From NCBI GenBank assembly GCA_018475625.1, contig JAAKEZ010000001.1, positions 124,001 through 188,000 of the forward strand: a DNA stretch of 64,000 nt, in the 5' to 3' direction. The notes beneath the pieces are model-generated. The model was not told where the DNA came from. It searched no databases and saw only the letters and a list, made by a program, of their open reading frames with translations. Position 1 is the first letter of the stretch; each line of letters opens with the position of its first letter. Positions 1 through 64,000 of this stretch are shown here, piece after piece. This DNA comes from Candidatus Bathyarchaeota archaeon A05DMB-2. Its GTDB lineage: Archaea; Thermoproteota; Bathyarchaeia; Bathyarchaeales; Bathycorpusculaceae. The position numbers and the translations under genes were made by a program.

Positions 1-470
1 GCCCCTATCTTTTCAAGCGGATTATTGGATAAGCTCGCCATGGCTATGAAGTCTTCAATCATAATCATTGGGCACTTTAGCTTGAAATTCAGGTCTGACA
101 GGGCCATGACGATTTCAAAGGATTCATCGCCTACGACCAAGTCGAAATCGTACTTTGATGCCACTTCTCTAAAGAATAGTCCAGCGTTGTGTTTGAACAT
201 TTTGTTAGAGAGCTTTACGAATTTCATCAGGTTTAGTTTAAATCCTATTATTGCTTGTGCAGCAGCCTCGTTGTAGTCGGCGCTTAGTCGGGACTCAGGT
301 AAAAGCGTCTCTCCAGCGTCTTCAATTAGTTTGGATGCTAAGGGATGAGCCAGCCACTGCACTTTGACTTTGGGGTTTTGCTTGCGGAGTTCCTTGACGA
401 TGGCTAAGTCTCTTGTAACGTGTCCTAAGCCGCCCTGCCAACTCACGAAAAGAATGTTCTTTCCAGTCAA
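1..470 (-). CDS. Glycosyltransferase, GT-B/MurG-like (partial, N-terminal part)
   Basis: The reverse strand is open from 470 to the left edge. It encodes a protein starting LTGKNILFVSWQGGLGHV, with a Gly-rich first loop after a beta strand as in GT-B UDP-glycosyltransferases and MurG-like enzymes. About 156 residues are visible; the catalytic C-terminal half is outside the window. The chosen start is TTG at 470, overlapping the stop of the upstream regulator gene as TTGA, with a GAAGG ribosome site about nine bases before it. The overlap implies translational coupling to the TrmB-type gene. The acceptor and donor sugars cannot be told. The fold assignment rests only on the N-terminal loop and flanking hydrophobic strands. 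Confidence 0.7.
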   Translation of the reverse strand, partial: MTGKNILFVSWQGGLGHVTRDLAIVKELRKQNPKVKVQWLAHPLASKLIEDAGETLLPESRLSADYNEAAAQAIIGFKLNLMKFVKLSNKMFKHNAGLFFREVASKYDFDLVVGDESFEIVMALSDLNFKLKCPMIMIEDFIAMASLSNNPLEKIG

Positions 471-2572
471 TTTTTGGTTTCCTTCTTTTCAGGTTCTGGA
501 GGAGTAGTTATCATAATGCAGTCAGTGGTTAGGGCTCCGTCGACCGCTGGTCCCGCGTACTTCCATGACGGATTCACAAAGGTTGCGAACGCTTGGCATT
601 CATTGCTTCTAGCAGATGTCCGATAGCCAGATGGCCAATTCACGGTGTATTTGCAAAGTTTTGGGCTGCCGTGTCCTTCAAGCATAATGCTCGACGGCGG
701 CAACGTATATGGAAGCGGAAGAAGCGGTATCGGCACCGTCCAACCAGCGAACAGGTTACTGCCTTGGCTCCAAATTTCGAGTTCATCTTCAGCAACTGTT
801 TTAATGTTTTCGCCTGCAGGGAGCCCTGAAAACACCGCTTTATGAAGCAGCTCAGTTCGGGGGTTGTCTTGGACAATGGCTACGGGAACGAAGATATTGC
901 CTTTTGAAGTTTGAAGCAACAAGTTGACTATCATGTTGTCTCCTTTTTCGGCGAAATTAGATTGCTCAATGCGAAATACTTGAATCAAAATTGGAGGTAT
1001 GTTGAGGTCAATTGGTGGGTGAATAATTGCCTGTCCCCAGATGGCGCGTGCAATGTTAATACCTTTTTCATACGATTCTGTTTTGTCCTTTTTGGCTCGA
1101 ATCAGTTCGTCAACATTTGCCTCTTTTGTCAAAGACAAGAGGGGGCCCTCGCTTTCAGTTACGCTGGTGCTAACAAGCAGGTTTTTTTCTCTCAGCATCT
1201 TCAAGGCATTCTCAACTGAACTTTGAGAGCCACTCACGGATGTCGACGGCTTGGCTAATGGCGATAGCGGGGCGGCTGATATGGCGGAAGCACCTTTCCA
1301 TAAGTTGTTTAGCACCCTTTTTGTCTTCTCTACGAAATCTGGGTCACTTGTATAAAAGGCACTTTCAAAATGTGGCGCTTCTTGCTGCTTCTCTGGAGGG
1401 GTCTTAAACTGGAAAAGGTGTTGACCGTCAACGATTGTTGTTTCCATGTAAGTAAGCGGGACATGCCTTACCTCGAAGTGTTTTGAGAGTTGGTGGGCTG
1501 CTTCCACGTTCTCGCTGGTTATTGGAGCCATTATCTTGATGGATACGCCCCTTTCAGCCCACTCCTTTAGTGATGACAGGGCTTTCCACGATGTTACGAG
1601 TCCTCTTGAGGAGGTTACAATCATGATTTCCTCCTTAGCTGAAAGCATAATTCCGTCATAAGTTTTCTTGGCTGTTTCTGCCACATCGATATAGAAGGTT
1701 TTCTGCGGTGCTTTGCCTGTTTCGATCTCCGAAATCGTTTGTCTTATGTCCGTTGCGTTACGCCAATAATCTTCGAAGACTTCTGTGAATGCTTGGACGA
1801 GGTCTTTGCAGTTCGTCCAGAGACAAACGTCGTCTTGTTCTGTGGCGGATAAATCGGTTCTAGATTTGATGAAGAATAAGATTTCATCTTTGTCGCGTAT
1901 AACCATACGAGGAAAGAGTCTTAATCCCAAATCGGGGTTTCTTCCTTCAAAATTAAGGTTCGCTTCAGCTATTTCCGTGAGAAGCGTCTTCATCGCAGGC
2001 ACGCTCTGTTCTGGCAACTCGGTTAGAAACCTGAATTTAATCTTGGATTTTAGAGGATGTCTGGCGCCAACGTCGAAGAGCCCGAACTGGTCGGCGCGAA
2101 TCAGGCTGGAAACAGTCGTCATTGTCGATATCTGGTTTTTGGTTTCCAACATCATTTGTTGGATTCTTGCGTAGATGTTGTTTCTGCCCTCGATTACCAT
2201 AAACTTCGCAGACTTGTCGCTATAATCGCCTATGGAGAGAGACTGCCAGTTAGCGAGCAGTTCATTCTTGCTGTCCTGAATTCGCTGCGCTTCTTCCAGC
2301 GCCTTTTTCATCTTAGCTTTCGCCAGCAAGTCCAATGCTGTTTCGAAAGGCAATGCCGAAAACTTTGCGGGATGCTCAAGCGTGGCGCTGACTATGCCTC
2401 TGCCTTCCAAGCTTTTCAGGCTGCGGTAGAGTTGCGGCTTGCTCATTTTGAGTGCTTTGCCGACTTCTATCGCTCTTAGAGGGCCTCTCTTGGCTAGGAG
2501 AATGTAAACGTGAGCGTCCATACGGGTAAGCCCGAAGCTCATGAGTGTGTTGTTCACGCGTTCTTGGCTCAA
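467..2572 (-). CDS. TrmB-family transcriptional regulator with extra C-terminal domain
   Basis: A 701-residue protein. Residues 1-90 form a TrmB-type winged helix (conserved phrases FGLTRMDAHVYILLAKRG and PQLYRSLKSLEGRGIV). Residues about 125-275 and 295-430 are two PLD-like/TrmB effector-type domains. A Ser/Pro-rich linker follows, then a C-terminal domain (about 535-690) that is not usual in TrmB proteins. That domain shares several short blocks with the secreted protein encoded divergently at 2761: DLNI, a VP-IALV-like strand, VAxxELEhW and a YTLPP/FTLPP block. No signal peptide or membrane segment is visible, so it should be cytoplasmic. It is co-transcribed with the downstream glycosyltransferase (TTGA overlap). 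Known TrmB proteins bind sugars and control sugar uptake or metabolism; the ligand here is unknown. Confidence 0.85.
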   Translation of the reverse strand: MSQERVNNTLMSFGLTRMDAHVYILLAKRGPLRAIEVGKALKMSKPQLYRSLKSLEGRGIVSATLEHPAKFSALPFETALDLLAKAKMKKALEEAQRIQDSKNELLANWQSLSIGDYSDKSAKFMVIEGRNNIYARIQQMMLETKNQISTMTTVSSLIRADQFGLFDVGARHPLKSKIKFRFLTELPEQSVPAMKTLLTEIAEANLNFEGRNPDLGLRLFPRMVIRDKDEILFFIKSRTDLSATEQDDVCLWTNCKDLVQAFTEVFEDYWRNATDIRQTISEIETGKAPQKTFYIDVAETAKKTYDGIMLSAKEEIMIVTSSRGLVTSWKALSSLKEWAERGVSIKIMAPITSENVEAAHQLSKHFEVRHVPLTYMETTIVDGQHLFQFKTPPEKQQEAPHFESAFYTSDPDFVEKTKRVLNNLWKGASAISAAPLSPLAKPSTSVSGSQSSVENALKMLREKNLLVSTSVTESEGPLLSLTKEANVDELIRAKKDKTESYEKGINIARAIWGQAIIHPPIDLNIPPILIQVFRIEQSNFAEKGDNMIVNLLLQTSKGNIFVPVAIVQDNPRTELLHKAVFSGLPAGENIKTVAEDELEIWSQGSNLFAGWTVPIPLLPLPYTLPPSSIMLEGHGSPKLCKYTVNWPSGYRTSARSNECQAFATFVNPSWKYAGPAVDGALTTDCIMITTPPEPEKKETKN

Positions 2573-2616
2573 CTAACCCAATCTCCCTTCTCAACTGCCA
2601 TAATTAGTCAGTGATT

Positions 2617-2699
2617 ACTCAGACTGTGAGTTTAAATTAATTGTGAAGGATTTCTCTATGACTAAGTGGGGTTAGTTAGTAACTTTTTGAGACTAACTA
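2617..2699. promoter_or_regulatory. Divergent promoter region with inverted repeats
   Basis: The 188-bp gap between the TrmB-type gene and the secreted-protein gene holds two perfect inverted repeats: ACTCA/TGAGT (2617-2621 and 2627-2631) and the stronger TAGTTAGT/ACTAACTA (2673-2680 and 2692-2699, 11-bp spacer). An A/T-only stretch TTTAAATTAA at 2631-2640 could be a TATA element in either direction. The plus gene has an AAGGAG ribosome site at 2751-2756. The repeats are candidate operators for the adjacent regulator; this is inference. Confidence 0.45.
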
Positions 2700-2760
2700 G
2701 AGTATATGAAGCTCTTGCTAAATAACATTTTCCACTAGCAAAAAACATGAAAGGAGAAAA

Positions 2761-3567
2761 ATGAAAATGAGAAAGAAGCTAGTTCTCGGAACCATCCTAA
2801 CGCTGTCTCTGCTAATCGTTTCTGTCGTTGTCGCAGTTGCTCCAGTCATCGCTGGACCTAAGGACAACTCGATCGACCTCTATGGTACTGGCGCACGCGT
2901 GGGTCTTGCGCTACCACCCCCAGGAGTGGGACCACCGCCAGCAGGAGTAGCAGCTCATCCTACCGACCTTAACATTGCTGTTTGGGATTATGATAGACGA
3001 TCTGAAACAGGCGCACATGATTTCATGCAAATCCAAGTATGGGTACCTGCAATTAACGCGTACCTCCCAATCGCTTTGGTTATGGACATACCTGTTCCTG
3101 AGTGGCTTAAGAAAGAATGGAACCACACAAGCATGGGTTACTACTACGAAGCAAATGGTGTGGTAAGACACAGCAATATGTTTTCAGTTGCAGACAAAGA
3201 GCTTGAAGTTTGGACGGAATCTTCGTATTACGGCGGTGGTAGAAAGTTGTGTGACTACAAAAGTGCCGACACCATATACGCGAACTTGACGAAACCTCTC
3301 TTCATAAACTATACTAGTCCTAACCCTTCGATTGGCAACCTTAGCTTCACTTTGCCACCAATGACAATGAGGTTTATAAAAATTGCCGAAGGCTGGTATA
3401 CAGAAGTAGTCTCGACGCCTAATAACTGGGTATTCGCCATAAAAGAAATTCAAACACCTGCATGGGTGGAAGTCACTATACCTTCCTGGATTAAACTTGC
3501 AGGTATTGAGACTACTGGACACCTGAGTCTACACGGATCCGTCAGCAACACGCCCCCGGCGTCATAA
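2761..3567 (+). CDS. Secreted protein, paralogous domain to neighbouring regulator
   Basis: A 268-residue protein with a clear signal peptide: the basic MKMRKK is followed by about 22 hydrophobic residues and an Ala-Gly cleavage-like site near residue 32. The mature part has a Pro/Gly-rich segment (PPPGVGPPPAG) and a beta-rich domain containing VADKELEVWTE and FTLPPMTM, which resemble blocks in the C-terminal domain of the TrmB-type regulator encoded divergently. Several N-x-S/T sequons suggest an exported, glycosylated protein. There is no C-terminal anchor. The start at 2761 has AAGGAG four bases upstream; an in-frame ATG at 2767 would give a better spacing. I do not recognise a family. Confidence 0.8.
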   Translation: MKMRKKLVLGTILTLSLLIVSVVVAVAPVIAGPKDNSIDLYGTGARVGLALPPPGVGPPPAGVAAHPTDLNIAVWDYDRRSETGAHDFMQIQVWVPAINAYLPIALVMDIPVPEWLKKEWNHTSMGYYYEANGVVRHSNMFSVADKELEVWTESSYYGGGRKLCDYKSADTIYANLTKPLFINYTSPNPSIGNLSFTLPPMTMRFIKIAEGWYTEVVSTPNNWVFAIKEIQTPAWVEVTIPSWIKLAGIETTGHLSLHGSVSNTPPAS

Positions 3568-3662
3568 GCAAAACTCAATGCAACAATATCTCCCTCTCTT
3601 TTTTTCTGTTAAAAGAAACCTGTCACTCCACTGAGCGCGTGTGATGATGAGGTGCCGTCTGT

Positions 3663-4013
3663 TTGAGTCTAAAGCGAATACTTGAAACGCTTACAAGCTT
3701 CGGACTTAAACAATCAGATGCCAAAGTCTACGTTTTCCTCGCAAAAAAAGGACCACACACAGAAGCAGACCTCTCCGACGCATTGAACATGCCAAAAAAT
3801 CAAACTTACCAATGCCTCAGAAACTTGGAAGACAAAGGAATCGTAACCGCCACGCGCGACCGCCCAGCACTTTTTTCAGCATTACCATTTGAAAAGGTCT
3901 TAGACCTGTTGGTGAAAGCCAAGCTGGAGGAAGCGCGGCGCACAGAACAGAACACATATGAAGCGCTTTGCAATTGGAAATCCATGCTCAAGGAAAATCA
4001 CACACACCAGTAG
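3663..4013 (+). CDS. Short TrmB-like winged-helix protein, possibly truncated
   Basis: 116 residues, alignable by eye with residues 1-115 of the large regulator at 467-2572: FGLKQSDAKVYVFLAKKG, the NQTYQCLRNLEDKGIV recognition region, then FSALPFEKVLDLLVKAKLEEA. The TTG start at 3663 has GAGGTG at 3649-3654. The protein stops where the full-length regulator continues into its effector domain. Just after the stop, a shifted frame (from 4048) encodes a short GKFNNITGE-like phrase, reminiscent of the KFMVIEG entry to that domain in the paralogue. This suggests the gene is the remnant of a longer TrmB protein, though the DNA-binding part may still be made. Confidence 0.65.
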   Translation: MSLKRILETLTSFGLKQSDAKVYVFLAKKGPHTEADLSDALNMPKNQTYQCLRNLEDKGIVTATRDRPALFSALPFEKVLDLLVKAKLEEARRTEQNTYEALCNWKSMLKENHTHQ

Positions 4014-4163
4014 ACGAAAGCATGGAAGGCATTAAAACCTCAAAGCAGCAATAGGAAAATTCAATAACATAACCGGAGAACCAAGCCAAGACAAAACACT
4101 TAGCACACGCCAAAAACAGCATTAAAGTTTTTATTTGTTGGGCGTGCTGGTATTGTGCTGTGT

Positions 4164-4237
4164 GCCTCGATAGCTCAGCCAGGTAGAGCGGCTGCCTCGT
4201 AAGCAGCAGGCCGCGGGATCAAGGCCCGCTCGAGGCT
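4164..4237 (+). tRNA. tRNA-Thr (anticodon CGT)
   Basis: A complete 74-nt cloverleaf without intron. Acceptor stem is 4164-4170 with 4230-4236, D arm GCTC/GAGC, anticodon stem GCTGC/GCAGC with loop CTCGTAA (anticodon CGT at 4198-4200, reads ACG threonine), T stem GCGGG/CCCGC, and discriminator T at 4237, which fits archaeal threonine tRNAs. No CCA is encoded. The T loop reads ATCAAGG, with A at position 54 instead of the usual T. A T-rich stretch (about 4127-4135) is suitably placed as TATA box, and a T-run at 4246-4251 may terminate transcription. Confidence 0.95.
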
Positions 4238-4364
4238 TTCCAGTGTTTTTTATGGTTGTTTTGGGGTTGTGTAGTTGTGTTGTTCTTGTAGTCAGAAAAG
4301 TTTATTAAATCTCGCTATTACCGATATCGGTGTACTTGAAAGGTTGAGAGGTAGGTGGATAAGG

Positions 4365-4703
4365 TTGCCTTTGCTTCACGGGCACGGAAGCCGTAACGAG
4401 AAGCTTAGATGCCCTTATGAAGGCTGTGAGAAGACCTTTGAGAAGCCCACCATATTGACCGATTCGTCCACAATTCCGCGGCAGTCATACTATGCGTGTC
4501 CACATTGCATGTCCAAGTTGGAAATCTCCACGGACGGCAAGAAAATCTTGGGCGTGAAGGCAAGCGAGTACCCGAAAGTTTTTGATTCACCGGCGAAGTG
4601 CGCGCATTTCTTCGGGTTCCTGCACGCGCTTCCGGAGGGTGCACCGTTGCCTGACGAATGCCTCATTTGTCCGAAGGTATTGCAGTGCAACCTGCGCAAA
4701 TAG
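4365..4703 (+). CDS. Small cysteine-rich zinc-binding protein
   Basis: About 112 residues from TTG 4365, chosen because GGTGG lies six bases upstream; the frame is open further upstream to 4275 but with implausible sequence. It contains CPYEGC near the start and CPHC about 30 residues later, forming a likely four-cysteine zinc knuckle. A second cluster follows in the C-terminal half (CAHFFGF, CLICPKVLQC). This second half resembles short conserved archaeal proteins in which the cysteines end the chain. No enzyme motif is seen. It stands alone between the tRNA and the pilin gene. Function unknown; nucleic-acid or metal binding is only a guess. Confidence 0.6.
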   Translation: MPLLHGHGSRNEKLRCPYEGCEKTFEKPTILTDSSTIPRQSYYACPHCMSKLEISTDGKKILGVKASEYPKVFDSPAKCAHFFGFLHALPEGAPLPDECLICPKVLQCNLRK

Positions 4704-4834
4704 CGCTAACATCCTTGACGAACGACTTTCTCTTCTTCGGTTTCCGAATTATCCAAAATGCAGATTCCAGATTCATACAATATAAATAAAATAAAACAGC
4801 TAACCATGCAACAGCAAAGAAGGTAAAACAAAAC

Positions 4835-5284
4835 ATGTCAACCCGAAAGCTCTTCCATCAGAATAAAGCCATATCCCCAATACTAGCCACCCTGCTGCTT
4901 ATAGTCATAGCCGTTGCAGCCATAGTCGTGACGTACGCGTGGATAACCATGTACATGGGTAGCACAACTCAGAACGCAGGATTCATCCCCTACAAAGCAA
5001 ACGTCAACTTCTTCCAAGACGGCGAAACAAAAAAGATAACTATTGACATCGGCAACTCAGGAACCGCCAACGGAGAAATAATCCAAGTCTACATCGGAAC
5101 ATCTGACACAACCGCACAAAGCCAAACCACCACCCCACCGACGCCAATAACCGTCGCAGGCGGAGAAATCAAAAGCTTCAACGTCACCTACGCTTGGACA
5201 CCAGGACAAACATACTACTTCAAAATAGTCCCAAACAGCGGCGCAGCATACCCATTCCAAGAACAAGCCCCCCAAACCCCATAA
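4835..5284 (+). CDS. Archaeal type IV pilin / class III signal-peptide protein
   Basis: 149 residues. A short basic leader is followed by KAISPILATLLLIVIAVAA, the hallmark of archaeal pilin N-terminal domains (Pilin_N/DUF1628). The prepilin peptidase cuts before the hydrophobic helix, about residues 14-37, which packs into the fibre core. The remainder is a small beta-rich, Thr-rich head containing N-x-S/T sites (NVTYAW). It sits 84 bp upstream of an A24 peptidase gene in the same direction, which is the processing enzyme expected for this substrate. The pilus could serve adhesion; no assembly ATPase or platform protein is in the window. Confidence 0.85.
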   Translation: MSTRKLFHQNKAISPILATLLLIVIAVAAIVVTYAWITMYMGSTTQNAGFIPYKANVNFFQDGETKKITIDIGNSGTANGEIIQVYIGTSDTTAQSQTTTPPTPITVAGGEIKSFNVTYAWTPGQTYYFKIVPNSGAAYPFQEQAPQTP

Positions 5285-5368
5285 CATCTTTCTCTACACC
5301 CACCCGAACCCAAAAGGCAAGTTTTAAAATTCCCCTAACCCACAACCTAAACCCCAGAAGGCACACAA

Positions 5369-6184
5369 ATGCAGACCCTCTTCACCGCAGCCCAAGTCAC
5401 TCTAACACTCGGCTTTCTCCTCTACGCCTCATGGAGCGACTACAAAACCCGAGAAGTAAGCAACCGCGTCTGGACAATCTTCGCACCCACAGCACTTACG
5501 CTGTCGCTGGCTGAACTGCTTCTCTACAACCCACAGAACCTAACATGGTTCGCAATAAGCTTCGGAGTCACAGCAGCCTTCGCCCTGCTTCTGTTCTACG
5601 CTGGAGGATTCGGAGGCGCAGACTCAAAAGCATTCATGTGCATCGCGCTTGCGCTACCATCCTTTCCGGAAACACTTGTCCACCCCCTCTTCCCAGACGG
5701 AGTTTCGCCGCTGGCGCAGAACATCTTCCCCTTCACAATTCTTAGCAACTCCATCCTCGTCGCAGCCGCAAGCGTAATCGCGATGCTCCTGCTCAATGCC
5801 AAGTGGCGCATAACCACGGGCAAGAAAATTTTTGAGGGCACACTTGCCGCGGAGCCTGCGGGGAAAAAAATCCTCGTGTTGATAACCGGCTACAAGATGC
5901 CCATCGCCAAGTTAAAGGATAAATGGCACGTTTACCCGCTTGAAGACGTGGTGGAAGAAGACGGAGAGAAACCGCCAAAAAGAAAACTCCTAATCGTACC
6001 CCGTGATGAGGGAAGAAGCGACGTAGTTGAGCGCCTATCTCGCGCTGCTGAAGCTGGAAAAATTGCCCCACAGGTGCTGGCTACGCCCGGTTTACCCATG
6101 CTCATATTCGTCACTGTCGGATTAGTCTTGGCGCTAGTGTTCGGAGACATCGTCTGGCTGGCAATCCGCTTTTTCCTAGGCTAA
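5369..6184 (+). CDS. Prepilin/preflagellin peptidase, A24 family
   Basis: A 271-residue integral membrane aspartic peptidase. The two catalytic aspartates are visible: D24 in SWSDYKTREVSN after the first helix, and D85 in the GGAD motif (GxGD-like, the form seen in PibD/FlaK proteins). About six hydrophobic segments follow, with a hydrophilic cytoplasmic domain at about residues 150-235 containing KPPKRK, and a last helix at the C terminus. This extended C-terminal part is typical of archaeal A24 proteins. It would cleave the class III leader of the pilin encoded just upstream, and the pair probably forms a transcription unit. Confidence 0.88.
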   Translation: MQTLFTAAQVTLTLGFLLYASWSDYKTREVSNRVWTIFAPTALTLSLAELLLYNPQNLTWFAISFGVTAAFALLLFYAGGFGGADSKAFMCIALALPSFPETLVHPLFPDGVSPLAQNIFPFTILSNSILVAAASVIAMLLLNAKWRITTGKKIFEGTLAAEPAGKKILVLITGYKMPIAKLKDKWHVYPLEDVVEEDGEKPPKRKLLIVPRDEGRSDVVERLSRAAEAGKIAPQVLATPGLPMLIFVTVGLVLALVFGDIVWLAIRFFLG

Positions 6185-6190
6185 AAATGC

Positions 6191-6421
6191 TTAGAGCTGC
6201 TGTTGCACGTAGTCTTTGCTGCGCTTCGAATAGGAGATTGAAGCAGCCGCCATTAAAACTGAACCGAGACCAAGTGATGTAAACGCGTAGCCTCTGTAGG
6301 GATTGAAACTTTGGCTAAGCGAGACTTCTTGACTTGCTGGTTGGTAGGAGTAGAAAAAAGCGCTCACGGCAAAAAGCACAATCGCCGTTAACAGTAGGCA
6401 GATTTCAGTCTTAAACTTCAT
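6191..6421 (-). CDS. Small two-helix membrane protein
   Basis: 76 residues from ATG 6421, chosen over an ATG at 6442 because GGGAGGGG lies directly upstream at a proper distance. It has a hydrophobic helix at about residues 7-24, a polar loop (SYQPASQEVSLSQS), a second helix at about 46-62, and a basic tail SKRSKDY. There is no recognisable family. It ends seven bases from the convergent end of the peptidase gene and is divergent from the PfkB kinase. Likely a membrane protein of unknown role. Confidence 0.6.
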   Translation of the reverse strand: MKFKTEICLLLTAIVLFAVSAFFYSYQPASQEVSLSQSFNPYRGYAFTSLGLGSVLMAAASISYSKRSKDYVQQQL

Positions 6422-6532
6422 TGAATTCCCCTCCCGACTCACGTTCTTCCCAGTTTTGAATAGGGTCTAAGGTTATAATCGGAAACATTATTTTAGCTTT
6501 GCGGAAAATAGTTTGTGAAGGCGGGTGCGGTG

Positions 6533-7612
6533 ATGTTGACAAGCTGCAAAAACGAGTTGTTACGGTTTTTGAAAGAGGAACCTGAGAGGCTCGAGGTTGT
6601 GGTTCTGCCGGACTTTTTCCTCGACCGAATAGTAAGCCTAGATTGTGATGTGTCGCGTTTTTACTCGATGATTGGGGAAGTGGCTTATCGAAAAGGTGGC
6701 AGCATAGATGGCATATCCCAAAAAGACCTTAGGGGTGGAAACGCGGTAAACACGGCTTCAGCTTTAGCCGCGTTGGACGCAAAGGTGACGCCAATAGTCT
6801 GCGCTGACAAGCTGGGTCTGCAGCAGATGGAATTTCATCTTGGTCGGTACGGCGTTGATTTTTCTCACGTGAAAATCGTGGAGAAAGCCTCGGTAACGAC
6901 GGCGCTGGAGCTAAAAACCACGAGTGGAAAAGTCAATGTCATGCTCCGAGATATGGGCAGCCTCGCCGAGTTTGGTCCTTCCAGCCTGACTGACAGCGAC
7001 TACGCGGTGATTGAAAACGCGGATTACGTTTGCGTTTTTAACTGGGCTGGAACCAAAAAATTCGGGACTGAACTGGCTGAGGACGTGTTTCGAAGGGCAA
7101 AAACGAAAGGCAGAGGCAAAACGTACTGCGACACGGCAGACCCCACGCCTAACAGCGCTGGGATTCCTGAACTGATGGAAAAGGTGCTCAAATCAGAGCA
7201 TCTGGATGCTTTAAGTTTGAACGAAAACGAGGCAGTCACCTACGCGGCGCTGCTTAGCAGTGAGATACGCGAGCAGCGTGGGCAATTGCCGCTTGAAGAA
7301 TTATCTGATAAATCAGCCCGAGTCTTGGCGCAGCGCTTATCTGCGAGAATTGACTTGCACACAACAAGCTTCTCAGCCACATTCGATGGAAAGCATGAGG
7401 TTAAGGTGCCTGCGTTCAAGGTAGAAGCTTTGAGGGCGACAGGTGCAGGTGACGCTTGGAACGCGGGAAACATCTTGGGCGACGCAGGTGGACTGTCGCA
7501 CGAGTGCAGACTGGCTTTGGCAAACGCTGTTTCCGCCTGTTATCTCTCTGACCCTTCAGGCGTGCATCCGACACGGCAGGAGCTAGCAAGGTTTATTGAG
7601 CGGTCGCAGTGA
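6533..7612 (+). CDS. PfkB/ribokinase-family carbohydrate kinase
   Basis: About 359 residues from ATG 6533 (GTG codons at 6515 and 6530 are in frame; a GAAGGCGGG sequence favours 6530 or 6533). The N-terminal GGNAVNTASALAAL is the PfkB sugar-binding glycine signature. The C-terminal ATGAGDAWNAGN holds the anion hole and catalytic Asp (GAGD). A LSLNENEA segment matches the NxxE magnesium motif. It would phosphorylate a sugar or nucleoside with ATP; the substrate cannot be read from the sequence. It is transcribed alone, convergent with the DUF190 gene. Confidence 0.85.
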   Translation: MLTSCKNELLRFLKEEPERLEVVVLPDFFLDRIVSLDCDVSRFYSMIGEVAYRKGGSIDGISQKDLRGGNAVNTASALAALDAKVTPIVCADKLGLQQMEFHLGRYGVDFSHVKIVEKASVTTALELKTTSGKVNVMLRDMGSLAEFGPSSLTDSDYAVIENADYVCVFNWAGTKKFGTELAEDVFRRAKTKGRGKTYCDTADPTPNSAGIPELMEKVLKSEHLDALSLNENEAVTYAALLSSEIREQRGQLPLEELSDKSARVLAQRLSARIDLHTTSFSATFDGKHEVKVPAFKVEALRATGAGDAWNAGNILGDAGGLSHECRLALANAVSACYLSDPSGVHPTRQELARFIERSQ

Positions 7613-7621
7613 AGCCTCTAC

Positions 7622-7933
7622 CTATATCGTGTACACTTCTTGGATGCTTACGAGTCCGTTGTCTCCGACGATTCGCTTAAGCTCAGGCAGCAAGGGCTCA
7701 AGTTTTGACTGTTCATCAATCACTTCTATTATCAAGGGCATATTAACGGCGACTCCTTCAATGTGCAGAGTAGACTTACCACGTTTACCGAATCCATTTA
7801 TGCCAGTCCACACAGTGGCACCAGCAATACCTGCCGTGATTAGAAAATTCATTATGAGCGAGTGTAGACGTTGACCCCCAACTTCATCGTTCTTCTTGAT
7901 TCGAATCGTGACATTCCACATTTTAATCTTCAT
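7622..7933 (-). CDS. DUF190 family protein, fluoride-operon partner
   Basis: 103 residues matching the DUF190 family by eye: an N-terminal strand with VTIRIKKND, then the helix LHSLIMNFLITAGIAGATVW, GINGFGKRGKS, and a second ferredoxin-like half with VNMPLIIEVIDEQSKLE. DUF190 proteins are small cytosolic PII-like proteins often encoded next to CrcB fluoride channels. Here the start codon overlaps the crcB stop as TAATG, so the two are translationally coupled under one riboswitch. An in-frame ATG at 7921 is an alternative start. The role of DUF190 in fluoride export is not settled; it may regulate the channel. Confidence 0.85.
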   Translation of the reverse strand: MKIKMWNVTIRIKKNDEVGGQRLHSLIMNFLITAGIAGATVWTGINGFGKRGKSTLHIEGVAVNMPLIIEVIDEQSKLEPLLPELKRIVGDNGLVSIQEVYTI

Positions 7934-8319
7934 TACAGTATCTTCTCCATTATGGCGTAACCTAATAATCTACCAGAAATTACAGCTATAAAGGATAACC
8001 CGACGTTGGCTGTCATATTCAGCAACGCAAGACCCAGCCGGTTATTATCCACCAGATTAATGGTTTCCAGTTCAAATGATGACATGGTTGTGAAAGAACC
8101 GCAAAAACCCACAGCAACAAGCAACGTGTATTTTGAATCTAGATTAAATATGAGAGAAACAACAGAGAAAATGCCTAAAGCGAAGCTGCCAACAACGTTA
8201 ACAATTAAAACATTAATTGGCAATGTTCCAATTGTAATAGGTGATTCGACAATTCTGTAGCGCAGATATGCCCCAACTACCGCGCCGATTGCTAACAGGA
8301 CGAATTCAATCCATTTCAT
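7933..8319 (-). CDS. crcB: CrcB/Fluc fluoride ion channel
   Basis: 128 residues from ATG 8319. The frame stays open to 8370, but that part lies inside the fluoride riboswitch, so MKWIEF is the better start. Four membrane helices are visible, with the family signatures GAYLRY (helix 1), NVVGSFALG (helix 2) and GFCGSFTTMSSF (helix 3 break and phenylalanine box). Fluc channels work as dual-topology dimers that let fluoride leave the cytoplasm. Downstream is DUF190, overlapping by TAATG. Expression is probably induced by fluoride through the leader. Confidence 0.92.
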   Translation of the reverse strand: MKWIEFVLLAIGAVVGAYLRYRIVESPITIGTLPINVLIVNVVGSFALGIFSVVSLIFNLDSKYTLLVAVGFCGSFTTMSSFELETINLVDNNRLGLALLNMTANVGLSFIAVISGRLLGYAIMEKIL

Positions 8320-8352
8320 CTTCTGCGTACCTACGTACCTACCTTTCTTGAA

Positions 8353-8424
8353 GGTAGGCATTATCAGCATCTCCTAAACGCGGTTTTGACCTTTAAAGCA
8401 GTCAGGGCTAATGCCATAGCGCAA
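8353..8424 (-). ncRNA. Fluoride riboswitch (crcB motif)
   Basis: On the minus strand the crcB leader carries the motif's key parts: a small stem GCT/AGC closing loop ATGGCATT (8406-8419), then CTGACTGC leading into a long stem with TAAA/TTTA and GGT/ACC pairs, then the conserved 3' block CTGATAATGCC (8357-8367). GGCATT of the loop (8410-8415) is exactly complementary to AATGCC (8357-8362), giving the pseudoknot. A TATA-like TTTAAA at about 8453-8458 would start transcription close to 8430, right at the aptamer. A second hairpin (8339-8345 with 8351-8357) starts inside the pseudoknot strand and may be the expression platform. Confidence 0.8.
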
Positions 8425-8517
8425 CTTTTCCTTCAAAAAGAAGCAAGTTGGTTTTAAACTTTATGGCTCGGAATCAGAAAAATCCAAACTTGTTGAAATT
8501 GCTCGTGCTGTAATCAA

Positions 8518-9774
8518 TTATTTTAATGGATGTTTTCCTCTAGTTAAATAAAGAAGAATGATGCCTCCAACCGCCGAAAGTATGGCTGCGTACGTAAAGG
8601 CTACCAGTGGGGATATGATAGCCCAGAGCGCCCCAACTACGGCGCTGGATGCAAAGTCCCCGATACCATTAACTGTTTGTAGTACACCAAACCCTGTGCC
8701 CCTCGACTCTGTGGGCAACAAGTCGGCTGCCGCGGTTCCTTCAATCGTGTCCGTGATTGCGGTGAAGAAACCTGCAAGGAGGAAAATCGGAACTAGCACC
8801 AAAAAGTCGGCTGTGAGAAAAGCCGTTCCCAAACACGTTATGGCAGATATAAAGTAGCCGGCTGCAAGAATTCTTCTCCTGCCAACCCTATCGCTCAACG
8901 CGCCTATTGGGAACGACGAAGCTGCGTAGGCAACATTTAGTAGGGTATACAAGCCAACTGCGATAACCGATGCTTCTAAAGCGCCTAATCTTGGAGCCAG
9001 AACCTCTTGAGCCCTCAAAGTGAATAGGCTGTTGGCGAAATTTCCAAGCCCAAAAACGCCTACACCTACTAGGAAGAGCTTAAATGACCTTGGAAGTGTC
9101 CTAATTGATTTAACAAATCCTTTATTCTCAGCTACAATATCGTCGCGCTTAGAAACTATTGGAGCGCTCGGCGACTGCTTTCTTCGGACTTCATGAACAA
9201 AGAAAACAACTATGAAAAAGGCTACTAAGCCAGGGATGACGGATACTGCAATAATTTGGTGGTAATTTAGGAATGTTAGGAAAAACAGGGCTAAAGCTGG
9301 TCCTATGATAGCGCCTAACGTGTCCATTGTCCTGTGGAAACCAAAAGCTTTTCCAGTGGCTTCTGATGGAACTGAGTCTGCCAGCAAGGCGTCTCGGGGT
9401 GGTCCTCTGGCGCCTCTTCCCAACCAAGCCGTAACTCGTAAGCCAAGCACTTGAAACCAGGAGGTAGCTGCCGCGATGAGCGGCGTGAAGATGCCTGTTA
9501 AGGCGTAGCCGATGCTGATTATAGGTTTTCTTTTGCCGATTCTGTCGCTCAAGTAACCAGAGAAAGACTTCACGAAGCTTGATGCTCCATCGGAAAAGCC
9601 TTCAATTAACCCGAGAGCTTCGGGTCCTGCCCCAATTACGGCAAGGAAGAATGGAAGAACTGCCGTGACCATTTCATGACCTGCATCGCTAAACAAACTC
9701 GTGAGTCCCATCGCGGCAACATTTGTGTTTAGCCATTTTCCTTTCTGGGAACTGTCGCCTGTTTTTTCATTCAT
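8518..9774 (-). CDS. MFS transporter
   Basis: 418 residues from ATG 9774, which overlaps the stop of the upstream gene (ATGAATGA); the frame is open to 9816, but that would sit inside the neighbour. It has twelve predicted membrane helices in two halves. The loop 2-3 motif appears as SDRIGKRKP in the N half and is repeated as SDRVGRRR in the C half, typical of the major facilitator superfamily. RGPPRDALLADS in loop 4-5 resembles the drug/metabolite efflux type. It is the last gene of a three-gene operon with a DUF6062-like protein and an alpha/alpha-toroid repeat protein. The substrate is unknown. Confidence 0.88.
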   Translation of the reverse strand: MNEKTGDSSQKGKWLNTNVAAMGLTSLFSDAGHEMVTAVLPFFLAVIGAGPEALGLIEGFSDGASSFVKSFSGYLSDRIGKRKPIISIGYALTGIFTPLIAAATSWFQVLGLRVTAWLGRGARGPPRDALLADSVPSEATGKAFGFHRTMDTLGAIIGPALALFFLTFLNYHQIIAVSVIPGLVAFFIVVFFVHEVRRKQSPSAPIVSKRDDIVAENKGFVKSIRTLPRSFKLFLVGVGVFGLGNFANSLFTLRAQEVLAPRLGALEASVIAVGLYTLLNVAYAASSFPIGALSDRVGRRRILAAGYFISAITCLGTAFLTADFLVLVPIFLLAGFFTAITDTIEGTAAADLLPTESRGTGFGVLQTVNGIGDFASSAVVGALWAIISPLVAFTYAAILSAVGGIILLYLTRGKHPLK

Positions 9775-10492
9775 TTTTAGGGGTCTTCCAGATTTCGAGT
9801 GTTCCTCGCTTGCCAACTATTTTCTTAACACTTCTCAACAGAATATTTGTTACTGCCGCACGCTCTTCCTCAGAAAACTCGTAGCTTTGCCTCTTTACGT
9901 ACTCGGCAAGTTCTGAATGCAAACGAAATAGGTTTTCCTTTTCAACTTCAGATAGAAGTTGGAGAACAGCTTGCCTTCGGTTAGCTTCCACGTTTTCTGC
10001 TGTGTAAGCCAGAGCGGCGAAGTGGGGAATGCAAAAGCCCTTCGATTCTTTGAAAAGTTTCGAAATTTCGTCGCTGGATGCAAGCAGTTCGGCAGTTTTT
10101 TTGGTGTATATTTCCATGGATTCAGTTATGTGGATGCATGCGGGGCATTTTTTCTCGTTTGCAATTATCTTGGAAAAGGCGTTTTTGTGAAGGTTATTTT
10201 GCTCAGAAACGTCTTGGATTAGCTGCTTGGTGATGCTCTGCATAATTAAGGCTATTCCGTGGCCGTCTGAAATTGTTGGCTTGTTAGCTTCTACAAGTAT
10301 TTTGTATGAGTGATTGTTGCAGAACCCTCTGCTCTGGATGATTTTTTCTCTGGCCTTGTAATCCATGACGAGCTCTTGCAGGTAATTATCAAAATATCTC
10401 TGCTCAATCTCAGTTTCTAGTTCGCAGAGGAAGCACTCGCTGTTTTTGTCGATGGCTCTTCTAATGCGGAGATAAGTGATGGTTGTGCTCAT
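9767..10492 (-). CDS. DUF6062-like protein with duplicated Cys/His motif
   Basis: 241 residues with two similar halves. Each has a CxxC pair followed about 40-60 residues later by a GFCxxH motif: CFLCELE plus RGFCNNHSY in the first half, CPACIH plus KGFCIPHF in the second. This suggests two metal (zinc or haem-like) or redox sites. The rest is alpha-helical with no signal peptide. The pattern fits the DUF6062 family as I know it; function is unassigned there too. It sits 12 bp after the toroid-repeat gene and overlaps the MFS gene by eight bases, so the three are almost certainly co-expressed. Confidence 0.7.
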   Translation of the reverse strand: MSTTITYLRIRRAIDKNSECFLCELETEIEQRYFDNYLQELVMDYKAREKIIQSRGFCNNHSYKILVEANKPTISDGHGIALIMQSITKQLIQDVSEQNNLHKNAFSKIIANEKKCPACIHITESMEIYTKKTAELLASSDEISKLFKESKGFCIPHFAALAYTAENVEANRRQAVLQLLSEVEKENLFRLHSELAEYVKRQSYEFSEEERAAVTNILLRSVKKIVGKRGTLEIWKTPKNE

Positions 10493-10504
10493 GGACTTTT
10501 TTCC

Positions 10505-11350
10505 TCAAAGGGTGAGTTTTTGCAGCGTTGTTATGGCGTAATATGTGTCTACGAAGGTGGATATTCCGAGGTCTGAACGGGCGAACCCTCCATTTTTGTT
10601 CTGGCACTTTAATACCCACTCAATTGTCTGAGAAGGATACCGTGTCTTTTCGCCGAACAGGTCCAGCGTCATAATACCATAATACGTGTGTTCCATGTAG
10701 GGCATAATACTCTCTGGCAATACTGTGAAGCCGCCGTACGGTTTTTCGCATGACCGCACAAACTCTACGACTCCTCGCGAGGCTTTCAGGTCAAAGTTAA
10801 GCAGTCTCAGTGAAGCAGCAGCGTAGAATGTGGAGTTGATGTTAGATTGACCTTGCGTTCCAAATCCACCATCTTTATTTCTGAAACGAAGAAGCCAACG
10901 GATAATTTCTCGCGTTTGAACGTCAATTTTAAGCAGATCAGCCAGTTCTAAAGCCATGAACGTTGTTATGAACTCTGAAGGAACTTCGGAGAAAACTTCC
11001 ACTGAACCAAAATATTTTTCTGAGCTAAGACGCGAAGCAAGTCGTTCTTTAAAGGTTTTTTCAACCTTTACGCCGCAAAGCTGCAAAGCCTTAGCGATAT
11101 AATAATCAGAGTAGATGCTGTCCAAGTTAAGCGCATTCAAGAATCTAATGGTCTTTTGAAGGTTAGGAAGACACGCTTTTAGAGAGTTTAGAATAGCTAG
11201 CCCATAGTACGTGTCTTGAGCGCTTGATTCTGTGCCTTGAGCGAAAGTGTAGCCGCCATCTTCATTCTGCCGATTAACAACGTATCCTATTACTTTGGCA
11301 ATCAGCGATTGGGCGTTGCCGCGACTTCCTTCAACCAGCCTATTCATCAC
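10505..11350 (-). CDS. Prenyltransferase/squalene-cyclase-type alpha/alpha-toroid repeat protein
   Basis: 281 residues made of about five repeats with the QNxxGGF-type signature: RQNEDGGYTF, FRNKDGGFGT, KPYGGFTV and CQNKNGGFAR, each followed by a helix with TYYG or TFYA. This is the toroid fold of protein prenyltransferase beta subunits and terpene cyclases. I do not see the zinc-ligand D-x-C...H set of true prenyltransferases nor the DxDD of squalene cyclases, so catalysis is doubtful. There is no signal peptide. It is the first gene of the operon with the DUF6062-like and MFS genes. Its role is unknown; a binding or scaffold function is possible. Confidence 0.75.
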   Translation of the reverse strand: MMNRLVEGSRGNAQSLIAKVIGYVVNRQNEDGGYTFAQGTESSAQDTYYGLAILNSLKACLPNLQKTIRFLNALNLDSIYSDYYIAKALQLCGVKVEKTFKERLASRLSSEKYFGSVEVFSEVPSEFITTFMALELADLLKIDVQTREIIRWLLRFRNKDGGFGTQGQSNINSTFYAAASLRLLNFDLKASRGVVEFVRSCEKPYGGFTVLPESIMPYMEHTYYGIMTLDLFGEKTRYPSQTIEWVLKCQNKNGGFARSDLGISTFVDTYYAITTLQKLTL

Positions 11351-11572
11351 TCTTCCACCTTGAGCCTAGATAGAAGCTATCAGCCTCTGCCAAATTGATG
11401 GCACAGGCGGTTAAAGGCGAGCCTCATCGCCCTTATCTCAGCAAAGGTGCGACCAAGCAATTAAGCATTTCTTCCCCAGTATCCACATTTCGATGGTGCG
11501 CAGGGGCGAATTATTAAAAGGCTTAAGAGAAATACCTGAGATAAAGAAGTGTACGTTAAGGATGGGCAAAAT

Positions 11573-12853
11573 ATGAAAGCCGTAATCTTAGCCGCTGGCG
11601 AAGGTGTGAGGCTTCAGCCAATAACCTCCACACGACCGAAGCACCTAATAAAGGTGGCTGGGAAACCGATTCTTGAACGCTGCTTGGAAGCGGTGAAAGC
11701 CGCGGGAATCAGCGAAGCAATCGTAGTCACGCATTACATGGGCGACGCCATCCGCCGGTACTTCGGCGCAGGCGAGACACTGGGGTTAAAGGTGGAGTAC
11801 GTTGAGCAGAAAGCGGTGCTTGGAACGGGCAACGCGGCGGCAGCGGTTGAGCCCAGCGTGGACGACGATTTTGTTCTGGTTTACGGAGACCTGCTCTTCG
11901 ATTCAGATGTGGCGAAACACGTAATTGACTTGTTCAGGACGGAGAAGCCGGCGGCGGTTATGACTGTGGTGCCTGTGGAGCATCCTGAAAGCTACGGCAT
12001 AGTTGAGCTTCAAAACGACAAGACGGTCAAGCGCATCGTAGAGAAACCCGCCGCAGGCGAGGCTCCGTCAAACTTGGCCAATGCGGGACTGTACGCCTTC
12101 TCTCCCGAAGTCTTTGACGCATTAAGACAGGTGAAGGCTTCTGTCCGGGGCGAGTGGGAACTCACCGACGCCATCTCACTGCTAGCCAAACGGGGCAGCG
12201 CAGTCTTGGCTGCGCAAATCGCCAAGACGGATTGGATGGACATCGGCAGACCCTGGGACCTGCTGGAAGCGAACAGTTGGGCGCTCCGGCGGATGCAGCA
12301 TGAAGTTTACGGGAACGTGGAGGACGGCGCACACTTGGTGGGTCCAGTGACAGTAGCGGAGACCGCGCGAATCCGCTCTGGCGCGTACATTGAAGGACCA
12401 AGCTTCATCGACGAGGGTAGCGATGTAGGACCAAACTGCTACATCCGCGCGTGCACAAGTTTGGGCAGAAACGTACGGGTTGGCAACGCCTGCGAAGTCA
12501 AAAACAGCATCATCATGGACGGGACACATATTGGGCACCTATCCTACGTGGGCGACAGCATAATCTGCGAACGCTGCAACTTGGCGGCAGGCACCATTAC
12601 CGCTAATCTTCGGCTGGATGATGGATCCGTGAAGATGCTTGTGAAAGGCGAAGTTGTGGATACTGGAAGAAGAAAACTTGGGGCGATTCTGGGCGACAAC
12701 GTCAAGACAGGGATAAACGCGCTCCTAATGCCCGGCGTGAAAGTTGGAGCCAATAGTTGGATAGGAGCAAACTTCACGGTGCACAGAGACCTGCCAGCAA
12801 ACACTTTCGCACTGCTAAAACAGGAAGAAGACATACACGAAAAAAGCGAGTAA
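11573..12853 (+). CDS. GlmU-like bifunctional sugar-1-P nucleotidylyltransferase / acetyltransferase
   Basis: 426 residues from ATG 11573 (GGATGGG just upstream; the open frame to 11549 is less likely). The N-terminal half has the nucleotidyltransferase signature LAAGEGVRLQPIT with RPKHLIKVAGKP, YGDLLFDSD (metal-binding Asp) and EKP. The C-terminal half from about residue 250 is a left-handed beta-helix with isoleucine-rich hexapeptides and an ANLRLDDGSVK segment as in archaeal GlmU. Such enzymes acetylate glucosamine-1-phosphate and form UDP-GlcNAc, a precursor for N-glycans and lipid-linked sugars. In archaea the exact sugar can differ. It stands alone in the plus direction. Confidence 0.85.
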   Translation: MKAVILAAGEGVRLQPITSTRPKHLIKVAGKPILERCLEAVKAAGISEAIVVTHYMGDAIRRYFGAGETLGLKVEYVEQKAVLGTGNAAAAVEPSVDDDFVLVYGDLLFDSDVAKHVIDLFRTEKPAAVMTVVPVEHPESYGIVELQNDKTVKRIVEKPAAGEAPSNLANAGLYAFSPEVFDALRQVKASVRGEWELTDAISLLAKRGSAVLAAQIAKTDWMDIGRPWDLLEANSWALRRMQHEVYGNVEDGAHLVGPVTVAETARIRSGAYIEGPSFIDEGSDVGPNCYIRACTSLGRNVRVGNACEVKNSIIMDGTHIGHLSYVGDSIICERCNLAAGTITANLRLDDGSVKMLVKGEVVDTGRRKLGAILGDNVKTGINALLMPGVKVGANSWIGANFTVHRDLPANTFALLKQEEDIHEKSE

Positions 12854-12954
12854 CAACGTTTCTCAATGCCTTCATTTAGCAGTTGCTTTTTTATCCGTCC
12901 TTTTTTACGCAAGTTCTTTGCCTAGTGCCTTGCGTTTCTTGAGAAGCCAGCCTA

Positions 12955-13027
12955 TTTGGCGCCTAATAGTGGTTTGTTGCAGAAATCTATAGAGGGCCTA
13001 TCGTTATTGGCGCAGAAACACGCCAAA
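12955..13027 (+). repeat. 73-bp repeat element with inverted-repeat ends, copy 1
   Basis: The element begins TTTGGCG and ends CGCCAAA (perfect 7-bp inverted ends). Bases 12970-13018 are identical over 49 bp, in opposite orientation, to 34999-35047. An internal stem GCGCC...GGCGC with AATA/TATT is possible. No ORF is inside. It lies in the 364-bp gap 12854-13217 between the GlmU-like and winged-helix genes. The rest of that gap holds an A/T-rich promoter element near 13170 (CAATTTTTAAATCC) and nothing else that I can support. Confidence 0.75.
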
Positions 13028-13217
13028 CATGATGAAAACGGTAGGAGGAAGGGTCAACAAGCAGAGCAAAGGGAGAGTGCCTTCAGACAATGCATGGCTC
13101 TTTTGAATAAGGACCTATAGACTGCTCCGAGCAAGAGTTTCCAGCCTTCCTTAGCAAAATCCTGTAAGCGCAATTTTTAAATCCTGAAGCATAGAGTCTT
13201 TAAGAAAGGAATACCTA

Positions 13218-13691
13218 TTGAGTGCAAAGTTACATCCTTATGTAGTATTTCTTCCCACAGAAAAAAAAGACAAGATACTCAGCGCCATATTCGGCTCCAA
13301 AGCAGGCGTTGACATCCTCCGCTTCTCACTCAAACAAGGCATAGCCAGAAACATCTACCAGAAAGACCTCGTCAAACGGTTGAACTACTCGAACAAGACA
13401 ATCATCGAAAACCTGAAAGCCCTCACCACACTCGGCGTGCTAAACGAACTGATGGAGAAGAACGAGAAAGAAGGACGCATAATCTGGGTCAAAGCCTACC
13501 AACTCACGGACCTCGGCAAATGGTTCGCCCTGCTACTCGCAGAAGAAAGCGAGTTGACGGAGCAGGAGAAAGCGGAAATTCTCCAAAGCCTATTCCGCAC
13601 CTACGTCAAACTCGTCAAAGGCTTAGCTGAAGAACTCAACATAAGCAAGAAGAATCTTGAAGAAATCTTTAGGGAAGAAATGAAAACTTGA
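13218..13691 (+). CDS. Winged-helix transcriptional regulator
   Basis: 157 residues starting at TTG 13218 with AAAGGA at 13205-13210. Residues about 18-100 form a winged helix: helices around KAGVDILRFSL and IYQKDLVKRLNYSNKTIIENLKAL (recognition helix), and a wing around GRIIWVKAYQLTDLGKWFALL. The C-terminal 45 residues are a charged helix (EEFNISKK-like region) that may dimerise. It overlaps mobB by TTGA. The pairing suggests co-expression; the HTH protein might control molybdenum or tungsten cofactor genes, but nothing in the sequence shows its target. Confidence 0.75.
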   Translation: MSAKLHPYVVFLPTEKKDKILSAIFGSKAGVDILRFSLKQGIARNIYQKDLVKRLNYSNKTIIENLKALTTLGVLNELMEKNEKEGRIIWVKAYQLTDLGKWFALLLAEESELTEQEKAEILQSLFRTYVKLVKGLAEELNISKKNLEEIFREEMKT

Positions 13692-14209
13692 AGCCCCCAG
13701 TCATCGCAGTCGTCGGCGCCAAAAAAGTCGGCAAAACCACAACCACAGAAAAACTCATAGCCGAACTCACCAAACGCGGTTGCAGGGTCGCCGCGATAAA
13801 ACACATAAGCGAACCAGACTTCACTATGGACACGCCTGGAAAAGACACGTGGCGCTACCAGCAAGCAGGCGCAAAAACCATAATCGCCATGGCACCAAAC
13901 GAAACAGCCACCATAGAAAAAGGCACCACCCAAAACACACCGCTAACAGCCCTGCTCAGAAAATGTGAAGGCAACGACGTAATCCTCATCGAAGGCTTCA
14001 AGAAAATAGTCGCCAAAAAAACAGGCATCCCAAAAATCGTCGTCGTCACCTCACAAACAGAAGCCGAAGCCGCGCTGGAAACGTACAAGCCCATACTCGC
14101 GTTCAGCGGACCATACAACCCCAACAACAAGCGCATTCCATACGCTGACGCTACGAAAAACGTGGAAAAACTCGCGGACATCATCGAAAAAACAATACTC
14201 AAAAAATAA
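13688..14209 (+). CDS. mobB: Molybdopterin-guanine dinucleotide biosynthesis protein MobB
   Basis: A 173-residue P-loop GTPase. It starts at TTG 13688 overlapping the upstream stop (TTGA). The Walker A is VVGAKKVGKTTT, followed by VAAIKHISEPDFTMDTPGKDTWRYQQAGA, the family's conserved KHxxHxxxxDxxGKDTWR region, in which the usual second histidine appears as PDF. ILIEGFK is the Walker B/EGFK motif. MobB assists MobA in attaching GMP to molybdopterin for Mo- or W-enzymes. No other cofactor genes are near, so the partners are elsewhere in the genome. Confidence 0.88.
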   Translation: MKPPVIAVVGAKKVGKTTTTEKLIAELTKRGCRVAAIKHISEPDFTMDTPGKDTWRYQQAGAKTIIAMAPNETATIEKGTTQNTPLTALLRKCEGNDVILIEGFKKIVAKKTGIPKIVVVTSQTEAEAALETYKPILAFSGPYNPNNKRIPYADATKNVEKLADIIEKTILKK

Positions 14210-14336
14210 GGAATGTTTGTTGGGTTGTGGGGCTTGGAGATTATTTGAGGGGGAGAAGGGAGAGCGTGCAAAAAGGAAGATTCTCCAAACCTTTCCACCC
14301 AACCCATTTTTCAGCTTTTCGCGTTTCCCCTCCTTC

Positions 14337-15506
14337 CTACAAGGCTTTGAAAGCCTCAAACCAACGGTTGTACAGCGACAGCATGTCCAGCGAAACGCTT
14401 GGTTTCCGCTCTTCCAATATCTGCCTGAAATCACTCATCGTTATAGACCTCGGCTTTGCCTCCTTGTCCATAGCTTTGCCGGACTCGAAGAACTCGCCGA
14501 TGAGCTTCAACTGGGCTGACTGGCAAACATCGCGAATGTCGCTTCCCGAAAAGCCCTCCGAAAGTCGCGCCAACTCATGCAAATCCACATCTTGGTCAAT
14601 CTGAAGATTGCTTGTGTAAAGCTTCAGCATCATCAACCTCGTGTGATGGTCTGGTAGCGGAACCAGAATCCTCTTCTGGAACCTGCGAATAAACGCCCAG
14701 TCCAAATCCCACGGCTTGTTGGTGGCGCCGATGACGTAAACGTGAAGGTTCTTGCCTTTGTCCACGATGCCGTCCATTTCCTTCAAGAACTGGTTGCGCA
14801 CGCGAATTTCGCCGCCCACCTCGTTCGAGTGCTGCCCCATCAACGAGTCCAGCTCGTCAACGAACACTATGGCGGGTTTGCCTTCGTTCGAAGATTTTCT
14901 GGCTGAGCCGAAGAGTTTAGCCACGTTCTGCTCTGCTTCACCCAGCCATTTAGACATAATCGAAGCCGCATCAATCGAGTAAAAGTTGGCGTCAATCTCG
15001 GTGGCGACGGCCGCCGCAAGCAAAGTCTTACCGCATCCAGGCGGACCAAAAAGCAGAATACCTCTGGGCCAGCCCAGCGGGAATAGGTCAGGCCGCTGAA
15101 CCGGGTAAACAATCGCTTCTTTAACCGCCTTCTTTGCCATATCCAAGCCCACAACTTCTTCCCAGTTGACCTCAGGCTTTTCAGTGACCACAAGCTCAGC
15201 TGGTGTTTTTCCGCCGCCGCCCGTGGCTGTTTCGCCGCCGTCTCCGCCGTTGTTGGATTCCGACTGCATGTCAAGAGGCGAAACCGACCCCTGCAACGCC
15301 TTAATCCGTTCCTGATAGGCGATTGCCCTTTGAACGTAAACCTTGTTTAAACCGTACTCAGGATAAAGCTGGACAAGCTGCAACAGGCTTTCGATGGCTT
15401 TCTGATAAAGCGTTATCGCTCTGCCCTTTGCCCCCTGCTTGTCTAAGCGCACGGCGTCCAGCGCGTATGCGGTTGCGGCTTTTTCAAGCTCTTGTGAAGC
15501 GCTCAT
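14337..15506 (-). CDS. cdvC: CdvC/Vps4-type AAA ATPase, cell division
   Basis: 389 residues. Residues 1-72 are a MIT-type three-helix domain (AxxYALDAVRLDKQGAKGRA), which binds ESCRT-III tails. A Gly-rich linker (about 75-105) follows, then one AAA module: Walker A GPPGCGKT at about 154-161, Walker B VFVDELDSL, pore segment SKWLGEAEQNV, and arginine-finger region RRFQKRI. It ends with the Vps4 C-terminal helix. It remodels and recycles CdvB polymers at the division site. It is the last gene of the Cdv operon, 19 bp after cdvB. The length fits archaeal Vps4 proteins. Confidence 0.95.
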   Translation of the reverse strand: MSASQELEKAATAYALDAVRLDKQGAKGRAITLYQKAIESLLQLVQLYPEYGLNKVYVQRAIAYQERIKALQGSVSPLDMQSESNNGGDGGETATGGGGKTPAELVVTEKPEVNWEEVVGLDMAKKAVKEAIVYPVQRPDLFPLGWPRGILLFGPPGCGKTLLAAAVATEIDANFYSIDAASIMSKWLGEAEQNVAKLFGSARKSSNEGKPAIVFVDELDSLMGQHSNEVGGEIRVRNQFLKEMDGIVDKGKNLHVYVIGATNKPWDLDWAFIRRFQKRILVPLPDHHTRLMMLKLYTSNLQIDQDVDLHELARLSEGFSGSDIRDVCQSAQLKLIGEFFESGKAMDKEAKPRSITMSDFRQILEERKPSVSLDMLSLYNRWFEAFKAL

Positions 15507-15525
15507 TTTTTGTTTGCACCATTTT

Positions 15526-16422
15526 TTATTCAGGTGATCGTAACTCGATTTTGATTTTTCCCTTGGTTCCTAAATTCTCAAGGGCTCTCTCGATTTCCTC
15601 ATTCGAGGTTTGCAGTTCGCTTGAACAGCGGCTTAAGTCTATTTCGCCGTTGCTCTTGCGCACGTACTCGAGAAGCACATCTTCGAGTGAAGGCTTCTCA
15701 ACTTTTAGCGAAATTTCTTTTATCTCAGATTTTTTGTAAGAAAATAGGGTTTTTGAAGACTCCACGCCAGTTTCGTCCACAGACTTGCGTCCAATCGCCT
15801 GCGAGCAGCTGGCGGAAAGGGCAACGAGCTCTTTTATGGGCGCTGCTTTTTCAGGCTGGACAGAAGTTGCTGGTGGCTCGGGAAGAGTTTCGGTGAGCTT
15901 CTGCTCTATGAAGCTGGTGACTTCTTTCAGTATTTCCTCTCCGCCTTCGGTTTTCCTGCCGACAGGTATGACAGATTCATCAGCCGAAATCTTCGTTGCA
16001 CTGAGTGTCTCATGGATGGCTGCGTTAACATTGTTCAGTTCAGTGGAAACATCAGGCAGCACCTGGAAGAGTTCCTGCGAAACGTTCTGGAGAAGTTTCA
16101 ATGCAGGTTTCAAGTCGACGACGATGTCGCTTAGTTCCTTGATGGTCTCAAGTCTAAGAACTACACGTTCAATGGCTAACTGCACATTGTAAAGAAACTT
16201 TATCAGCTTTCGCACTTCGGCGATTTCGTTCGCACATATCGCAGCGCGTTCTTTATTGTTCTTCTTCAACGCACCCATGCAGGTTTCGAAAAGTATGCGA
16301 TCTCTCTCTTTCAGCCTGTAACTTGCCTGCTCCAGCTTGTTCTGTTGAATCTTAAGCGTACAAATCGATTTGGCAGCGACATCCCGAATGGATGGAGGGC
16401 TTGAGTTTGTTAGACCCTTCAT
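15526..16422 (-). CDS. cdvB: CdvB, ESCRT-III-like protein with C-terminal winged helix
   Basis: 298 residues from ATG 16422, chosen because GGAGGG lies seven bases upstream; a GTG at 16440 is in frame. The N-terminal two-thirds is a Snf7-type helical core (LEQASYRLKERDRILFE... EIAEVRKLIKFLYNVQLAIERVVLRLETI). A Pro-rich stretch (LPEPPATSVQP) may act as the MIM2-like motif for the CdvC MIT domain. The final about 55 residues (LEDVLLEYVRKSNGEIDLSRC to the end) look like the broken winged helix that recruits CdvB to CdvA. This domain order matches the main CdvB of TACK archaea. It lies 38 bp behind cdvA. Confidence 0.92.
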   Translation of the reverse strand: MKGLTNSSPPSIRDVAAKSICTLKIQQNKLEQASYRLKERDRILFETCMGALKKNNKERAAICANEIAEVRKLIKFLYNVQLAIERVVLRLETIKELSDIVVDLKPALKLLQNVSQELFQVLPDVSTELNNVNAAIHETLSATKISADESVIPVGRKTEGGEEILKEVTSFIEQKLTETLPEPPATSVQPEKAAPIKELVALSASCSQAIGRKSVDETGVESSKTLFSYKKSEIKEISLKVEKPSLEDVLLEYVRKSNGEIDLSRCSSELQTSNEEIERALENLGTKGKIKIELRSPE

Positions 16423-16460
16423 GCTCTTCCCTCCATCCACTCCATCGCCCTTGTTTAGGC

Positions 16461-17204
16461 TTATATTCCAGCCTTTCCGACTTCTTTCACGTAGACGACC
16501 ACTGGTGGCTCTGGCAGCTCCGACTTTTCAGGTGCAGTAGCCGCAGATGGAGCAGCAGGGGCAGGCGGCGCAGGCATGATGATTTTCGGCTCAGGCTTCA
16601 ATGCGTCACCTAACAGTATGTTCGACAGCTTGTTCTTGGCTTGAACGTTTTCACTTTTCTCCGCGTTAATTCGCTTGAGGCTTTCCTGAAGCATTGCAAA
16701 GGCTGACTTGTAGCTTTCTTCGTTTACTTGTCCAATTTCATGTTCAAGTTCAAGGTTGACGATTGCGTAGCTCAATGACTTTATTGCTTCGTCGCAACGT
16801 TCGATTTCCAAGGCAAGCTCGTCAATCAGCACCTGCGCATCTTTCTTCAGTTGGCTGAGGATACTGTCGAAACTGCTGTGCAGTTCCTGGTAGATGTCTG
16901 GCGAGATCTTCTTTTTTTCAGCTAAGTCTTTAAGAGCTTGATCTTTCCGCCAAATGAGCGGAATCTGGTCGGTTAGGATGCTGGCTTGAGCCTTTAATTT
17001 TGAGATGAACGTGACTTCGGCGCCATTGAACTTCAGGTCTTCCATTGGCTGCTTTGAGAAATGTCCGTCGTTAAACTCGATAAATGCAGCTTCAAATTTT
17101 CCGTTCGGAGACATTGCGAAAGAAGCAACTTTTCCGATTACTCTGCCGTACTCGTCTTTAACTGGTTTACCGATGGAAAGAAAAAGATTGGAGTTTGTTG
17201 ACAT
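16461..17204 (-). CDS. cdvA: CdvA, division-site membrane adaptor
   Basis: 247 residues; ATG 17204 has GAGGGAG before it. The N-terminal part (about 8-65) is a PRC-barrel-like beta domain (GKPVKDEYGRVIGKVASFAMSPNG). The centre (about 70-190) is a long, charged coiled coil. A Pro/Ala-rich linker leads to a hydrophobic tail ELPEPPVVVYVKEVGKAGI, the expected segment that pairs with the CdvB winged helix (E3B-like). Known CdvA proteins form filaments on the membrane at mid-cell and recruit CdvB. It is flanked by two CdvB-type genes in one operon. Confidence 0.9.
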   Translation of the reverse strand: MSTNSNLFLSIGKPVKDEYGRVIGKVASFAMSPNGKFEAAFIEFNDGHFSKQPMEDLKFNGAEVTFISKLKAQASILTDQIPLIWRKDQALKDLAEKKKISPDIYQELHSSFDSILSQLKKDAQVLIDELALEIERCDEAIKSLSYAIVNLELEHEIGQVNEESYKSAFAMLQESLKRINAEKSENVQAKNKLSNILLGDALKPEPKIIMPAPPAPAAPSAATAPEKSELPEPPVVVYVKEVGKAGI

Positions 17205-17220
17205 AGTTTTCTCCCTCAGT

Positions 17221-17883
17221 TTAGAAGCTCTCTGTTGTTTTTTCTGTTTGCGAGGCTACTGATGGCATTCCCGGCGGCAGCTCTGGGAACTTGTCTTTTA
17301 TCTTCTGCTCAGCTACGGTGGCGGCTTCGTTGAGAATCTTTGCTGCGTCCTCGTTTACTGTGTCGAAGTTCAGTGTCATCCCTGAGCCTTGTCCTGCTTC
17401 AATCATGATTCCGCTCAGCATGTTGCCGATTTCACCAAGTTCGTTCTCTGCTTCGGGGAACACGCTCACTAGCCCTGCTCTGACGGATCGTAGAACTCCC
17501 ACGGCGGGTCCTAATGTGGACACTACATCTCCTAGTTCGGATACTGTTCGTAACCTTAACACTATTTGTTCTAGGGCAAGTCTGGCGTTTATGATTAGGC
17601 GTTCCATCTTGCGAACTTCAGCTAGCTCGTTGGCGAAGACGTTTGCGCGGGCGCTGTCGTGTTTGGTGTAGGCATCAACAATTCTAGCAAAGATTGCCTT
17701 GTCGCGCTGCGTAAACCTGTCTGTGGCCTGGTCAAGCTTCTGCACTTGAAGCTCTATGCGTCTGACGGCGAAGTCGAGTCGTGGCTTCAGTGGTCCTGGC
17801 GGCTTCACGGCGTCTTTGATGCGGTCTGTGAAAGGCTGGTCATCTCGTCTCGTTTCCCATTTTCTCGCGAATCTTTCTGACAA
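17221..17883 (-). CDS. CdvB paralogue without winged helix (ESCRT-III)
   Basis: 220 residues starting at TTG 17883 with a strong GGAGG (17891-17895). It has the Snf7-type core IELQVQKLDQATDRFTQRDKAIFARIVDAY... ELAEVRKMERLIINARLALEQIVLRLRTVSELG, clearly homologous to the CdvB at 15526. It lacks the C-terminal winged helix and ends after FPELPPGMPSV, a good MIM2-like motif for CdvC. This fits CdvB1/CdvB2-type proteins, which act in ring constriction after CdvB. It is the first gene of the operon, 16 bp before cdvA, an order I do not know from Sulfolobus. Confidence 0.9.
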   Translation of the reverse strand: MSERFARKWETRRDDQPFTDRIKDAVKPPGPLKPRLDFAVRRIELQVQKLDQATDRFTQRDKAIFARIVDAYTKHDSARANVFANELAEVRKMERLIINARLALEQIVLRLRTVSELGDVVSTLGPAVGVLRSVRAGLVSVFPEAENELGEIGNMLSGIMIEAGQGSGMTLNFDTVNEDAAKILNEAATVAEQKIKDKFPELPPGMPSVASQTEKTTESF

Positions 17884-18111
17884 ATTAATACCTCCGTAAC
17901 TTCAAAGACTGCGTTGAGCAATCTTATACATTGTTAATATGATGACAATATGCACGTATATACGTAGAGATATACACGCTGAAAAAACGGGAATTATGCT
18001 TTAATTGGAAAATTAAAAGCCGAGGTGGTCATTCTTCGGATATTAGACAAAAAAGTGTAAGTTAGACTAAAAAGAAGCGTAATCTAATGCTAAAAACAAA
18101 AGGTGAATTGA
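17884..18111. promoter_or_regulatory. Divergent promoter region of the Cdv operon
   Basis: This 228-bp gap serves the Cdv operon on the minus strand and a small membrane protein on the plus strand. It contains a perfect 12-bp palindrome ACGTATATACGT at 17954-17965, which includes a TATA-like core about 75 bases from the cdvB-paralogue start. It also holds a direct repeat TTAGACAAAAAAG / TTAGACTAAAAAG (18043-18055 and 18062-18074) just upstream of the plus gene, 19 bp apart. These are candidate operator sites; no binding protein is known. Confidence 0.4.
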
Positions 18112-18339
18112 ATGGGTGATAGGTTAAGAATATTCGGTTTAGTAGCTCTCTTGGGATTCATGGCCGGAGTAATCGCGCAGGTGACAGCAGACTACATAAT
18201 TCCGTGGCTGATGATGGTTTTGCCCGCACTGATAAACATCAAATGGATAGTCTCAGGATTTGCAGGTGCCGCGCTAACGCTTGTCTTAGTCAGCGTGTGG
18301 GCGTACATGTCCAGAAACAGAGAGGGCACTCCAAGATAA
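18112..18339 (+). CDS. Small two-helix membrane protein beside Cdv operon
   Basis: 75 residues with AAAGGTGA before ATG 18112. The first hydrophobic helix spans about residues 6-24 and the second about 46-66, with a Trp/Pro-containing hydrophobic loop (IIPWLMMVLPALINIKW) between, and a basic tail SRNREGTPR. No family is recognised. Its promoter region is shared with the divergent Cdv operon and carries repeated TTAGAC motifs, so it could be co-regulated with cell division. This is inference from position only. Confidence 0.6.
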   Translation: MGDRLRIFGLVALLGFMAGVIAQVTADYIIPWLMMVLPALINIKWIVSGFAGAALTLVLVSVWAYMSRNREGTPR

Positions 18340-18837
18340 AAACGAAGTTTCTCTCCAGCCTCTTTCTTTCGTCTCACAAATTCCTAATTTATAGTTTTTC
18401 AAGCCATCTCAAAACGTCTCTCTGAAGTGTCTACTCCCTCTCTTTATTTAAAGAGAGAAAGCATGTGGACTCAGGAGCGGAAAAAGACTTCATCCGCAAA
18501 GCGTCGTCGTACCTCGATTTCCTCATCGTCCAAAGCAATAGAACACAGCACAAGTTTATTTGCATTTTCAGTTAGGGTAAAGGCTGGATAGAACCCTGTC
18601 GGAAGGGGGAATTGGGTGAACTGGATCAATAAGCCTTAAATCTGCGTATTGCCAAGGTAGTAGGCTTAGTGTAGGAATATTGAACAGAAAAACAAGGTTT
18701 TTGTCTGTTGCATGGCTTCTGCTTTCCTTCACGTTAAATTATGACTTTAAGCCACTCTACTGCACCATAATGGCTGAACATAGGCAAGGAAGCCTAAAGT
18801 CCATACTTCACAGACGCAAGTAAGCATCGCAACTTTT
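18340..18837. other. Long intergenic region with hairpins and a possible small ORF
   Basis: About 500 bp without a convincing gene. Two hairpins are visible: a near-perfect palindrome CTCTCTTTA-TT-TAAAGAGAG at 18438-18457, which could end the 18112 gene, and AACAG/CTGTT plus AAAAAC/GTTTTT at 18683-18709. A 52-codon minus-strand frame at 18471-18629 is listed separately. The promoter of the NosD-type gene follows. Confidence 0.4.
18471..18629 (-). CDS. Possible 52-residue protein or gene remnant
   Basis: A minus-strand frame from TTG 18629 (AAGG about five to eight bases before it) to TGA 18471. It encodes a plausible mixed sequence with NANKLVLCSIALDDEEIEVRRRF. The composition looks coding rather than random, but I recognise no family and it has no neighbours in an operon. 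It could be a small unknown protein or the C-terminal remnant of a lost gene. Confidence 0.25.
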   Translation of the reverse strand: MIQFTQFPLPTGFYPAFTLTENANKLVLCSIALDDEEIEVRRRFADEVFFRS

Positions 18838-18878
18838 GTCAAGAAAATTTGACCGAGGCTTCGTCAAGAAAACTTGAC
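18838..18878. promoter_or_regulatory. Tandem 16-bp palindrome pair upstream of NosD-type gene
   Basis: Two copies of the motif lie 25 bp apart (start to start): GTCAAGAAAATTTGAC at 18838-18853 (one mismatch in the palindrome) and GTCAAGAAAACTTGAC at 18863-18878 (perfect). They are followed by AAAAAACCCTTTATCC, a likely BRE/TATA region, and the ATG at 18926 is 47 bp further on. The same arrangement precedes the genes at 35158 and 37168. The position next to the TATA box suggests a site for an activator or for a repressor that blocks TBP/TFB. Confidence 0.7.
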
Positions 18879-18925
18879 AAAAAACCCTTTATCCGCCGAA
18901 TTCTCCCAATCTATGTGGGAACTTC

Positions 18926-20617
18926 ATGAGGAAACAAGCGGAAACAATAACACTTGCAAGCCTTCTCTTAACTTCCATTCTCCTTACTGCTGCCTTTTTG
19001 TTTGTTAAACCAGCCAAATCAATCGGCGAAGATTACCCGTCATGGGCAAGAATCGCCATCATGCCTGATGGAACCATAATGAATTACATTGACGATTCCC
19101 CGGTTCCCATCCAGCGGAATGGAAACGTCTACACGCTAACAGGCGATCTATACGGTTCGCTGGATATTGAGGCAAACAACGTTATCGTGGATGGAGCAAT
19201 GCACAAAATTCAGTACCCTGGAGGAAACGCGCCTTCATTTGGCGTAACAATCTATGGCGGGTCACATGTCACGTTAAAGAATACCCAGATTATAGGTTTC
19301 ATGTATCCCTTAACCCTGAACTCCTTTAACGGAGAAGGCGCCGGAAGCAGCAACTGCATTATCTCAAACAATACCATAACCGGTAGTCCTGGCTCTTGGA
19401 ACGTGGCGATTTGGGTTAACGGGTTCAATAATGTTATTTCAGGAAACACCATAATCGGAAATGCTGCAATAGGGATTTATCTGGACCGCGGAAGCGGTAA
19501 CGTCATCTCTGACAACTACATTGCAGATAACACGGTCTATGGAATATCGTTCATGAACGGCAGCGCCACTTTACGAAACAATAGGTTAAACAACAATTCA
19601 TTGGGCGCCTTTGACTTCCTGGAAAGCACTTACACAAGCCCAAGGCAGGATATTGACGCATCAAACATGGTGGACGGCATGCCCGTATACTATGCCGTAA
19701 ATCAGCAAAACAAAACGGTTCCACCAAATTCAGGATACGTACTCTTGGTGAACTGCGCAAACATGACTGTCCGAGGCTTGACAGTTACAAAGGACACCAG
19801 TGGCGAGGCAGCTTATAATTCGAACGGCATATGCCTAGTTAACACAGTTGATTCCGTCATCGAGGATAATACGTTAACAGTGGGAACAGGAATCAGTTGC
19901 CTTTGGAGCAAAAACATAAGCATAACAAGAAACACGTTGGCAACAGGCATTAAACTTTACAGTTCAAACGTATCCGTAACCGACAATACTCTCACAACGA
20001 AAGGCATACGCATTGGATCAGACACCGTCGTCGCACGGAACCACATAACCTCTTGTGACAAGGGAATCAGCATAGAAGGTTCACGCAATCAAATCTTCGA
20101 AAACCACATAGACAACTGCGGCATCGGCATCTCACTTTTCAGCGCAAACAACAACCTGATTTTTCACAACAACTTCATAGAAAACGCACAGCAAGTTTAC
20201 GTAGAGCACTATAGCCACAGCGGATGGGACCTAATGGTCCACACATACTATCCCTCAAATGACAACGCGTGGGACGCTGGATACCCCGCTGGCGGCAACT
20301 ACTGGAGCGACTACAACGGATCGGATGCAAACGGAGATGGCATAGGCGACACGTCTTACCTTGTTTTTGAGAACGACACCGACCATTATCCCCTCATCGC
20401 CCCATTCGCCTCAGCTGAAATTCAACCCTTACCAACGCCTACACCAAATTCTTCTCCAGCGCCTACGCCCACAGCCACCGCAGAACCCACACCAAAACCA
20501 GAGTCCTTCCCAACTGTCCCCGTGGCTGCCGTCTCCACAGCTTCAATAACTACAGTTACAGTTGCTGGCTTGCTGCTCACCCGCAGGAAACGCCACAAAG
20601 AGGCAGGCCAAACATGA
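18926..20617 (+). CDS. Surface protein with NosD/CASH right-handed beta-helix
   Basis: 563 residues. A signal peptide (hydrophobic about 8-30) is followed by two sets of NosD-like parallel beta-helix repeats: runs of GNVISDNYIADNTVYGI, SVIEDNTLTVGTG and NQIFENHIDNCGIGISLFSANNN type, interrupted near residues 240-290. A Pro/Thr-rich wall-like linker (TPTPNSSPAPTPTA) leads to a C-terminal hydrophobic anchor and RRKRHK stop-transfer. The NYWSDYNGSDANGDGIGDT stretch is common in archaeal periplasmic copper-binding NosD-type proteins. It probably binds or trims polysaccharide at the cell surface. It is controlled by a tandem palindrome promoter shared with two other surface genes. Confidence 0.88.
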   Translation: MRKQAETITLASLLLTSILLTAAFLFVKPAKSIGEDYPSWARIAIMPDGTIMNYIDDSPVPIQRNGNVYTLTGDLYGSLDIEANNVIVDGAMHKIQYPGGNAPSFGVTIYGGSHVTLKNTQIIGFMYPLTLNSFNGEGAGSSNCIISNNTITGSPGSWNVAIWVNGFNNVISGNTIIGNAAIGIYLDRGSGNVISDNYIADNTVYGISFMNGSATLRNNRLNNNSLGAFDFLESTYTSPRQDIDASNMVDGMPVYYAVNQQNKTVPPNSGYVLLVNCANMTVRGLTVTKDTSGEAAYNSNGICLVNTVDSVIEDNTLTVGTGISCLWSKNISITRNTLATGIKLYSSNVSVTDNTLTTKGIRIGSDTVVARNHITSCDKGISIEGSRNQIFENHIDNCGIGISLFSANNNLIFHNNFIENAQQVYVEHYSHSGWDLMVHTYYPSNDNAWDAGYPAGGNYWSDYNGSDANGDGIGDTSYLVFENDTDHYPLIAPFASAEIQPLPTPTPNSSPAPTPTATAEPTPKPESFPTVPVAAVSTASITTVTVAGLLLTRRKRHKEAGQT

Positions 20618-20698
20618 GAAAAGCAGCCATAGCACGCAGTGGACTGGCACATAGATAGCTTGCTTGTTTTGGTTTGCCGACAGGCTGACGAAAAGTCA

Positions 20699-21574
20699 AT
20701 GTTTAAAGCTAGGCTGGAAATTAGTAGAGCAAAAGGTGTCGCGTTGGAGAAATCGAAAGTCGCTATTGTGAAAGGCGAAAGAGGACATGAACCCGTGTAC
20801 AAAGCGCTGGACCTGATAGACTACAAATCGGTGCTGTCCAGTTGGCAGAGGGTTCTCATTAAAGTCAATTTCATAACCACCGAAACATGGGAAACCGGAG
20901 CCACAACAGACCCAATAGTGGTGGAAGCCATAATAAAAAAGTTGAAAGACTTGCCAGTTGAGATTTTCGTGGTCGAGTCAGATGCCACCATGACGAATGC
21001 TGACAAGGCGTTTGAAGCGACTGGGATGAAAGAGATGTGCCAACGCAACGGCGTGGAATGTCTGAACCTGCGGCACATAAAAGATCGGGTCAAAATCCAT
21101 GTGCCCAACGGCGAAACATTGCGGAGCATCACTGTGCCTCGCATCGTCACCGAATCCGCCATAATAAGCGCTGCAAAACTCAAAACTCACTCCTCAACGA
21201 AAGTCACGCTGGGCATGAAGAACATGTTCGGGCTTTTGCCTGACAAGTTCAAGGGAAAATACCATGCAAGAGGCATAAGCAAAGTTATTGTGGACATCAA
21301 CACAGTGCTCAAACCCGCCTTAACGGTAATTGACGGCTTCGTGGGGATGGAAGGAAATGGACCGATCGACGGAACACCAATCAAAACGGATTTGATAATC
21401 GCTGGAAAAGACGCAGTTGCCACAGACGCAACCGCAGCCAGAATCATGGGATTTGAACCCATGGAAATTTTCCACATCCGAAAAGCCTACGAGAAAGGAC
21501 TAGGAAACATTGACAACATAGAAATCTTAAGCTCAAAACTTGACGAAGTGAGACACGCATTCAAACGCGCTTAA
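20699..21574 (+). CDS. DUF362 domain protein
   Basis: 291 residues from ATG 20699; the open frame reaches 20639 but that part looks non-coding. The DUF362 signatures are visible: SKVAIVKGE near the start, VLIKVNFI, ATTDPIVVEAII, VVESDATMT, then KTHSSTKVTLGMKNMFGLLPDK and the closing TDLIIAGKDAVATDATAARIMGF. No ferredoxin cluster is attached, unlike some relatives. The family's biochemical role is unknown. It lies 80 bp behind the surface protein and could share its transcript. Confidence 0.82.
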   Translation: MFKARLEISRAKGVALEKSKVAIVKGERGHEPVYKALDLIDYKSVLSSWQRVLIKVNFITTETWETGATTDPIVVEAIIKKLKDLPVEIFVVESDATMTNADKAFEATGMKEMCQRNGVECLNLRHIKDRVKIHVPNGETLRSITVPRIVTESAIISAAKLKTHSSTKVTLGMKNMFGLLPDKFKGKYHARGISKVIVDINTVLKPALTVIDGFVGMEGNGPIDGTPIKTDLIIAGKDAVATDATAARIMGFEPMEIFHIRKAYEKGLGNIDNIEILSSKLDEVRHAFKRA

Positions 21575-21606
21575 AAGCACGCCGCCAAACCTTTTTACGG
21601 CACCTC

Positions 21607-22191
21607 TCAGGGAACGTGAACCACAGCTTCTTCATAAGAGACTGTTTCCGGATCAAACCAGTATGTTCCGATGGTGATTGAGTAGCCTTTTTGAGGTTCC
21701 CGTATGCCTTTAATGGTGCAACGTATTTTCTTACTGAAATAGCTACATTGGCAACTTCGCGGGATCTTTCGGGAGTAAGTTTTTGGCTCAATGTTGAGCA
21801 CCATTTCTATCCAACTGGTGATGCGCCCTTCTTCTCTTTCGAGGTTTTTAATCTCCTGTTCAATGAACTCCTTATCTTCATCAGACAGTTCAGCCACGTT
21901 AGCTATGTGACTGTGATACTCGCCGACTATGCTGAATCCCATGGCTTTTATGGTGCCGATGATTCGTTTGTAAGCTGTTGTGTTGGCGGGTTGCCAGAAT
22001 CCTTTTCCGCTTTTGCAGGTTCGGATAGGATAAGCCGCATCTAATGTTAAGCAATCGATTCTTTCACCACTTACAAAACGTTTGTCTTCTTTTCCAATCA
22101 GAAACCCGCCTGTTTCCTTGTGTGGAATTTCAAGGCATGATGCGATGAGTGTTGCAAGACAATTTTCAGTAACGTAAACCGTACATTCCAT
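21607..22191 (-). CDS. JAMM/MPN+ metalloprotease
   Basis: 194 residues with a complete JAMM motif: E26 in KETGGFLIG, H93 and H95 in EYHSH, S103 and D106 seven residues later (HxH-x7-S-x2-D). These bind the catalytic zinc. In archaea JAMM proteases of this size can remove SAMP or Urm1-like modifiers, or cleave other isopeptide or thiocarboxylate tails. The C-terminal half is beta-rich with a CQC pair and an RCTIKGIREP segment. It follows a small zinc protein (5-bp gap) and an Lhr-type helicase on the same strand, which suggests an operon. Confidence 0.85.
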   Translation of the reverse strand: MECTVYVTENCLATLIASCLEIPHKETGGFLIGKEDKRFVSGERIDCLTLDAAYPIRTCKSGKGFWQPANTTAYKRIIGTIKAMGFSIVGEYHSHIANVAELSDEDKEFIEQEIKNLEREEGRITSWIEMVLNIEPKTYSRKIPRSCQCSYFSKKIRCTIKGIREPQKGYSITIGTYWFDPETVSYEEAVVHVP

Positions 22192-22196
22192 ATGAA

Positions 22197-22436
22197 TCAG
22201 CCTATTTTATCTCTCACAGTTTCTCTTAAGTACGATGGTTCCGCAGAAACTACAGTAGTTAGGACGACTGACACCTTTGAACCGCACCGCGGACACTTCA
22301 AGCACTGTGCGTAGCCTGAGACGGGAACCATCACAAACGCTGAAATGATGTGAGCCACTCTCGTGTAATATTGGCGTTCTGCTTCTTTTCCTTTTTGCTT
22401 CTGCCTGCTTGACAAACTCAGCGATTGGCTTTCCAA
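22197..22436 (-). CDS. Small CxxC zinc-ribbon-like protein
   Basis: 79 residues. A basic N terminus (SSRQKQKGKEAERQYYTRVA) precedes a hydrophobic strand and a CLKCPRCGSK cluster (three cysteines) followed by a beta segment VSVVLTTVV. It overlaps the helicase stop by 19 bases and ends five bases before the JAMM gene, so it is probably translated in the same operon. It ends KIG, not the GG of a ubiquitin-like modifier. No family is recognised; nucleic-acid binding or a helper of the helicase or protease is possible. Confidence 0.55.
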   Translation of the reverse strand: MESQSLSLSSRQKQKGKEAERQYYTRVAHIISAFVMVPVSGYAQCLKCPRCGSKVSVVLTTVVSAEPSYLRETVRDKIG

Positions 22437-25309
22437 AATTCCCGCGTACGCAGAAACTGAATCTTCGCCTTCAACAAGTCTAGGAAAAACTTGTCCTCGT
22501 TCTGGTGCATCTTTCCCAGAATCCGCGAAGCTGTCTCAGGTCCAACGCCCTTCACTTCCAGCGCCTGCACTGCTTGTTTCCCGTAGCTGAGAACCAAGTC
22601 CGCTTTGCGTCTAGCCTGCGACAGTTCCTTAAGCTCCTCATCCGCCAACTCTTTGCCTTCCCGCCGTTTCCGCAGAAAATCTTCCAAACGATTCACATCC
22701 TGACCATGATACAGCAGGGTCAACAGGTTTGAACCACACTTTTCACACGCTGGCTTCTCCGGCAAATCCTTGACTCTAATCTGGGTTGTCCATTCGCCGC
22801 AGTTCATGCACAGCAGCGTGGCAGTTCGCGCTTCGATGGAGTTCTTCATCTTGTCGATGTTGCTGAGTATCACGCGTTCAGGCGCCATCAACTCAGGGAT
22901 GTCTGCGTACTGCGCAAGGATGTGATAAGCCAACGGGGTGGGCTTTTCCTGCCTGACCAGCGTGCTCACAGCCATCTTTCCTTGCTTGACCTCTTGCATT
23001 ATCTGTTTGACTCTCTTCAGGTCAGCTTTTTCCAGCATGGCTTCCCGCAAGGTCTCATCGTAAATGGGCGTGTCCTCAAACGCGGCTTTCAGTTTGGCTT
23101 GACGCTCGTAACTCATGGTTTTCCCACGCGGCAACGCGCCGAACCTTTCCGCCACAAACTTCATCTTGTAGGCAAATGGGAATTTGGCTTTCACGTACTC
23201 TCCAAACGCGGCGTCCACATTCTCGTCCGATAAGCCGAAAAGCAACCTGGGTATTTCCGCAACTTCCTGTGCTGTCAGCTTTCTCGGCGTTTCGATTAGG
23301 ATGCGGTAGCCGTCTGCCCACCAGCCCGTGATGACTTCCCGCTCTGAAAGGACTGAGTCGAAGATTCCAGCCAAGGTCTTGTTCACGATTTCTCCGAAGC
23401 ACGCGTGAACCACAAGGTATCTGTCAAAGCCCTCAAGGACTATGTGGTTCTTCGTGGGCAAAGGTGTGCCCTCTTTCAGGTGCTCTTCAATCTCCTTCAC
23501 CGTCTCCAGCAGCGTCACCTTATCCGTGTTGAGCTCAGCCGCCAACTCCTCCGCCACCTGCTCTGCGCTTTTGTTTTCCTTGAGCAACCTGCCGATTCTC
23601 TCTCGGGTAACTCCAGTCTGCTGCGCAAGCTCAAACGGCACGGGCAGCATTTCTCCGTCCCAGCCTGGAATCGCTGCGAATGGGTCTTCAGCTGGAACCA
23701 CGTACACGGTTCCTGTTTCCTCCTCGATTTGGACAATGCGCCAGACTTTGCCTCGCATGATGAAGTGCAAGCCCACTCGCGCGTCAAGCGCCATGAATTC
23801 GTCGCCTAAGGTGCCGATGCGCCTGTCGCTGAGCACGTTTATGACTGGGTAGCGTCTTTCGTCGGGAATCATGCTGAGGTTGCCGTAGTAGTATTCGCGT
23901 GTTCTGCCTGTTTTCCGCAAAAGCTCTCCTTCTATGCGTAGTTTATTCAGGCTGTCTAAAAAGTCTATTACTTCCAGCAGTTTTCTGCGGCTGAGGTTGC
24001 GGTATGGATAAGCCCTGCGCACTATGGCTGTTAGTTCTTTCAGCGTGATGACGGTTCGGTCCATGAGGATTCCCGCAATCTGATGCGCCAACACGTCCAA
24101 AGCGTTCTCGTGGAGCAGCACGGGCTCAATGCGATTCGCCATCGCGTTCTTCACCGCCGCAACAGACTCCAACGTGTCGTCTGGGTAAACGGTAACTGTC
24201 ACGCCTTCCGAAAGCCTTTCCAAACTGTGACCGCTTCTGCCCACACGTTGGATTAGGCTGCTGACCTGACGTGGCGACATGTACTGGATAACCATGTCCA
24301 CGTTGCCGATGTCGATTCCCAACTCAAGCGTGCTCGTACAGATAATTGCCTTCAACTTTCCAGCTTTGAACCGGTCTTCGACGCTCACACGTTCCTCCTT
24401 GCTGAGGGAGCCATGGTGTACAGCAATATCCGCACGGTTGAGCTGACTGAACCTGTGCCCCAGCATCTCGGCGACGGTGCGGCTGTTCACGAAGATAAGC
24501 GTTGACTTGTGCCTGTCCACCAACTCAGCTAACCGCCTTATGCGTGCAGCAGCTTCAGGCGAAGTCTCAAGCTTCCCAGCCAACTCAAAATCCGCTTCAG
24601 TCGGCACAGGACTCACAACTCGATAACGGTAGCTTTTGGCAAGCACCGCTTGAACGATACTGATGGCCCTGCCTGTTCCTGCAATGAATTTTGCCACTTC
24701 CGCTGGATTGCCCACCGTAGCGGACAAGCCAATGCGCTGAAACTCCCGCTGCGTGACTCCAAAAAGGCGTTCAAGCGCCAAGGTTAATTGAATGCCGCGT
24801 TTGCTCTCAGCCAACTCATGCACCTCATCAACAATAACGAATTGGACGCTGCCGAGGTGCTTACGCATCTGTGAGCCGGGAAGAATCGCCTGCAACGTTT
24901 CAGGCGTAGTTACAAGCATCTGTGGTGGCTGGTGGGCTTGCTTCCGCCGTGTCTTGGCTTCAGTGTCGCCGTGCCGCACCTCCACAGTCACGCCCAGCCG
25001 TTGCGACCAATAGATTAAGCGCTTAAGCATGTCGCGGTTCAAAGCCCGCAACGGCGTTATGTAGATGACCCTTATGCCCCTGTTTTCTTCCGTCTGCTGC
25101 TCAATTAGCTGGGAAAAGACAGGAAGTAGCACCGCTTCGGTTTTCCCAGTGCCCGTCGGCGCGATGAGCAATACGTTCTTGCCTTCTAAAATCGGAGGAA
25201 AAGCCATGGTCTGCGGCAGAGTAGGCTCTGAAAACCCAAGCTCAACTAACGCGTCGCGCACAGGCTTAGCAAGCAAATCGAAAATCGAGCGTGCCTCATC
25301 CGACTGCAT
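22418..25309 (-). CDS. Lhr-type DEAD/DEAH-box helicase with zinc finger and HhH
   Basis: 963 residues from ATG 25309 (the frame stays open to 25369). Motif I is APTGTGKTEA, Ia TPLRALNRD, II DEVHEL, III SATVGNP, then IV-VI with STLELGIDIG and QRVGRSGHS as in Lhr proteins. After the RecA folds come a winged helix and the Lhr beta-sheet region. The C-terminal part has a four-cysteine zinc finger (CMNCGEW... CEKCGSN) and a helix-hairpin-helix segment (VKGVGPETASRILGK). Lhr enzymes unwind branched DNA or DNA-RNA in repair. The zinc/HhH tail marks an archaeal branch distinct from bacterial Lhr. It heads an operon with a zinc protein and a JAMM protease. Confidence 0.88.
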   Translation of the reverse strand: MQSDEARSIFDLLAKPVRDALVELGFSEPTLPQTMAFPPILEGKNVLLIAPTGTGKTEAVLLPVFSQLIEQQTEENRGIRVIYITPLRALNRDMLKRLIYWSQRLGVTVEVRHGDTEAKTRRKQAHQPPQMLVTTPETLQAILPGSQMRKHLGSVQFVIVDEVHELAESKRGIQLTLALERLFGVTQREFQRIGLSATVGNPAEVAKFIAGTGRAISIVQAVLAKSYRYRVVSPVPTEADFELAGKLETSPEAAARIRRLAELVDRHKSTLIFVNSRTVAEMLGHRFSQLNRADIAVHHGSLSKEERVSVEDRFKAGKLKAIICTSTLELGIDIGNVDMVIQYMSPRQVSSLIQRVGRSGHSLERLSEGVTVTVYPDDTLESVAAVKNAMANRIEPVLLHENALDVLAHQIAGILMDRTVITLKELTAIVRRAYPYRNLSRRKLLEVIDFLDSLNKLRIEGELLRKTGRTREYYYGNLSMIPDERRYPVINVLSDRRIGTLGDEFMALDARVGLHFIMRGKVWRIVQIEEETGTVYVVPAEDPFAAIPGWDGEMLPVPFELAQQTGVTRERIGRLLKENKSAEQVAEELAAELNTDKVTLLETVKEIEEHLKEGTPLPTKNHIVLEGFDRYLVVHACFGEIVNKTLAGIFDSVLSEREVITGWWADGYRILIETPRKLTAQEVAEIPRLLFGLSDENVDAAFGEYVKAKFPFAYKMKFVAERFGALPRGKTMSYERQAKLKAAFEDTPIYDETLREAMLEKADLKRVKQIMQEVKQGKMAVSTLVRQEKPTPLAYHILAQYADIPELMAPERVILSNIDKMKNSIEARTATLLCMNCGEWTTQIRVKDLPEKPACEKCGSNLLTLLYHGQDVNRLEDFLRKRREGKELADEELKELSQARRKADLVLSYGKQAVQALEVKGVGPETASRILGKMHQNEDKFFLDLLKAKIQFLRTREFWKANR

Positions 25310-25479
25310 ATCACATATGCCAAAGGAAACTACTGGCGATACAAGCTTTATCCTTTGTCCAAAAACCACACAAAAGACGCGTTCTCGCTAAGCATTATTG
25401 TAGCTAATAGTCAATTAATGCAATCATGGGTGCCGTTGCCATCGCTTTTAAGAGAAAGAAGAAGACAAAACCGTAGCGT

Positions 25480-25956
25480 CTAAGCTTTCTTCAAAAGGTG
25501 ACCTTCACGGTCAATCTCGCCCCTGCGAATCCTTGTAGTTGAGATTGGCGCGCAGTTTTCCGCGGGCACCATGCTGATTACTATTATCTCAAGCGGCGGC
25601 AGTCCATTCTCTGCGCGTTTCCGGTTAATTTTCAACGCGGTGGCTTTAGTTTCTTCGCTTACGACCAACGCTCCTATGCACCTGTTGGTCAGGGTGTTGC
25701 CGTAAGGGTCGTTTAACGGAATGATTTCTGCCCTGTCGCTCAAGTTCCGCTCTCTTAAGAAGGCGTTTAACTCCTTCAATCTTTCCTTGTATGGTGCCGT
25801 GTTGTGGGGTTTGCCCATCTTTGCCACAAAATCGTCAGAGCATAACCCTATTAGAACGTGTTCGCCGACTTCGAAAGCTTTCAAAAGCAAGGCTTTGTGT
25901 CCTTTATGGAGCTCGTCGAAGGTTCCGCCCACCGCCACTTTTCTAAACCGCTTCAT
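25480..25956 (-). CDS. coaD: Archaeal phosphopantetheine adenylyltransferase
   Basis: 158 residues from ATG 25956 (GGCTGA upstream; a TTG at 25962 is in frame). The nucleotidyltransferase motif GTFDELHKGHKALL carries the HxGH-like HKGH. YKERLKELNAFLRER and LVVSEETKATALKINRKR match the archaeal CoaD type, and STTRIRRGEID is the ISSTxxR-like signature. It makes dephospho-CoA from 4'-phosphopantetheine and ATP. It overlaps the end of the pantoate kinase gene by 14 bases, so the two CoA steps are coupled. Confidence 0.92.
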   Translation of the reverse strand: MKRFRKVAVGGTFDELHKGHKALLLKAFEVGEHVLIGLCSDDFVAKMGKPHNTAPYKERLKELNAFLRERNLSDRAEIIPLNDPYGNTLTNRCIGALVVSEETKATALKINRKRAENGLPPLEIIVISMVPAENCAPISTTRIRRGEIDREGHLLKKA

Positions 25957-26893
25957 GTCCAATCAGCCTGGCGCCTTGGAAATCAATCTTGGCTACGAGG
26001 ATTTTCTCGTTGGGTACTACATGCTTAAAAGCTTCTGCTATGTTTCCCGCGTTTTCCTCAAGCGTGACGGCGTGGACTGCTTCGCCCACCATGTTTTGCG
26101 CCGCTCCCACTGCGCCAGCCTTTTCAGCCAGCTTCACCAACTGCCTTAGGCGCTGTGTCATGAACCCAGTCTTTTCCGCAAACTCGAGGCAGCACGCCAA
26201 GAAATTTTCCAAGGAAGGCTCAGCCAGAATCGCCTCCAACGTCTTTGTGCCGCAACGGTTCACTTCACGCCTTTTCTCCGCCGACTCCAGCACCTGCTTC
26301 GTAGGCGTGGAGCCAAACACTCCCGCCACAACCACATAATCACCCTTTATCGGTATGCGGTCGATGACACCTATGCCTGGCGCGCCTGGCTCAACCGTGA
26401 GTACGCAGCCACTAAGCATTAAGGGTCCGACTGTGCCCAACCCGGTTTTGCATCGAACTTCGGCGACGTGCGCGATTCTGCCGATTTGATTATAAGTCAA
26501 GTGCAAACCCAGCGCATCCGACAGCGCGAGTCCAGTGGTTAATGCGCCCGCTGCACTGGAACCGAAGCCCGCACCAATTGGAACCTCAACCTTGTGATTG
26601 ATAACGACATCTTGAGTCGTGTTCACTTTGTCTAGCAGCATCTGCGCGACCGTTTTCGTGGTTTCCGTGTTCGGTGCAGGTTCGCCGTTTATGAAAATGC
26701 TGACGCGGTTGACTTTTGCTACTGAGACAGAAACCTCTGTTAAAACTCCTTTCTGGATTCCGAAGCCGCCGCCCCTTGCGCCCACCTGCTCCAAATCGGT
26801 GATGGTTTTTCCGTCGGGTGTTTTGTCACAGATTTCAAAAAAACTGGAAATTCCAGCAGGCGAAAAAGCCTTTGCCACTCGTCTTGACATCAT
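25943..26893 (-). CDS. Pantoate kinase (archaeal CoA synthesis)
   Basis: A 316-residue GHMP kinase. VPIGAGFGSSAAGALTTGLAL is the GHMP ATP loop, AFSPAGISSFFEI the N-terminal family motif, and EVRCKTGLGTVGPLMLSGCVLTVEPGAPG the pantoate-kinase-specific stretch. It phosphorylates pantoate before phosphopantothenate synthetase, the archaeal replacement for pantothenate synthetase and kinase. It overlaps the upstream transporter gene by ATGA (26890-26893) and the downstream coaD. The phosphopantothenate synthetase is not in the window. Confidence 0.92.
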   Translation of the reverse strand: MMSRRVAKAFSPAGISSFFEICDKTPDGKTITDLEQVGARGGGFGIQKGVLTEVSVSVAKVNRVSIFINGEPAPNTETTKTVAQMLLDKVNTTQDVVINHKVEVPIGAGFGSSAAGALTTGLALSDALGLHLTYNQIGRIAHVAEVRCKTGLGTVGPLMLSGCVLTVEPGAPGIGVIDRIPIKGDYVVVAGVFGSTPTKQVLESAEKRREVNRCGTKTLEAILAEPSLENFLACCLEFAEKTGFMTQRLRQLVKLAEKAGAVGAAQNMVGEAVHAVTLEENAGNIAEAFKHVVPNEKILVAKIDFQGARLIGHEAV

Positions 26894-27654
26894 GTCGCCT
26901 TTTTTTCAATTTTCTGTGAAAATGTACGAGACGGAAAAGCCCTGTAGCATGCTTTGATTATGGGTGGACCGAGAACAAGTACAAAGGGGATTTCCGTGGC
27001 AACTGTCCACACAAAGACCAGCGGAACAAATGAAGAGGGTATGGGTGATTTAAAGTAACCGTTTGGAGAGAAGAACAGGTTACTGTATATCCACACTGCA
27101 ATCGCCACTATCGTTGCGCCCACGCCTTGTCCAATTAAGGCACCAACGCTGAAATTCCTCCATTCTTTTTTGAACGCAAAAATTATCACAACTGCAAGGA
27201 TGCTTGCGATGACAACTAGTGTTAGAAGGGCTATTATTTCTGACGTTGTCAATCCCGTAAAAAGCAGAGATTCAGTTGGCAACAACACTGTAGGCAACAA
27301 TATGCCAACAACAATGATAATTCCGCCGATGATTACACCAAAACCAAGTTTTTTGCGGCTGAGGTTTGTACGTGAAAAGTAGCCGATCAAGAAACACATA
27401 GCAAAGTTGCTTGTGACTCCTGCGGACAGACTAAGTAACGGGTCTCCATGATACATGATATCCCTGATAAATATGCCTATGGCGGCTCCTATTCCGCCCA
27501 CCCAGGGTCCAAACAAGACGGCAAAAATCGAGGGTATTACTACGGCTGGCCAAAATGCCACGCCACCTAAGCTTAGACCGAAACTGGTTAAGAGCCCTAT
27601 TACTGCGTACAAAGCAGCGCAGATTCCTGTAATTGCAATTTCTGATGAACGCAT
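26890..27654 (-). CDS. ECF-type S-component-like transporter of the CoA operon
   Basis: 254 residues with about six to seven membrane helices. The N-terminal AITGICAALYAVIGLLTSFG and GPWVGGIGAAIGIFIRD resemble ECF S-components (Ala-rich helix 1, Gly-rich helix 3). The last helix is followed by a basic tail. It is the first gene of the operon with pantoate kinase and CoaD and overlaps the kinase by four bases. An import role for pantoate, pantothenate or another CoA precursor is the natural inference, but the substrate is not shown by sequence. No ECF ATPase or T-protein is nearby. Confidence 0.75.
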   Translation of the reverse strand: MRSSEIAITGICAALYAVIGLLTSFGLSLGGVAFWPAVVIPSIFAVLFGPWVGGIGAAIGIFIRDIMYHGDPLLSLSAGVTSNFAMCFLIGYFSRTNLSRKKLGFGVIIGGIIIVVGILLPTVLLPTESLLFTGLTTSEIIALLTLVVIASILAVVIIFAFKKEWRNFSVGALIGQGVGATIVAIAVWIYSNLFFSPNGYFKSPIPSSFVPLVFVWTVATEIPFVLVLGPPIIKACYRAFPSRTFSQKIEKKAT

Positions 27655-27799
27655 TTTATATCTGCTCTCATATTAGTTTGTGACAGGTTTCTCCTCAATG
27701 CAGTTTTGTAAATAAAACTTCCCTATGTATTGTTTATACATGTTTAAACTCGGAATGGTCTTTGCTTGCTCTTTGCAGAAAATCTCTTTGACTTTGTTG

Positions 27800-28129
27800 C
27801 TATTTTTTGTGTCGTTTGAGTCTTTCTTGCCTTTGACTTTTCATCCGCCAATCCTTTTTTCTCTGTGTGGGCACGGAAAACTTGTCGTAGTGAGGAGTAG
27901 GCTGAATTTTCCTGTGGTGCGCTATGTTCCTGTAGAATGTTTCGCAGTCTATCTTGTTTTCTTTGAGCGCTTCAATGTTCCTGTTCAAATCTGCTTTGGC
28001 TTCAGCGTCGGTTGCAGCATCAAACAGTTCTGAGTACACGAGGTAAGCGGCGTGGAACTGAAAGTTTGTTAGTTCATCAATCAAAAGTTTCTCTGGAAGG
28101 GGTTTTTCGCTGTTTGGTTCTTCACTCAT
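27800..28129 (-). CDS. Small hypothetical protein with basic tail
   Basis: 109 residues from ATG 28129 (upstream codons to 28222 look non-coding and lie in the divergent promoter). An acidic start (SEEPNSEKPLPE) precedes a helical core with HAAYLVYSELFDAATDAEAKADLNRNIEALKENKIDCETFYRNI. It ends in a Lys/Arg-rich tail (KKDWRMKSQRQERLKRHKK) that might bind nucleic acid. No family is recognised. It is divergent from the MetE-like gene. Confidence 0.5.
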   Translation of the reverse strand: MSEEPNSEKPLPEKLLIDELTNFQFHAAYLVYSELFDAATDAEAKADLNRNIEALKENKIDCETFYRNIAHHRKIQPTPHYDKFSVPTQRKKDWRMKSQRQERLKRHKK

Positions 28130-28285
28130 GTTTTTCCCGCTTTTCGCATTGAAGCAAGTAGTTTTTCCCTCTTTTATACATGTCTCTAACCAACTGGATT
28201 TTGAACATGCCCGAAAACCCATCAGCCCTTGTCGTGTGGTTGCGCGGATATAGCTTTAAAAGACCTCGATTGGCAGTATACTGTT

Positions 28286-29308
28286 ATGGACACGTTGATT
28301 GACGATATAGGGAGTTTCCCGTTACCGCCAACGGTTGACAGGGAAACATTCAACAAAGCTTACGCTCTTGCAAGAGACGCTATAATAGCCGGAAGAGACG
28401 TTAGGCAGAACGAGTTCTTACTTAAGAATTTCTGGAAGGTCACGCTTGACTCGTTCAAGACAAAAGTAAGGTCTGGTTTGGACGTGGTTAATTATCCGCA
28501 ACAGTATGACGGCATGAAGCAAGTTAGCGATGTCATTCACATGGCGATGAATAAAGGCAGTTTCTTGGTTGAAGAGAAAAACGCTGTTCTGCCAGAAGTG
28601 CACGTAATCAGCGAAGAAGCCAAAAATCTCAGCGAAGAGTTTGATAAAAAAATCCTGTTGCGGGTTTCGCTGTTTGGCCCTATGGAGCAGTACTTGAAAG
28701 AGGTAGGCACTGTCCCATACAGCGACGTGCTTGACAACTTCGCGGAGACGATAAGGCGTTTCGCCAAAAATTCCGTCCTCAACACCAAACACGTCAAGAC
28801 CGAGGTGGTTTCGATAGACGAGCCTAGCTTCGGCTTCATGGGCATCGGAACAAGCAACGATGTTTTATGCAGGGTTTTGGAGAAATCCTTTGATTTTCAG
28901 GGTGCAGTGCGCCAGATTCATCTTCACTCAGCGGCGCGGCTACCCGACCTGCTTTGCGTAAAGAACATCGATGTTCTGTCTTTCGAGTACGCCGCTTCTC
29001 CAAAAAACATCGAAGCAATCTCCAAAAAAATGCTGGATGATGCGGACAAGCAAATTCGCGTTGGCGTTGCAAGAACAGACATAGATAACATCTTGGCGGA
29101 ACTTAACGATGCTGACGTGGCAAAACCGTCAATCGAGCAACTGGTTGAAAGCGAAGCCGTCATAAGGAAGCGGTATTTGACTGCTAAAGAGAAGTACGGC
29201 GACAGGATGACGTTCACGGGTCCTGACTGCGGGCTTGGAAGCTGGCCTTCTCAGGAGGCGGCACAGCTCTTGTTGAAAAGGACGGTAGATGCTGTTAAAA
29301 GCGTTTGA
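28286..29308 (+). CDS. MetE-like methionine synthase (archaeal core type)
   Basis: 340 residues from ATG 28286 (the open frame to 28229 includes the promoter; a TTTAAAAG TATA-like element is at about 28253-28260). It has the catalytic barrel of cobalamin-independent methionine synthase without the N-terminal half, as usual in archaea: DIGSFPLP at the start, IDEPSFGFMG, IHLHSAARLP with the zinc histidine, SFEYAASP, and DCGLGSWP with the second zinc cysteine near the C terminus. It likely transfers a methyl group to homocysteine; in archaea the donor may be a corrinoid protein, not methyl-folate. Transcribed alone. Confidence 0.85.
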   Translation: MDTLIDDIGSFPLPPTVDRETFNKAYALARDAIIAGRDVRQNEFLLKNFWKVTLDSFKTKVRSGLDVVNYPQQYDGMKQVSDVIHMAMNKGSFLVEEKNAVLPEVHVISEEAKNLSEEFDKKILLRVSLFGPMEQYLKEVGTVPYSDVLDNFAETIRRFAKNSVLNTKHVKTEVVSIDEPSFGFMGIGTSNDVLCRVLEKSFDFQGAVRQIHLHSAARLPDLLCVKNIDVLSFEYAASPKNIEAISKKMLDDADKQIRVGVARTDIDNILAELNDADVAKPSIEQLVESEAVIRKRYLTAKEKYGDRMTFTGPDCGLGSWPSQEAAQLLLKRTVDAVKSV

Positions 29309-29566
29309 GAGAAAAAGCTCGTGAGTGCAAAGTCTGAAGCGCAGAACGTGTCGCTTATGGTTTAGTTTAAGTTCCAGTTTTGATTTATGAAAACGCAAAG
29401 AGTAGACCACATCTATAGGTTCGTAGTTGTCCGTGGATTTGGGAAGGGAAAGGGGCAATGCGGGTTAGGTCTTAGCGGTTGAGGCGGTTCAAGCTCTGTC
29501 AATGCCTGCTTATTCATAGTTTTCGCCTTCCAGCGTCGCTAGAGTGGATGGTGGTTGCGAGCAGTT

Positions 29567-29820
29567 TTATCCTCTCAGAATGGTGATTTGTGTCTCTTTT
29601 CCAGCCACGTCTTCCGTTAAAAGTCTCGGTAGGTCGTAGAAGTTGGTGACGGTTTTCCCGTTGAATTTCAGGATTATATCGCCCATCATCAAGCTGCTTT
29701 TCTCGCGGGGCACCTCGCCCGACGGAGAATATCCTGACTACGCTTTCCTGTTCTATGCCTGCCTGTTCTGCGAACCCCTGCGGTGTGGCAACAGTGTTGG
29801 CGAATACGACAAGATAGCCT
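29567..29820 (-). pseudogene. PDZ-domain (HtrA-type) C-terminal remnant
   Basis: Reading the minus strand, one frame encodes ATPQGFAEQAGIEQESVVRIFSV and then, after a frame shift near 29720, the other frame continues LMMGDIILKFNGKTVTNFYD and LLTEDVAGKETQITILRG before a stop at 29567. Together these make the second half of a PDZ domain like that at the end of HtrA proteases or membrane-anchored PDZ proteins. The start, protease region and frame are lost, so it is scored as a pseudogene. Confidence 0.6.
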
Positions 29821-29992
29821 TTTTGATTGCTTGCCGGTTATAAGTCTGTCGGCATACGAATTTTTTACGGAACCCTCATTTTGGAGCCTAATAGAATTCA
29901 TTACAGAAACTTGTAGAGGATAGGTCTCTATTGACTCAGAGAGACTCAATAGCATGTTGAAAATCCTAACATTGCATATCTGGAAACCGCCA

Positions 29993-30079
29993 CTATGGAA
30001 AGGTAAAGAGGAAGTCTACCGCTAAGCGGTCAGCGCTGTAAAAACTGTACGTCAGTTCAGTCTTGTCATGTCCTAACAG
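29993..30079 (-). pseudogene. Possible tyrosine-recombinase C-terminal remnant
   Basis: A 28-codon minus-strand stretch, LLGHDKTELTYSFYSADR then LAVDFLFTFP and a stop, preceded by stop codons. The GH and a tyrosine ten residues later recall the end of integrase-type recombinases. It is short and could be chance. If real, it is a scar of a lost mobile element. Confidence 0.25.
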
Positions 30080-30125
30080 TCATCAGCTGCAGCGCCAGAA
30101 CCAGCCTAAAATGTCTTTCTGCCAG

Positions 30126-31034
30126 CTACTCTATCAGTTTCAAAAGTATGGCTTTGGCTGAGTACAGCCTATTTTCCGCCTGCTCGTAAATCACTGAACG
30201 CTTATCCTCGATAATGTCACTACTTATCTCGTATCCTCTGTGAATGGGCATATCATGCATCACGTAAGCGTTGCTTCCATTCATCAGCGCCTTGTTGACT
30301 TGGTACGGCATCATGAGTTTTAAGCGCTTCTCCTTCTCCTCGGCGAATTTGGGATCAGTAAAGAACTCCATGTCAACCCAGGTGTCCGTGTAAACGAAAT
30401 CCGCATCCACAACCGCCTTCTTTACATCCACAGCGGTTTCCCACAGCCCTGTTTTCCTCGCGGCATCCATCAACTCGTCATCACGGGACTGTTCATTAAC
30501 TATCGGCGTAACCGTGGTAAGTTTGATGCCTGTTTTGGTGCAGCCTTCAATCAGCGAGTTACACACGTTATTATGGACACCGACGTAAACCAGCTTTACA
30601 CCTTTGAGCGTGCCTTTTTTCTCTTTTATGGTGATTAAGTCCGCAATCGCTTGGGTTGGATGGTACTTCTCGTCGCATCCGTTAATCACGGGAACCAGTG
30701 AACCCTCAACCATTCTCTGCAAATCCGCGTTCCTAAGCAACCGCGCCATTATGCAGTCCACGTTCCGCGACAAAAACTGCGTCTCATCATAAACGTCCGC
30801 CAAAGTAAAATTCGTCGTTCTCCAATCGATGTATAAACCGTGACCGCCGAGCTGGGTCATAGCTACCTCAAAAGCCACACGCGTTCTCGTGCTGGTCTTC
30901 TGAAAAATCAACGCCAACGACTTTCCAGCCAAAGACTCTGCATGCTTCTGAGGACTATGCTTAACCTCAACACCTAAATCAACGAGAGCGTTAAGCTGCT
31001 TGCCAGACAACTCCTTGAAATTTATCAGATGCAT
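30126..31034 (-). CDS. Ornithine/aspartate carbamoyltransferase-family enzyme (probable ornithine type)
   Basis: 302 residues from ATG 31034; codons further upstream fall in the divergent promoter. TSTRTRVAFE is the carbamoyl-phosphate loop (SxRT), HPTQAIADLITI the second family motif, MHDMPIHRGYEIS the C-terminal loop. The usual ornithine-type HPCQ is HPTQ here, as in aspartate enzymes, while the PxHRGYEIS end is closer to ornithine and related transferases. N-acetyl- or N-succinyl-ornithine is another possible substrate. No other arginine genes lie near. Divergent from the deacylase at 31142. Confidence 0.75.
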   Translation of the reverse strand: MHLINFKELSGKQLNALVDLGVEVKHSPQKHAESLAGKSLALIFQKTSTRTRVAFEVAMTQLGGHGLYIDWRTTNFTLADVYDETQFLSRNVDCIMARLLRNADLQRMVEGSLVPVINGCDEKYHPTQAIADLITIKEKKGTLKGVKLVYVGVHNNVCNSLIEGCTKTGIKLTTVTPIVNEQSRDDELMDAARKTGLWETAVDVKKAVVDADFVYTDTWVDMEFFTDPKFAEEKEKRLKLMMPYQVNKALMNGSNAYVMHDMPIHRGYEISSDIIEDKRSVIYEQAENRLYSAKAILLKLIE

Positions 31035-31141
31035 CCTATACAAACCTTCTACAGAAAAGGTTGAACCTTGCTTAACGATTATAAGCTTTATGGAAAACCT
31101 TTTACTCCCAAGAACACTCACACATACAGAAGTGTCAAGCC

Positions 31142-31966
31142 ATGATTCTTCTAGTTACCTCAAACAAAGATCCAGCAAGCCAAAACATCGCACGCCAAGT
31201 CCTCAGCCACTACCCATTTACCAAAACAACCGAAAACTTCCAAGAAAACCCTACATACGCCGCAACCATAAACGGGAAAAACGTCACCCTCATCACCCTG
31301 AACGAGGAAGCAGTTAACGCGCAACATCTACCCGACAACTTTCCTGACTCAAGCATAATCGTCTTCCTCTCAAGACACAGCAGCCAAAACGGCAAACCAA
31401 CGCTATCCGTCCATACGCCGGGAAACTTGGGACCAGCAGAACTTGGCGGCTTACCCAGAGCAGTCTCGGTTTCGCCAGCCGCAGCCATGCGAGATGCTCT
31501 GAAGGCTCTTACCTACCTTAAAGAAGGGATGCAGCTTGACTATGAAGTGTCTTACGAATGCACACATCATGGCCCTTCCCTGAACACGCCAGCAATGTTC
31601 GTGGAGCTAGGCAGTTCACCGGAACAATGGAACGATTCCAAAGCTGCGGAAGCCGTCGCGCACGCCGCCATACTGGCGATCAGCAAATTTGGCGCTGCCG
31701 AGAGCACGGCGGTTCTGGGTGTAGGCGGAACGCACTACAACAGGAGTTTCACCCGCATGGCACTTAACGGCGAAGCAATTTTCGGGCACATAATTCCCAA
31801 ATACGCCGTGCACTTAGCCGACAGCAGCATGCTCAAGCAATGCGTGGAGAAAACCGTGGAGAAAGTAGATTGCGCCATTCTCGACTGGAAAGGCATAAAA
31901 AGCGAAAACAAACATGGCTTGCTGGCTGCACTGCAAGAGATTGGGTTACCGTACCAGAAAATTTGA
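31142..31966 (+). CDS. dtdA: D-aminoacyl-tRNA deacylase, archaeal DTD2 type
   Basis: 274 residues of the archaea/plant DTD2 (GEK1-like) family. Recognisable segments are FLSRHSSQNGKPTLSVHTPGN near residue 85, SYECTHHGPSL in the middle and VLGVGGTHYNRSFTRMAL in the second half, with conserved histidines that bind metal. It removes D-amino acids, and in plants also aldehyde adducts, from tRNA. It is upstream of secE with a 100-bp gap and may be transcribed with the translation genes that follow. Confidence 0.9.
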   Translation: MILLVTSNKDPASQNIARQVLSHYPFTKTTENFQENPTYAATINGKNVTLITLNEEAVNAQHLPDNFPDSSIIVFLSRHSSQNGKPTLSVHTPGNLGPAELGGLPRAVSVSPAAAMRDALKALTYLKEGMQLDYEVSYECTHHGPSLNTPAMFVELGSSPEQWNDSKAAEAVAHAAILAISKFGAAESTAVLGVGGTHYNRSFTRMALNGEAIFGHIIPKYAVHLADSSMLKQCVEKTVEKVDCAILDWKGIKSENKHGLLAALQEIGLPYQKI

Positions 31967-32066
31967 ACACTGGAACGCCTTGCTGCCGAACCGCAAGAAC
32001 CTGAAATCCTGAAAAATCACAGTAATGTTTATTATGCCTAAATGAAATTTGTGTCTGCGGATAAAA

Positions 32067-32252
32067 ATGGGCATAAGATCATGGCTGTCACAGGCGGCAA
32101 GAACCCTTAAACTTGCGGTTAAGCCGGGAAGAAGTGAGCTTTGGCTATCCATAAAAATAAGCATCTTAGGAATCGGCGTAGTCGGATTGATTGGCTTCGT
32201 GATTAGGCTATTGTCTTTTGCGGCTGGCGGAGTTTCAACATCTGCGGGTTAA
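32067..32252 (+). CDS. secE: SecE/Sec61-gamma translocase subunit
   Basis: 61 residues from ATG 32067. A short amphipathic helix (WLSQAARTLKLAVKPG) is followed by the ELWLSIKISILGIGVVGLIGFVIRLL membrane helix, the compact archaeal SecE/Sec61-gamma plan. It clamps SecY in the protein-export channel. It heads the conserved archaeal order secE, spt5, rpl11, with 12 bp to the next start. Confidence 0.88.
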   Translation: MGIRSWLSQAARTLKLAVKPGRSELWLSIKISILGIGVVGLIGFVIRLLSFAAGGVSTSAG

Positions 32253-32264
32253 GAGGACAATTTC

Positions 32265-32747
32265 ATGGGAAAAAAAGAGGAACAGTTCTCAACCAAGATT
32301 TTCGCTGTTAAAACCACCACAGGTCAGGAACGCAACGTGGGAAAACTCATCGCCGCCAAGGTTGAGATGACCCATATCCCCATAAAAGCCATTCTTGTCC
32401 CCGACACGTTAAAAGGCTACATATTCGTTGAGGCTGATGGTCCACACTTCGTGGAAGAAGCTATTGCAGGCATAAGACACGTGCGCTCCAGAATCCCAGG
32501 GCTGGTGGGTTTCTCCGAAATTGAACGGTACATCATCAGGAAACCAGTTCTCGAAGACCTTAACGAGGATGACGTTGTGGAGATTACTGGTGGACCGTTC
32601 AAGGGCATGCGCGCCAAAATCACGCGCATCGACAAGTCTAAGGGCGAAGTCACTCTTGAATTGTTGGAAGCCACGTTCACGTTGCCAATTACAGTTCATT
32701 CAGACTACGTAAAACTGGTTGAAAAGGGAAAAACAAGGGGTAGTTAA
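32265..32747 (+). CDS. spt5: Transcription elongation factor Spt5 (NusG family)
   Basis: 160 residues: the NGN domain ([19 protein letters not shown]... [20 protein letters not shown]) followed by a KOW domain ([32 protein letters not shown]). With Spt4 it clamps RNA polymerase and raises processivity. GAGGA lies before the ATG. It ends two bases before rpl11, so it is in the same operon. The length and domain order match archaeal Spt5. Confidence 0.93.
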
Positions 32748-32749
32748 AT

Positions 32750-33241
32750 ATGGTTGAAAAGAAAGTTGTAGAGTTGCTCGTGAACGGCGGACAAGCAAAC
32801 GCTGGTCCACCCTTGGGTCCTGCTTTGGGACCGTTGGGCATAAACATCATGGCTGTTGTGAACAAGATTAACGAGCTTACGAAAGATTATGCTGGCATGA
32901 AGGTTCCTGTCAAGATTGCCGTTGATCCTGAAAACAAAACCTTCGAGGTAACAGTGGGTACTCCAACCGCTTCAGCGCTTATCGTGAGCGAGTTGAAGAT
33001 TGAGAAGGGTTCTGGAACGCCGAACTCTGCGAAGGTCGGCAACCTCAGCATGGAGCAGGTTGTGCGCATAGCCAAGATTAAGAGTCCTCAGCTTTTGGCG
33101 CCGAACCTGAAAAAGGCAGCGAAGGAAATCCTGGGCACCTGCGTCAGCATGGGTGTCACGGTCGAGGACAAGGACCCAAGAGAAGTTCAGAAGGAAATCG
33201 ACGCTGGAAACTACGAGGAATTGTTCGGTAAAGGCGAATAG
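32750..33241 (+). CDS. rpl11: Ribosomal protein uL11
   Basis: 163 residues. The N-terminal domain shows [23 protein letters not shown], and the RNA-binding C-terminal domain shows [18 protein letters not shown] and [17 protein letters not shown]. uL11 forms the base of the GTPase stalk with uL10 on 23S rRNA helix 43/44. It starts two bases after spt5 ends; the ribosome site lies inside spt5 (AAGGGG). Confidence 0.95.
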
Positions 33242-33297
33242 CTAAGCGAATATTTTTATAATCGGGTTCCAACACCACATTGGCATGAGGCTTAAAA

Positions 33298-33948
33298 ATG
33301 TCCTTAGACAAGAAGACGCTGTTGGACGCTGTTAAAGAAGCAAAGTCGAAGTCTGGGCAAAAAAAGTTTAACCAGACCGTAGACTTGATCCTGGACATTA
33401 AAGAAGTAGACATGAAAGCGCCAGAAGGCAAAATCCAAGCCGTTGTCGAACTGCCTCACGCCACGGGAAAACCCAACAAAATCTGCGTCATAGGCTCTGG
33501 CGAATTAGCGTTAAAGGCAAGAAGCGCTGGTGCTGAACGCGTCATAGAGCGAACTGAACTAGACGCTTTAACAGGCAAAAAGAAAGACCTGCGCAAGTTA
33601 GGGAGCGATTACGATGTGTTTATCGCTGAGGCTCCTCTGATGCCGCTTGTAGGCAGAGTTCTTGGTCCTGTTCTGGGTCCGCGAGGAAAGATGCCTGTTC
33701 CTGTTCCGCCGAACGCTGACATCGCAAGCGTCATCGCGAGGAATCGCAATACGGTTGTGGTGCGGATGCGCAACCAGCCGATTATCCAGGTTCCTGTTGG
33801 AACCGAGAACATGGGCGAGGAAGAACTCGTGGATAACATCCAAACAGTCCTGAGGCTTGTAGAGGGAAAACTTAAACGTGGACTCAAGAACATAAAGTGC
33901 GTGTTTATCAAAACATCCATGGGGTCACCAGTAAAAATTAAGCCTTAA
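33298..33948 (+). CDS. rpl1: Ribosomal protein uL1
   Basis: 216 residues with the archaeal uL1 signatures KKFNQTVDLILDIKEVDMKAPE, FIAEAPLMPLVGRVLGPVLGPRGKMP and a final GLKNIKCVFIKTSMGSPVKI. It forms the mobile L1 stalk at the E site. The 56-bp gap upstream has a T/A-rich ATATTTTTATAATC stretch (about 33249-33262) that may be a promoter, and GAGGC before the ATG. Archaeal uL1 often represses its own mRNA; no clear binding site could be identified. Confidence 0.95.
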   Translation: MSLDKKTLLDAVKEAKSKSGQKKFNQTVDLILDIKEVDMKAPEGKIQAVVELPHATGKPNKICVIGSGELALKARSAGAERVIERTELDALTGKKKDLRKLGSDYDVFIAEAPLMPLVGRVLGPVLGPRGKMPVPVPPNADIASVIARNRNTVVVRMRNQPIIQVPVGTENMGEEELVDNIQTVLRLVEGKLKRGLKNIKCVFIKTSMGSPVKIKP

Positions 33949-33965
33949 TGTAAAGGGAAAGTGTG

Positions 33966-34829
33966 ATGCCGTCTCAACTAGTGTTGGAAGAAAAATCCGC
34001 CGAAGTCGAAGCCATTAAGGAGCTGCTGCAGGAGTACAAATCCATCGGCGTTGCCAGCCTGCAGAAAGTTCGCGCTTCGCAGCTTCAAGCGTTGAAGAAG
34101 AACCTATCTGGCAAGGTTTACATGAAAGTTTTAAAGAACACGCTCATGAAAATAGCCATCGAAGAGTTGGGCAAAGAGGAGTTGAAGAAGCTTGAAGACC
34201 ACTTGTCGGGATCGAACCTGCTGCTTTTCACAAACCTTAACCCATTCAAGCTGGCACTTCTCCTGGAACGCGGCAAAGTAAAAACTATAGCCAAGTCAGG
34301 CGACATCGCAGCCATGGACGTTGTGGTTCCCGCTGGAAACACGGGACAACCACCTGGACCGATAATCAGCCAACTGAACGCGGTTGGCTTGCCCACAAGA
34401 ATTGAGTCTGGAAGCGTCTGGGTCAGCAAGGACACGCTTGTAGTCAAGAAGGGCGAAGTAATTAACGAGCGACTTGCAGGCGTCTTGTCGAAGCTTGGAA
34501 TTAAGGCAGTTGAAGCTGGCTTGTCCATGCGCGCCATTCTGGACGAAGGATTAATCATCACAAGCGACCAGCTAAAGATAGACATCGATGCAACCCGGAA
34601 AGGCCTTGAGCACGGCAACGCTGAAGCCTTCGCATTGTCGCTGAGCGTGGCTTACCCAACAACCGAAAACATCACCACACTGCTGCAGATAGCTCACCAG
34701 AAAGCCATTGCGCTCTCGCTGGGTGCAGTTGTGCCAACCAAAGAAACCATCGGAGACCTAATAAGGAAAGCCTACACGGAAATGCAGAGCTTGAACAGTG
34801 CCGTGGAGAAAGCCAAACCCAAAGCATGA
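33966..34829 (+). CDS. rpl10: Ribosomal protein uL10 (P0) without acidic tail
   Basis: 287 residues from ATG 33966 (a GTG lies one codon upstream). The N-terminal RNA-binding part shows YKSIGVASLQKVRASQLQALKKNL, the inserted domain DVVVPAGNTGQPPGPIISQL, and the helical spine that carries L12 dimers (ATRKGLEHGNAEAFALSLSVAYPT). The chain stops at AVEKAKPKA. It lacks the Glu-rich tail and final Gly-Leu-Phe-Gly-like peptide found in many archaeal P0 proteins, and no L12 gene follows. It is the last gene of the operon, 17 bases after uL1. Confidence 0.92.
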   Translation: MPSQLVLEEKSAEVEAIKELLQEYKSIGVASLQKVRASQLQALKKNLSGKVYMKVLKNTLMKIAIEELGKEELKKLEDHLSGSNLLLFTNLNPFKLALLLERGKVKTIAKSGDIAAMDVVVPAGNTGQPPGPIISQLNAVGLPTRIESGSVWVSKDTLVVKKGEVINERLAGVLSKLGIKAVEAGLSMRAILDEGLIITSDQLKIDIDATRKGLEHGNAEAFALSLSVAYPTTENITTLLQIAHQKAIALSLGAVVPTKETIGDLIRKAYTEMQSLNSAVEKAKPKA

Positions 34830-34989
34830 CGCAAACACTTTTTCCAAGTTTTCTGGGTTCTGTCGGAACTAATGTACAGTTTTTGTCTGTAGCTCTCTTA
34901 TTTAAATGGATTCTACATGTCGCTGAAGATGCTCTCCTCGCTCTGAGTGACTACCCCTACCTTATTTGAAACACCAGTTTTCAACATGG

Positions 34990-35061
34990 TTTGGCTGTTT
35001 TCTGCGCCAATAACGATAGGCCCTCTATAGATTTCTGCAACAAACCAGCATAGACGCCAAA
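34990..35061 (-). repeat. 72-bp repeat element, copy 2 (inverted)
   Basis: The reverse complement starts TTTGGCG and ends AGCCAAA (six of seven bases inverted), as in copy 1. Bases 34999-35047 match 12970-13018 exactly on the other strand. The stem base GCGTC/GGCGC keeps pairing through a G-T wobble where copy 1 has GCGCC. The element is in the 328-bp gap 34830-35157 behind rpl10 and ends ten bases before the tandem palindrome promoter of the gene at 35158. The rest of the gap, 34830-34989, shows nothing further. Confidence 0.75.
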
Positions 35062-35070
35062 TATGATGTA

Positions 35071-35111
35071 GTCAAGAAAAATTGACTAAGACTTGGTCAA
35101 GAAACCTTGAC
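35071..35111. promoter_or_regulatory. Tandem 16-bp palindrome pair upstream of 35158 gene
   Basis: GTCAAGAAAAATTGAC at 35071-35086 and GTCAAGAAACCTTGAC at 35096-35111, again 25 bp start to start. They are followed by AAAAACGCTTTTTAG, a probable BRE/TATA region. The end of the second copy is 46 bp before the ATG, nearly the same as for the gene at 18926 (47 bp). This spacing conservation is the main reason to treat it as a functional site. Confidence 0.7.
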
Positions 35112-35157
35112 AAAAACGCTTTTTAGAAATATCCAGAGCAAAATTAGTTGATAACCC

Positions 35158-36264
35158 ATGAACAAGACGGTAGCGATTAAGAGCATTGTCTTTGCGACAA
35201 TTTTGCTTGCAAGCATTAGGGTAGTAGGCGGCTACACCCTCCAGTGGAAGAGCCAGAGCTTGGAGGTCAGGGAGCCCCTTGAAGTATTACCGAGCAATTC
35301 CGTTCTCAGCCTTTTTCCAGGCGAAACCTTACGGTTCAATGTCACCGTCGAGAACCACGCCTCCATCAGCTACAATGTTTGCTTAATATTTAGACTAAAC
35401 GATACTTACTACCAAGAAAGATACGTTTCTTTCAGCAACTGCGCCTATACGATTGAGCCGGGAGCACAAACCCTTGACGCTTGGCTCTCGGTTTCCAGCG
35501 CTGCACCAGCAGCCGAGTTGGAGCTGATCGTTAACATAACTCGCGACATAGAGCCAACGCCCGCGCCTTCGCCTCCAAGCAATTTAGCGCCTTCTTTAAC
35601 ACTGTTTGGCGCTGGGGCAAGATGGGCAGCTGGAAATGGCACTTCAGCGTTGTACATTAACTGGTATGATAACTACGTTGCACACCACTTTTCGGATGGG
35701 GCTGATTGGGGTCCTTACTGGAGAGAGAGGCAACTCGGAGAGATTAAGAACGTAACCGTTGATGTGTTGGAGCAGCAAGGCTTCGCAGTCACATGCGTCG
35801 GTGACATCCCAAGCGACATTTCAGGCTTTGACTTGGTTGTTTTTGAGGCTTGGTTCGCCATTGAACCCCAACATAGCCAAGTCGTGATGAATTACTTGGC
35901 GGGCGGCGGCAACGTTGTCATCATCGGCGGTGCACCCTGCTACTTCGCAACCTATTGCAAAGACATGTGGCCATATGTGTCGGGCGGTGAAAACCTTAGC
36001 GCAATAAGTGACTGGTTCGGCAGCGCGCAATTCGTGAACTCGGGCGGAACCGCCAGCTTGGTCGTGGACAAGCCTTTCGGCACCTCGCTGGAAGCCCGAA
36101 GCACGGTCTACCACATCGATGCATACGGCTGCTACTCGCTGGCAGCGATGAGCGAGAATGCGCAGGTCATTGCACGCTGGGGCAACGGCACAGGCTCGGT
36201 CTACGCCTTCGCCTACGAATACGGCAATGGAAGAGTCTACTATCAAGCAGAGATGGACTGGTAA
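35158..36264 (+). CDS. Secreted protein with amidotransferase-like (ThuA/GAT-type) C-terminal domain
   Basis: 368 residues with a signal peptide (hydrophobic about 9-24). The first half is a CARDB-like beta domain (FPGETLRFNVTVENHASISYNVC...) rich in N-x-S/T sites, then a PTPAPSPP linker. The second half looks like a class I glutamine-amidotransferase or ThuA-like alpha/beta fold: DLVVFEAWF, NYLAGGGNVVIIGGAP and a C-terminal YQAEMDW end. I do not see a clear Cys-His-Glu triad. It is probably anchored outside the cell through sugars or partners; there is no C-terminal membrane helix. The promoter carries the tandem palindrome. Confidence 0.75.
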   Translation: MNKTVAIKSIVFATILLASIRVVGGYTLQWKSQSLEVREPLEVLPSNSVLSLFPGETLRFNVTVENHASISYNVCLIFRLNDTYYQERYVSFSNCAYTIEPGAQTLDAWLSVSSAAPAAELELIVNITRDIEPTPAPSPPSNLAPSLTLFGAGARWAAGNGTSALYINWYDNYVAHHFSDGADWGPYWRERQLGEIKNVTVDVLEQQGFAVTCVGDIPSDISGFDLVVFEAWFAIEPQHSQVVMNYLAGGGNVVIIGGAPCYFATYCKDMWPYVSGGENLSAISDWFGSAQFVNSGGTASLVVDKPFGTSLEARSTVYHIDAYGCYSLAAMSENAQVIARWGNGTGSVYAFAYEYGNGRVYYQAEMDW

Positions 36265-36346
36265 CCATAGAATCCTTCCTGACGCCGTACAGACTTCTAA
36301 AGCGTGAATTTTTTTAGCGTGGAAGACTATAGTATAATTGGTTGAG

Positions 36347-37045
36347 ATGGATTTCTTCGTGGGCACTTCAGGCTGGTACTACTGTTGGAACGAGGAGCGT
36401 AGCTTAGACTGGTTCGTCTCCAACTCGAGCTTGAATGCGATTAAGTTGAACGCGAGTTTCTACAGGTTTCCCTTCCCCAGCATGGTCAAGTCGTGGGCAA
36501 AGAAAGGCGCCGGGCTAAGATGGGCAGTTAAGGTCAACCGTTTCATCACTCACCAATTCAAATTCAGCGAAGAAGCTTTTCCAACGTGGCAGAAGTTCCG
36601 CGACCTCTTCACGCCTTTGGACGCGCATGTGGATTTCTACCTGTTCCAACTTCACCCAAGATTAACGCCGGAGTCAGCTGACGCCATCGAAGAATTCGCC
36701 GAGAAAACAGGTCTCCGAAAGAGATTCGCCTTCGAACCGCGAAACCAAGAATGGTTCAAGGACGAGTGGGTGCTGTGGGCTTCGAACCTCGGAATCACTT
36801 GGGTCAGCGTGGACTCCCCAGAATTTCCTCTAAACGTGTATAACACGGACGGGCTGATTTACGAGCGGATGCATGGCAGGACAGCTTGGTACTCGCATCA
36901 CTACACCGACGAAGAGTTAAGGGAGGTTGCTGAGAAAATCGTGGAGGCGAAGCCTGAAAAAGCCTACGTTTTCTTCAACAACGACACCGCCATGCTGGTA
37001 AACGCCAGAAAAATGCTTGAAATCCTCAGGAAGCGCGGTCACTGA
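36347..37045 (+). CDS. DUF72 family protein
   Basis: 232 residues from ATG 36347 (a TTG at 36338 is in frame). The DUF72 TIM-barrel signatures are present: FFVGTSGWYY at the start, IKLNASFYRFPFPSMVKSWAKKG, RWAVKVNRFITH, FQLHPRLTP, FAFEPRNQEWF, and YVFFNNDTAMLVNARKM at the end. The family is widespread and of unknown function, sometimes near nucleic-acid or glycan genes. It is between two palindrome-controlled surface genes but has no palindrome upstream. Confidence 0.85.
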   Translation: MDFFVGTSGWYYCWNEERSLDWFVSNSSLNAIKLNASFYRFPFPSMVKSWAKKGAGLRWAVKVNRFITHQFKFSEEAFPTWQKFRDLFTPLDAHVDFYLFQLHPRLTPESADAIEEFAEKTGLRKRFAFEPRNQEWFKDEWVLWASNLGITWVSVDSPEFPLNVYNTDGLIYERMHGRTAWYSHHYTDEELREVAEKIVEAKPEKAYVFFNNDTAMLVNARKMLEILRKRGH

Positions 37046-37053
37046 AAGAGTTA

Positions 37054-37113
37054 GTCAAGAATTCTTGACTAGAAAAAGGATACTGCTGGTTTGTTTTGTC
37101 AAGAAATCTTGAC
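37054..37113. promoter_or_regulatory. Tandem 16-bp palindrome pair upstream of 37168 gene (wider spacing)
   Basis: GTCAAGAATTCTTGAC (perfect palindrome) at 37054-37069 and GTCAAGAAATCTTGAC at 37098-37113. Start-to-start spacing is 44 bp, not 25. The second copy is followed by GGAAACTTTTTTATCGCG, with the same T-rich element as the other two promoters, and the ATG is 54 bp beyond. No extra copy is visible between them. Confidence 0.65.
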
Positions 37114-37167
37114 GGAAACTTTTTTATCGCGCGAATGAACCAGTGGGAATAAAACTGGGGAACATCT

Positions 37168-37806
37168 ATGAACCGAAAACTTATCATGCTCGCCTCATTG
37201 TGCATAGTCTTCATCATCTCCACAGCATCGTCAATCACTTACTACAATTCAATCATAGGCGACAAAGACCGTCAAATCAGCAACCTCCAAGAGGAAGTTG
37301 CGTCTCTAAATGCTCAAGTAAACAGCCTAAACACCACTATACAGCAAAAAAACAAGGAGATAGCTCAAAAAAATGAGGCGCTGGACAGCCTCAACAGCGA
37401 GATAATCGAATTAAACAGCCAGATAGCAGACTTGAACGGCCAAGTATCCTCGTTAAACAGCCAAATAGACAGTTTGAACAGTCAAGTAGACGCTCAGCCA
37501 CAACTCGTCATTGACAGCATCGCCGTGACAGACGAAAGAAACAGCACCCCGTACAGTCTTCACATAGCATGCCGCGTAAACAACACTGGGACAAGAACCG
37601 CATACAACGCGCTACTACATGTAATGGCGTTTAACGCTGAAGGCTTAGCTATAGACGATTATCATTCATTTACCGGAATAACAGGCGGAATGTCCCTGGG
37701 ATTAGATTTCAGAATTAACTATACTGGCTCGCCAATCAACAATTGGATGGTTGCTCCCGTCTGGACCAATCAACCATCAATACCCTTGACTGGCACACTA
37801 CCGTAG
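37168..37806 (+). CDS. Membrane-anchored coiled-coil surface protein
   Basis: 212 residues. A signal anchor (about 5-24) is followed by a long coiled coil of heptads with repeated SLNxQ units (residues about 32-108: ISNLQEEVASLNAQVNSLN and further). The last 105 residues form a beta domain (FxLYD/CARDB-like: VIDSIAVTDERNSTPYSLHIACRVNNTGTRTAYNALL) with several N-x-T sites. It resembles archaeal cell-surface spacer proteins. It has a tandem palindrome promoter like those of 18926 and 35158. Confidence 0.75.
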   Translation: MNRKLIMLASLCIVFIISTASSITYYNSIIGDKDRQISNLQEEVASLNAQVNSLNTTIQQKNKEIAQKNEALDSLNSEIIELNSQIADLNGQVSSLNSQIDSLNSQVDAQPQLVIDSIAVTDERNSTPYSLHIACRVNNTGTRTAYNALLHVMAFNAEGLAIDDYHSFTGITGGMSLGLDFRINYTGSPINNWMVAPVWTNQPSIPLTGTLP

Positions 37807-37840
37807 AAGAGCAAACACTCAGAAAAAGCTTCCTAACCAT

Positions 37841-38131
37841 TCAAGTCTGTGTCTTCTTGTGGCGGCGGTAAAGAATGAAAACGTGCCCCCTAACCTCCAC
37901 CAACGCAGCGCCAGCATCCTCCGCCGCCTTAACTGCAATGGCTTGGGCAGTTACCGTTTGCAACGCTGATGGCAGAATTCTAATCTTCACCATTTTACTC
38001 TTCGATAACTGCTTTTCAATTTCGCCTGAAAGCTGAGGCGTCAACCCTTCCTTGCCAATCCAGATGGTGGGTTTCTCGTCTTTCAGCACATGCCTAACGT
38101 GGCGCTTCATCCGAGTGGTTATCTTGCTCAA
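37841..38131 (-). CDS. CRM/YhbY-type RNA-binding protein
   Basis: 96 residues from TTG 38131 (an ATG at 38110 is also possible). The CRM signature is clear: LKDEKPTIWIGKEGLTPQLSGEIEKQLSKSKMVKIRIL and a C-terminal GAALVEVRGHVFILYRR. Members bind large-subunit rRNA precursors and assist ribosome assembly. It overlaps the RNase P gene by up to 38 bases, so they are co-expressed. Confidence 0.9.
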   Translation of the reverse strand: MSKITTRMKRHVRHVLKDEKPTIWIGKEGLTPQLSGEIEKQLSKSKMVKIRILPSALQTVTAQAIAVKAAEDAGAALVEVRGHVFILYRRHKKTQT

Positions 38132-38450
38132 TTTCTTTCTTCCCCTTCTTTTTCCGCAAAGGTATCCGCGTCTGAAAACCGCAGTTGATACACGTCACCA
38201 CCACATGAGGCTCCCGTCTCTGCCTAACGCGCACACGGCAGTTCTCGCCCTGCACAAGCAGCGAGTTGCAGTTCTTGCAGATTTGGCGCCTGTACTCCAC
38301 TGGCAAACGCATCCGCGCCGACATGGCTATCTTCCGCGCCGTCTCCACGTAACGACTAGACAGCTGTGGGTTTGTGGCGTGGACTTTTTTGGCTTGGCGG
38401 AAGAGGACTTGGATGCGCTGTCGGGCGATTTGCCTAGTGCTAGATTTCAT
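38094..38450 (-). CDS. rnp4: RNase P protein component 4 (Rpp21/Rpr2)
   Basis: 118 residues from ATG 38450 (the frame runs to 38549 but its upstream part is not coding-like). The N-terminal helical pair has ARQRIQVLFRQAKKVHATNPQLSSRYVETARKIAMSARMRLP. The zinc ribbon has ICKNCNSLLVQG followed by VVTCINCGFQTRIP, four cysteines in all. It ends in a lysine-rich tail. With other Rpp proteins it supports the RNA catalytic subunit in tRNA 5' processing. It partners the CRM gene in one operon. Confidence 0.9.
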   Translation of the reverse strand: MKSSTRQIARQRIQVLFRQAKKVHATNPQLSSRYVETARKIAMSARMRLPVEYRRQICKNCNSLLVQGENCRVRVRQRREPHVVVTCINCGFQTRIPLRKKKGKKEIEQDNHSDEAPR

Positions 38451-38599
38451 TTCTGAACGCCTTTGAAGTGCGGTTTTCACCTGCGAACAACGGTTAAATA
38501 TGAATCTTGACTGATAACGCTTTTGTTTGCCAGTTGAGTAAACGACCATAGGCCACGAGGTTCATACGGCTCTTACTTTTATAATCTGCGGGAGATTTC

Positions 38600-38824
38600 A
38601 TGACTGCACACAAGTTTACAGCTTTTTATAGAACCAGCCGAGAAGGCGGTTTCGTAGTTAAGTGCTTAGAGTTGCCAGTCGCTTCTCAAGGTGAAACACG
38701 CGAAGAAGCTTTAGCAAATATTAAAGGAGCCATAGAAGGTTATCTGGAAGCTAAAACCAAGCTTCTGTATTGTGGAGTCGAGGGCGAAAAGGTTGATGTT
38801 GCGATCGATTTATTCAAAGTTTAA
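38600..38824 (+). CDS. HicB-like antitoxin-family protein (orphan)
   Basis: 74 residues of the HicB type: FTAFYRTSREGGFVVKCLELPVASQGETREEALANIKGAIEGYLEAK has the partial RNase-H-like fold with its conserved GxY/F-V-ExP(G)-x-SxGxTxxEAxxNIxxAI. No DNA-binding domain is attached and no HicA toxin lies next to it. HicB proteins of this short kind are frequent in archaea without a partner; it may have been recruited for another role. Confidence 0.75.
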   Translation: MTAHKFTAFYRTSREGGFVVKCLELPVASQGETREEALANIKGAIEGYLEAKTKLLYCGVEGEKVDVAIDLFKV

Positions 38825-38850
38825 TGCAGCAATGGGATTCTGCATTTAGC

Positions 38851-39732
38851 CTAACCAAATAAGCCCGTGCTTAGGTACTTGAAGCCGTGGTCCCCGAAAA
38901 CGGTAACAATCAACCCCTCACTCAGCACTTTCGCTTTCTGAATAGCAACCCACATCGCAGAGCCCGAGGAAACACCTACGAAAAGTCCCTCTTTCAGCAG
39001 AAGCTCCCGTGCCGTCCTGTAAGCGTCCTCGTCCTCAACTGTCAGAACCTCATCTAGCTCGTCGCCCCTGCATATTTCGGGACAGAATTCCCCGAGGTTA
39101 AGCAATCCCTCTTGTCGGCTGTCGGGTCGAGCGGGATGCACCGCTATTATCTTAACGTCAGGTTTAAGCTGCCTCAGCCTCCTAGAGACGCCCATCACGG
39201 TTCCTGAAGTGCCGACACCAGCCACCACATGCGTCACCTTCCCCTCGGTCTGCTGCCAAATTTCTTCAGCTGTGGTTTCAAAATGAGCCCGCCAATTCAT
39301 CTCGTTTGCGAACTGATCCGTCAAAAAGTACCGTGGGTCCTTCGCCATCTCCCGCGCCTTCTTGATTGCCTCTGCCTCCGTGGCGGCGCAAACCAGTTCC
39401 GCTCCCAGAGCCTTGAGGATTTTTCTCCGCTCCTCAGAGGCACAGTTGGGCATCACGATTGTGCACTTGTAGCCTTTGAGAGCTGCAACCCATGCAATGC
39501 TTATTCCCGTGTTTCCCGAGGTCGCCTCCAAAATCACTTTATCTCGGGCCAGTTTGCCTTCTGCCTCGGCGGCTTCGATCATTCGCAGGGCGATTCTGTC
39601 CTTGAGGGAACCCATCGGGTTAAACCCCTCCAGTTTGGCGTAAATCTCCACGCGGGGGTTCGGGTTCATCTTGTTTATCCGGACTATGGGCGTCTGCCCT
39701 ATCAACTTGAAAACGTGATTAACCTTCTTCAT
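38851..39732 (-). CDS. Cysteine synthase (PLP-dependent)
   Basis: 293 residues. IGQTPIVRINKMN, the PLP lysine in GSLKDRIALRM, TSGNTGISIAW (substrate loop) and GVGTSGTVMGVSRRL (phosphate loop) identify the beta-family fold type II; GLFVGVSSGSAMW carries the PLP-nitrogen serine. It makes cysteine from O-acetylserine or O-phosphoserine plus sulfide. Without the specific residues aligned, CysK, CysM and archaeal O-phosphoserine types cannot be separated. Transcribed alone. Confidence 0.88.
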   Translation of the reverse strand: MKKVNHVFKLIGQTPIVRINKMNPNPRVEIYAKLEGFNPMGSLKDRIALRMIEAAEAEGKLARDKVILEATSGNTGISIAWVAALKGYKCTIVMPNCASEERRKILKALGAELVCAATEAEAIKKAREMAKDPRYFLTDQFANEMNWRAHFETTAEEIWQQTEGKVTHVVAGVGTSGTVMGVSRRLRQLKPDVKIIAVHPARPDSRQEGLLNLGEFCPEICRGDELDEVLTVEDEDAYRTARELLLKEGLFVGVSSGSAMWVAIQKAKVLSEGLIVTVFGDHGFKYLSTGLFG

Positions 39733-39827
39733 TCCCAGTCTTCACAACCGAGAATCATGCAACTAAGCAATTTAAAGCCTATTCCGCTCCAAGCCAGCTC
39801 TGTCAACCAAAAACCAGAAGAGCCCAT

Positions 39828-40085
39828 TCAGTACTTCTTCCCCAGGCTGATTTTCCTCTTTATGTCCTCGATGTCCGCCTTTTTGCCGGCTAGAATCTTA
39901 AGCCACAAATCAAACTCGTTCCCAGAAATCTCCTTCAAAATGACCCCGTTCCGGTCCCCTGCAAAATAACGTGGCGGTGACGCGGGCGACTCGAACAGTT
40001 TCACGTAGAATACGCGGTTTTCAATAGTCAGCCGGGAGGAACACCCTTTCTTTTCGCCTTCAACGTAATCCACATCGTAAACCAT
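39828..40085 (-). CDS. Hypothetical protein
   Basis: 85 residues from ATG 40085; the open frame to 40124 is a possible longer start. A beta-rich part (MVYDVDYVEGEKKG, ENRVFYVKLFES) precedes a helical tail with FDLWLKILAGKKADIEDIKRKISLG. I recognise no family. It follows no obvious operon partner and is divergent from pyruvate kinase. Confidence 0.45.
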   Translation of the reverse strand: MVYDVDYVEGEKKGCSSRLTIENRVFYVKLFESPASPPRYFAGDRNGVILKEISGNEFDLWLKILAGKKADIEDIKRKISLGKKY

Positions 40086-40240
40086 CAGCCATACTTCCGC
40101 CAGTGACTCTGCCTCACAAACCACTTAAAGCTTGTTGTAAAAATGCCTAACCGCCAACAACTTCAAAGCATTGAGAAAAATCGTCCGCTATCCTTAACTC
40201 TCGGAAAAACGCCATATAATAAACGCTAGAGGCGTTTCTG

Positions 40241-41620
40241 TTGAAGAAAACCAAAATTGTATGCACCATAGGACCTGTCACCTCTTCAAAACAGATGATC
40301 CAAAAAATGTATCAGGCTGGAATGAACGGCGCAAGAATAAACACGGCTTATGGAGACTTAGACACGTACAAATCCATTATAGAAGCGGTGCGGGAAAACA
40401 CAGACATTCCCGTAATAGTTGACATCAAAGGACCAGAAATCAGGATAAAAGCCTCCCAAGACAAAACCATAGCCAAAGGAGACATTTTGGAAGTAAGCTT
40501 CAACGGCGGAGACGTCAGTTTTAACCACGATTTCTATGACAAAATGAACGTTGACGACATCGTGTACATCGACAACGGCAAAATCAGAACCAAAGTTGTA
40601 GAAAAAAACAATCGAACCCTGCGCTTGCTAAGCAGGGACAGCGGCACCATAGAAGATGGAAAAGGCGTCAACATCCCTAACAAGCACCTCTCGGTTCCAA
40701 CATTCTCAGAGAAGGATTTGGAAATCATAGAATTATCAAAAAAGCTCGATGTTGAATACATAGCGCTTTCATTCGCCAGAGACGCTGAAGACGTGGAGAA
40801 CCTGAGGGCGCGAACAGAAAGTTATGAAGTCGGAATAATCGCCAAAATCGAGAATTTTGAGGGCGTAGAAAACTTTGAAGAAATCTTGAACGCCGCCGAC
40901 GGCATCATGGTAGCCAGAGGCGACCTAGGAGTGGAGATAAAACCTGAGAAAGTTCCGCTAATACAGAAATCCATAATAAAAAAATGCAATCAGCAAGGCA
41001 AACCCGTTATCACGGCAACCGAGATGCTTGAGTCCATGGTTCACCAGTCCTCGCCCACCAGAGCCGAGGTGAGCGACGTGGCGAACGCCATACTTGATGG
41101 GTCAGATGCGGTGATGCTTTCAGGTGAGACGGCTGTAGGTCAATATCCAGTAGAGGCTGTGCAGATGATGTCACGAATAGCCAAAGAAACGGAAAACTCG
41201 GCGAAGAGCCACGTTGAAGACGTTGGATACATCAACATCTCAGATACGATAAGCAAGGCAATTCAGAGAATTTGCCAGAGCATGCCCATCGACAAAGTAG
41301 TTACGGTGACGCGGTCTGGTTACACCGCGCAAGTCATAGCGCGTTTCAGAATCGCCCAACCTATAATCGCCGTTACTGCAACTGAGAAAGTGAGAAAGCA
41401 GCTTGAACTCGTGTTCGGTGTGTATCCAGTACAGATAAATTATCATGAGGCGAAAGACCGCATAGCCTTCGTGGCGGACAGGCTGCACGAGATGAAACTC
41501 GTGGACAATGAAGATGTGGTCCTGTTTACTGCAGGCGTTAGAACCCAGATGCCTCACGCCAGCAATTCAATCGAGATTCACAAAATCAAAGAGTTGAGAA
41601 AATTCACATCTGCAGTGTGA
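40241..41620 (+). CDS. pyk: Pyruvate kinase
   Basis: 459 residues starting at TTG 40241 with GAGGCG upstream. TKIVCTIGP begins the barrel, VDIKGPEIRI contains the PEP/nucleotide segment, AKIENFEGVENF the catalytic lysine region, GIMVARGDLGVEI the metal-binding Asp, and ATEMLESMVHQSSPTRAEVSDVANAILDGSDAVMLSGETA the signature. The N-terminal loop reads GMNGARINTAYGD, whereas most pyruvate kinases have xRLNFSHG there. The C-terminal domain is complete. It transfers phosphate from PEP to ADP. Confidence 0.92.
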   Translation: MKKTKIVCTIGPVTSSKQMIQKMYQAGMNGARINTAYGDLDTYKSIIEAVRENTDIPVIVDIKGPEIRIKASQDKTIAKGDILEVSFNGGDVSFNHDFYDKMNVDDIVYIDNGKIRTKVVEKNNRTLRLLSRDSGTIEDGKGVNIPNKHLSVPTFSEKDLEIIELSKKLDVEYIALSFARDAEDVENLRARTESYEVGIIAKIENFEGVENFEEILNAADGIMVARGDLGVEIKPEKVPLIQKSIIKKCNQQGKPVITATEMLESMVHQSSPTRAEVSDVANAILDGSDAVMLSGETAVGQYPVEAVQMMSRIAKETENSAKSHVEDVGYINISDTISKAIQRICQSMPIDKVVTVTRSGYTAQVIARFRIAQPIIAVTATEKVRKQLELVFGVYPVQINYHEAKDRIAFVADRLHEMKLVDNEDVVLFTAGVRTQMPHASNSIEIHKIKELRKFTSAV

Positions 41621-41683
41621 GGGCTTGTGCGGTGTTTCTACGTTTGTATATACGAAAAGTTGAACAGGCTGAGAAATGGCGGG

Positions 41684-43117
41684 TCACGCTAAGCTTTGGA
41701 GAAAGCCTCTTGTCACTTCTTTCGCTGATTGGATAAGCGGATGTTTTATCTCGAACCCTTGCCGGAGGTTTCGGAGCCTGGCGATTCTGAAGTATATGGG
41801 TGGGTGCGGGTCCATGCTTAACCATTCTTGGACACGGAAAGAAGGTATGCGCTCGTAGAGCAGCCGCTGGAACCCAATTTTTTCCAGCGCGCCGGCAAGC
41901 ACGTTCGGTTTGCCTATGACCATGGCGGAGATTAAGTCAGCTCGGGCTTCGAAGAACTTGGCGATGAAGTACGTTAGTGTCGTCAGTCCCCACAGGTAGA
42001 TGAGCAGCAGAAAGAACGAGCCTGTTGGGAACAGTCCGAAAATCACGTAGAACCAGAAAAGATACTGCACCGCCGACAAACCGTACAGCCAAAGCGGGTC
42101 GCGACCACGCAGATGACCGAACTCGTGTCCCAAAACGCTGACGATCTCTTCATCGTTAAGTTGCAGGAAGATTCCCGTCGTTATCAGAACTACGCCTCGG
42201 CTGGGGCTTGGACCAGACGCTGCAGCGTTAGGCAGCAACGTGTTAGACACGACGATTTCTGGGACCTTGTAGCCGAACCTGTCAGCAGTTCTCTTCACCA
42301 CATCGTAAACGTTAACTTTCCTCGCAATCAGATTTTCCCGTTTGCAGTCAATCCCGAACCTCGCGAATATTTCATGCGCTTTGTCGCAATCCAATTCGCC
42401 GTGCTCGGCTATAGTCTCCTCGTAAATTGCCTTCTTAAGCCTAACCAAGTCTTCCTTAGGAATTTTCTTAACAGGATTATCGTCCCCTGGAGATAAAGGG
42501 TACTGCAGAATATGGATGAAAGGGTTCTTCTCGGTGATGTGCCAATCTGCAGACCGCGCAATTATCTTGTTAGAGTAGAAGACGAAGACGAACTGGATAG
42601 CAAGCAGAATAACCGCGACCAACGGTCCTACGAGAAAGAACAGAACCAGACCCAACCCCATGAAGAGCGCTATAAACAAAATCTGCGTTTCCAAAAAAAT
42701 GCGGCGAAGAGACTTGTTTTCCTTACTCGAAACACTTTCAGGCACCACCGACTCGCCCTCCCGCCAAGCAAAGAACAAACTGTTCTTGCGCACTTGCTGC
42801 TCAAACAAGTCCACTGCAACCGCAACATCCTCCTTAGCCTCCAAAATCTCCTCTTCAGAAACTCCCTCGACAAGAGGCTCAATTTCCACGGTGATGAATT
42901 CAACGCCAGATACGCTAACCATTAACTTTCTGCTTCCAGAAGAATCTAGGACAGAATAGCGCAGAGAATAAGCTCCCAGCGACACTGACCGCGAAATATC
43001 AGCGAACCGCAGTTTCTGAGGAACCAGAAAACTCCTGTAAACAAACTCGTACAGGTTGCCTATGTAACTCCGCGGCACTTCGGGAACAATACTGTAAGAA
43101 CGAGATTGTAAAGACAT
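41684..43117 (-). CDS. M48-family membrane zinc metalloprotease (HtpX-like)
   Basis: 477 residues from ATG 43117 (the frame is open to 43162). The N-terminal part is a soluble beta domain of unknown type, followed by two membrane helices (LFIALFMGLGLVLFFLVGPLVAVILLAIQFVFVF). The catalytic HEFGH is at about residue 328, and EARADLISAM gives the third zinc ligand. Two more helices lie between. Such proteases act in membrane protein quality control. The N-terminal extension is longer than in HtpX. Confidence 0.85.
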   Translation of the reverse strand: MSLQSRSYSIVPEVPRSYIGNLYEFVYRSFLVPQKLRFADISRSVSLGAYSLRYSVLDSSGSRKLMVSVSGVEFITVEIEPLVEGVSEEEILEAKEDVAVAVDLFEQQVRKNSLFFAWREGESVVPESVSSKENKSLRRIFLETQILFIALFMGLGLVLFFLVGPLVAVILLAIQFVFVFYSNKIIARSADWHITEKNPFIHILQYPLSPGDDNPVKKIPKEDLVRLKKAIYEETIAEHGELDCDKAHEIFARFGIDCKRENLIARKVNVYDVVKRTADRFGYKVPEIVVSNTLLPNAAASGPSPSRGVVLITTGIFLQLNDEEIVSVLGHEFGHLRGRDPLWLYGLSAVQYLFWFYVIFGLFPTGSFFLLLIYLWGLTTLTYFIAKFFEARADLISAMVIGKPNVLAGALEKIGFQRLLYERIPSFRVQEWLSMDPHPPIYFRIARLRNLRQGFEIKHPLIQSAKEVTRGFLQSLA

Positions 43118-43404
43118 AATTCTCATCATACTAATGCAGTTGGGACGTTCTTCCATGAGCACCTAAGCACACTGCTATCTCGCGTGCAGATAAAGGACAT
43201 TACAGAGAACAAATAAATCCTTGTGACTGCACCTCAACAGTCACAATACCTTAAGACACGCTCAAGACTAAACGGATACACTGACCAGAACAAAACTCAA
43301 CGAGGAACATAAATTGTCTGAGTCCGCTTTCACAAAGCTGAAACTTATCCGAAGATACAAGTTCAAAGCGGAATTTGACGCAGAAGGCATGCCAGATCCT
43401 ATAG

Positions 43405-43558
43405 TCAACGAACTGTTCCATCTTGTGAGTTATCATCAATAATTATTATTTCATGAGGGAAACATAGAAGCACACCTCTTATGGCGGAGACTATATGCTG
43501 GATGTTTTTCTCGTCCGTTCCAAGTTGTCGTCACTACCGACACGCCATTTAAGACCAT
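43405..43558 (-). pseudogene. 5' fragment of a GT2 glycosyltransferase
   Basis: From ATG 43558 the frame reads GVSVVTTTWNGRE, then after a one-base shift EKNIQHIVSAIRGVLLCFPHEIIIIDDNSQDGTVR and a stop. This matches the start of the intact GT2 gene at 43934-44581 (VSVVTTTWNERENIKKLIPAIRNVL ... HEIIVVDDSSQDGT). The rest of the enzyme is missing. The matching DNA is also visible (TATGGCGGAG, CGTTCCAAGT). Confidence 0.85.
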
Positions 43559-43705
43559 GATGTTTAACCTAAGGAATATTAGGGAAAGGCAGCTGTTTCT
43601 CATTGTGTTAGACGTTGCTAAAAATGGTTGGCATAAGAATTATTAGGATCATATTTTGACTAACTTTTAAAGACTGGCGCTTATAAGTTACAAGGAGAGG
43701 GGCAA

Positions 43706-43815
43706 GTAGATCAAATCAGGCAGGATTTCTCTCGGAAAAGTTTCGTTGTTCATGGTTAATGCTGGTATTATTAATGATGGTATTATTAATGATTTTTAAA
43801 TTTTATTATTGTTAA
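43706..43815 (-). pseudogene. 5' fragment and promoter of an AAA ATPase gene
   Basis: From ATG 43753 the frame encodes MNNETFPREILPDL, nearly identical to the start of the intact ATPase at 46043 (MNNETFPRDILTDL), then the sequence diverges. Upstream, AATTTAAAAAT and the adjacent TAATAAT-rich stretch are shared with the intact gene's promoter (46044-46085). It marks a second, lost copy of the ATPase. Confidence 0.85.
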
Positions 43816-43933
43816 AAATAACTGAATTTTTGGAATAACTTGGTAGCTCATGATACAGGAGGTGTCCTCAAGTTCAGAGCTTCTGCATAATCTTGCGCTT
43901 TCATTTACGCACTTTATTGTAAGATATAGAGAT

Positions 43934-44581
43934 TCAAAGAAAATAAAGCATTAAGGATTTTATTAACGCCCAGAATATTCGCGAGTTGGCCTTTATTGTG
44001 CCGCCGATTCGCGGGCGTTTTCTTCTGGGCGGAGGATCATACGTTATCTCGCCTATTCGCAGTCCCTTTTTCTTGGCTATTACTAAGAATTCGGCGCCGA
44101 ACGTTTCCCCACCTCTTAGATCAAGTTTTGAAACGGTCTCTTTTCTGTAGGCTCTAAAGTTGGACAGGGTGTCGGTTACGCCGACGAGTTTGCCCAGAGT
44201 TTTGGAGGCTACAATTTCGGAGATTCTTGGTAACGCGGTGCGGGAGGCGACGACTACGTCGAAAACTGCGGCTTGCTGAAGCAACAGAGGTATGTGTTGG
44301 GGATCGTTTTCCAAGTCTGCGTCTATCGTGATTATCACTGGAAACTTGGCTAACCGCATTCCGTACAGGAGCCCTTTTGTTTGGCCTTCTCTTGTTTTTG
44401 TTACGGCTACGTCTGCAAGGCGCTTAGCAGCCTGGATGGTTCCATCTTGGGAACTGTCATCGACCACTATTATCTCGTGTGCAACTTGCTGGAGCACGTT
44501 TCTTATGGCGGGGATTAGTTTTTTGATGTTTTCCCGCTCGTTCCAAGTAGTCGTTACCACTGACACACAGTCTATTATCAT
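43934..44581 (-). CDS. GT2 glycosyltransferase, dolichol-phosphate mannose synthase-like
   Basis: 215 residues with a GT-A fold: VSVVTTTWNERENIKKLIPAI and IIVVDDSSQDGT (UDP/GDP-sugar binding DDxSxD), then TIDADLENDPQHIP with the DxD-like DAD, and a C-terminal hydrophobic segment (WALIKSLMLYFL). The family transfers a sugar from GDP- or UDP-sugar to a polyprenyl phosphate for surface glycans. The chain is shorter than full-length DPM synthases. It is followed by a decayed duplicate of itself. Confidence 0.85.
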   Translation of the reverse strand: MIIDCVSVVTTTWNERENIKKLIPAIRNVLQQVAHEIIVVDDSSQDGTIQAAKRLADVAVTKTREGQTKGLLYGMRLAKFPVIITIDADLENDPQHIPLLLQQAAVFDVVVASRTALPRISEIVASKTLGKLVGVTDTLSNFRAYRKETVSKLDLRGGETFGAEFLVIAKKKGLRIGEITYDPPPRRKRPRIGGTIKANSRIFWALIKSLMLYFL

Positions 44582-44762
44582 GAATTCATCCCAAACCCGG
44601 GTTGCTCTTTTGCTACTGTTAAATATTGTTGCGATTTTGATGTTGAAACTATCAGATCTTTGCTACTTTCATAATTGTGAGGAGCGTTACGGAGTGGCAG
44701 TGCATTATTTGTTATGTAAGTCCAGAATTGAGGATAACTAATGATTTTTAACGTGCGCTATG

Positions 44763-46043
44763 TTAGATATAATGGGCGGGGGCGAACAGTACGGTTGTGT
44801 TTTCGATTTTCTCTTGGCACCAAAAGTTTTTTGTTACTATTAATGCTTTTTTAGGTTGATAGGTTTTTAGAAAGCTCCGAAGGCTTCTTGAAATTTTGGG
44901 TTTTTGGAATTGTTGGTATTTAGCTTCTATAGGTATTAGCTCGTCGTTCAGTCGAAGGATAAAGTCGACTTCAGCTTTGGCGGTTGTTCTCCAATAGTTG
45001 ATGGTTTGCCCTGGGAAACTGTTTCTTAGACATAGGAACGTGTGATTTTCTATTATTGCTCCCGCGTCGGTTCTTTTTTCTATTGGATTAAAGTTGCTAA
45101 TTATGTAATTTCTAAGTCCCATGTCAAAAAAGTATACTTTGGGGTTTTTCTTCAATTCTGTAACCGGGTTTCTGTGAAAGGGTTGAATGAGTTTTATTAT
45201 GTAAGTTTCTGCGAGTGTTGCAATTGTTTGCTTTGTTTCCTTGTAGTAACTCTGACAGGTGACGCTGACTTCGTTGTAGTTTAATAGCTTTCCAGTAAAA
45301 GCTGCTAAGGTTCTGGTTATGCAGCGATATTTTGTTGGGTCGCTGATTTTTAAGAATTGGATGATGTCTTTGGAGATGTATGTGTCATAGATGTTTTTTA
45401 ATATCATTTTTTTGGTTTCTGGGTCTGCCGCTTTTATTAACGCAGGGTATCCGCCGAAAATTAAGTATTCATTGAGCAGTGGGGCGAACTCTTTTTGGAA
45501 GGGGTCTTTTTCAATTGGCAGGATTGTACCGTTTATAATGAATTCTTTGATTTGGTTGTTTTTTTCACTGTAGATGTTTGCGAGCCTGGGATTTTTCGCA
45601 ATTAGGAATTCGTGAAAGTTAAATTGGAGAAGTTCAAAAAAGAAAACTCTGCCGACTAAAAATTTGGCCATAGCATCGCTTAGTTCTAAAGATGAGCTAC
45701 CGGTAACTATGAATTTAGCGTTTTCAAATGTGTCGTATAGCAGTTTCAGGGTTTTTCCTGCATTTTTCACGTACTGGTATTCGTCCATTAGAAAATAATA
45801 TTTGCCAGAAGCTATCATGAAACTTTTGATGTATTGTTTGGGATTGGTTTCGAAGGCTTCTATGATGTCGGGGTCCTCGAAGTTTAGGAAAACCACATTT
45901 TTTCCATGGAGTTTTTCTTGGAGAATTTTTAGGATTGTCGTTTTTCCTGATTGCCGCGGTCCTTTGATGGCGTAGGCTTCTTTGCGGTCTAGCCATTTTG
46001 TTAAGTCGGTTAGTATGTCTCTTGGAAAAGTTTCGTTGTTCAT
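44763..46043 (-). CDS. AAA ATPase with DUF4143-type C-terminal domain
   Basis: 426 residues from ATG 46043; the frame runs to 46067, but the shorter start is supported by a decayed copy of the same gene start at 43753. Walker A is KGPRQSGKTTILK, Walker B YYFLMDEYQYV. GSSSLELSDAMAKFLVGRVFFFELLQFNFHEF follows, and the C-terminal part (NYWRTTAKAEVDFILRLNDELIPIEAKYQ) is the DUF4143 nuclease-like fold with an E-V-D...E-A-K set. These ATPases are mobile-genome components of unknown job, common in archaea. The promoter has AATTTAAAAAT. Confidence 0.88.
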   Translation of the reverse strand: MNNETFPRDILTDLTKWLDRKEAYAIKGPRQSGKTTILKILQEKLHGKNVVFLNFEDPDIIEAFETNPKQYIKSFMIASGKYYFLMDEYQYVKNAGKTLKLLYDTFENAKFIVTGSSSLELSDAMAKFLVGRVFFFELLQFNFHEFLIAKNPRLANIYSEKNNQIKEFIINGTILPIEKDPFQKEFAPLLNEYLIFGGYPALIKAADPETKKMILKNIYDTYISKDIIQFLKISDPTKYRCITRTLAAFTGKLLNYNEVSVTCQSYYKETKQTIATLAETYIIKLIQPFHRNPVTELKKNPKVYFFDMGLRNYIISNFNPIEKRTDAGAIIENHTFLCLRNSFPGQTINYWRTTAKAEVDFILRLNDELIPIEAKYQQFQKPKISRSLRSFLKTYQPKKALIVTKNFWCQEKIENTTVLFAPAHYI

Positions 46044-46167
46044 ATTTAACATTATTATTATTAACAATTTTTAAATTTTACTAATGTAAAAATTAAAAAA
46101 AGCTCATACACAGTCGCATAGCAAAGGGTAGGGCGCGACCTCTGCCATTCCTTTATGCTCATCGGCG

Positions 46168-47031
46168 TTATAATTCTTTAACATGCCCTATTGTCATCGC
46201 GCATGCCTTGAGCCAAAGAAGGAAAGCGCATCCGATAACCACGCTTGGCTTTTGCTTTTCCTTTAGCACCTGAACGAAAGTTAGCATTGCATGACGTAGC
46301 ATGGAAGGAAATATCTTTTTGTTGGTTTTTCGCATGAAAGCTGGTACGGTTTCGCCGTATCGGAGATTCTTTAGTACCCATTGTGTAGGCGAAACCGATT
46401 CAAGATGGTATAAGATAGACGTGCAATAGCCTTCTTTGACGTTTAAGCGCTTCAACCGTTCATAAAGGTCGTAATCTTCACCCCACAACAGCGACGTGTC
46501 AAACATGCCAACCTCTTCCAAAAGTTTTCTGACGAAAAAACGCGGCTCGCCATGCATCAAATCCTTCCATGCTCCATATAAATACTCAACCTCTTCATAC
46601 TTGTTCTTCCAAACCGCAGAGCAAATGCTCCAAAAATCTTCTCCCACAAAAACTTCAGGGATTCTAACCATTCCGACCTTATCCTTTACGCACTTGACGA
46701 CGCATTCTTCAACAACCAAAGGCGTCAATACTTGGTCGGAGTCTAGAAAAAGCGTGTATTCACCAGTCGAAGCACTTATTCCAAGGTTCCGAGCTTCAGC
46801 TGGACTGCATCTCCGCTGTAATATGCGCGCACCAAGGTTTTTTGCTATTTGAACCGTTTCATCACTGCTGAAAGCATCAACAACTATTATTTCGAAAGGC
46901 TTTAAAGTCTGATTCTTAATGCTTTGCAGGCACCGCGACAGAGTTCGGGCTGAGTTGCGGGTTGGAACGACCACCGACACTTTTTGGTTTGGTGCTTCCA
47001 AAGGCGAATGTTCATCTCCAGACGCTTTCAA
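46168..47031 (-). CDS. GT2-family glycosyltransferase
   Basis: 287 residues: VSVVVPTRNSARTLSRCLQSI, IIVVDAFSSDETV, and LFLDSDQVLTP (DxD) give the GT-A core; LLWGEDYDLYERL has the ED motif of the acceptor side. A hydrophobic segment near the end (VVIGCAFLLWLKACAM) may tether it to the membrane. The TTG start overlaps the stop of the large GT-C-type gene as TTGA. It likely adds one sugar of the surface glycan; donor unknown. Confidence 0.85.
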   Translation of the reverse strand: MKASGDEHSPLEAPNQKVSVVVPTRNSARTLSRCLQSIKNQTLKPFEIIVVDAFSSDETVQIAKNLGARILQRRCSPAEARNLGISASTGEYTLFLDSDQVLTPLVVEECVVKCVKDKVGMVRIPEVFVGEDFWSICSAVWKNKYEEVEYLYGAWKDLMHGEPRFFVRKLLEEVGMFDTSLLWGEDYDLYERLKRLNVKEGYCTSILYHLESVSPTQWVLKNLRYGETVPAFMRKTNKKIFPSMLRHAMLTFVQVLKEKQKPSVVIGCAFLLWLKACAMTIGHVKEL

Positions 47032-49526
47032 GGAGTGCCAGCGAGTTTTGAGGTTACTGTGATATTGTCGACGTAAGCAACGTTTTGAATTCCGTCAAAA
47101 TCGTAGTTTACAAGCTGCAAAACAAATCTTTGCGGAAGGGACGAATTAAAAGCCGTCTGCCACATTTTACTCAGGTCATAACTGAACGTACCTTCAGGAC
47201 TATCTAGCACGGTAACGAAGGAGCCGTTTTGGTAGACCCCGTTTGGAGTAGCAATAAACATGGCCTGAGAATGCTGAACATTAGCGATTACTATAGCGAA
47301 AGTGTCCTTGTCTTCAAAGCCTTGAGTCGCGTTCACATAGAAAGAGAGCGTAACTTCCGAGTCATTAGATGGGACAAAAATATCTCTCTCAACACGGTAA
47401 GAATACTGCAATTCCCATTGACCAGGCTTAGGTAATGCTTGAGCCGCTATTGCCAATTGTTTAGAGCCACCGTTATCGCTAATGGTAACGTTGCCCAAGC
47501 CTTTCTCCCATGTGTAATTTTTCCACCGGTTTTGGTCCCAATTGGCGTACTCAAAATCGTCCACAAAGACAACTGCAGAGCCACGTTCTTCAACTTTGAA
47601 CAGGTAGGAACTGCCGACGCTCTTTACAAGTTTGAAGCTTGGATTGCCCAAGAAAAGCTCAGGAACCCATCTAGGCGGATTAGTGGTTGTGTAAGCGACG
47701 TTACTTCCCACGAACACGTAAGATATGTTCCAGTAACGCATAATCTGGTATGCCTCCTCGCCAAGCGTGCTATTCTGTAGCAGACTCACGAGTGTTTGAT
47801 ACGAACGGCTCAGGGTGCTCCCGCTATACGGGAAGATTATTTTATGGTTCGAAACTGATGGAATAAACAAGCCCGAACTAAAGGGATGAACTAATATAAC
47901 TGCGTCAGGCGGTAGATTGGTTTTCATCCATGTCATCAAGGCGTAGTCGCTTTGCGTGGTCACCGCATAAACATTATATCCACCTCTTATGAGTTTTGGG
48001 TCTTGGGCAAGGCGATAATATAGAAAAGGAGAAACCGCCAACGCCAAAACTATAATTGCTAAGAGCCACGCCGCCCCAGAGGGGTTAGAAAATACTTTGG
48101 ACAACCATCTAATCTTGCCGTTGCGGAGTTCAGCGAATTTTACTAATGCAGCACCTATGAGCAGGCTAAAAGATATGGAAAGAAGAATGCCCTGATGACC
48201 CCAAGAGACGATGCTGAAATCAGGTGGGAGAAGAAAGGATAGGAATGACAAGAAAGTTGTGGCGCCAAAAATACCCAATGCTAATCCAATGATTGGTTGA
48301 TAAGTCCTGAAGGCTCTCGTTTTCAAGAGCAGAATGGTGAAACAGACCAAAATGAGTACAATGGACACGTCAAGTAAAAGGTAAGAAGACAGATTGTCAA
48401 AAGCCCACTGCAATGCTTGACTAAAATAACGCTGTTGCTGACCTGCCCAGCTTGTAAAATCCTGAGCTATTCCGACATTATGCCCTGGATACTGGTAAAA
48501 CACGGCGAACCTGTAGATGAAAGGACTTAGCGGAAGAAGACTTGCAGCGAAAACCACAACCGATTCACCGATTTTCCGCGTTAGTCTGCTCCGCTGCCGT
48601 ACGAGATAGTAAAGCAAAATTAGAACTGCGACCACAAGCAGTACCTGAATGTATGTAAGTACTATTGTTCCTGCGTATCCAAACAACAAGCCAACCGTTA
48701 AAAGCTCAACAACGCTTGATTTCGCGTTAAAGCGATAAAACGAAAAAAGCAAACCTAAACAAACGAGGAAAAGAGGAAAACCTACAAGGAAAGGGTTTGC
48801 TCCCCATGTAACGTTTAAGGGCCAATTGGATATAACGGCAAAAACGAAACTCAGCCCTAAGCCATAAGCCAAGCATCCGCCAAGTTTTCTGCCCAGAAAA
48901 TAGGCGCCTAAAACGGAGAGAGCTTTGAAAAGAATGGTGACATAGAAAACTGAGGTTGCAGCACCCATACCTAGCAGGATAGATGCATAGGCGAAGATGA
49001 CGTGGGAAGCTTGCGGATAAATAATCCCTTCCGACAAATAAGGCTGCATAGTCACGGGAATATGATGATTTTCTAGGATAACTTGAACCTCAAGTGCATG
49101 AATGGACTCGTCACGAACACTGCCGAGCACCAATCCGGTTAAAGAAGAGAGGTTTATGATGAGGAAAATTATGAACATGAGAAAAACAGCTGAATAAGCT
49201 AATAATGCTTTTTTGTTTTCCACCGCATAAGTTTTAAGCCGGGAGAATCTTGCTCCTTTGACGATTGTTCTGGCATGTATGATGACGGGTAGAACTGCAG
49301 TTATCGCTGTTAAGCAGACCACGCCAATCCAGCTAAAGAGACCGAGAGGCAATATCGCCACTAAATACAGAATGAAACCACCAATGAAAACATCAAGTAT
49401 GCAAACCTGCAAAAAATCCAAATTTCCGAAAAAACTGAGGCGACGGAAGAAAACCGCTCTCAGAGGTTCGCCAATGATTATCAAGAAGACGAGGAGAGCC
49501 AATAGTTGGAAGAGCAGCAGTAGCAA
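47028..49526 (-). CDS. Large polytopic membrane protein, GT-C glycosyltransferase-like
   Basis: 832 residues. About twelve membrane helices in residues 1-520; an early outside loop has SVRDESIHALEVQVILE, the Asp-Glu pair typical of GT-C enzymes that use polyprenyl-phosphate sugars. The C-terminal 310 residues are soluble and beta-rich (NWDQNRWKNYTWEKGLGNVTISDNGGSK), a carbohydrate-binding-like jelly roll outside the cell. It may transfer a sugar to a glycan or protein. It is coupled to the downstream GT2 gene by overlap. Confidence 0.75.
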   Translation of the reverse strand: MLLLLFQLLALLVFLIIIGEPLRAVFFRRLSFFGNLDFLQVCILDVFIGGFILYLVAILPLGLFSWIGVVCLTAITAVLPVIIHARTIVKGARFSRLKTYAVENKKALLAYSAVFLMFIIFLIINLSSLTGLVLGSVRDESIHALEVQVILENHHIPVTMQPYLSEGIIYPQASHVIFAYASILLGMGAATSVFYVTILFKALSVLGAYFLGRKLGGCLAYGLGLSFVFAVISNWPLNVTWGANPFLVGFPLFLVCLGLLFSFYRFNAKSSVVELLTVGLLFGYAGTIVLTYIQVLLVVAVLILLYYLVRQRSRLTRKIGESVVVFAASLLPLSPFIYRFAVFYQYPGHNVGIAQDFTSWAGQQQRYFSQALQWAFDNLSSYLLLDVSIVLILVCFTILLLKTRAFRTYQPIIGLALGIFGATTFLSFLSFLLPPDFSIVSWGHQGILLSISFSLLIGAALVKFAELRNGKIRWLSKVFSNPSGAAWLLAIIVLALAVSPFLYYRLAQDPKLIRGGYNVYAVTTQSDYALMTWMKTNLPPDAVILVHPFSSGLFIPSVSNHKIIFPYSGSTLSRSYQTLVSLLQNSTLGEEAYQIMRYWNISYVFVGSNVAYTTTNPPRWVPELFLGNPSFKLVKSVGSSYLFKVEERGSAVVFVDDFEYANWDQNRWKNYTWEKGLGNVTISDNGGSKQLAIAAQALPKPGQWELQYSYRVERDIFVPSNDSEVTLSFYVNATQGFEDKDTFAIVIANVQHSQAMFIATPNGVYQNGSFVTVLDSPEGTFSYDLSKMWQTAFNSSLPQRFVLQLVNYDFDGIQNVAYVDNITVTSKLAGTP

Positions 49527-49576
49527 TATGTCACCTTATAGTTCTACCTAACAATGTTTCCTTAAAAAATTATCCA

Positions 49577-50671
49577 TTATCCTTCGCACAGCTTTCGGTA
49601 GATGTCTAAAAGGCGTTTCGAATAGCTTTTCCAGTCAAGAAACGCATCGGTGTTACTTGAAATTCTGGTGTACGTTTTCTCTGAGGCCTTCATTAATGCA
49701 CTCGCAATGTCCTTCGCGGTCAGCGATTTGACTCCTTCCGCGAATCCCCCCGCGACGAGATGCTTTAAAGCACCAAAATCTAGGACAACCACGGGCACTC
49801 CCACAAGCAGCGCTTCATAAACGACTCGGCTGAAACTTTCCAGGGGCGAAAGCATCGCGAAAACGCTCGCTTTTGAGTATTCATGCAACAATTCTTGCCG
49901 GCGGAGCATATTCTTCCATTCCACAAAACCGCTTATACCCAGAGAATGAGTCAAATTGACCAGCGTATCGCGTTCTGGACCGTCACCTACCACAACGAGC
50001 CTGAAGTTCCCAGACTCCTTCTTCAGCAGGTATGCGAAGGCCTCAATAAGTTTGTCAACATTCTTGTATCGCGCTAACACTCCAACGTAGAGAATTCGCT
50101 TAGGTTCCTCAGGCTTACGCTTCACAAACCGAACCTCATCAACGTCGATGCCCTCTGGAACCAAAAGCACATTCTTCGCCTCTGGAAAATCCTCAGCAAG
50201 TATCCGTTTTTCATACGTTGAATTAGCTATGATGGCATGGGCTCGTGAGAAAATCATGCTAAACGCCGCTTTTTGGTAGAATCTAAGCATAGAATGGCGA
50301 AATGGAGACTGCCCGTATCGATGATAATGTGGTTGTAACAGCAGTTTTTGATTGCTATGCCTGCATGAAGCCACGATGAAAGGTGGTAACGTGTGAATGT
50401 TATGGACATGAATAATGTCTGCTTTTTCCCTGCGCAAGCTGGCAACAAAGTTCGGTTCAGGAAGATACAGAGGGTCGCCAGCGAGAGGAATGAAACGTTT
50501 GACCAAAACGCCATTAATGCTTTGAACCTGTGCCAAATTGGAGTCTCGATCTACAGAATAAACTATCACCCGAATGTCTTTTCTGCTGAGGGTTTCGCTT
50601 ATTTTTTTGACAACTACCTCAACGCCGCCCATGTTGGGAAAATATCTGGGCGTAACGTGAATTATGCGCAT
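49577..50671 (-). CDS. GT4-family glycosyltransferase
   Basis: 364 residues of GT-B fold. HVTPRYFPNMGGVEVVVKKI is the N-terminal acceptor loop; IIHVHNIHTLPP and PHYHRYGQSP follow. The C domain has ILYVGVLARYKNVDKLIEAF (donor diphosphate) and SPLESFSRVVYEALLVGVPVVV, the E-x7-E nucleotide-sugar motif. GAGGGTGAT precedes the ATG. It retains the anomeric configuration when it adds a sugar from UDP/GDP donors. Part of the minus-strand glycan cluster, 50 bp upstream of the GT-C-like gene. Confidence 0.9.
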   Translation of the reverse strand: MRIIHVTPRYFPNMGGVEVVVKKISETLSRKDIRVIVYSVDRDSNLAQVQSINGVLVKRFIPLAGDPLYLPEPNFVASLRREKADIIHVHNIHTLPPFIVASCRHSNQKLLLQPHYHRYGQSPFRHSMLRFYQKAAFSMIFSRAHAIIANSTYEKRILAEDFPEAKNVLLVPEGIDVDEVRFVKRKPEEPKRILYVGVLARYKNVDKLIEAFAYLLKKESGNFRLVVVGDGPERDTLVNLTHSLGISGFVEWKNMLRRQELLHEYSKASVFAMLSPLESFSRVVYEALLVGVPVVVLDFGALKHLVAGGFAEGVKSLTAKDIASALMKASEKTYTRISSNTDAFLDWKSYSKRLLDIYRKLCEG

Positions 50672-50705
50672 GCATCACCCTCAAACCTGAAAAATACACG
50701 TGAAC

Positions 50706-51593
50706 TTATATTGAAATCTTTGTGCTTTTTATCGGCTCCCATATATAGGGAATCTTGCCGTTTCTCGAATCCATTTTAGCTTGAGAATAAGCAGCAACTT
50801 CTAAGAATACTCCTAAAAATGCATAGAAAGCTTCATTTGGTTTTAATCTAGTTGCTGCCGTTAGAATATTTTTGAAGCTTGACGTAGAGACGGTGAACCC
50901 GGTTGTTCGTTTGAGCTGCAGGTGTCCTATCCATATTCTTTTTCGCTGTTTCAGCAAATCAACAATGTTTGTGGGACAGCGTATATGCACCACTGCCGAT
51001 GGGAGATAATGAACTGCGTAATCTTGGTTCCGAATAGCAAGCTCAATGTACGGCTCATCCGTAACAACGCTTTCCGGAATTTCAAGAAGACAACTAGTGC
51101 GTATTGCGCAAAGCTCTCCTGAAAGTTTAGGACTCCGAATAACTGAGATTAAATGGTGCAAACGCCAGATTACCCTAACGATTCTGTAACAGATTCCGTC
51201 AGGTCCATCAAGAGGCACCGGCTGAGCAAAAACAACCCCTGCGTTACTCGCCATGAGTTCATGTACAAGTGTAAGGATGGTTCCCGACTCCGGCAGAGCA
51301 TCAGCGTTCACCAAAACCAAGACACCCGCCGATTCTTTCACGCTTTTAAAAATTTTGTTGAGAGCGCTGGCTTTCCCTCTTCGAGTCTTCTCAATTATGG
51401 GTTCAATACGCTTGTCTCTGGCAGAGTATTCCCTCACAATCTCAAGCGTTCGGTCAGTACATCCAGAACCAACAATTATAATCCTGCAATCCTCAGGTAG
51501 CTCTTGTTCTGAAGTAAGATTTTGGAGAAGTGGGCGGATGTTCTTTTCTTCGTTGAAAGCGCATACTCCTACAGCGATTTTGAGCTTGAACAT
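50706..51593 (-). CDS. GT2-family glycosyltransferase
   Basis: 295 residues from ATG 51593 (MFKLK; codons up to 51617 are also open). IAVGVCAFNEEKNIRPLLQNL, IIIVGSGCTDRTLEIV, TRRGKASALNKI and VLVNADALPESGTI (DxD as NAD) mark a GT-A type enzyme of the cellulose-synthase/hyaluronan-like GT2 branch. The IIVGSG replaces the common VVDDGS/T. WRLHHLISV is a likely acceptor helix. It lies 34 bp before the GT4 gene in the same operon. Confidence 0.83.
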   Translation of the reverse strand: MFKLKIAVGVCAFNEEKNIRPLLQNLTSEQELPEDCRIIIVGSGCTDRTLEIVREYSARDKRIEPIIEKTRRGKASALNKIFKSVKESAGVLVLVNADALPESGTILTLVHELMASNAGVVFAQPVPLDGPDGICYRIVRVIWRLHHLISVIRSPKLSGELCAIRTSCLLEIPESVVTDEPYIELAIRNQDYAVHYLPSAVVHIRCPTNIVDLLKQRKRIWIGHLQLKRTTGFTVSTSSFKNILTAATRLKPNEAFYAFLGVFLEVAAYSQAKMDSRNGKIPYIWEPIKSTKISI

Positions 51594-51678
51594 CGAATTC
51601 ATCGACCAATATAGCATTGCTAACGTTTAAGAGTTTTGAACCCTACCAGCCAAAAACATCACGTTTCCAAGTCAAAAT

Positions 51679-53202
51679 TCAAATTAAGCGCAAAAAAGAA
51701 TGCAGATGTGGCTTTCGCCTATTCAAAAAGGAGAACTTCCCCCAGGTTTTCGCCAACACTATTACTATTGCTCCAACGGCAAAGAGCACAGCCAAAGCAA
51801 AACAGAGCTTTTGCAGCGTTAAGTCAATCTCAGGCAGGCTTGTTTCCGAAAAATTTTCCGAGAAGAACTGCAAATCGCCACTGTAAGGAACGGCGGCGGT
51901 TGTGACTGGAGCCCGTAAGTATCCGCCGCCTAAAGCGTCAACCTTGAACATCAAGCTATTATCAATCACTGTTGTCGAGTTTGCCGGAGGTTTCCATGAC
52001 AGAGGAGTGTAGCTGTTCAGGTATTTATCGGGTTGTTGATCTGTGTAGTCCACGTAGGACACGACGTCATTGCCGATTCTTGCCACGCGGCTTGACAGGC
52101 TGTAGTACCATTCAATCTTTTCACCGTTGTATGGAGACGTAAATTCGATTCTGTAAGTTGGTGTCTGCTCGTAATTGGCTTTAAACCAGCGTACCGCATC
52201 TTCGAAAGTCCAATACTTGTAGGAGGGTCGCGTGGATAGCAATGTTTGAATCCAATCGAGAACTTGGGCTGTGTCCGCTTTTCGGCAGCACCAGCTCCAT
52301 TCAAACTGGACCGTAACGTACCCAAACGGGCGGCTCCCAGCAAAAGTTTCATCGATCATGTTCAGGAAGTAGGATTTTGCAGCTGATTTGCCGCCGTCAA
52401 ACTTTAGGCTCATAAGGTTAACAGGATGAAGTTGGATGTTATGCGATACTGTGAAGCTGGCAACCCAGTCCCAAGTGCTATGAGGGAGTATGACCATGCC
52501 GCCAGTTGAAGTGTTAGGACAGAGGACGTTGGAGGCGTTGGCGTAGTAGGGCATTTGAAAGCCGCCGCGCATAGTCATGAGGTCAACGTTGTATTGGTCG
52601 AAGCAGTAGCCTTGATAGTATTCAACTCCTCTTGTCAACAAGTACTGTGCGGTGTACGTGTCGGGCATAAAATCCATCACTCCCTTAGGAGTGTAGCCGA
52701 GGGCAGCTGTAAACTCGTTTAACGTGAAATTTGCGTTCCATACTCTATTGTCTGGTTCATACGCGAGGCTATACGAAAGCCTCGGGATTACTTTACCATA
52801 CTGGCTCAATATGCTTATTCTCGTAACATTTTTCAGGATATAGTCATTGGTTGTTCCTTCCACAACTACAAACGTGAAATCCCTGAAATTTAGCGCTTTC
52901 AGCCAAGCGGCTAATTGATCAAAATCCCGTGCTTCGTCAATAATAATGGACAAGGAGACGATGTTGATTTGATTAGTCGATTGAGCAAAATCGGTCGGAG
53001 ACCAACTGTCCTGAGTAGTGGTGAGCGTTGAGACTATTTGGGCATTAGTGAAAGGCACCGTACTTACTGCTGTGCATGGCTGTGGTAAAAGGAGTATTAT
53101 CGCACAAATGATCGCTCCTTTTAGATATCTTATTTTTATAGAATATTCCTCGCTGTTTTCACGTAAGAAGTCGGATTTCTGTATTGAACGTGAGACAACC
53201 AC
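51679..53202 (-). CDS. Membrane-anchored extracellular protein, polysaccharide-deacetylase-like barrel
   Basis: 507 residues. A hydrophobic segment at about 29-45 with a cleavage-like site serves as signal. The body (about 70-345) resembles a deacetylase or glycoside hydrolase beta/alpha barrel: IIIDEARDFDQLAAWLKAL, YTPKGVMDFMPDTYTAQYLLTRGVEYYQGYC, and MVILPHSTWDW. A beta domain follows, then a membrane helix (about 465-487) and a basic tail. It probably acts on the surface polysaccharide made by the neighbouring transferases. The catalytic residues could not be confirmed. Confidence 0.65.
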   Translation of the reverse strand: MVVSRSIQKSDFLRENSEEYSIKIRYLKGAIICAIILLLPQPCTAVSTVPFTNAQIVSTLTTTQDSWSPTDFAQSTNQINIVSLSIIIDEARDFDQLAAWLKALNFRDFTFVVVEGTTNDYILKNVTRISILSQYGKVIPRLSYSLAYEPDNRVWNANFTLNEFTAALGYTPKGVMDFMPDTYTAQYLLTRGVEYYQGYCFDQYNVDLMTMRGGFQMPYYANASNVLCPNTSTGGMVILPHSTWDWVASFTVSHNIQLHPVNLMSLKFDGGKSAAKSYFLNMIDETFAGSRPFGYVTVQFEWSWCCRKADTAQVLDWIQTLLSTRPSYKYWTFEDAVRWFKANYEQTPTYRIEFTSPYNGEKIEWYYSLSSRVARIGNDVVSYVDYTDQQPDKYLNSYTPLSWKPPANSTTVIDNSLMFKVDALGGGYLRAPVTTAAVPYSGDLQFFSENFSETSLPEIDLTLQKLCFALAVLFAVGAIVIVLAKTWGKFSFLNRRKPHLHSFLRLI

Positions 53203-53810
53203 CGCTGATTAACAAGTGCTTTCATAGTTGTCCCTGACTTCTTTAATAACAAGTTAATATTAAGACTTGTGCAGCTATCCTGTTAAAGACTTAGATCTTT
53301 TCAAATAGCTAATTCACAACTCTTTTAAAAGTGGTTCCTATTTTTGCAATTTTAGGACATTGTTTTGGGTTGCTTTTTGAAGCAAAGTTACTTAAATCGC
53401 TTGCAGGTTCACTCACTTTAACATCTATAAGAGTCAAAGAACGCTGAAAAATGAGAATTCTATATACCGCCAACTCAAAAGTCACAATCAAAACATACTT
53501 CAGAAGCATTATGCTGATTCGTAGAAACATAACGGTCAAGGACTGGAATGATTAGACAACGGGATAGTATAGTGTTAAGCGACACTGCAAAGTTTGGGCT
53601 GGGCATATTGCGGAGCAGAGCAATGGCAAAAGATAGTAAGCATAAAAACATTCTATAACCAAGCAAATTCGCCATAAAAAACGAGCTATGCTACACGACT
53701 AAATTGCGAGAAGTCGACGCGATATAGATAAAATAAGTTCAGTCAATGTATTGCAATTTAAACAAAGTTACTAATCCTAGGATTCAGATCGATAGTTCTG
53801 TCGTGTGAAA
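53203..53810. other. Intergenic stretch without supported genes
   Basis: About 600 bp of A/T-rich DNA between the deacetylase-like and dehydrogenase genes. It contains short open frames on both strands that match nothing I recognise. Promoter signals for the deacetylase-like gene may lie near 53240-53270. No repeat or hairpin of note is visible. Confidence 0.5.
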
Positions 53811-54740
53811 TTATTCCAAGTCTTCGACTGCCAACTTGTATGTTTGATGGATAGTTTTTGCCGCTTCTTTTATTCCTTGTTTTTCATCCTCTGAAAGATT
53901 TTTATAAATAGATGAACCTATCGAACGCCCAAGGCGCGTCGGTATCCCAACAAAAATGGGAATACCTTCGAATTTCATAGGTGCAGAGATCGATAGGATT
54001 TCATTCGTGTCTTTGGCTATTGCCCAGATAATATCTCTAAAAGATGCTGCTGGACCGTATTCGGTGCCTCCAATGTTATCAACTATTAGTTTTGAAACGG
54101 ATTTCACGTAGGATTCGATTTCCCCTCTGGGAAGCAATACGCCTTCAGTTCTCGCATACTCTTCAATGCGTAGCTTGTTGATTTTTGTGGTTGACCATAA
54201 TGGTATTGCTGCATCTCCGTGTTCTCCGCCAACCCAACCCATAACCTGTGATACTGGAACGTCAAATGCTTGGGCGATTTTAGCCCGAAATCTCAGAGAC
54301 TCCAAATTTGTTCCTGTGCTAATCACGAAATCGGCTTTAGCGTACTTCTTGCAGACCATAGCCATTGCGTCCACAGGATTGGAGATAACAACGTATTTTG
54401 CGCTGGGATTTCTATGAGCAGTTGCTTCTGCGATATACTTCACTATTTCCGCGTTTTGGATTGCCAAGTCACGTCTGCTCATCTTAACCCCTGGAGTCCG
54501 CGGTTTCCCAGCAGAAATCAAGATGATGTCTGCTCCAGATACCTCCTCGTCTCTTTCACAAGCGTTTATTTCCACATCGAACCCGTTGCTTGCAGTCACA
54601 TGCTTAAGCTCTTCTGCAAAAGCTTCTGCCAGTCCCGGTTTGACATCACACACCGTCAAGGTATCGGCAACCCCGGCGCACATTATAGTGTAGGCTGTTG
54701 GGCGACCGACACGTCCAGTTCCAATTTGGGCTATATGCAC
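53811..54740 (-). CDS. Malate/lactate dehydrogenase family enzyme
   Basis: 309 residues: IGTGRVGRPTAYTIM (NAD loop) with VCDVK giving the Asp of NAD preference, ILISAGKPRTPGVKMSRRDL (substrate loop), VISNPVDAMAMV, and VGGEHGDAAIPLWS with the catalytic His. Substrate loop arginines are RT and RRD; malate is the likely substrate, with lactate possible. A location inside the glycan cluster is odd. It has a 12-bp gap to the dTDP-4-dehydrorhamnose reductase gene and may share its transcript. Confidence 0.87.
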   Translation of the reverse strand: MHIAQIGTGRVGRPTAYTIMCAGVADTLTVCDVKPGLAEAFAEELKHVTASNGFDVEINACERDEEVSGADIILISAGKPRTPGVKMSRRDLAIQNAEIVKYIAEATAHRNPSAKYVVISNPVDAMAMVCKKYAKADFVISTGTNLESLRFRAKIAQAFDVPVSQVMGWVGGEHGDAAIPLWSTTKINKLRIEEYARTEGVLLPRGEIESYVKSVSKLIVDNIGGTEYGPAASFRDIIWAIAKDTNEILSISAPMKFEGIPIFVGIPTRLGRSIGSSIYKNLSEDEKQGIKEAAKTIHQTYKLAVEDLE

Positions 54741-54752
54741 GTGATCGACCCT

Positions 54753-55616
54753 CTATTGTTTTGAGACATGCCCTTTTTCGACGAGATAATCGTACAAGGC
54801 TTCCCTCCAGTTCCGCATCTCCAAACCATACTGCGGAAGTTTTACACTTTTCAACGCTGAAAAAACAGGTCTTTTAGCTTTAGTCGGGATTTGATTAGTT
54901 TTTATGCCTTCCAGATCTGGAGTTAGGTTTGCAAATTTGAATATTTCTCGCGCGAATTGAAACCATGTACAGCAGCCTGTGTTTGTTAGATGATAGGTTC
55001 CATAAGGAAGTTGTAGCTCAAGCACTTTCTTAATTGTTTCAGCCGCGTCCTTCGTGTAGGTTGGGCTCATCCACATATCATCAACTACTCGTATAGGCTC
55101 ATTTTTTTGGGCTTTCGCAATCATCGTTTCGACGAAATTACCGCCCTTGCCACTTGCGCCCGCTACGCCAAAGAGGCTCGCGACCCTGAAAATATAATGC
55201 CGCGAGTTTTGTTTAGTAAAGAGTTCTCCTGCAAGTTTTGAAATTCCATAGGTGTTAATCGGATCCGGAGCATCATCTTCCGTGTAGGGTTCATTCTTCG
55301 AGCCGGAGAAAACGTAGTCTGTACTTATAAAAACGGTTGTAGCTTGAATCTCATTCGAGACTGCTGCGACGTTCTTGGGACCTATGGCATTAACAGAAAA
55401 CGTTTTTAATGGTTCGTCTTCGCACTGGTCCGTCTTGTGGAATGCGGCAGTGTTTATGATGACATCAGGTTTTTGTTCTTTCAGCCTAAGAAGACTGCTG
55501 CAGTCTATCACGTCAATATCCTGGTGTGTCAAGCCTACGACTTCATGATGGAGCGGCAACGTCTTCATCAGGTCTTGACCGAGTTGACCTGCTGAGCCTA
55601 TGATGGCTATTCTCAT
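54753..55616 (-). CDS. rfbD: dTDP-4-dehydrorhamnose reductase
   Basis: 287 residues of the RmlD type: IIGSAGQLGQDLMKTL (NADPH motif), NTAAFHKTDQCEDEP, FISTDYVFSG and the catalytic YGISK (YxxxK). EPYTEDDAPDPIN and the C-terminal WREALYDYL are typical. It makes dTDP-L-rhamnose from the 4-keto sugar. It overlaps the SDR gene upstream by four bases and belongs to the dTDP-sugar operon with RmlC and RmlA-type genes. Confidence 0.9.
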   Translation of the reverse strand: MRIAIIGSAGQLGQDLMKTLPLHHEVVGLTHQDIDVIDCSSLLRLKEQKPDVIINTAAFHKTDQCEDEPLKTFSVNAIGPKNVAAVSNEIQATTVFISTDYVFSGSKNEPYTEDDAPDPINTYGISKLAGELFTKQNSRHYIFRVASLFGVAGASGKGGNFVETMIAKAQKNEPIRVVDDMWMSPTYTKDAAETIKKVLELQLPYGTYHLTNTGCCTWFQFAREIFKFANLTPDLEGIKTNQIPTKAKRPVFSALKSVKLPQYGLEMRNWREALYDYLVEKGHVSKQ

Positions 55617-56629
55617 AATATTACTCCGTTCAATTCAACGCTTTTAACCAGAGAAAATGATTCCACGAGGTTTTTGTACCATTTTACCGTTATTGTCCGC
55701 GGATCATCTCCATTCAAAGCACCCGTCTTCAGGGCTTCAAACACTTCCTTGGCGCCATCTCGCGGAGTATAACTGGTTTTGTATCTTAGCCTATCTCTAA
55801 TCTTGCCGAAGCTCACTCTATAACTTCGGGTGTCAGGGGACCCATACCACTCATATTTGAATGGCAAATTAATCGATTCAGCCACGGCTTGCGCTAAGTC
55901 GAAGATTTGTACGTTTTGGTCGTTGCTGCCTACGTTGAATACTTGATTGTTGACGAGGTCTGGGTCCGCCTCCAAGACCTTTATGAAAGCGTTCGAGGTG
56001 TCTTTGACGTGAACGAATGGGCGCCATTGTTTTCCGTCCCGCATGATAGGTATCTGACCGTTCTTGAAAAAACCTAAAACCATACCGTTAATTGCAAGGT
56101 CAAACCGCATCCTATACGAAAAACCATAAACAGTGGCTTGCCTCAGAACTGTAACGGAAAAAGATTTATCCGCTAAGGGCAAAACTTCTCTTTCCGCGTT
56201 CGCGCTAGCCTTTGCGTAGGTGGTTAAAGGGTTCAAGCTGGATTCTTCAGTGAGGATCCCATCTTGGAAACCGTAGACACTGCAGCTACTAGCCAGAACG
56301 TATTTGGAGACACGATACTTCTTCGCGAGTGTCGCCACACGGACTCTGCCTTCATAGTTGATTTCCAAAGTCTTCTCAGGGTCCAGCTCACCGCTCGGGT
56401 CGTTTGAAAGCGAAGCCAAATCCAGCACAGCATCGATTCCCTTGAGAAGGTCAGGGTTGAACCACCGTACGTCGCCTTTGACTACGGTTACCCTATCCGC
56501 TATATCTTTTATCGAGTCGGTTCCGAAGAATAGGCGGTCTAAGAGGGTTACGCTGTAGCCTTTTTCCAAGAGAATGCGAGAGAGAACTGAGCCTATGTAA
56601 CCGGCGCCGCCTGTCACTAACACCTTCAT
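55613..56629 (-). CDS. SDR-family nucleotide-sugar epimerase/dehydratase with altered YxxxK
   Basis: 338 residues from ATG 56629 (an ATG at 56641 is in frame). KVLVTGGAGYIGS is the Rossmann glycine motif, VLASSCSVYGF holds the catalytic serine, and RPFVHVKDTSNAF the sugar part. The catalytic stretch reads TTYAKASANAE: the tyrosine is present but the position of the lysine four residues later is serine, and a lysine sits two residues after the Tyr. RmlB, needed for dTDP-sugars, is not elsewhere in the window, so this protein might be the dehydratase or a different epimerase. It overlaps rfbD by four bases. Confidence 0.8.
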   Translation of the reverse strand: MKVLVTGGAGYIGSVLSRILLEKGYSVTLLDRLFFGTDSIKDIADRVTVVKGDVRWFNPDLLKGIDAVLDLASLSNDPSGELDPEKTLEINYEGRVRVATLAKKYRVSKYVLASSCSVYGFQDGILTEESSLNPLTTYAKASANAEREVLPLADKSFSVTVLRQATVYGFSYRMRFDLAINGMVLGFFKNGQIPIMRDGKQWRPFVHVKDTSNAFIKVLEADPDLVNNQVFNVGSNDQNVQIFDLAQAVAESINLPFKYEWYGSPDTRSYRVSFGKIRDRLRYKTSYTPRDGAKEVFEALKTGALNGDDPRTITVKWYKNLVESFSLVKSVELNGVIL

Positions 56630-56642
56630 CGCATTATTCATC

Positions 56643-57146
56643 TCACTTATGGGGTGGGAGGAACCAGTCCCAAGGTTTACCTACACGAGGGTCATCTGTT
56701 TTCCCGTTTATGCTGTTTGGCACTATGGAAGAGTCGTTCCATGGCCTTCTAAGCTCATCAGGTTTTGCGTAGTCGTAAAGTCTGTTTACAAAGTAGACAT
56801 GCTGAGCTGTTTCGTTGCTAACTACTTTGAAGCCGTGCCAGTAATGCCCTGGAATTTTGACGACCTGGAGGTTTTCTCCTGTGGAGACTATTTCGTCAAG
56901 TTCTCCTGTTGCATCGTCGTATGCGCATACTTTGAGAGCGCCCTTGATTACAACAAAGTAGTCTACCTGTCCTCTTTCGTGTTTGTGCCAAGCTCTGACT
57001 ATGTTCGGATAGGTTATGGAAAGGTTTGCTTGAACGATGTTCTCGTCTTCGAAGATGTCTTTCCAGTCTCGTCGGAATATTTCGGTGAAGAAACCTCTTT
57101 CGTCGGGAATACGCTTTAATGGCCTAATTATTATGCCTGCCAACAT
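56643..57146 (-). CDS. rfbC: dTDP-4-dehydrorhamnose 3,5-epimerase-like cupin
   Basis: 167 residues of the RmlC type: RIPDERGFFTEIFRRDW, then NLSITYPNIVRAWHKHERGQVDYFVVIKGALKVCAYDD, with the catalytic base His in RAWHKHERGQ. The ending KPWDWFLPPH is unusual and longer than typical. It would epimerise dTDP-4-keto-6-deoxyglucose at C3 and C5. It has a one-base gap to the SDR gene (stop TAA, then ATG), indicating one operon. Confidence 0.87.
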   Translation of the reverse strand: MLAGIIIRPLKRIPDERGFFTEIFRRDWKDIFEDENIVQANLSITYPNIVRAWHKHERGQVDYFVVIKGALKVCAYDDATGELDEIVSTGENLQVVKIPGHYWHGFKVVSNETAQHVYFVNRLYDYAKPDELRRPWNDSSIVPNSINGKTDDPRVGKPWDWFLPPHK

Positions 57147-57233
57147 TTTTTATTCCAACTTTAGTTTTTAGCTTGCATCGTGTTTCTAAATCATATTTAA
57201 TAATTATCATTTTAAAATTCGGATTCTTGATTC

Positions 57234-58289
57234 TTAAACTTCAACTTCCGAGTAATCTCCGATATGAAGCTTAGTAGCGCTGTTTTGTTTTTTAGTTACT
57301 TTTGCGTTTTTGCCTACGAGACTTTCTTCCAAGCGTTCCACGTTTTTAACAATAACGTTTTCTAGGATTACGCAGTATTCAAGGTTGGAGTTTAAGATTT
57401 GGGAGTTATCTCCGACGCTAGTGTATGGTCCTATAAACGAGTCCTCTACCACAGTGTTTTTACCGATGATGCATGGTCCACGGATGGTGCTATTTAATAT
57501 TCTTGCTTCTCTGTCGACCTTGACTCTTCCTTCAATAGTGCTGTTACTTATACTTCCTTTAACATCTTCTTCTATATACTCGTCTAAGATTTTAGCGTTA
57601 GCTGAGAGTATATCATCCTTTTTACCGGTGTCCAGCCACCATGAGTCAAGGATTTCAGCTTTGACCTTAAAACCCCTGTTTACCAGCTCTTGTACAGCGT
57701 CAGTTATTTCAAGCTCTCCCCGCCACGAAGGCTTTATTCGCGCTATGGCTTTGTGTATCTTGCTGGAGAAAATGTACGTTCCAATTATGGCGAGGTTGCC
57801 CATGGGTGTTTTAGGTTTTTCCACCAATCTAACAATATTCCCATTTTTATCCAGTTGAGCTATCCCGAAGTTTGAGGGATCATCCACTTCCTTGAGAATG
57901 ATTAGCGCATCAAGCTGTTCTTTCTGGAACTTTTCTACAAAAGTACTCAATGCCTGACCAGTCACGTTATCGCCCAAGCACATCACGAATGAATCTTGAG
58001 CGAGAAATGACTGAGCAGTTTTAACCGCATGGGCTAAACCGAGAGGTTCTTGAGGAATATAAGTAACGTCGAGTTTCCATTTTGAGCCATCGCCGACATA
58101 GTCTTTAACGTACTGGCCAGTTTCGGGGGCAGTTATTATGCCCGCCTTCTTTATGCCTGTTTCAGCCACTTGATCAAGCACGTAGCCAAGGATAGGCTTG
58201 TTTGCCACTGGAATGAGTTGTTTGGCGCACGTGAAAGTTAAAGGTCGCAGTCTAGTGCCTTTGCCTCCGCTAAGCACAAGTGCCTTCAT
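57234..58289 (-). CDS. rfbA: Glucose-1-phosphate thymidylyltransferase, long archaeal form
   Basis: 351 residues. ALVLSGGKGTRLRPLTFTCAKQLIPVANKP is the nucleotidyl-transferase signature, LGDNVTGQ a metal motif, VEKPKTP the donor loop. From about 245 a left-handed beta-helix follows (ILNSTIRGPCIIGKNTVVEDSFIGPYTSVGDNSQ), a C-terminal extension common in archaea. It activates glucose-1-phosphate with dTTP as the first step to dTDP-rhamnose. It starts the rfb operon; the region 58290-58420 upstream has TATA-like T/A stretches. Confidence 0.88.
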   Translation of the reverse strand: MKALVLSGGKGTRLRPLTFTCAKQLIPVANKPILGYVLDQVAETGIKKAGIITAPETGQYVKDYVGDGSKWKLDVTYIPQEPLGLAHAVKTAQSFLAQDSFVMCLGDNVTGQALSTFVEKFQKEQLDALIILKEVDDPSNFGIAQLDKNGNIVRLVEKPKTPMGNLAIIGTYIFSSKIHKAIARIKPSWRGELEITDAVQELVNRGFKVKAEILDSWWLDTGKKDDILSANAKILDEYIEEDVKGSISNSTIEGRVKVDREARILNSTIRGPCIIGKNTVVEDSFIGPYTSVGDNSQILNSNLEYCVILENVIVKNVERLEESLVGKNAKVTKKQNSATKLHIGDYSEVEV

Positions 58290-58420
58290 ATTGACCCCCT
58301 AAATCTATAATTACAAGTTATATTAACACTTGCGTATCGCCCAGATATTGCTCCGACTTTTTGTTCAGCAGCCAATTTAAATGGCAGTCGTTTATTTAAT
58401 CACTATCGATCTTTAGTAGA

Positions 58421-59731
58421 CTAAGTAACATAAAATTTACTTTGCACATACTTCATAGCGCTCTCTACGCAATTATCCATGTTTAGATACTTAAACTCGG
58501 CAAATCTCCCAACTAAGCCTATTCCATTTGAGTTAAAATATTCTTTAACTATTTTCAGATTTTCTTTGTAATCGAGGTTGCTTATGACGTAGGCATATTC
58601 CATTCTTTTTGTCTTGAGAAAACAAACGTCTTTCTTTATTATTAGTTTAAGCGTAGCTAAATCATCAATTACACGTTCCTCTATTTCTTCGTCCTTCATT
58701 TTCCATATTTTATCTTCGAAGTTGCAAGTTATCTCTGCCAGAACTGCTGATTTCATATCTGGTGCGACGTTTGGACTGTAATTAGAAGGAAAGCTCACTC
58801 GATGCGGCATCACTTCTTTTTCTGGAATATAAAGCCATGATAGATCGTTGATTTTATTTTTATTTATGCCTATCATTACCGTTATAAGCGAGTTATATTT
58901 TAAATTGCTGACGGTTCTTTTGACCTCTTTTGGGGCATTAATTGCTCTGATCAATCTATGAATTGGAATCGTGGAAATTACATGATCAAATAGCTTTTCT
59001 TGTTTCCCATCGGAGACCACCCATTTGTCGTCTTCTTTTCTTATTTTCTTTACGTCATAATTTTTGGTTATTTGGCCTACTGTTTTTCTTTCAAGAGATT
59101 TTGTTAACGCTTCAATTCCGCCTGTTTTGGGGTAATAGAAGTATAGTTGATGAAGGTATCCTTCTGTTTCGATTCCTAAAGATGATTTTATTATATCTTC
59201 GACGGGAGGGGCGGGGATACGTTCCACCCAGTCTAACCCTATTTTCTCTAAAGGATACTTCCAGATTTTCCTGTTATAAGGAATAAGGTATTTTTCGGAT
59301 ATTCCTTTGCCGAAAGTGTGATAGAACCAATCTTTCAGGTTTGTTGGCTTTGTTTTTACTTTTTCTTTGCTTATTAAGTTCTGAATAAAGGAGTTAAGAC
59401 ATTCAAAGTTGTCTTCTTTAGGCAAGTCGGCAAGTCCATTTTCAAAAGGATATTTTACGTAGTGACTTTTATAGAGAACTTTTGTGTTTCTTCTATTCTT
59501 AATTCTGTTGTCATTTAGAAAGCTTAACATGAAATTCAATACTTCTTTGTTCTTTGAAAAAATTACATGCGAACCACCGAAATCAAAAGAAAAACCATCT
59601 TCATGCAACGTTCTCATTAAACCACCGCATTCCCGTTCTTTTTCCAAGATTTCAAAATTTGTTCCTTTTTGATTTAATAAGTAGCCTATAGTTAACCCTG
59701 TTAATCCACCTCCTAGTATTCCTATTGAAAT
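58421..59731 (-). CDS. FAD oxidoreductase, UDP-galactopyranose-mutase/amine-oxidase-like, with non-canonical start
   Basis: About 436 residues if it starts at ATT 59731 (M-SIGILGGGLTGL). The nucleotide-binding motif GILGGGLTGLTIGYLL is encoded at 59676-59722, upstream of the first TTG (59647), and there is no in-frame ATG, GTG or TTG before it back to a stop near 59800. The rest is a flavoprotein: KERECGGLMRTL, DFGGSHVIF, then ISTIPIHRLI and a C-terminal GLVGRFAEFKYLNMDNC. Such enzymes in glycan clusters rearrange sugar rings or oxidise intermediates. Alternatives are a start elsewhere with a frameshift, or decay. Confidence 0.7.
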   Translation of the reverse strand: MSIGILGGGLTGLTIGYLLNQKGTNFEILEKERECGGLMRTLHEDGFSFDFGGSHVIFSKNKEVLNFMLSFLNDNRIKNRRNTKVLYKSHYVKYPFENGLADLPKEDNFECLNSFIQNLISKEKVKTKPTNLKDWFYHTFGKGISEKYLIPYNRKIWKYPLEKIGLDWVERIPAPPVEDIIKSSLGIETEGYLHQLYFYYPKTGGIEALTKSLERKTVGQITKNYDVKKIRKEDDKWVVSDGKQEKLFDHVISTIPIHRLIRAINAPKEVKRTVSNLKYNSLITVMIGINKNKINDLSWLYIPEKEVMPHRVSFPSNYSPNVAPDMKSAVLAEITCNFEDKIWKMKDEEIEERVIDDLATLKLIIKKDVCFLKTKRMEYAYVISNLDYKENLKIVKEYFNSNGIGLVGRFAEFKYLNMDNCVESAMKYVQSKFYVT

Positions 59732-59762
59732 TTGTTGCCTGTTCGTAATTTGATGTTTATGG

Positions 59763-60515
59763 CTAAGATTTTTTTCCGAGGACGTAAACGGTATCTCCGA
59801 TTAAGCGGTCAAAAGTAACTTTTAGGTCAACATATTTGAATAATTCGCGGAGATCTTCCTTAGTCCAAACATGAAAATGTGTGTAAACGTAAGGGTTTAT
59901 GCGGATATTTCTCAAAAATTGTTCTTTACTGCAACGCCAATCCATATCTTCGTCCCAATTTCTCACAAACTCTTCTGTGTGCGTCATATCGTATTGACTT
60001 ATTTTAAATTTATAGTCGTTCACTAAATGTCGTAACTGTGTTCTCTTTCTTTTATGGTCAAACGTGAAGCGTTTATCAGGTATTCCACACATGATAACGC
60101 CACCACTCTTGACAACTCTTCTCCACTCTATTAGTGCTTTAATGGGATCTGCAATATGTTCAAGAACATGTGTGGAACAGATAAAATCAAACTCATTATC
60201 GCGAGCAAAATACAAATTAGTAGCGTCCGTATTGTAGTCCACTTTGGTTGCTTCTCCTAAGTAGGCTTCAACAACATTAACATCTATGAGCTCCGAAGAT
60301 TGTCTTACCAGATTTTGAAATATCCACCTCAGATCGCCACCTATCCGAATGCCTCTTTTGTTTTGGAAGTAAGGTATCAACTTTTTTTCCTCTTTGTGTG
60401 TTGAATGAAATAATTTCCACAATAGAGGGTGACATATTACCCACAGTTTGCGTGGGATATTTCGCCAATTGCTATTAAGAAAAGCACTCGCTATTTTAGG
60501 TATCTCATCGATCAT
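59763..60515 (-). CDS. SAM-dependent methyltransferase, class I
   Basis: 250 residues. The SAM site is marked by an Ile-Gly-Gly-Asp loop near residue 55 and by FDFICSTHVLEHIADPIKALIEWRRVVKSGGVIMC, the usual post-II motif. The first 45 residues are hydrophobic-helical and probably bind the membrane. It would methylate a sugar or lipid-linked glycan. It ends 31 bp before the flavoprotein start and follows the GT4 gene by three bases, so it is in the same operon. Confidence 0.85.
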   Translation of the reverse strand: MIDEIPKIASAFLNSNWRNIPRKLWVICHPLLWKLFHSTHKEEKKLIPYFQNKRGIRIGGDLRWIFQNLVRQSSELIDVNVVEAYLGEATKVDYNTDATNLYFARDNEFDFICSTHVLEHIADPIKALIEWRRVVKSGGVIMCGIPDKRFTFDHKRKRTQLRHLVNDYKFKISQYDMTHTEEFVRNWDEDMDWRCSKEQFLRNIRINPYVYTHFHVWTKEDLRELFKYVDLKVTFDRLIGDTVYVLGKKS

Positions 60516-60518
60516 GAT

Positions 60519-61625
60519 CTATTGAGCCTTGCTAAATAGTTTTTCAACTTTGTCTGTAGTTTTTTCCCAAGTAAACTGTTTTGCTGTTACCGGTCCTTCT
60601 TTTCTAAAAGCCTCTCTTAACTCTTCATCTTCCAGCAATTTCAACGTGGCTTCTGCTAGTCGTTTCGGATCGTATGGCGGAACGACTAAGCAATTCTTTT
60701 CATGAACTGCATAGTCTTCTGTTCCATAAGGCGTGGTGACAATGGGTGTTCCGCAAGCCATAGCTTCTAGTGGATATAAGGGGAAACTCTCATACCACGA
60801 TGGGCACATGATGACATCAACTGACGAATATAATCTTGCCAATTGATCGTCTGATGGTGCTTTGATAAATTCATAAGGCACATCTGACTTGTACGAGGGT
60901 TGCTCTAATCCAAACGCGACAAATTTCACATCAGCCCTTTCTTTCGCTATCAATTTCATCGCTTCCAATGCTTCAGGAAAACCCTTCCATTTTGCCTGCT
61001 TTGCAAAACACATGACTCTAAATTCATTCGATACCCTTTCAACGTCTCTTGGATAAAAAACATCATGATCTATTGCCGGATTGACTATGGGTAAATCATA
61101 TCCATATCTATCTTCCATCTGTTTTTTTAACCAAATAGAATTAACAAACTTGTTTAGAGGCAGATGATATGTTTTCTCAGCCATTTTAATCAGGCGTGTG
61201 TCGTCAAAAAAATAAGGTTCATAATGCTGCATATGATAAAAAGGTAGACCCTTTCTACTTTCTGAGACTGAAAAAGCGGAAAAACAATAAGTTGCAACAT
61301 TAATGTCACAATCAGGAATCGCCTTTGCTAAAGCTTTAATTTGATTAGGAAGTCTCGCAACTCGTGCTCTATTGGTGTAGCCACTGGGAAGAAATTTAAC
61401 CAATCGCCTCAGTGTAGGTTCAACATTTTTTTGCACACGTCCTGCCCCAACGTAATTAGTCTCAGCTTTTAGAGGAAACCAAGCGTGATCTTTTTCGTTT
61501 CCCAGACTAGTCACCGTCACATGATGTCCTCTCTGAACCAAGCGATTTACAATCTCAAAGAGAACGCGAGTACCCCCAGTTAGAGATGTGTTAAAAAATG
61601 CATAGTTTATTCTTAATTTGGTCAT
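60519..61625 (-). CDS. GT4-family glycosyltransferase
   Basis: 368 residues from ATG 61625 (a TTG at 61628 precedes it). The N domain has INYAFFNTSLTGGTRVLFEIVNRLVQRGHHV. The C domain has VMCFAKQAKWKGFPEALEAM (donor phosphate) and CPSWYESFPLYPLEAMACGTPIVTTPYGTEDYA with the E-x7-E motif. The chain is typical in length for GT4. It adds a sugar in the surface glycan. Three bases separate it from the methyltransferase gene. Confidence 0.9.
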   Translation of the reverse strand: MTKLRINYAFFNTSLTGGTRVLFEIVNRLVQRGHHVTVTSLGNEKDHAWFPLKAETNYVGAGRVQKNVEPTLRRLVKFLPSGYTNRARVARLPNQIKALAKAIPDCDINVATYCFSAFSVSESRKGLPFYHMQHYEPYFFDDTRLIKMAEKTYHLPLNKFVNSIWLKKQMEDRYGYDLPIVNPAIDHDVFYPRDVERVSNEFRVMCFAKQAKWKGFPEALEAMKLIAKERADVKFVAFGLEQPSYKSDVPYEFIKAPSDDQLARLYSSVDVIMCPSWYESFPLYPLEAMACGTPIVTTPYGTEDYAVHEKNCLVVPPYDPKRLAEATLKLLEDEELREAFRKEGPVTAKQFTWEKTTDKVEKLFSKAQ

Positions 61626-61788
61626 CAAGATTCACTTGTTTTATTGGCTAATATTAATTTAACTGAGAGCATACTAACTTAAACCACGTCTTAAGAGAAA
61701 GATAACCATTGAAAAAGAGACAATACATGAAATTGCAATCCCCTCGGGACTCAATTAAATAGGCACCTATGTTTAGCATCATCGGTTT

Positions 61789-64000
61789 TCATAACCGACC
61801 TTGAATTCGCCGCAAAACTTTCAAGAGACCCCAACGCACTCTATCGATTGTCAGCACCAAACACGTCATCACCGCACCAATTGAAAGTATTGAAATTACT
61901 GTTCCGATCACGAAATATTTCTCCGGAGAATATTCTATTGTTACAGAGAAAACGCCTGTTCTATTTATCCAAAATCCATTCATCATAGAAGATATTGGAA
62001 TATTGGAATACCAATTCCCATCAGTGTTCGCACACCAGAGACCGTTGTACGGTTCAGAAAAAACAAGCATGAATGGACTAGTTGCATTAACATGAACTAG
62101 ATATTTGGTTGGATTTATTTCCGTGTAATTTACTACGAAAGGCAATTTTGCACTGTCTTCAATTACACCACCAGTGTTCTGTCTATCACCAGTCGAGATT
62201 AAAACAGTTTTGATGTTAGACGAGGACAAAAGTTCACTGATCTTTGATGTGTAATAATCCATGTCTTGTTGAGGTATTAGAGATACTACGTTAATTGCGT
62301 TGAACCCATTATCATTGGTTACAGTAAGAGAGTGCTTTCCTCTAGTCAATGTAATGTTTCCAATATTAACCCATTTGAATCCGTTCAAGGTCTGCGTCTT
62401 TGAGTAAGTTGATCCTACTTTTTGGTCATCAACACTTACAGAGATTTTCCCCCCGGAAGGATTTTCCAAAATTCTAACCCAAGTTTCATAAGTTGCCGAT
62501 TCATTCAATACCAATGGAATGTTAAAAGCTGCATCGTTTGTAGACGTAAAAACTATCCCTTGATTAAGGTCAAAGTCATATTTGAGTCCTCCCTGAAATT
62601 GACTCAAGACCACTTGGCTCCAATAGTAATCAGAAGAAGTCTCTTTACGCCACGATGTTAAAGGATAGGTTTCTGTCAGGATATTAAATGGCGCAACGTA
62701 ATACTTCTGACCAATTGTATCTAGAACAAGGTCAGTGAAATCTTTATCACCATAGAATAATAATATAGTCTTTTCACCAGAGAATTTTAAGAAATTATCA
62801 AGGTGTTCAAAGCTAAACGGGAATTGTTCAAGAAAAATCCAAGAATAATTGTTAAGCGCATTCTGCATAATTTCACTCAATGCATTTAACGAATCCAACC
62901 CACCAACTACTAGTATTGTGCTGTTTAAAGCATAAACATACTGCAAATCTTTATTGTTTTCAAAAAGGAACAGATTGTTTTCATTAAACACAAGATCTAA
63001 ATCTTTCTGTGTCAGAAGATTATTATATAAAGATTGATGTTCTGCGAAATCCCAAGTGTCATTATGAAATACAATGTATCGTACATTAGCTAAAGAAAGC
63101 AAATTACCTATATTTTGAGAACTATTATCAATCAAATAAGTATGAACTAAATTACCAAAAAAGCCCATATTAGTGGAAGGTACAGTTCCCCAGCCATAAG
63201 ACAGCACGGGCGTAGATACAGCAAAGTATTCAGGCTTATTCGTGAAATTACTGCCCCATGTAACAGCCGCGCTTTGAGGGAAAAAAATAGTCCTAAAATC
63301 CCCAGTTTGATTAACAAGAAAGTTATTCATACTCTTATATTGCAATGGCAATTCGGTTGGTGTAACTGAACCATTCATATTCCCAGTAATAAGCGGATAA
63401 CTGCTAACCCCAGCTGAAATAACTAACAAGATGCACAAAACTGCACCATATATTTTTTGCCGCAATAATTTATGTACACCAAAATGTGAAAGAATTTTTT
63501 TCCATGATTGCAATGCTACAGTTGATGCTGGCTTGTCACCCACAGAGACATAAACTAAACCTTGAACTTTACCAAACACGTCCGCGATTACAAGCCCACA
63601 TAAGAGAGAATATGCCAAGCTTACAACAATAACAAATAAACTCGGATATTTTAGTATCATATCGAACAATGACTGCAAGCATATTATTTTTGGGAATTGA
63701 GAAGATAACCATAAATAGAAACCACCGAATGGTGCAGATGTGCCCTTCCCCAAAAAAACTGAAATTATTGAAAGTACCAACAGAGTCTGGACAATTTTAT
63801 CCTCTGGTTTCTTTAAGATGCTCAACAAAGCGACCGCAGGTATTATTATGGCTGCTACCCAAATCGATGCAAAAATGCCTGAAGGCACAAAAAATGGTTG
63901 CGGATACCAAACATTCACTATTATATTAAATAATGACGGACTATTAGCTACAATAGTGCTAGTTGACGTTATTGCCCAATACGCTGATGGTTTGACCTTA
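61789..64000 (-). CDS. Large membrane protein, GT-C-like, with extracellular carbohydrate-binding-like domain (5' end outside)
   Basis: At least 737 codons; the frame is open through the right edge (VKPSAYWAITSTSTIVA continues past a GTG at 63918), so the start is outside. The first about 130 visible residues contain three to four membrane helices. An ectodomain follows with N-x-S/T sites, and near residue 490 a jelly-roll-like domain (VRILENPSGGKISVSVDD and RGKHSLTVTNDNGFNAINVV), then a C-terminal membrane helix and a basic tail. It resembles large archaeal GT-C or glycan-modifying membrane proteins. Function unknown. Confidence 0.75.
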   Translation of the reverse strand, partial: KVKPSAYWAITSTSTIVANSPSLFNIIVNVWYPQPFFVPSGIFASIWVAAIIIPAVALLSILKKPEDKIVQTLLVLSIISVFLGKGTSAPFGGFYLWLSSQFPKIICLQSLFDMILKYPSLFVIVVSLAYSLLCGLVIADVFGKVQGLVYVSVGDKPASTVALQSWKKILSHFGVHKLLRQKIYGAVLCILLVISAGVSSYPLITGNMNGSVTPTELPLQYKSMNNFLVNQTGDFRTIFFPQSAAVTWGSNFTNKPEYFAVSTPVLSYGWGTVPSTNMGFFGNLVHTYLIDNSSQNIGNLLSLANVRYIVFHNDTWDFAEHQSLYNNLLTQKDLDLVFNENNLFLFENNKDLQYVYALNSTILVVGGLDSLNALSEIMQNALNNYSWIFLEQFPFSFEHLDNFLKFSGEKTILLFYGDKDFTDLVLDTIGQKYYVAPFNILTETYPLTSWRKETSSDYYWSQVVLSQFQGGLKYDFDLNQGIVFTSTNDAAFNIPLVLNESATYETWVRILENPSGGKISVSVDDQKVGSTYSKTQTLNGFKWVNIGNITLTRGKHSLTVTNDNGFNAINVVSLIPQQDMDYYTSKISELLSSSNIKTVLISTGDRQNTGGVIEDSAKLPFVVNYTEINPTKYLVHVNATSPFMLVFSEPYNGLWCANTDGNWYSNIPISSMMNGFWINRTGVFSVTIEYSPEKYFVIGTVISILSIGAVMTCLVLTIDRVRWGLLKVLRRIQGRL

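Follow-up and report, generated by a model that had tools for sequence, protein, structure and literature searches.

Tandem palindromes as putative operators of a surface-protein regulon in Bathyarchaeia and a candidate membrane-anchored winged-helix regulator

Tandem palindromes of the type GTCAAGAAANCTTGAC almost certainly serve as operators for a distinct regulon, composed mainly of cell-surface genes, in one order of the Bathyarchaeia, which are abundant in sediments and hardly cultivated. Their likely reader is a membrane-anchored winged-helix protein of ca. 430 amino acids; the joint statement that such a regulon exists and is read by this protein appears probable, if a shade less firm. 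The evidence is drawn from sequence comparison and consists of the putative operators, their layout, the target classes, and the co-distribution and linkage of the sites with the regulator gene.

Palindromes and core promoters in the window

The window, i.e. the whole analysed stretch of 64 kb, contains six copies of the palindrome, four of them exact, and all six reside in three promoters (Table 1). A preliminary description of this DNA had assigned two 16-bp palindromes to each of these promoters, in two cases 25 bp apart and with the last copy 46–47 bp before the ATG. The measured values agree: the start-to-start spacings in promoters 1, 2 and 3 are 25, 25 and 44 bp, and the distances from the last palindrome to the ATG are 47, 46 and 54 bp, respectively. 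The T-rich TATA-like element described as abutting the last copy is found in each promoter 6–9 bp past it, and the products, previously taken to be exported, are of that type: a NosD/beta-helix protein, a protein devoid of a Pfam match and a coiled-coil protein. In 100 dinucleotide shuffles of the window, 0.01 exact matches to GTCAAGN4CTTGAC are expected against four present, and 0.26 matches with at most one mismatch against six. With up to two mismatches the count of seven barely exceeds chance (3.35 expected, seven reached in 3 of 100 shuffles), so that the strong tests within the window are those with none or one mismatch. An Rfam search of the window returned two matches only, a tRNA and, at 11364–11440 on the minus strand, the crcB motif (fluoride riboswitch aptamer), which scores above the Rfam gathering value.

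Table 1. Positions of palindromes, core promoters, genes and associated elements. Coordinates refer to the window unless a genome or locus is given.
Feature	Position	Strand	Basis or relative
Promoter 1, upstream palindrome GTCAAGAAAATTTGAC, 1 mismatch	18838..18853	+	
Promoter 1, proximal palindrome, exact, 25 bp from first	18863..18878	+	
Promoter 1, A-tract/BRE-like and TATA-like core aaaaaaccctttatcc	18879..18894	+	sequence; layout as in 68/79 clusters
Gene 1, exported NosD/right-handed beta-helix protein, 563 aa, with P/T-rich stretch and C-terminal hydrophobic segment	18926..20617	+	
Promoter 2, upstream palindrome GTCAAGAAAAATTGAC, 1 mismatch	35071..35086	+	
Promoter 2, proximal palindrome, exact, 25 bp from first	35096..35111	+	
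Promoter 2, A-tract/BRE-like and TATA-like core aaaaacgctttttag	35112..35126	+	sequence
Gene 2, exported-type protein, 368 aa, without Pfam family	35158..36264	+	site-bearing relative G001 L108 (45%)
Promoter 3, upstream palindrome, exact	37054..37069	+	
Promoter 3, proximal palindrome, exact, 44 bp from first	37098..37113	+	
Promoter 3, A-rich/BRE-like and TATA-like core ggaaacttttttat	37114..37127	+	sequence
Gene 3, exported-type coiled-coil protein, 212 aa	37168..37806	+	site-bearing relative G001 L047 (75%)
Candidate regulator, copy of the window's genome	G000:C103:121952-123250		
Homologues of the regulator's C-terminal domain without winged helix	L069 906-4005; L070 1924-3142; L115 1471-3898; L109 185-1424		
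CTCTATAGGTTTCTGCAANNAACCACTAATAGG repeat, examples	L313-L342; more diverged copy at window ~35020-35070		
ACTTTAACTCATACTCTACAGACATAGGTAA block	G024 L053, L057, L059, L067, L074, L081; G000 L036		

Distribution in genome, order and class

The genome to which the window belongs (G000; 2.48 Mb, 110 contigs, 96% complete) contains 13 exact sites, whereas the reversed control pattern is absent; the motif is thus not randomly spread in the genome, random spread being what the preliminary description had named as speaking against a regulon. Allowing one mismatch, the numbers are 28 and 7. By inspection the 28 sites form 18 clusters, about 14 of them promoter-like and four consisting of a lone site with one mismatch. 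The lone sites (C1:115545, C3:40634, C20:307306 and C107:10816) were discarded as chance matches having neither a partner nor a core-promoter layout, and they correspond to about the number that chance would give; the AAAN core is present at the first and absent at the other three. The AAAN core is likewise absent from the exact sites of G043 and G057.

Across the 162 genomes of the order, 353 exact sites (summed by hand) were counted in 52 genomes, compared with 12 of the control pattern in 11 genomes. At least two exact sites are carried by 39 of the 162 genomes, and the highest number in a single genome is 43. A class-wide search of 256 genomes for the motif followed by an A-tract, with at most one mismatch, identified 42 genomes, and outside the order it gave one genome with a single match.

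Promoter layout and spacing

The layout was quantified on 79 clusters anchored on an exact site in the fetched loci of nine Bathyarchaeia genomes, with unselected flanks. More than one palindrome is present in 62 of them, and 68 are followed by an A-tract and a TATA-like element as core-promoter flank, which is encountered at only 518 of 25,500 random positions (2%). The 72 palindrome spacings fall into just three classes, 25–26 bp (11), 32–35 bp (47) and 42–45 bp (14). The steps of ca. 9–10 bp correspond to about one helical turn and therefore place the sites near the same helical face.

The flank consensus was derived from another set of 102 clusters, 94 after removal of repeats, which had been chosen for an AAA...TTT(T/A) flank, and is biased to that extent; the position weight matrix of the sites is likewise limited by the mismatch rule used to define them. 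In this flank-selected set, the consensus past the last palindrome reads AAAAACSCTTTTA. Its ninth base is the first of the T-rich element, such that, in terms of position, 8 bp separate the proximal palindrome from the TATA-like element; the distance to the likely BRE is 2–3 bp. The consensus layout places the sites ahead of the TATA-like element, without overlap.

Target genes

An open reading frame of at least 60 residues starts 15–180 bp downstream in 83 of the 94 clusters and is lacking in the other 11. The first genes are exported-like in 73 of the 83 cases, compared to 44 of 186 background frames of at least 150 residues taken from the window and 17 loci of the same genome; start codons were guessed, and the underlying hydropathy rule (a 14-residue window of at least 1.9 near the N-terminus) also catches membrane proteins. 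Recurring classes are NosD/beta-helix, kelch and Ig-like proteins (all three assigned by Pfam) and coiled-coil proteins, and the ten first genes that are not exported-like include two regulators and three radical SAM genes. The members of the regulon are mostly of the surface type; a radical SAM/SPASM enzyme also belongs to it, as does, in part of the genomes, the candidate regulator itself.

In the window's genome, clusters outside the window precede Ig-like 'ANPY...PPEG', beta-helix and kelch proteins, an exported-type protein of 314 residues, and a radical SAM/SPASM gene whose start codon lies 126 bp from the last palindrome; further ones precede a surface gene that seems to be decayed (L040) and a region next to a regulator gene. 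The same layout at about 14 promoter clusters of this genome and the prevalence of exported-like first genes support the candidate regulon suggested from three promoters. The 'adhesion programme' proposed along with it is one possibility among several envelope functions and is unproven. The expectation that relatives keep the motif was borne out for two of the three genes: in G001, a genome of the same genus, the relatives of genes 2 and 3 have retained tandem sites with unchanged spacings of 25 and 44 bp, and for gene 1 the comparison extended to weak relatives (29–32%) at site-bearing G001 loci.

Two of the site-bearing genes show irregularities. The kelch gene at L044 5183-5233 (G000:C103) contains an in-frame TAG within the signal peptide, at a position occupied by serine in the G001 relative L106; pseudogenization, a sequence error or read-through are alternative explanations. 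At L040 ~5593-5900 (G000:C48), a signal peptide is followed by a short unrelated tail and the second palindrome is degenerate, so that the promoter appears to have degenerated in parallel with its gene.

Since 52 of the 83 first genes belong to one blastp component linked by shared domains, and some upstream stretches are themselves repeats, duplicated surface genes might simply have kept one ancestral promoter and not be regulated in common. We consider this very unlikely, because the layout is also found at genes outside the component (the radical SAM enzyme, a coiled-coil protein, the regulator and the 'VGVKKGDWIEY' family, which families f1 and f6 have in common), and because the palindrome has stayed near-perfect in two families although its spacings and flanks differ, an indication of selection. 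That the motif arose by chance or is of the repeat type, such as a REP element or an attachment site, has practically negligible probability. A separate dispersed repeat does occur upstream of some copies, but the controls are close to zero, the position is locked to promoters and one target class is enriched; chance as such is ruled out by the shuffle controls of the window and the reversed-pattern control of its genome.

A membrane-anchored winged-helix protein as candidate reader

In G010 and G002, sites are situated between a surface-type or membrane gene and the divergent gene of a protein of ca. 430 residues. All 16 members of its family scanned against Pfam match the ArsR-type winged-helix entries HTH_5, HTH_20 and DUF7347, above the gathering cut-offs in the members listed, and profile matches link the domain to PDB entries 1y0u (4e-5) and 1uly (0.001). 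According to hydropathy, each of the 69 family proteins with at least 400 residues contains exactly one hydrophobic segment, which starts between residues 80 and 130 and occupies residues 104–122 in the copy of the window's genome. The ca. 300 residues beyond this predicted transmembrane segment gave no convincing Pfam match, HAMP is not among the Pfam matches listed for the family, and a structure model from the single sequence is poor (pLDDT 36.8). Homologues of the C-terminal domain lacking the winged helix exist as open frames of 406–1033 residues in loci with sites (Table 1). The idea that this domain also recurs in products of the regulon was abandoned, as none of these homologues stands directly behind a site.

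Co-distribution of regulator and sites

Searches for the regulator scored a limited number of candidates per genome, at most ten over the order and at most six class-wide. Of the 39 genomes with two or more exact sites, 37 gave a family match above 300 bits (partial in G085 and G114), compared to 17 of the 123 others; the corresponding Fisher p of 5.5e-21 overstates independence because the genomes are related. One genome with a tandem site and no regulator match, G028, is 71% complete. Within the class, regulator matches with E<=1e-70 were recorded in 54 of 256 genomes, all of them in families f1 and f6, the two families holding the motif.

The correspondence extends to the recognition helix, for which counts were made by hand from the list of regulator genes. 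Among the 37 site-bearing genomes that gave a match, 31 possess a member with the motif SSS[HNY]L, that of G093 being split in two frames; the same holds for five of the 17 other regulator-bearing genomes, of which G084, G111 and G115 have one site each. In genus g18, SSSHL is found in G121, G122, G123 and G125, which carry 2–6 sites, and PSSHL as the only type in G018, G120 and G124, which carry none (p 0.03). In genus g12, at least two sites occur in all 11 genomes with an intact main-clade member versus 7 of 21 genomes without it (p 0.0004). Between most regulators of the PSSHL/PGSHL type and a divergent small gene lies a diverged site, e.g. GACAAGAAATCTTTAC with AAAAAC..TTTTAT.

Several genomes depart from this pattern. 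The remaining two of the five, G089 and G109, possess an SSSNL member and zero sites. G091 and G092, 95–96% complete and with six sites each, lack a family member; a query with the HTH domain retrieved from them only matches of 33–39% identity to other proteins, and the full layout is found at two (L251, L252) of the four loci inspected there. The six site-bearing genomes without a counted SSS[HNY]L member are G085, where the N-terminus is cut off, G094, G095 and G114 (2, 9 and 5 sites), whose intact members are of the STPHL or SSPNL type only, a further G114 copy being in two frames, as well as G129 and G130, the latter with 26 sites and a PGSHL-type member only.

Linkage of regulator, sites and neighbouring genes

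Linkage was evaluated for 70 regulator genes with at least 300 residues and a match beginning no later than query residue 20; fragments, the partial G085 copies and one partial G100 copy were excluded. A site with at most one mismatch is located within 200 bp upstream of 14 of them, distributed over 12 genomes, and such a site is absent upstream of the other 56, including both copies of the window's genome. The regulator fragment of G068 also has an upstream site, the only exact one of that genome. In G000 and G001, sites (three in G000) are found ca. 250 bp downstream of one regulator gene copy and point at it. The intervening stretch (L045 6250-6500 in G000; L158 in G001) is conserved and has no obvious open reading frame; the G000 sequence gave no Rfam match, and the stretch possibly corresponds to a regulated small RNA or an antisense transcript.

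In genera g2, g18, g24, g26 and g52, the regulator and a radical SAM/SPASM gene are oriented divergently, and sites lie between the two; a small gene stands first in this arrangement in g2, g18 and, judged by spacing, g24. In g42, the radical SAM/SPASM gene is placed behind three sites of its own ca. 4 kb from the regulator, and own sites of this gene are found in g1 and in G000 and G001. Most of these loci had been selected by way of the regulator; they therefore demonstrate linkage of regulator and enzyme and do not provide an unbiased count for sites and enzyme.

These data also bear on the possibility that, within a genuine regulon, the palindrome is recognized by some other DNA-binding protein, the membrane protein being just a frequent member that co-varies for this reason. 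Such a reader could account for G091 and G092 and for the many sites of G130, and DtxR-like, ArsR-like, TFB and Lrp-like proteins are indeed encoded near some sites, as exemplified, according to our sequence reading, by a DtxR-like protein in G053 (L103) and ArsR-like proteins of 322–328 residues behind sites in G114 (L245) and G093 (L253). Nevertheless, among the neighbour clusters the regulator family recurs in the largest number of genera (eight), some of those loci having been fetched because of it; in the 22 clusters listed, TFB is near sites in three genera at a median distance of 1.2 kb, and ArsR-like and Lrp-like neighbours appear in two genera each. Moreover, among loci fetched because of a site, the membrane protein directly adjoins the site in L105, L112 and L249 and is 250 bp off in L045. 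The lack of the SSS[HNY]L type also goes along with the lack of sites, fully in g18 and with exceptions in g12. We thus regard a different reader as unlikely and retain the membrane protein as the likely candidate for this role. In L105, a gene reading as transcription factor B (1292-2197; G010) adjoins the regulator.

Proposed mechanism

We infer binding by the candidate, its dimeric state, its topology and the signal as follows. The ca. 430-residue protein would be a one-component regulator with its N-terminal ArsR-type winged helix in the cytoplasm, a single transmembrane helix at residues ~104–122 and a C-terminal domain of ca. 300 residues and no known family, which is probably exposed outside the cell and may act as a sensor. 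Dimers of the winged helix are expected to bind each 16-bp palindrome, and neighbouring dimers might cooperate on one helix face, as permitted by the steps of 9–10 bp. Positioned directly upstream of the BRE, they would most likely help TFB/TBP to load onto the core promoter, such that a signal perceived by the outer domain would switch on the set of beta-helix, kelch, Ig-like and coiled-coil surface proteins.

Provided that the ca. 430-residue protein is the reader, it would probably activate rather than repress, as judged solely from the position of the sites. The alternative that the sites are repressor operators, at which the regulator would hold the surface genes off until a signal arrives, appears not very likely. 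The proximal palindrome is near enough to the likely BRE for steric effects, and members of the ArsR family are mostly repressors; however, the sites are placed upstream of the TATA-like element without overlap, and two or three of them are helically phased, as for cooperative recruitment. Archaeal activators, moreover, typically bind upstream of the BRE and repressors within the promoter or downstream of it, according to the available part of a published account (PMC5512572).

On a larger scale, the membrane-bound regulator might be part of an outside-in envelope circuit, in which a single-pass factor senses the surface and sets the repertoire of surface proteins via phased tandem operators, and in which paralogues with changed recognition helices read diverged operators. 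We advance this scenario tentatively, as a possibility that falls short of being probable. Through a shared operator read by such a protein, the composition of the cell surface could be adjusted in concert.

Relation to known systems

Neither a described operator with the palindrome sequence nor a described regulator–operator pair for Bathyarchaeia turned up in searches of the open-licence literature, in line with the preliminary remark on the operator. As far as described in the available part of PMC6396743, ArnR/ArnR1 of Sulfolobus acidocaldarius are membrane-bound one-component regulators with an N-terminal HTH, and the flaB promoter carries, in a 41-bp fragment upstream of BRE/TATA, two 15-bp inverted repeats (ArnR boxes) which are both needed for binding. 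The system proposed here shares the N-terminal HTH with a predicted membrane anchor, paired inverted repeats upstream of BRE/TATA, and surface targets. In the same source, ArnR consists of HTH, putative HAMP, sensor and two C-terminal transmembrane segments, whereas the candidate is composed of HTH, a single central transmembrane segment and a large C-terminal domain; the operators read TCGAC-N5-GTCGA and GTCAAG-N4-CTTGAC, respectively; and ArnR targets archaellum and pilus genes, in contrast to the many dispersed surface-protein genes found here. The proposed system would work like ArnR but is not a member, as the two-transmembrane architecture is absent and the operator differs.

Transmembrane transcription regulators (TTRs) are proteins that unite a predicted DNA-binding domain with one or more transmembrane regions, most often just one (PMC10269533, available part). 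Both features are predicted for the candidate, which thus falls under this definition, although TTRs constitute a topological class and not a homologous family; the accessible portion of that survey names no operator or regulon for Bathyarchaeia. Archaeal activators are described, in the part of PMC5512572 at hand, as binding upstream of the BRE and recruiting TBP or TFB. EarA at the fla operon of Methanococcus maripaludis, thought to help recruit TFB, resembles the present case by several sites directly upstream of an A-rich BRE in the promoter of a surface structure, but has four 6-bp sites at, as far as described there, one operon instead of 16-bp palindromes in a dispersed regulon (same source). 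In the candidate, the ArsR-type fold (HTH_5/HTH_20, DUF7347; 1y0u, 1uly) is joined to both a membrane anchor and a large C-terminal domain.

The analysis thereby provides a concrete candidate pair of regulator and operator for which between a handful and several tens of target genes can be listed per genome. Next to ArnR, it adds another probable case in which surface genes are controlled from the membrane. The SSSHL, PSSHL, PGSHL and STPNL paralogues in genomes with and without the operator form a natural series in which the co-change of an archaeal winged helix and its operator can be read.

Repeats near the palindromes

A separate repeat of very roughly 90 bp around CTCTATAGGTTTCTGCAANNAACCACTAATAGG was searched in five genomes with up to three mismatches (control 0) and detected at 26 places in G000, 46 in G001, 10 in G002, 18 in G024 and one in G130. 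This upstream block ('module I') was initially considered as part of the operator; the view was rejected because the repeat occurs independently, 2 of the 26 listed copies being closely followed by a palindrome. The RNA fold of the repeat composite is not notable (z +1.05). At seven loci (Table 1), a second conserved block, ACTTTAACTCATACTCTACAGACATAGGTAA, precedes the palindromes at a distance of up to ~60 bp.

Follow-up and report, generated by a model that had tools for sequence, protein, structure and literature searches.

Our data show that the repeat at positions 34,990 to 35,061 is one copy of a short, multicopy, intergenic element that is confined to a single family of Bathyarchaeota and patchily distributed there, that synteny between sister species breaks at nearly every copy that can be mapped, and that the copies themselves are mosaic. 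The repeat family is previously undescribed and found only in this one Bathyarchaeota lineage; no description of it was found in the literature searched, coverage of which was incomplete. We consider it likely that the copies form a lineage-specific family of non-autonomous, modular, interspersed DNA repeats that recombine with one another and thereby reshuffle the chromosome. They are best filed as new repeats of this kind, unusual in that most mappable copies lie at breakpoints.

Within the window, by which we mean the whole 64-kb stretch of DNA analysed here, the initial annotation had reported two copies in opposite orientation with 49 identical bases, and alignment confirms this: 49 contiguous bases (TGGTTTGTTGCAG...GGCGCAGAAA) are identical between copy 1 at 12955-13027 on the plus strand and copy 2 at 35061-34990 on the minus strand. 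The homologous stretch extends to 106 bp at 85.8% identity (E 3e-28; 12935-13039 against 35079-34977, aligned within the window), a match far above chance for 64 kb. The inverted motifs TTTGGCG and (C/A)GCCAAA are present as had been claimed, but they are internal and do not form the ends of the repeat unit, because homology runs past them on both sides. Copy 1 consists of a 46-48 bp core, module A (CCTATTTGGCGCCTAATAGTGGTTTGTTGCAGAAATCTATAGAGGG; 12950-12997, plus strand; C20:136950-136997 with the nhmmer family profile, E 2.3e-14), a module B placed by alignment (CGTTATTGGCGC-loop-CGCCAAACATGATGAAAAC; 13002-13039, plus strand), and modules C (CAGAGC...) and D (TTTTGAATAAGGACCTATAGAC, then TGCTCCGAGC) at 13040-13132 on the same strand, with D 128 bp downstream of A and in the same orientation. 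Copy 2 has the corresponding modules on the minus strand, with A at 35020-35066 (nhmmer, C20:159066-159020, E 3.7e-7), B at 34977-35015 by alignment, and C and D (ATTTAAATAAGAGAGCTACAGACAAAAA) at 34880-34976, where D lies 137 bp downstream of A, again in the same orientation. A third, weak and degenerate copy that is absent from the initial annotation occupies 29876-29964 on the plus strand, its module A spanning 29876-29921 (nhmmer, C20:153876-153921, E 3.9e-4; 69% by blastn) and its module B (...CAATAGCATGTTGAAAAT), placed by alignment, 29922-29964. A pattern match at 18425-18453 on the minus strand may mark a module D (CTTTAAATAAAGAGAGGGAGTAGACAC) that stands alone, with neither A nor B beside it, and a survey of D positions found solitary D-like sites elsewhere as well.

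The window also holds a second repeat family, made of paired palindromic TTAGTCAAGAAANNTTGACTAA-like units at 35065-35120, 18838-18883 and 37051-37116. Such units occur beside copies L006, L012, L043, L049, L053 and L118, often directly adjoining the repeat studied here, and are possibly operators or some other extragenic palindrome. Rfam RF01734, a fluoride riboswitch aptamer, matches at 11364-11440 on the minus strand with 46.3 bits, upstream of minus-strand genes starting near 11350.

Searched by BLAST against the window's own assembly (G000; 2,477,615 bases in 110 contigs), the 73-bp repeat proved to be a dispersed family, with DNA matches at 40 places in these 2.48 Mb at 75-92% identity, and the core pattern TTGCAGAAANCTATAGAGGG matched 43 times, compared with no match for the reversed pattern used as a control; the repeat is thus not limited to the two copies first seen. 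In this genome it is a short non-coding element in 40-43 copies that range from 46 to about 220 bp. The sister genome (G001) has 55 core matches and G033 has 49. Among 84,980 species genomes the core pattern gave 85 matching stretches, 80 of which are in Candidatus Bathyarchaeota, and the other five are without the remainder of the module. Pattern-positive genomes account for 23 of the 163 in the order, all in the window's own family, and the genomes of the order's other families among these 163 gave no match. Distribution is patchy even within one genus, g12, where members with 52, 20, 17 or 9 copies stand beside many with none, and IMG/VR and phage records gave no pattern matches. When genes were called by a simple method based on codon usage, 146 of 147 copies proved to be intergenic, and the genes flanking these 147 copies represent all four orientation classes. 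The contigs carrying L014 (G000:C1) and L042/L087 (G003:C42, JARYLR010000048.1) are 100% identical for 1.6 kb, until the shorter one ends, although they are assigned to two genera, g1 and g3, within one family. One of the two assemblies probably contains a mis-binned contig, which would account for the only repeat copy in G003.

Anchored alignments of the 147 copies reveal a polar and modular element in which a core module A frequently precedes a diverged module B and then C and D. Module A is about 46 bp long (range about 44-50 bp) and sharply bounded, with conservation rising at position -27 before the anchor and dropping past +18, the anchor itself having been used for selecting copies. It starts with a near-palindrome, CTATTTGGNNCCTAATAG (CTATTTGG-NN-CCTAATAG), which is flipped in some genomes, and ends in TTGCAGAAACCTATAGAGGG. 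In G000, G001 and G025 it is followed by module B (TATTGGCGC-loop-GCCAA-CCATGTTGAAAAC-AGAGGGGAGGGG), which seems to be a divergent relative of A; in SQ and SKW11, most A modules have no other module beside them. An optional C region and module D (TTTAAATAAGG..GGCTATAGAC) come after A/B, and wherever D is close to A it lies 70-137 bp downstream in the same orientation. Module composition is therefore variable in a fixed order (A alone in SQ, A+B, A+B+C+D), and tandem and chimeric arrangements of modules are common.

Synteny blocks between G000 and G001, compared over stretches of some contigs of both assemblies with G001 read in part, terminate at repeat copies in both genomes. Among the 18 copies of G000 for which both flanks map to G001 sequence, synteny is broken at 16 and collinear at 2, and in the reverse direction 15 copies of G001 are broken and 2 collinear, one indel having been recounted; about half of the copies have one mapped flank or none and stand outside these counts. 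Repeat-free gene junctions, on the other hand, were broken in 3 cases and collinear in 67 (n=70), and in the reverse direction in 1 and 71 cases, respectively. Fisher tests of copies against repeat-free junctions gave p values of about 1e-12 and, in reverse, 6e-14, which are indicative only because the mappable copies are not fully independent. One inverted block (C17 163442-191205 in G001, C20 69201-86102 in G000) has an inverted pair of copies as its two boundaries in either genome. Polarity is kept, since left flanks match left flanks and right flanks match right flanks between the genomes. As far as their titles show, all genomes compared are metagenome assemblies, in which some joins could be wrong; against mis-joining stands the limited identity of most copies (75-92%), and the 'k147' in the contig names of the sister assembly would denote a k-mer longer than most copies.

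One candidate breakpoint, G1_L060, was reclassified as collinear, being an indel that takes in a segment the size of a gene as well. At the collinear site G001:C17:168650-169360 versus G000:C20:80526-80656, G001 carries an extra gene-sized segment plus modules A-C and G000 retains a D-like remnant only, so that about 590 bp bounded by the repeat have been gained or lost.

Breaks were also seen in a second genus (SQ, SKW11), where copy L083 joins the flanks of two different SQ copies, L133 and L098, the flanks of L143 lie on two separate contigs of G129, and three further copies match on one side only, with no collinear copy seen. For copy 1 of the window, orthology with G001 ends precisely where module B does, at window position 13039, the match to G001:C12 covering query 1-1440, or window 11600-13039. 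In G033 copy 1 has its two flanks on separate contigs, with another copy about 180 bp from the right flank, and copy 3 is split and inverted; copy 2, with only one flank that maps, is uninformative. Two copies tested in genus g12 lie in collinear regions, and thus a copy need not be a breakpoint.

Among recombinant copies, the flank to the left of A is closer to the left partner in 16 of 17 cases (16:1), and the flank to the right of the element is closer to the right partner in 15 of 17 (15:0). Module A is mixed (5:5 for left versus right partner), and module B sides with the left partner in 4 cases and with the right one in 7. The fact that the flanks track different partners while A and B are mixed indicates that the parent switch lies inside the element, where it can be placed within A-B at a resolution coarser than one position. 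A version of A specific to G001 (TGGTTGGTTGCAGGAACC) spans about 44 bp and is common to copies that have different flanks and different B modules. Identical copies of 132-134 bp with unrelated flanks are present, and the boundaries of recently duplicated copies differ from pair to pair. In genus g12 a copy of G109 is missing from collinear sites in several relatives, which is the pattern that an insertion would give. No target-site duplication was visible in the recent duplicates or at the one readable empty site, where the flanks have diverged, and the empty site L278 was unreadable because its intergenic sequence has diverged.

From these observations we infer a low-rate, non-autonomous spread combined with in-register recombination between copies. 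The copies would be non-autonomous mobile elements that spread at a low rate, and pairs of them would recombine in register with their polarity kept, which would lead to inversions, exchanges and the homogenisation of A. Homologous recombination would be the default route, and a low-specificity archaeal tyrosine integrase could realistically take its place, given that the IntpTN3 enzyme of Thermococcus nautili causes chromosome inversions and recombines segments down to 104 bp in length (PMC5495485). The frequent inversions that scramble closely related chromosomes of Thermococcales are a close parallel, but the segments recombined there need not come from a repeat family and the enzyme is known (PMC5495485), whereas the Bathyarchaeota breakpoints fall at a specific repeat family. 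Against our explanation, neither a target-site duplication nor an autonomous partner nor a direct record of movement was found.

The suggestion of the initial annotation that the repeat could be a miniature mobile element holds in part, as it is short, dispersed, non-coding, intergenic, multicopy and patchy, and relatives have a collinear site lacking a copy, but the signs of a classical MITE were not seen, as the inverted motifs are not termini and neither a target-site duplication nor an autonomous partner was found. A classical MITE would be an insertion sequence with an internal deletion, moved in trans by a transposase that recognises its terminal inverted repeats, and we regard this origin as possible, if tentative. 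The identical copies with unrelated flanks, and the occupied and empty sites in genus g12, are what such an element would leave. However, TTTGGCG/CGCCAAA lies inside the unit and is poorly kept (its inner positions pair in 23-26 of 47 copies), module combinations vary, the boundaries of duplicates differ, and, at the copies examined, no transposase gene was seen lying between repeats. Prokaryotic MITEs, including those of Sulfolobus and Haloquadratum, are the closest known elements in size and spread, being likewise short, non-coding, multicopy, apparently non-autonomous and patchy (reviewed in PMC10969869); the Bathyarchaeota repeat differs in that neither terminal inverted repeats at its real boundaries nor a target duplication or a related insertion sequence was found. 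Inverted pairs of copies 2.6-2.7 kb apart in G001 were also considered as a composite transposon, which was rejected as the enclosed genes are housekeeping genes and not transposases; by our own reading they comprise a SecY-like membrane protein, ribosomal protein-like ORFs and a translation factor-like ORF.

It is rather doubtful that module A is instead the target of a putative recombinase that actively shuffles chromosome segments, with dispersal being incidental. Such a role would fit a module that is sharply bounded, polar, near-palindromic on one side, within the size range of recombinase sites and homogenised independently of B and of the flanks, as well as the finding that almost all mappable copies in one genus pair are breakpoints despite being short and diverged. 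G000 encodes 24 tyrosine recombinases, several of them 0.5-1.3 kb from a copy. These enzymes are nevertheless equally present in repeat-free relatives (all 20 genomes tested encode them, with or without repeats), the repeat-rich G033 has only 4, and their closeness to copies is just mildly over expectation (8 of about 37 within 2.5 kb, about twice the expected number). Furthermore, the crossover is not limited to A, given the mixed ancestry of B, and polarity is preserved by ordinary homologous recombination too. A dedicated recombinase for the repeat is therefore possible but unproven. The tyrosine recombinase genes 0.5-1.3 kb from a copy are located at C35:150353-150820, C49:85280 and C17:210318 in G001, at C20:283519, C43:34891 and C44:14931 in G000, and at C33:504355 in G033, mostly upstream of the copy and in the same orientation. 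If this reading were true, dozens of dispersed 46-bp A sites and a putative archaeal recombinase or low-specificity integrase would reshuffle Bathyarchaeota gene order, and the architecture of these chromosomes would be set by a selfish or domesticated repeat-recombinase system.

A structured RNA family, be it a small RNA, a cis-regulatory leader or a terminator, is very improbable. The initial annotation had raised a small structured RNA and taken a G-T wobble in copy 2 as a hint of selection on RNA structure, and module B can indeed be folded as TTGGCG/CGCCAA in many copies. Nevertheless, RNAalifold over 47 A+B copies found no consensus fold (0.0 kcal/mol, z 0.24), the terminal stem that had been claimed does not form in about half of these copies, two-sided compensatory changes are essentially absent from it, and the top-scoring column pairs for mutual information in module A are not base-pair-like; Rfam gave no match at repeat copies. 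Because the folding, stem, covariation and Rfam tests are all null, the wobble in copy 2 is no evidence for RNA selection, a single wobble being the expectation under drift. A cis-regulatory element (leader, terminator or promoter) was rejected because the orientation to neighbouring genes is random, and module D as a promoter of the next gene was rejected because that gene often sits on the other strand. As part of our preferred explanation of recombining interspersed repeats, the element probably acts as DNA rather than as a folded RNA.

Least probable of all, and highly so, are REP/BIME-type palindromes spread by a Y1 (RAYT/IS200) transposase, which are likewise short extragenic palindromes in tandem, clustered and chimeric arrangements, but PF01797 had no match in G000, G001, G002 or G018 while control profiles did, so that the window's genome and its sister have no Y1 transposase and this reading was rejected. 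In architecture, the closest known system is the pneumococcal BOX element (boxA-boxB(n)-boxC), which is also composite, modular, short and intergenic with a variable number of modules, and whose mobility is inferred with its enzyme unproven (PMC3049150). BOX elements have terminal repeats resembling ISSpn2 and a predicted RNA secondary structure (PMC3049150), whereas the Bathyarchaeota repeat has no consensus fold, belongs to another domain of life and sits at chromosome breakpoints.

These repeats also carry a warning, as short-read assemblies may fragment or mis-join at their copies. Bathyarchaeota are abundant, mostly uncultured archaea of sediments, and the evolution of their chromosomes is, to our knowledge, little studied. 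A repeat family that lies at most of the mappable breakpoints between sister species provides a concrete sequence handle on gene-order change in these organisms, and it makes the question of the responsible enzyme directly testable.
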